DNA from: Leclercia sp. UBA7405
GTDB taxonomy: Bacteria > Pseudomonadota > Gammaproteobacteria > Enterobacterales > Enterobacteriaceae
DNA: 14,040 bases
Reading direction: 5' to 3'
Assembly: GCA_002469605.1 (NCBI GenBank)
Contig: DKMV01000028.1
Coordinates: 457-14,496, forward strand
Shown in pieces: positions 1 through 14,040 of this stretch. Under the pieces are notes generated by a model, which was not told the origin of the DNA, did not search any database, and saw only the letters and a program-made list of their open reading frames with translations. Position 1 is the first letter of the stretch; every line of letters starts with the position of its first letter. The position numbers and the translations under genes are program-made.

Positions 1-101
1 TGATGCAGTCCCGCCACATTACCGCCGTTATGGTTGCCGATGGCGACCAGTTACTGGGTGTGGTACATATGCATGATCTTCTGCGCGCAGGCGTAGTGTA
101 A
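1..101 (+). CDS. kdsD: Arabinose-5-phosphate isomerase KdsD, C-terminal end only (partial)
   Basis: This is the last 32 or so codons of a gene entering from the left; the frame starting at base 3 reads to a TAA at 99-101. The peptide contains RHITAVMVADGD, LLGVVHMHDLL and the ending RAGVV, which matches the second CBS domain and C-terminus of E. coli KdsD as I remember it. KdsD is a cytoplasmic isomerase that converts ribulose-5-phosphate to arabinose-5-phosphate, the first step of Kdo synthesis for LPS inner core. The SIS catalytic domain lies outside the window. kdsC follows directly, which fits two steps of the same pathway. Confidence 0.9.
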   Translation, partial: MQSRHITAVMVADGDQLLGVVHMHDLLRAGVV

Positions 102-103
102 TG

Positions 104-109
104 AAGGAT
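104..109 (+). promoter_or_regulatory. Ribosome binding site that decides the kdsC start
   Basis: AAGGAT lies 6 nt before the ATG at 116. The alternative upstream ATG at 101, fused to the kdsD stop as TAATG, has no purine-rich sequence in front of it. The site therefore favours the 188-residue KdsC over the 193-residue reading. Confidence 0.6.
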
Positions 110-115
110 AAGACA

Positions 116-682
116 ATGAGTAATGCGGGTGCCTCGCTTGCAACCTGTTATGGCCCGGTAAGTTCCCAGATGATGGCGCAGGCGGAAAAGATCCGCCTGT
201 TGATCCTCGACGTAGACGGCGTACTGTCCGATGGCCTGATCTATATGGGCAATAACGGCGAAGAGTTGAAGGCGTTTAATGTGCGCGATGGCTACGGCAT
301 TCGCTGCGCCCTCACTTCTGGCATAGAAGTTGCCATCATCACCGGACGTAAGGCTAAACTAGTAGAAGATCGTTGTGACACGCTGGGCATTACCCATCTT
401 TATCAGGGACAATCCGATAAGATGGTCGCTTTCAGGGATTTGCTTGGTAAACTTGCCATCGCCCCGGAAAATGTCGCCTATGTGGGTGATGATCTAATCG
501 ACTGGCCAGTGATGGCAGAAGTAGGACTGAGCATCGCCGTGGCGGATGCGCATCCGCTTCTGATCCCACGTGCTGACTATGTCACCCATATTAACGGCGG
601 CCGTGGCGCGGTACGAGAAGTGTGCGATCTGCTGCTGCTGGCGCAGGGTAAGCTTGATGAGGCCAAAGGGCAATCGATATGA
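116..682 (+). CDS. kdsC: 3-deoxy-D-manno-octulosonate 8-phosphate phosphatase
   Basis: KdsC hydrolyses Kdo-8-phosphate to Kdo and phosphate in the cytoplasm, the third step of Kdo supply for the LPS inner core. The protein is a short C0-type HAD phosphatase without a cap domain. The nucleophile motif LDVDG places Asp32 and Asp34, and the acidic motif GDDLIDWP near residue 125 completes the Mg2+ site. The start at 116 gives 188 aa beginning MSNAGASLATCYGP, the E. coli length and N-terminus; an in-frame ATG at 101 would add five residues but lacks a ribosome site. The gene lies just after kdsD, and its TGA overlaps the lptC start as ATGA (679-682), suggesting translational coupling. The C-terminus (LLLLAQGKLDEAKGQSI) is the family's conserved tail. 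Confidence 0.97.
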   Translation: MSNAGASLATCYGPVSSQMMAQAEKIRLLILDVDGVLSDGLIYMGNNGEELKAFNVRDGYGIRCALTSGIEVAIITGRKAKLVEDRCDTLGITHLYQGQSDKMVAFRDLLGKLAIAPENVAYVGDDLIDWPVMAEVGLSIAVADAHPLLIPRADYVTHINGGRGAVREVCDLLLLAQGKLDEAKGQSI

Positions 683-1254
683 GTAAAACCAGACGTTGGG
701 TTATTATTCTGCTTTCGCTGGTGGTGCTGATACTGATTGGCGTGAATCTGGCCGACCGGGATGACACTCAGGCACCGACGCTCAATACAAGCGATCCGAC
801 CTACAAGAGCGATCATAGCGATACCGTGGTCTACAGCCCGGAAGGCGCCCTGAACTATCGCCTTATCGCGCAGCACGTTGAATATTTTTCCGAGCAGGGT
901 GTGTCGTGGTTTACCCAGCCGGTACTGACCACCTTCGATAAAGACAAAGTGCAGACCTGGTCTATCAAATCCGACAGAGCAAAACTGACGAATGACCGTA
1001 TGCTTTATCTGTATGGTCACGTGGAAGTCAACGCCCTGACGCCAGATGCGCAACTGCGCCGGATCACTACGGATAACGCCCAGATAAACCTGGTGACCCA
1101 GGATGTCACATCGCAGGATCTGGTTACTTTATACGGCACCACATTTAATTCCAGCGGCCTCAGAATGCGCGGGAACTTACGCAGCAAGAACGCAGAGCTG
1201 ATTGAAAAGGTTAGAACCTCCTATGAAATTCAAAACAAACAAACTCAGCCTTAA
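679..1254 (+). CDS. lptC: LPS export protein LptC, inner-membrane anchored bridge subunit
   Basis: LptC takes LPS from the LptB2FG transporter and passes it to periplasmic LptA. The 191-residue protein starts with a single membrane helix (about residues 7-25, VIILLSLVVLILIGVNLA) after the basic MSKTRR, followed by a periplasmic beta-jellyroll domain. Conserved stretches include PEGALNYRLIAQHVEY, FTQPVLTTFDKDK and RMLYLYGHVEVNAL. Length and sequence match the E. coli protein closely. Its start overlaps the kdsC stop (ATGA) and its last 32 nt overlap the start of lptA, so kdsC, lptC and lptA are probably translated as a coupled set. A sigma-E-like promoter near its 3' end may serve lptA separately. 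Confidence 0.97.
   Translation: MSKTRRWVIILLSLVVLILIGVNLADRDDTQAPTLNTSDPTYKSDHSDTVVYSPEGALNYRLIAQHVEYFSEQGVSWFTQPVLTTFDKDKVQTWSIKSDRAKLTNDRMLYLYGHVEVNALTPDAQLRRITTDNAQINLVTQDVTSQDLVTLYGTTFNSSGLRMRGNLRSKNAELIEKVRTSYEIQNKQTQP
1172..1201 (+). promoter_or_regulatory. Candidate sigma-E promoter for lptA inside lptC
   Basis: GGAACTT at 1172-1178 is an exact match to the sigma-E -35 core. A GCTGA at 1197-1201 could be the -10, although the 18-nt gap is slightly longer than the usual 16-17. In E. coli a sigma-E promoter for lptA is known to lie within lptC, which raises the likelihood. The assignment here rests on motif and position only. Confidence 0.45.
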
Positions 1255-1774
1255 TTTTGTTATCGCCGGCGCGCTGCTGGCAGCCAGCCTTCCTGCACTT
1301 GCTGTGACGGGTGATACCGAGCAGCCGATCCATATCGAGTCTGACACTCAGTCTCTCGATATGCAGGGTAACGTCGTCACCTTTACCGGCAACGTCGTGG
1401 TGACGCAGGGCACCATCAAAATTAATGCGGATAAAGTGGTTGTGACTCGCCCTGGCGGTCAGGATGGTAAAGAGATCATCGACGGCTACGGTAACCCGGC
1501 AACCTTCTACCAGATGCAGGACAACGGCAAGCCGGTAAAAGGCCGCGCGTCGCATATGCACTATGAGCTGGCGAAAGATTTCGTGGTGCTTACCGGCAAC
1601 GCCTTCCTGGAGCAGCTGGATAGCAACATCACGGGCGATAAGATCACCTATCTGGTGAAAGAGCAAAAAATGCAGGCCTTCAGCGAGAAAGGCAAGCGCG
1701 TGACCACCGTCCTGGTGCCGTCGCAGCTGCAGGACAAAAACAACCAGGCCCCGGCACAGAAGAAGAGTAACTAA
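1223..1774 (+). CDS. lptA: Periplasmic LPS-binding bridge protein LptA
   Basis: LptA polymerises with LptC and LptD into the beta-jellyroll bridge that carries LPS across the periplasm. The start at 1223 gives 183 aa beginning MKFKTNKLSL, as in E. coli. A TTG seven codons upstream (1202) is open but would spoil the signal peptide. Residues 1-27 form a Sec signal peptide with a likely cut after ALA (ALPALA|VTGD). The mature part has the OstA-family stretches QPIHIESDTQSLDMQG, FTGNVVVTQGTIKINADKV and YELAKDFVVLTGNA, and a lysine/glutamine-rich tail. It is two residues shorter than E. coli LptA, with the difference in that tail. It overlaps lptC by 32 nt and is 6 nt from lptB. Confidence 0.96.
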   Translation: MKFKTNKLSLNFVIAGALLAASLPALAVTGDTEQPIHIESDTQSLDMQGNVVTFTGNVVVTQGTIKINADKVVVTRPGGQDGKEIIDGYGNPATFYQMQDNGKPVKGRASHMHYELAKDFVVLTGNAFLEQLDSNITGDKITYLVKEQKMQAFSEKGKRVTTVLVPSQLQDKNNQAPAQKKSN

Positions 1775-1780
1775 TTCGTT

Positions 1781-2506
1781 ATGGCAACATTAACTGCAAA
1801 GAATCTCGCTAAAGCCTACAAAGGCCGCCGCGTAGTGGAAGATGTCAGTCTGACAGTGAACTCCGGCGAAATCGTTGGTCTGCTGGGCCCGAACGGTGCG
1901 GGTAAAACCACCACCTTCTACATGGTGGTGGGTATTGTGCCGCGCGACGCGGGCAATATCATTATTGATGATGAAGACATCAGCCTGCTGCCGCTGCATG
2001 CCCGCGCCCGCCGCGGTATCGGCTACCTGCCGCAGGAAGCGTCCATCTTCCGCCGCCTGAGCGTGTACGACAACCTGATGGCGGTGCTGCAGATCCGTGA
2101 GGATCTGACCGCTGAGCAGCGTGAAGATCGCGCCAATGAGCTGATGGAAGAGTTCCATATCGAGCACCTGCGCGACAGCCTCGGCCAGGCGCTTTCCGGT
2201 GGTGAACGTCGTCGCGTCGAAATTGCCCGCGCGCTGGCGGCCAACCCGAAATTCATTCTCCTCGATGAACCTTTCGCAGGCGTTGACCCCATCTCCGTTA
2301 TTGATATCAAACGTATTATCGAACACCTGCGCGATAGCGGCCTCGGCGTGCTGATAACAGACCATAACGTCCGCGAGACGCTGGCCGTTTGTGAGCGCGC
2401 TTATATCGTGAGCCAGGGGCATTTAATTGCCCACGGTACGCCGCAGGAGATCCTCCAGGATGAGCACGTTAAGCGCGTGTACCTTGGGGAAGACTTCAGA
2501 CTCTGA
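1781..2506 (+). CDS. lptB: LPS transport ATPase LptB
   Basis: LptB is the cytoplasmic ABC ATPase that, as a dimer with LptF and LptG, extracts LPS from the outer leaflet of the inner membrane. All nucleotide-binding motifs are present: Walker [10 protein letters not shown] at 36-44 (Lys42), Q-loop Gln85, signature LSGGE at 138-142, Walker B FILLDEP with Asp162 and Glu163, and switch His195 in ITDHN. At 241 aa it has the family length. The start follows the lptA stop by 6 nt with only a weak purine-rich site (AAGAAGAG) upstream, so translation probably depends on lptA. Its membrane partners LptF and LptG are encoded at 10106-12288 in this window, an arrangement not found in E. coli. Confidence 0.98.
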
Positions 2507-2517
2507 TAGGGTAAGAA

Positions 2518-2529
2518 GTATCGCGATAC
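2518..2529. repeat. Perfect 12-bp palindrome in the lptB-rpoN gap
   Basis: GTATCGCGATAC is fully self-complementary and sits in the 48-nt gap between the lptB stop and the rpoN start, 25 nt before the ATG. It could be a protein binding site or a very small RNA stem, though with no loop the RNA form is poor. No known regulator site is recognised. Confidence 0.35.
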
Positions 2530-2554
2530 CTGAACGGAGAAAAACGCTCTGAAT

Positions 2555-3988
2555 ATGAAGCAAGGTTTGCAATTAAGGCTCAGCCAACAGCTGGCCATGA
2601 CGCCGCAATTACAACAGGCCATTCGTCTGTTGCAGTTGTCGACGCTGGAACTTCAGCAGGAGCTGCAGCAAGCGCTGGACAGTAACCCCTTGCTCGAGCA
2701 AACCGATCTTCATGATGAAATAGACACCCAGCAGACCCAGGACAGCGAGACGCTCGACACGGTTGATGCGCTTGAGCAGAAAGAGATGCCTGACGAGCTG
2801 CCGCTTGATGCCAGCTGGGATGAGATCTACACCGCCGGCACTCCGTCTGGTACCCGTGCAGACTATCAGGACGATGAACTGCCGGTCTATCAGGGCGAAA
2901 CCACCCAGTCGCTTCAGGATTACCTGATGTGGCAGGTGGAGCTGACCCCCTTCTCGGATACCGACCGCGCCATCGCTACCTCTATTGTGGACGCCGTGGA
3001 TGACACCGGTTATCTCACCGTGTCGCTGGACGATATTCTCGAAAGCATCGGCAACGGTGATATTGAGATGGAAGAGGTCGAGGCGGTGTTAAAACGCGTG
3101 CAGCGCTTTGACCCCATTGGCGTCGCCGCGAAAGATCTGCGCGACTGTCTGCTAATCCAGCTGTCGCAGTTTGTAAAAGAGACGCCGCGGCTGGAAGAGG
3201 CCCGGCTTATCGTCAGCGATCATTTGGATCTGCTGGCGAATCATGATTTCCGCTCCCTGATGCGCGTTACCCGTCTGAAAGAGGACGTACTAAAAGAGGC
3301 GGTCAATCTGATCCAGTCTCTGGATCCCCGGCCTGGCCAGTCGATCCAGACCAGCGAGCCAGAATATGTGATCCCTGATGTGCTGGTGCGCAAGCATAAC
3401 GGTCTGTGGACCGTAGAACTCAATTCCGACAGCATTCCCCGCCTGCAAATCAACCAGCATTACGCCGCCATGTGCACCAGCTCGCGCAACGACTCGGACA
3501 ACCAGTTTATCCGCAGCAATCTGCAGGAAGCACGCTGGCTGATTAAGAGTCTCGAGAGCCGCAACGATACGCTGCTGCGCGTAAGTCGCTGTATTGTTGA
3601 ACAACAGCAGGCCTTTTTCGAGCAGGGCGAAGAGTATATGAAACCCATGGTGCTGGCCGATATCGCCCAGGCCGTTGAGATGCACGAATCCACGATTTCC
3701 CGCGTGACCACGCAGAAGTATCTGCACAGCCCGCGCGGTATTTTTGAGCTTAAGTATTTCTTCTCCAGCCACGTTAACACCGAGGGCGGCGGCGAGGCAT
3801 CATCGACGGCTATCCGGGCGCTGGTGAAGAAATTAATTGCCGCGGAGAACCCCGCGAAACCACTGAGTGACAGTAAGTTAACCACCATGCTGTCGGATCA
3901 AGGTATCATGGTGGCTCGCCGTACTGTTGCGAAGTATCGAGAGTCTTTATCCATTCCGCCGTCTAACCAGCGTAAACAGCTGGTCTGA
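2555..3988 (+). CDS. rpoN: RNA polymerase sigma-54 factor
   Basis: Sigma-54 directs RNA polymerase to -24/-12 promoters and needs an enhancer-binding ATPase to open DNA. It serves nitrogen assimilation and many accessory pathways. Region I is the glutamine- and leucine-rich N-terminus (about residues 1-50). An acidic, low-complexity region II follows (about 50-110, rich in D, E, Q and T). Region III holds the core-binding part, the helix-turn-helix near [16 protein letters not shown], and the diagnostic RpoN box ARRTVAKYR at 454-462. Length is 477 aa, as in E. coli. A GGAG lies 15 nt upstream of the ATG, farther than ideal. The gene leads the hpf-ptsN-rapZ-npr cluster, whose products partly link nitrogen and carbon status. 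Confidence 0.98.
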
Positions 3989-3998
3989 CACAACCGAT

Positions 3999-4003
3999 AA
4001 GGA
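3999..4003 (+). promoter_or_regulatory. Ribosome binding site that fixes the hpf start
   Basis: AAGGA lies 7 nt before the ATG at 4011. It selects the 95-residue Hpf over a longer open frame beginning inside rpoN at 3927. Confidence 0.7.
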
Positions 4004-4010
4004 AGACACT

Positions 4011-4298
4011 ATGCAGCTCAACATCACTGGACACAACGTCGAAATCACCGAAGCGCTGCGCGAATTTGTGAATACCAAATTTGCCAAGCTTGAACAGTAT
4101 TTCGAAAGGATCAATCAGGTCTATATTGTGTTGAAAGTGGAGAAAGTGACTCATATCTCGGATGCGACCCTGCACGTTAACGGCGGTGAGATCCATGCCA
4201 GTGCGGAAGGGCAAGACATGTATGCGGCTATCGACGGCTTGATCGACAAGCTGGCACGACAGCTAAACAAACATAAAGACAAACTGAAACAACACTAA
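4011..4298 (+). CDS. hpf: Ribosome hibernation promoting factor, short form
   Basis: Hpf binds the small ribosomal subunit between mRNA and tRNA sites in stationary phase and helps form inactive 100S dimers. The 95-residue protein starts MQLNITG and contains the family signatures EITEALREFV, KLEQYF, VYIVLKVEKVTH, LHVNGGEIHASAEGQDMYAAIDGLIDKLARQL and a lysine-rich tail. Its length marks it as the short enterobacterial form, which works with RMF, rather than the long form with a dimerisation tail. The start was chosen by the ribosome site at 3999 and the E. coli N-terminus; the frame is open further upstream but overlaps rpoN. It lies 22 nt after rpoN and is followed by a hairpin before ptsN. 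Confidence 0.97.
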   Translation: MQLNITGHNVEITEALREFVNTKFAKLEQYFERINQVYIVLKVEKVTHISDATLHVNGGEIHASAEGQDMYAAIDGLIDKLARQLNKHKDKLKQH

Positions 4299-4326
4299 TT
4301 GTCCGGGCAGTTAACGGATGCAGGCC

Positions 4327-4351
4327 GGCCTGTTGTAAGCCACAACAGGCC
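4327..4351 (+). terminator. Hairpin between hpf and ptsN, probable partial terminator or mRNA-stabilising stem
   Basis: GGCCTGTTGT at 4327-4336 pairs perfectly with ACAACAGGCC at 4342-4351, giving a 10-bp stem with a 5-nt loop (AAGCC). The tail is CTTTGTATCG, which is not a proper U-tract, so full termination is unlikely. Attenuation of the ptsN-rapZ-npr part or 3'-end protection of hpf mRNA is more plausible. Confidence 0.55.
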
Positions 4352-4380
4352 CTTTGTATCGTTAGCGCTTAGGTGAAATT

Positions 4381-4872
4381 ATGATAAATAACGATTCCGC
4401 TCTTCAACTGAGTAATGTCCTTAACCAGGAATGTACCCGCAGTGCCGTTCACTGCCAGAGCAAAAAACGCGCGCTGGAGATCATCAGTGAACTGGCCGCT
4501 AAGCAGCTGGGCCTGCCGCCGCAGGTAGTGTTCGAAGCTATTCTGACTCGCGAAAAAATGGGCAGTACCGGCATCGGTAACGGTATCGCCATTCCGCATG
4601 GCAAGCTGGAAGAGGATACCCTGCGTGCCGTGGGCGTCTTTGTGCAGCTGGAAACACCGATCGCCTTCGATGCTATCGACAATCAGCCAGTGGATCTGCT
4701 GTTTGCACTGCTGGTGCCTGCCGATCAGACCAAAACCCACCTGCACACCCTGTCGCTGGTGGCGAAGCGTCTGGCAGATAAAACCATCTGTCGCCGTTTA
4801 CGTGCGGCCCAGAGTGACGAAGAGCTTTATCAAATTATCACGGAAGTGGAAGGCCACCAGGATGATGCGTAA
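4381..4872 (+). CDS. ptsN: Nitrogen PTS EIIA component (EIIA-Ntr)
   Basis: PtsN is the last phosphoacceptor of the PtsP-NPr-EIIA-Ntr relay and acts through protein contacts rather than sugar transport. Known partners in E. coli include the potassium sensor KdpD and transporter TrkA. The 163-residue protein is a single EIIA fructose/mannitol-type domain. The phosphorylated histidine is His73 in IAIPHGK, preceded by the conserved LTREKMGSTGIGNG. An AGGTGA ribosome site lies about 5 nt before the ATG. Only the last few residues (VEGHQDDA) differ clearly from E. coli. It sits between hpf and rapZ, with its phosphodonor NPr two genes away. Confidence 0.97.
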   Translation: MINNDSALQLSNVLNQECTRSAVHCQSKKRALEIISELAAKQLGLPPQVVFEAILTREKMGSTGIGNGIAIPHGKLEEDTLRAVGVFVQLETPIAFDAIDNQPVDLLFALLVPADQTKTHLHTLSLVAKRLADKTICRRLRAAQSDEELYQIITEVEGHQDDA

Positions 4873-4917
4873 GCAGGTGATGGCTCTGAGACTTGCTGTC
4901 CTGAGGAGAAACGGTTC

Positions 4918-5772
4918 ATGGTGCTGATGATCGTCAGCGGTCGTTCAGGGTCGGGGAAATCCGTCGCCCTGCGCGCGCTGGAAGATATGGGCTTTTACTG
5001 CGTTGATAACCTGCCGGTAGTGCTGTTGCCCGAGCTGGCGCAGACGCTGGCAGACAGACAAATTTCGGCCGCCGTCAGCATCGACGTACGTAACATGCCG
5101 GAGTCGCCGGAAGTCTTTGAGAAGGCGATGAGCAGCCTGCCGGAGGCCTTTTCTCCACAGCTGCTTTTCCTGGACGCCGATCGGAACACGCTGATCCGCC
5201 GCTATAGCGATACCCGCCGGCTGCATCCCCTCTCCAGCAAGAACTTATCGCTGGAAAGCGCCATCGATGAAGAGAGCGATTTGCTGGAGCCGCTGCGTTC
5301 CCGTGCCGATCTTATCGTCGATACCTCAGAGATGTCGGTTCATGAGCTGGCCGAGATGCTGCGTACCCGCCTGCTGGGTAAACGCGAGCGCGAGCTGACC
5401 ATGGTGTTCGAATCCTTCGGCTTCAAGCATGGTATTCCCATTGATGCAGACTACGTCTTTGACGTGCGCTTCCTGCCCAACCCTCACTGGGATCCCAAGC
5501 TGCGTCCAATGACCGGGCTGGATAAGCCGGTTGCGGCGTTCCTTGATCGCCACACCGAAGTGCATAACTTTATCTACCAGACGCGCAGCTATCTTGAGCT
5601 ATGGTTACCTATGCTGGAAACCAATAACCGCAGCTATCTGACGGTGGCCATTGGTTGTACCGGCGGTAAACACCGTTCGGTTTATATTGCCGAGCAACTG
5701 GCTGACTATTTCCGCTCCCGCGGTAAAAACGTTCAGTCGCGCCATCGCACGCTGGAAAAACGTAAAACATGA
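4918..5772 (+). CDS. rapZ: RNase adaptor protein RapZ
   Basis: RapZ binds the small RNA GlmZ and delivers it to RNase E, which lowers GlmS synthesis. It senses glucosamine-6-phosphate and so controls entry to cell-envelope precursor synthesis. The 284-residue protein has an N-terminal P-loop GRSGSGKS (8-15) and a Walker-B-like [15 protein letters not shown]. The C-terminal half holds the metabolite and RNA-binding domain, including [10 protein letters not shown] with His252 and Arg253. The tail ends in the basic TLEKRKT needed for RNA contact in E. coli. A GAGGAGA site lies 8 nt before the ATG. Its TGA overlaps the npr start as ATGA (5769-5772). Confidence 0.98.
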
Positions 5773-6041
5773 CCGTAAAGCAGACCGTTGAAGTCACCAA
5801 TAAGCTGGGCATGCACGCCCGCCCGGCAATGAAGCTGTTTGAGCTGATGCAGGGTTTCGACGCTGAGGTTTTGCTGCGAAACGATGAAGGCACCGAGGCG
5901 GAAGCCAACAGCGTGATTGCGCTGTTGATGCTGGATTCCGCCAAGGGCCGTCAGATTGAAATCGAGGCAACCGGCCCGCAGGAAGAAGAGGCGCTGGCTG
6001 CCGTCATCGCGCTCTTTAACGCCGGTTTCGACGAAGATTAA
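5769..6041 (+). CDS. npr: Phosphocarrier protein NPr (nitrogen PTS HPr)
   Basis: NPr passes phosphate from EI-Ntr (PtsP) to EIIA-Ntr (PtsN). The 90-residue protein is an HPr-fold domain with active-site His16 in GMHARPA and the second conserved stretch [22 protein letters not shown]. The ATGA overlap with rapZ suggests coupled translation. The gene is also called ptsO. The TAA at 6039-6041 overlaps the 3' end of mtgA, which is read from the other strand; no terminator is visible between them. In E. coli the + strand gene yrbL comes next, but it is missing here. Confidence 0.97.
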
Positions 6042-6748
6042 TCGAGTTTATGCGCCCGCATAAACCCTTCCCCACCCAGCTGGCGCATCTGGCGCTGGAT
6101 CCACGCCTGGCGGCTATGAACATAGCCTGAGGGTGCGCTGGCTTTAAAGCGAATCGGGTTAGGCAACACCGCCGCCAGCAGCGCGGCTTCTGCCGGGGTT
6201 AACCGGCTGGCCGGTTTGTGAAAATAGCGCTGCGCCGCCGCTTCTACACCAAACACCCCGTCGCCAAATTCAGCGATATTCAAATACACCGTCAGAATGC
6301 GCCTCTTACTCCAGACGGTTTCAATCCCCAGCGTCAGTCCCGCTTCCAGCCCCTTTCTGAGCCAGCTGCGGCCATCCCAGAGAAAGAGATTTTTTGCGGT
6401 CTGCTGAGAAAGGGTAGAGGCGCCGCGGATCCGGCTCTCATTGCGCTCGTTATGGGCCAGCGCCTTCTCAATCGCCCCCATATCAAACCCCCAGTGCTCC
6501 GGGAACTTTTGATCTTCTGCGGCAATGACCGCCAGCCCCATCCAGGGGGAGATCTCATCCATGCTCACCCAGTCGGAATGGGCAACATAGCTGAAATCCC
6601 CGGACAGCCAGGCCCCCAGCTGACGCTCGACCATTACCGCAGAAAACGGTACCGGCAGGAAAGCGAACAGGGCAATGCCGCCGCCCCAGAAAATCGCCAG
6701 CACCAGCAGCAGCCGCAGAACGATGCGCTTAAGGCTCTTAACAATCAT
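6038..6748 (-). CDS. mtgA: Monofunctional biosynthetic peptidoglycan transglycosylase
   Basis: MtgA polymerises lipid II into glycan strands without the transpeptidase part of class A PBPs. The 236-residue protein has a basic N-terminus and one membrane helix (about residues 9-30). A periplasmic GT51 domain follows, with the catalytic Glu78 in [16 protein letters not shown], then [17 protein letters not shown] and the [25 protein letters not shown] motif. It is a few residues shorter than E. coli MtgA, all at the N-terminus. Its ATG overlaps the elbB stop (ATGA on the - strand at 6745-6748), indicating an elbB-mtgA operon. Its 3' end overlaps npr by 4 nt. Confidence 0.96.
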
Positions 6749-7398
6749 TCAGCCAGTACCAGTACGCGTGCCACCAGCTTGTCGATCCCCTCCGCCGCTT
6801 CGGCAATATTTTGCGCCAGCATATAAGCAGGCGTGGTGACAATTTTGTTCTCTTCATCGACGACGATGTCGTCCACTGGACAGGGAATATGCTCCCCGCC
6901 CATCTCTTCAATAAGCTCGGCGGTATCAATATCCGTGCCGATGGTCAGGCGCAGGGGAAAATCAAAGATTTTCGGCAGCATAGCCGGCGCGATACAGATG
7001 AACCCCAGCGGTTTACCCAGCTGGTGCATGCGCTGCGCCAGGGCTTGCAGAGTCTCATCAACCTGGCATTCGCTGCCCTGGCTGGCAAAATCACTCAGGT
7101 TTTTTGCCGCGCCGAACCCGCCCGGTACGATCAGCGCATCCAGCTCATCGGCGTTCGCCATATTGAGCGGATGAATATTACCCCGGGCGATACGCGCCGC
7201 CTCGATCAGCACATTGCGGCGCTCGGGCATCGCTTCGCCGGTCAGATGATTTATAACTTCTGTCTGGCTTTTATCAGGGGCAAAACAGACGGCTTCGGCC
7301 CCGCTGCGCGCCAGCGCCAGCAATGTCAGAACGGCTTCAGAGATCTCGGCGCCGTCATAAACGCCGCAGCCGCTGAGTACCACACCCACTTTTTTCAT
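6745..7398 (-). CDS. elbB: Glyoxalase / DJ-1-PfpI-like protein ElbB
   Basis: ElbB is a class I glutamine-amidotransferase-like protein of the DJ-1/PfpI superfamily. The E. coli protein has weak glyoxalase activity and was once linked to isoprenoid synthesis; its true role is unsettled. From the ATG at 7398 it is 217 aa. Key stretches are [12 protein letters not shown] at the N-terminus, [15 protein letters not shown] around 91-105 and the nucleophile elbow [10 protein letters not shown] with Cys135. The start is fixed by an AGGAGGGA site 8 nt upstream and by the E. coli N-terminus; an in-frame start seven codons earlier (7419) would run through that site. It is probably co-transcribed with mtgA. 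The ArcZ promoter fires in the opposite direction just upstream. Confidence 0.96.
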
Positions 7399-7406
7399 TA
7401 TGTCGA

Positions 7407-7414
7407 TCCCTCCT
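7407..7414 (-). promoter_or_regulatory. Strong ribosome binding site fixing the elbB start
   Basis: Read on the - strand this is AGGAGGGA, 8 nt before the ATG at 7396-7398. It rules out the longer reading starting at 7419. Confidence 0.75.
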
Positions 7415-7483
7415 GGCAAGTCACTGAAGCTTATTAATCATTCTGATAAGAACGCTATGCTTCACATATTTCACTGATTCACG

Positions 7484-7498
7484 TAACAAAGTATTTAA
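7484..7498. promoter_or_regulatory. Possible ArcA-P box overlapping the arcZ promoter
   Basis: On the - strand this reads TTAAATACTTTGTTA, agreeing at about 9 of 15 positions with the ArcA consensus GTTAATTAAATGTTA, including the TGTTA half. It covers the spacer and -35 region of the arcZ promoter. ArcA-P is known to repress arcZ in E. coli, so the location makes sense, but the match is modest. Confidence 0.35.
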
Positions 7499-7505
7499 GT
7501 TTTGC

Positions 7506-7511
7506 TATCTT
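7506..7511 (+). promoter_or_regulatory. arcZ promoter, -10 element
   Basis: TATCTT lies 6 nt before the likely first base of ArcZ at 7518 (GTGCG, the E. coli 5' end). A -35 with a 17-nt spacer would be GTAACA at 7483-7488, a weak match, which suits a promoter under ArcA control. Confidence 0.55.
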
Positions 7512-7517
7512 AACTGC

Positions 7518-7646
7518 GTGCGACCCCGAATTCCGGGCAGCGTCTTGTCACAATATGATAACAATTCACTTTACAGGCGCAGCCAAAATTTCCCTGGTGT
7601 TGGCGCAGTATTTCGCGCACCCCGGTTTAGCCGGGGTCATTTTTTT
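7518..7646 (+). ncRNA. arcZ: Hfq-dependent small RNA ArcZ
   Basis: ArcZ is an Hfq-binding regulatory RNA. In E. coli it activates rpoS translation, represses several mRNAs including arcB, and is repressed by ArcA under low oxygen. The identification rests on position (between elbB and arcB, + strand) and on the 3' half. The run TTTCCCTGGTGTTGGCGCAG (7589-7608) matches the seed of the processed E. coli form, and the terminator is the same type. The terminator stem is ACCCCGG/CCGGGGT (7619-7625 with 7631-7637), loop TTTAG, then seven T (7640-7646). The 5' half differs from E. coli and has its own small stem (CCCG/CGGG at 7525-7537). RNase E processing is expected near 7588. The terminator overlaps the last codons and stop of arcB on the other strand. 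Confidence 0.92.
7619..7646 (+). terminator. Rho-independent terminator of arcZ
   Basis: A 7-bp GC-rich stem with a 5-nt loop is followed, after CA, by seven T residues on the + strand. On the - strand the same stem lies immediately after the arcB stop but lacks a T-tract there, so it should not stop arcB transcription efficiently. Confidence 0.9.
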
Positions 7647-9970
7647 CTGCTCTCCACCCAGGCTTTCAGCACCGCCACGTCGTTCTGCCACTCCTGCTTC
7701 ATCTCTTCTATCCATTCACCAACGTTATCAGACCAGGCAGGCAGATCGGGGCTCTGGATCTGCTGACCAAGCTGTTGCAGCCGACGTAAACCCACCGAGC
7801 CCGCTGCACCCTTGATCTTGTGGCCCTCTTCCACAATGCCTTTCTGATCCCTGGCGGTCAGGTTGGACTCCAGCACCTCCAGATAGCCCGGCATCATCTT
7901 CTCGAACACGGCCAGACCATCGGTGATCAGCTTCGGTCCGACCAGCTCGATATACTGCTCAAGCATGGCGGTATCCAGCAGAGTGTGCGCTTTGTCGGTA
8001 TCAACTTTCGTCATGGTGCTCTCCTCGTCGTCACAGGTGTCCCAGAACTTCTTAATCATGGCGGTGAGTGCCGGCACGGACAGCGGCTTACTCAGCACGT
8101 CGTCCATCCCGGCCTCCAGATACTCTTTTTTGTCCTTCAGGACGTTCGCGGTCAGGGCCACCAGCGGCGGTAGCTCGTCGCGGGAATAACGGCGGGTCAG
8201 CTCGCGGGAGATATCCAGCCCGGTCATATCCGGCAACTGGATATCAAGCAGCAGCAGGTCGTACTCGCCAGGGGTAAACATCTCCAGCGCGGCCGTGCCC
8301 GTCATGGCCACATCTACGCTGCAACCCAGCTTCTCCAGCACCGAGCGGGCGACAATCACGTTCAGTTCGATATCTTCGACCAGCAGCACGTGCAGGGCTG
8401 GCAGCGGTAAATCGTCCTGCTCGAAGGTATCTTCCACCTCTTCCGCCACCGCCGGGGCATGCACGCTGAGAGAAAACACCGAGCCCTGACCCGGCTTGCT
8501 GGATACGGTAATATCGCCGCCCATGCTTTTCGCCAGCCTGCGGGAGACCGCCAGGCCAATGCCGGTGCCGGTAGCGGGTTTACCGCCCTGGCTGTCCTTC
8601 ACCTGATAGTACATGGCGAAGATCTTATCCTGCTCCTCCTGCGGAATGCCGATCCCGGAGTCTTCGACCTCGAAATGCAGCATATCCCCTTCGCCGTAGC
8701 GCACCCGCACCGCCACCTGGCCCTGCTGGGTAAATTTGACCGCGTTGCTGATGAGGTTCCACAAAATCTGACGCAGGCGCGTGCCGTCGGTGACCACCTT
8801 ATGCGGCAGCGGCAGGGCTGGCTCCATCACAAAGCGTAGCCCCTTCTGCTGGGCCTGCAGGCCGGAGAGGTTTTCCAGATCGGCGAGGAAGCTGGTGAAG
8901 TCCACCGGCTGGTTATCCAGCTGCACTTTACGCCGCTCCATCTTATCCATGTCGATAATATCGTTGAAGATATTACCCAGCGTGACCGCCGAAACGTGGA
9001 TAGTTTTGAGATATTTTTCCTGTTCTGCGGTCAGCTCGGTATCAAGCAGAATGCGGCTCAGGCCGACGATGCCGTTCAGCGGCGTGCGCAGCTCGTGGCT
9101 GATGGTGGAGATAAAGGTGGTTTTGTCCCGGCTGGCGCGCTCCAGGGCGTCCTGATAACGCTTACGCTCGGTAATATCGCGGCCAAAGCCCATCAGGCCG
9201 TGGCGCTTACCCACCCGGTCGTAGTAAGGAACTTTACGGATCTCAAAGCAGGCTTTACGCCCGTCCGGGTAGTCCAGCCACTGTTCGTAGGTCAGGGAGA
9301 CGTTATGGCGGAAGACTTTCTCATCCGTCTCGATCACCTTCGCCGCCGCCTCTTCAGAGTAGACATCCTGCGGCTTCAGGTTAATCAGCTGTTTCTCGCT
9401 CTTACCGGTGAGCAGCTCCATGGCCCGGTTGCAGCCGGAGAACTCCTTATCTTCGTTGCGATAGAAGACCAGATCCGGTGAGGCATCCAGGAACGAGCGC
9501 AGGAAAGAGGATTGCTGCTCCAGCTGGATCTGGGTCTGCTCACGCTCTTTCATCTCGACCTTGAGCTGATCCAGAGTGACGCGGCGCGCCGCTTCGGCTT
9601 TCTCGCGATCCGAAATCTCCTGATTGAGCTGGGCGATGTTATCTTTGAGCTGCACATTAAGCTTCAGGTCACGCTCGCGCATCTCCTCCAGCTTCTCCAC
9701 CAGCCGGGAGAGGCGCTGGCGCGACTCTTCAAGCTGCTCCACCACCACCGACAGAAAGTAGACCGCCCAGGGGGTAATCAACAGGCCAAAGAAAATAGAG
9801 CGGATAACGTCAATACTCTCGACCTGGCCATGCAGCACCATGGTCACCGCCATCTGTACCACAATCGCCAGCACCACTAGCGCCAGGGCCAGCAGCATGG
9901 AGAAGCGCACCAGGCCAAGCTTCATCATCAGATCGACGTAGTACTGCGCCAGCATACGAATTTGCTTCAT
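7637..9970 (-). CDS. arcB: Aerobic respiration control hybrid sensor kinase ArcB
   Basis: ArcB senses quinone redox state and phosphorylates ArcA to reset respiratory gene expression. From the ATG at 9970 it is 777 aa, one less than E. coli; the frame stays open ten codons further upstream. Domains in order: two membrane helices (about 22-45 and 58-77), a coiled-coil linker (about 78-150), a PAS domain (about 153-270) with redox cysteines Cys180 and Cys241, and a kinase core with His292 in SHELRTPLNG. The ATP lid motifs are NLISNAVKF, EDSGIGIP and GTGIGL. A receiver domain has Asp576 in LLLLDIQLPDM and an HPt domain has His717 in EEGHKIKGAAG. Extra cysteines occur at about 550 and 646. It lies downstream of lptG on the same strand, with yhcC missing. 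Confidence 0.97.
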   Translation of the reverse strand: MKQIRMLAQYYVDLMMKLGLVRFSMLLALALVVLAIVVQMAVTMVLHGQVESIDVIRSIFFGLLITPWAVYFLSVVVEQLEESRQRLSRLVEKLEEMRERDLKLNVQLKDNIAQLNQEISDREKAEAARRVTLDQLKVEMKEREQTQIQLEQQSSFLRSFLDASPDLVFYRNEDKEFSGCNRAMELLTGKSEKQLINLKPQDVYSEEAAAKVIETDEKVFRHNVSLTYEQWLDYPDGRKACFEIRKVPYYDRVGKRHGLMGFGRDITERKRYQDALERASRDKTTFISTISHELRTPLNGIVGLSRILLDTELTAEQEKYLKTIHVSAVTLGNIFNDIIDMDKMERRKVQLDNQPVDFTSFLADLENLSGLQAQQKGLRFVMEPALPLPHKVVTDGTRLRQILWNLISNAVKFTQQGQVAVRVRYGEGDMLHFEVEDSGIGIPQEEQDKIFAMYYQVKDSQGGKPATGTGIGLAVSRRLAKSMGGDITVSSKPGQGSVFSLSVHAPAVAEEVEDTFEQDDLPLPALHVLLVEDIELNVIVARSVLEKLGCSVDVAMTGTAALEMFTPGEYDLLLLDIQLPDMTGLDISRELTRRYSRDELPPLVALTANVLKDKKEYLEAGMDDVLSKPLSVPALTAMIKKFWDTCDDEESTMTKVDTDKAHTLLDTAMLEQYIELVGPKLITDGLAVFEKMMPGYLEVLESNLTARDQKGIVEEGHKIKGAAGSVGLRRLQQLGQQIQSPDLPAWSDNVGEWIEEMKQEWQNDVAVLKAWVESRKK

Positions 9971-9976
9971 AGAGGA

Positions 9977-9982
9977 TTCCTT
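9977..9982 (-). promoter_or_regulatory. Ribosome binding site fixing the arcB start
   Basis: Read on the - strand this is AAGGAA, 6 nt before the ATG at 9968-9970. It supports the MKQIRMLAQYY start and excludes the ten-codon extension to 10000, which would contain it. Confidence 0.7.
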
Positions 9983-9999
9983 CACGGCTTCATCGCACA

Positions 10000-10005
10000 A
10001 TAATA
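10000..10005 (-). promoter_or_regulatory. Candidate arcB promoter -10 element
   Basis: On the - strand this reads TATTAT, preceded by TTGAG and located 29 nt before the arcB ATG. The hexamer 17 nt upstream (CAACGC) is a poor -35, so the call is tentative. If real, arcB kept its own promoter after the rearrangement and the breakpoint lies to its right. Confidence 0.3.
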
Positions 10006-10009
10006 CTCA

Positions 10010-10069
10010 AATTCCGGGCAAGGCGTTGAAGGTTGTGCGAAAAAGTGCGGCGTGGGACGAAGAGAAGTG
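10010..10069. other. Probable breakpoint interval of a chromosomal inversion (arcB/lptG junction)
   Basis: This roughly 60-nt interval separates the arcB leader from the lptG terminator hairpin. As I recall the E. coli map, yhcC lies upstream of arcB, while lptFG-pepA is over 1 Mb away on the other side of oriC. The segment therefore joins two normally distant loci. No insertion sequence, long repeat or inverted repeat is visible in it. The call is inferred from gene order, not from a junction motif. Confidence 0.6.
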
Positions 10070-10095
10070 CCTCACTCCCGCAGCGGGGAGTGAGG
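10070..10095 (-). terminator. Hairpin downstream of lptG, weak intrinsic terminator
   Basis: CCTCACTCCC (10070-10079) pairs perfectly with GGGAGTGAGG (10086-10095), a 10-bp stem with a 6-nt loop, 10 nt after the lptG stop. On the - strand the stem is followed by CACTTCTCTTCG, a pyrimidine-rich but poor U-tract. Some read-through into arcB is therefore possible. Confidence 0.6.
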
Positions 10096-10105
10096 TAAAG
10101 CGAGA

Positions 10106-11188
10106 TCAGGAGCGTCGGAGCATCAGCCAGAGGCTGATAAGGAAGAACGACGCGCTGGGCAGCAGAGCGCCAATCACCGGCGGAATGCCGTAGACCAGGG
10201 TCAGCGGGCCGAAGATCTGATCCAGCACGTAGAAGACGAAGCCGAAGCTGATGCCGGTAACCACACGTACCCCCATGGCCACGCTACGCAGCGGCCCGAA
10301 GATAAACGACAGGGCCATCAGCATCATCACCGCCACCGAGAGCGGCTGGAAGATTTTGCTCCACATATTGAGCTGGTAACGCCCCGCATCCTGGCCGCTC
10401 GACTTCAGGTACTTCACATAGTTGTGCAGGCCGCTGATAGAGAGCGCATCCGGATCCAGCGCCACCACGCCAAGCTTGTCCGGCGTCAGGTTGGTTTTCC
10501 AGGTCCCGGATACTGTCTGTGAACCGGTGATCTGCTTTGGATCTTTCAGGTTAGATTCATCCACCTGCGACAGACGCCAGACTTTATTTTCCGCATCGAA
10601 GGTTGCCGAGGCCGCATAGCGCACCGCCTGCAGACGACGCTGGTCGTTAAAGCTGTAAATGCTCACGCCGCCGAGAGAATTATCCCCCTTCACGCGCTCA
10701 ATATAAACAAAGTTATTGCCGTCTTTCGCCCACAGCCCCTGCTGGGTGGAGAGCAGCGAACCGCCATACATCGCCTGCGCACGGTAGTTACGCGCCATCT
10801 GCTCGCCCTGGGGCGCGACCCACTCGCCGATGGCCATGGTCAGCAGCACCAGCGGGATGGCGGTTTTCATTACCGACAGCGCCACCTGCATACGGGTGAA
10901 GCCGGAAGCCTGCATCACCACCAGCTCGCTGCGCTGGGCCAGCATCCCCAGCCCCAGCAGCGCCCCTAACAGGGCCGCCATCGGGAAGAAGATCTGAATA
11001 TCTTTCGGCATGCTGAGCAGGGTATACATCCCGGCGCCCAGCGCGTCGTAACTCCCCTGCCCGGCTTTTTTCAGCTGATCGACAAACTTGATGATGCCGG
11101 AGAGAGAGACCAGCATGAAGAGGGTCATCATGATGGTGGTGAAAATGGTTTTACCGATATAGCGGTCTAAAACGCGAAACGCCTGCAT
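10106..11188 (-). CDS. lptG: LPS export permease LptG
   Basis: LptG pairs with LptF and two LptB subunits to form the inner-membrane transporter that pulls LPS into the LptC-LptA bridge. The 360-residue protein has the LptF/LptG (YjgP/YjgQ) layout. It has three membrane helices in the first third (about 12-35, 60-85 and 98-125), a periplasmic beta-jellyroll (about 130-265) and three C-terminal helices (about 275-358). Recognisable stretches include MQASGFTRMQVALSVMKT (coupling helix to LptB), GLWAKDGNNFVYI and the conserved GRYQLNMWSKIFQPLSV. Length equals E. coli LptG. Its ATG overlaps the lptF stop by one base (TAATG on the - strand at 11186-11190), so the two are translationally coupled. 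Unlike in E. coli, the next gene downstream is arcB. Confidence 0.97.
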   Translation of the reverse strand: MQAFRVLDRYIGKTIFTTIMMTLFMLVSLSGIIKFVDQLKKAGQGSYDALGAGMYTLLSMPKDIQIFFPMAALLGALLGLGMLAQRSELVVMQASGFTRMQVALSVMKTAIPLVLLTMAIGEWVAPQGEQMARNYRAQAMYGGSLLSTQQGLWAKDGNNFVYIERVKGDNSLGGVSIYSFNDQRRLQAVRYAASATFDAENKVWRLSQVDESNLKDPKQITGSQTVSGTWKTNLTPDKLGVVALDPDALSISGLHNYVKYLKSSGQDAGRYQLNMWSKIFQPLSVAVMMLMALSFIFGPLRSVAMGVRVVTGISFGFVFYVLDQIFGPLTLVYGIPPVIGALLPSASFFLISLWLMLRRS

Positions 11189-12288
11189 TACACCGCTCCT
11201 TTACGCATAAAACGGGCCCTGATACGGCGCATCGGCACGGTGTCCCACAGGTTAAGCGCGACGGCCAGCAGCAGGTAGAGGCCATTCACGACCCAGGTCC
11301 AGACAACCGGATCGATTTTGCCTTTGCCGCCGTTGGACTTAATGGATGTCTGCAGCAGGAAGAACACCAGATAGAGCAGCATCGCCGGCAGCATGGAAAG
11401 AACACGCCCCTGACGCGGGTTGACCACGCTCAGCGGCACCACCATCAGCGCCATCATAAATACGGTGAATACCAACGTAATACGCCAGTGCAGCTCAGCC
11501 CGGGCGCGATCGGTATCGGTGTTTATCAGTGTGCGCATATTCATCTGCTCGGTATCGCTGGGATCCAGCGCCACCGCCTGATGGCCAATAATTGCCTGAT
11601 AATTCTGGAAGTCGGTAATGCGGAAATCCCGTAGCAGGGCGGTGCCTTCGAAGCGGGTGCCTTTGTTCAGCGTCACTATCTGCGAGCCGTCTTTGGTCTG
11701 GGAAAGCTGACCCGAATCGGCGACTACCACAGAGGGGCGAGCGTTGCCCTTAGGGCGGATTTGCGCGAGGAAAACGTCATTGAACCGGCTGCCATCCACG
11801 CTTTCAATAAAGAGCACGGAGTTGCCGTCTGTCGCCTGCTGGAACTGGCCCTGCGCCAGCGCCGCCATGCCGGGGTTCGCTTTCGCCTCGGCCAGCACCT
11901 CATCCTGATGGCGGGAAGACCAGGGGCCAGCCCACATCACGTTGACTGCCGCCACAATGCCGGTGAAGAGTGCCAGCACCATCGCGGCTTTCACCAGCAC
12001 GGCTTTACTCAGGCCACAGGCATGCATGACGGTAATTTCGCTTTCGGTATAAAGCTTACCGAGCGTCATCAGCAATCCAAGGAACAGGCTCAACGGCAGG
12101 ATGAGCTGTGCCATTTCAGGCACGCCTAACCCGAGCAGGGAAAGCACCAGATTTGTAGGAATTTCGCCGTCTACCGCCGCGCCGAGGATCCTGACCAGTT
12201 TCTGACAGAAAAAAATCAGAAGCAGGATGAAGAGTATCGCCAGCTGGCTTTTAAGCGTCTCCCGCACCAGATATCTTATGATTATCAC
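11188..12288 (-). CDS. lptF: LPS export permease LptF
   Basis: LptF is the second transmembrane subunit of LptB2FG. It is 366 aa, the E. coli length, with N-terminal helices at about 12-33, 55-78 and 98-120, a periplasmic jellyroll, and three C-terminal helices from about residue 270. The cytoplasmic stretch SEITVMHACGLSKAVLVKAA is the coupling helix region that contacts LptB, and WAGPWSSRHQDEVLAEAKANPGM follows the third helix. Translation begins at a GTG (12286-12288), as in E. coli as far as I recall, and no clear Shine-Dalgarno precedes it, implying modest initiation. It is divergent from pepA across a 261-nt region and heads the lptF-lptG pair. Confidence 0.97.
   Translation of the reverse strand: MIIIRYLVRETLKSQLAILFILLLIFFCQKLVRILGAAVDGEIPTNLVLSLLGLGVPEMAQLILPLSLFLGLLMTLGKLYTESEITVMHACGLSKAVLVKAAMVLALFTGIVAAVNVMWAGPWSSRHQDEVLAEAKANPGMAALAQGQFQQATDGNSVLFIESVDGSRFNDVFLAQIRPKGNARPSVVVADSGQLSQTKDGSQIVTLNKGTRFEGTALLRDFRITDFQNYQAIIGHQAVALDPSDTEQMNMRTLINTDTDRARAELHWRITLVFTVFMMALMVVPLSVVNPRQGRVLSMLPAMLLYLVFFLLQTSIKSNGGKGKIDPVVWTWVVNGLYLLLAVALNLWDTVPMRRIRARFMRKGAV

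Positions 12289-14040
<1,752 letters not shown>

Follow-up and report, generated by a model that had tools for sequence, protein, structure and literature searches.

The adjacency of arcB and lptG in a 14,040-nucleotide stretch of DNA from Leclercia sp. UBA7405 (hereafter the window) is probably one scar of a single, old, clade-wide translocation between replichores, brought about by two successive inversions spanning oriC. A block of housekeeping genes, lptG-lptF-pepA-holC-valS-yjgM-ahr-DAK-yjgR (with DAK a dihydroxyacetone-kinase-like gene), has moved from one arm of the chromosome, where its ancestral neighbours are miaE (rraB in genomes that lack miaE) and leuX, to the opposite arm, where it separates arcB from yhcC at roughly the mirror distance from oriC. 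The junction is real, is neither recent nor peculiar to the genome in which it was noticed, and is ordinary for its clade.

The window contains kdsC-lptC-lptA-lptB-rpoN-hpf-ptsN-rapZ-npr on the forward strand, mtgA-elbB-arcB followed by lptG-lptF on the reverse strand, and pepA on the forward strand. The genes rapZ, npr, mtgA, elbB, arcB, lptG, lptF and pepA were named by matching K-12 proteins, and those from kdsC to ptsN we take to be the genes so named on the basis of gene order and sequence. The resident gene arcB (7637..9970, reverse strand) forms the left edge of the insertion point and has elbB, mtgA and npr after it, an order unchanged from the ancestor; its start was set at the ATG at 9970, the list of open reading frames having an upstream TTG at 10000, 30 bases further out. 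The translocated block begins with lptG (10106..11188, reverse strand), its outermost gene on the arcB side, and continues with lptF (11188..12288, reverse strand) and pepA (about 12550..14040, forward strand), which is partial in the window. Beyond pepA, complete relatives have holC, valS, yjgM, ahr, DAK and yjgR. The ArcZ small RNA is at 7518-7632 (forward strand), between elbB and arcB as in K-12 (Rfam RF00081, 87.4 bits). A match to Rfam RF02850 (Ysr276; 168.7 bits, cut-off 100) lies antisense to pepA at 13108-13302 (reverse strand), and may merely reflect the conserved pepA coding sequence. The npr and mtgA frames overlap by 4 bases (6038-6041), and no yrbL was found between them, where K-12 and Citrobacter R56 have it.

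The gap between arcB and lptG is 135 bp long (9971-10105). Its arcB-proximal part (9971..10050, reverse strand) resembles, by eye, the arcB leader of K-12, Citrobacter, Kluyvera and others, appears to have been kept through the event, and includes an imperfect 13-bp dyad (9988-10000/10033-10045). Nearer to lptG there is a 10-bp perfect hairpin (10070-10095, reverse strand) with a T-rich tail after it on the strand of lptG, the whole resembling an intrinsic terminator at the end of lptG and separating that gene from arcB; the region 9900-10200 has one such hairpin, and shuffled versions of it average 0.1. The crossover would be expected in the interval from the end of the arcB-like leader to the start of the lptG terminator (10050..10069, judged by eye), and arcB probably retained its own leader and lptG its own terminator. 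No direct repeat was found in the derived gap, and a scan of 9900-10200 gave no sigma-70-like promoter. An earlier note on this DNA had described the gap as short and without repeats; it is short, but the hairpin and the dyad are present in it.

A probe of 1,001 bases across the junction, with up to seven candidates scored per genome, gave a junction-spanning match in all 61 genomes of the genus, 15 of these in one contig, and the junction is thus no assembly error. There was one strong place per genome among these best candidates (up to seven each), with one further weak and short match in three genomes. Across the family the probe matched 211 of 295 genomes, and among the matches listed, which are ranked by score such that a continuous one would come first, it was continuous in three, all of the window's genus. 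When 80 named lptG loci are compared, arcB lies directly beyond lptG in 20, which are recorded as Enterobacter, Leclercia, Lelliottia, Silvania, Pseudenterobacter, Huaxiibacter, Enterobacteriaceae bacterium RIT714 and metagenome bins. The other 60 comprise 41 in which yjgR adjoins lptG, two (L051 and L071) with a third arrangement, and 17 with another gene or nothing recognised at that position (a DAK gene beyond lptG in ten, idnR in one, yjgR 7 kb off in one, a contig end in one, and no query gene in four). These 60 include six loci labelled 'Enterobacter sp.', none of which groups with the junction loci in a tree of PepA, LptF and LptG.

In this tree (81 rows, quick method, SH-aLRT support only, midpoint root) the junction corresponds to one change, its 21 rows forming one side of a branch with an SH-aLRT value of 94. 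The junction is ancestral for the loci named Enterobacter, Lelliottia, Leclercia, Silvania, Pseudenterobacter and Huaxiibacter, and is absent from the other sampled genera. The earlier note had proposed a new inversion – one to be regarded as ancestral if the order were general among related genera, and as a misjoin if the true assembly differed. Its misjoin is contradicted by the 61 genomes, and the novelty has to be given up for a state ancestral to these six genera, although not to the others sampled. Some record names disagree with the tree: 'Chryseobacterium sp. 18061' (L055) is enterobacterial, 'Enterobacter sp. JUb54' (L063) groups with Raoultella, and 'Enterobacter sp. CC120223-11' (L071) groups with Pluralibacter sp. 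UBA7423.

The recipient site has the same order in five complete genomes of the clade, npr-mtgA-elbB-arcB/lptG-lptF-pepA-holC-valS-yjgM/ahr...yjgR/yhcC-gltB (slashes mark joins), with DAK between ahr and yjgR wherever checked in clade loci; in genome G031 lptG and yjgR delimit a block of about 12.5 kb. At the donor site argI-rraB-miaE is followed within about 0.9 kb by leuX, the tRNA-Leu(CAA) gene, in five of five loci (leuX identified by ARAGORN), and the space between miaE and leuX has an open reading frame of some 230 codons in two sequences inspected by eye. In K-12 and Citrobacter R56 the segment yjgM...lptG-yjgR...ahr sits between rraB or miaE and leuX. The derived block is the ancestral one with its ends exchanged, such that the former neighbours lptG and yjgR are now its outer genes.

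Besides arcB/lptG, the genus carries the other three joins nearly throughout: yjgM/ahr in 60 of 61 genomes, yjgR/yhcC in 58 (the remaining three match the yhcC half only), and miaE..leuX in 60 (one as two abutting pieces). The single genome lacking yjgM/ahr and miaE..leuX is that of the window, which is 79.6% complete. Of the 80 named loci, 18 have both the junction and yjgM, and in every one of these ahr lies upstream of yjgM; in 53 other loci that position is taken by miaE or rraB. In the window's genome another contig (C136, locus L173) has gltB, yhcC and then DAK, which is the far end of the block without yjgR. Genome G056 (L176) likewise has DAK next to yhcC and no yjgR there, and G053 (L175), also without yjgR, retains no more than a remnant of DAK beside yhcC. 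The DAK gene product scores 568.3 bits with the NCBIfam model dak_ATP, just below the cut-off of 574.95, and is described here as kinase-like.

The K-12 map given in the earlier note is right: arcB (3,350,689-3,353,025, reverse strand) adjoins yhcC (reverse strand), oriC is at 3,925,744-3,925,975, and pepA(-), lptF(+), lptG(+) and yjgR(-) lie at 4,484,440-4,490,063. Its view of arcB/lptG as a rearrangement breakpoint relative to E. coli also holds, as do the near-equal distances from oriC in K-12, which are 572.8 kb for arcB/yhcC and 562.6 kb for lptG/yjgR; those of rraB/yjgM and ahr/leuX are 553.1 and 570.4 kb. The note had read the order as an apparent inversion, around the origin, of everything from yhcC through lptG, with a reciprocal junction expected where yhcC-gltB meets the genes normally beyond lptG. 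Both joins that this predicts, arcB/lptG and yjgR/yhcC, exist, but the second lies on the same arm as the first, about 12.5 kb away, and the large inversion is absent from the present chromosome: in five of the five complete clade genomes examined, gltB, mdh, fusA and rpoH on the arcB side and rpoB, groL, deoB and dnaK on the other arm are arranged and oriented as in K-12. Because the two joins bracket only this short block, either one inversion was followed by a second or the block moved in some other way.

We favour two inversions. The first – that of the earlier note – would have cut arcB/yhcC and lptG/yjgR, producing arcB/lptG and yhcC/yjgR; the second would have cut miaE/yjgM and ahr/leuX, flipping the origin region back and stranding the block on the wrong arm. 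Both would have happened before Enterobacter and its nearest relatives diverged. All joins expected from this pair are found, and the same four would follow from a reinserted circle. No genome with the first inversion only was seen among the 61 of the genus and 295 of the family, and the genus genomes also carry the second pair of joins, except the window's incomplete one.

With oriC outside K-12 placed by the K-12 offset from atpD, the five clade genomes have arcB/lptG at 521-560 kb from oriC and the donor scar at 536-626 kb, differing by 10-104 kb; the breakpoint asymmetry in other outgroups is 22 kb in Kluyvera, 73 kb in JUb54 and 89 kb in Citrobacter R56. Since the block is inverted, its direction relative to replication is kept, and lptG is co-directional with the fork both before (K-12) and after (clade) the move. 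The breaks are intergenic, and together with the leader and terminator seemingly kept and the unchanged direction relative to replication this suggests that the change may be nearly neutral.

In all five clade genomes (G031, G039, G353, G354 and G355) the origin core, represented by dnaA and atpD and, in those that list it, mnmG, is inverted with respect to the flanking markers, so at least one more origin-spanning inversion has occurred, and restoring the orientation of the origin is accordingly an insufficient reason for the second inversion to have accompanied the first. Of the four of these genomes with an entry for glyS, G039 and G354 have this gene inverted with the origin core and G353 and G355 do not, which indicates origin inversions of more than one size. 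The origin core is inverted in E. coli E69 (G357) too.

The strongest alternative, which we consider unlikely, is excision of the block as a circle with ahr joined to yjgM, which then opened between lptG and yjgR and was integrated between arcB and yhcC. The present order is an exact circular permutation of the ancestral one, the donor site is closed, and leuX lies at one edge of it; in K-12 a cryptic prophage follows leuX, so integration at this tRNA gene is possible. Against a circle, the rough chance of its landing as near the mirror point is 0.4% (using the K-12 asymmetry) to 3.8% (using that of Citrobacter), a post hoc estimate that is halved if the strand must be kept. Two inversions are favoured over a circle by the rough mirror symmetry, by the inversion of the block that keeps its direction relative to replication, and by related events at the same breakpoints. 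Against them are the loose symmetry in Citrobacter and JUb54 and a broad survey in which, in the excerpt used here, translocations are about as frequent as inversions and mobile elements are named as the main drivers (PMC12863080).

There are two such related events. In genome G242, arcB/ytfP-tamB-tamA and yhcC/ppa-ytfQ are both joins of one plain inversion with a break at arcB/yhcC; in E. coli ytfP and ppa are neighbours apart from chpSB. Genomes G361 and G362 have npr/miaE-rraB-argI-810-aa ORF/yhcC on one arm and mgtA/arcB-elbB-mtgA/yjgM on the other, a reciprocal swap in which both blocks are inverted, the arms being assigned from gene identity in these draft genomes. Such a swap is the direct result of two inversions and is impossible for one circle, nor could circles achieve it in two steps, and this too favours inversions. 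For L051 and L071 a reading as a single inversion was rejected, since rraB is located between npr and yhcC, as in a reciprocal swap. The swapped pair forms a separate clade (value 99), and its nearest loci in the tree (L055, L054 and L077) show the ancestral order around lptG. The names MiaE (421.4 bits against 320) and ornithine carbamoyltransferase (729.9 against 559) are supported by NCBIfam; identification of the 810-aa ORF as a hexosaminidase was rejected, its best NCBIfam match scoring 27.9 bits against a cut-off of 1000. A relative of this ORF lies about 19 kb from argI in G031, and in E. coli ridA-pyrI-pyrB is beside mgtA.

The arcB/yhcC gap is therefore broken in three lineages – the window's clade, G361/G362 and the genus of G242, where the event is a plain inversion, which again counts against a circle – and miaE/yjgM is broken in two. 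We surveyed yhcC and arcB in 69 family genomes outside the genus, counted by hand and chosen among those with a match to the junction probe, mostly with one genome per genus and with small genomes omitted. The two are adjacent in 56 (32 as one match and 24 as two pieces within 6 kb), apart in three, all of one genus, and represented by one piece only in ten. Some adjacent pairs are separated by kilobase-sized spacers, about 4 kb (12902-16857) in the K. pneumoniae scaffold L135 and 1-5 kb in G102, G156 and G121, and the gap thus seems permissive. In some genera (e.g. G077, G087, G134 and G168) arcB and lptG are 70-125 kb apart on one contig; we left these as separate large rearrangements, in which the yhcC-arcB and lptG neighbourhoods are kept save for small changes.

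Repeats were considered as a cause of these rearrangements. REP-like motifs are present in 19 of 46 lptG-yjgR gaps versus one of eight arcB-yhcC gaps, many of these loci coming from the same or related genomes and being non-independent, and this motif test gave no signal of a common repeat at paired breakpoints. REP-like motifs also occur in 45 of 100 holC-pepA gaps versus none of 101 pepA-lptF gaps, these loci likewise being non-independent. As a conjecture, and an unlikely one, mirror-image small translocations in enterobacteria might come from paired origin-spanning inversions reusing permissive intergenic gaps such as arcB/yhcC and miaE/yjgM. The two arms might perhaps recombine in a double exchange where replication forks are paired, within one replication cycle; inversions would then be retained two at a time, and moved or swapped blocks would be the trace they leave.

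Highly improbable is the acquisition of the block from another species at arcB/yhcC with loss of the native copy. It too would leave a closed donor site, but the block genes group the clade together within the family (in a tree built from block genes only), the junction probe finds a single strong site in each genome among the candidates scored, and valS and lptFG, which are essential, would have to have been duplicated and then lost. A single large origin-symmetric inversion as the present state accounts for both of the joins it predicts, yet the collinearity of gltB, mdh, fusA and rpoH with K-12 and the short distance between the joins make it extremely improbable. A misjoin is the least credible of all despite an assembly in 396 contigs, given the junction throughout the genus and in 20 of the 80 named loci, and the far end of the block beside yhcC on contig C136.

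The ancestral, one-inversion and two-inversion states are all present among related genera, and a statistical pattern – change of replichore at constant distance from the origin – becomes a case whose steps can be read from its scars. The four joins also constitute a rare and hard-to-reverse marker that unites the sampled Enterobacter, Leclercia, Lelliottia, Silvania, Pseudenterobacter and Huaxiibacter. Among openly licensed PMC papers none was found that combines arcB, lptG, Enterobacter and inversion, and no title or opening of an abstract among those listed names the event.

Origin-symmetric inversions, or replication-associated structural rearrangements, were reportedly described in 2000 by Eisen and by Tillier and Collins. 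They have been called the dominant form of bacterial structural variation (D'Iorio and Dewar 2022, PMC9584773, as excerpted). As in those inversions, the breaks described here are on both arms at similar distances from oriC and the intervening segment would have been inverted, and G242 has one with the same left breakpoint; the net product differs from what the excerpt describes in being a small translocated block and not an inverted origin segment. In Yersinia the canonical configuration of origin and dif implies that inversions cancel in pairs, as deduced from histories of 79 inversions; this pairing was ascribed to selection, the authors stating in the portion used here that they knew of no plausible pairing mechanism (Darling 2008, PMC2483231). 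Unlike those pairs, as they are presented in that portion, the probable pair described here is read from its scars.

The case is a well-resolved example of the already known symmetric inter-replichore translocation, in which genes switch replichore at near-equal distance from oriC with strand bias kept, and which its authors tie, in the text available, to chromosome topology and paired replication forks (Khedkar and Seshasayee 2016, PMC4889656). Like the cases reported there, the block of the window's clade has changed replichore with its distance from oriC nearly unchanged and its orientation to replication kept. Where the available text of that study has genes counted in bins, the present analysis follows one event through its four joins, its donor scar, its single appearance on the tree, a probable path of two inversions, and related cases at the same breakpoints.
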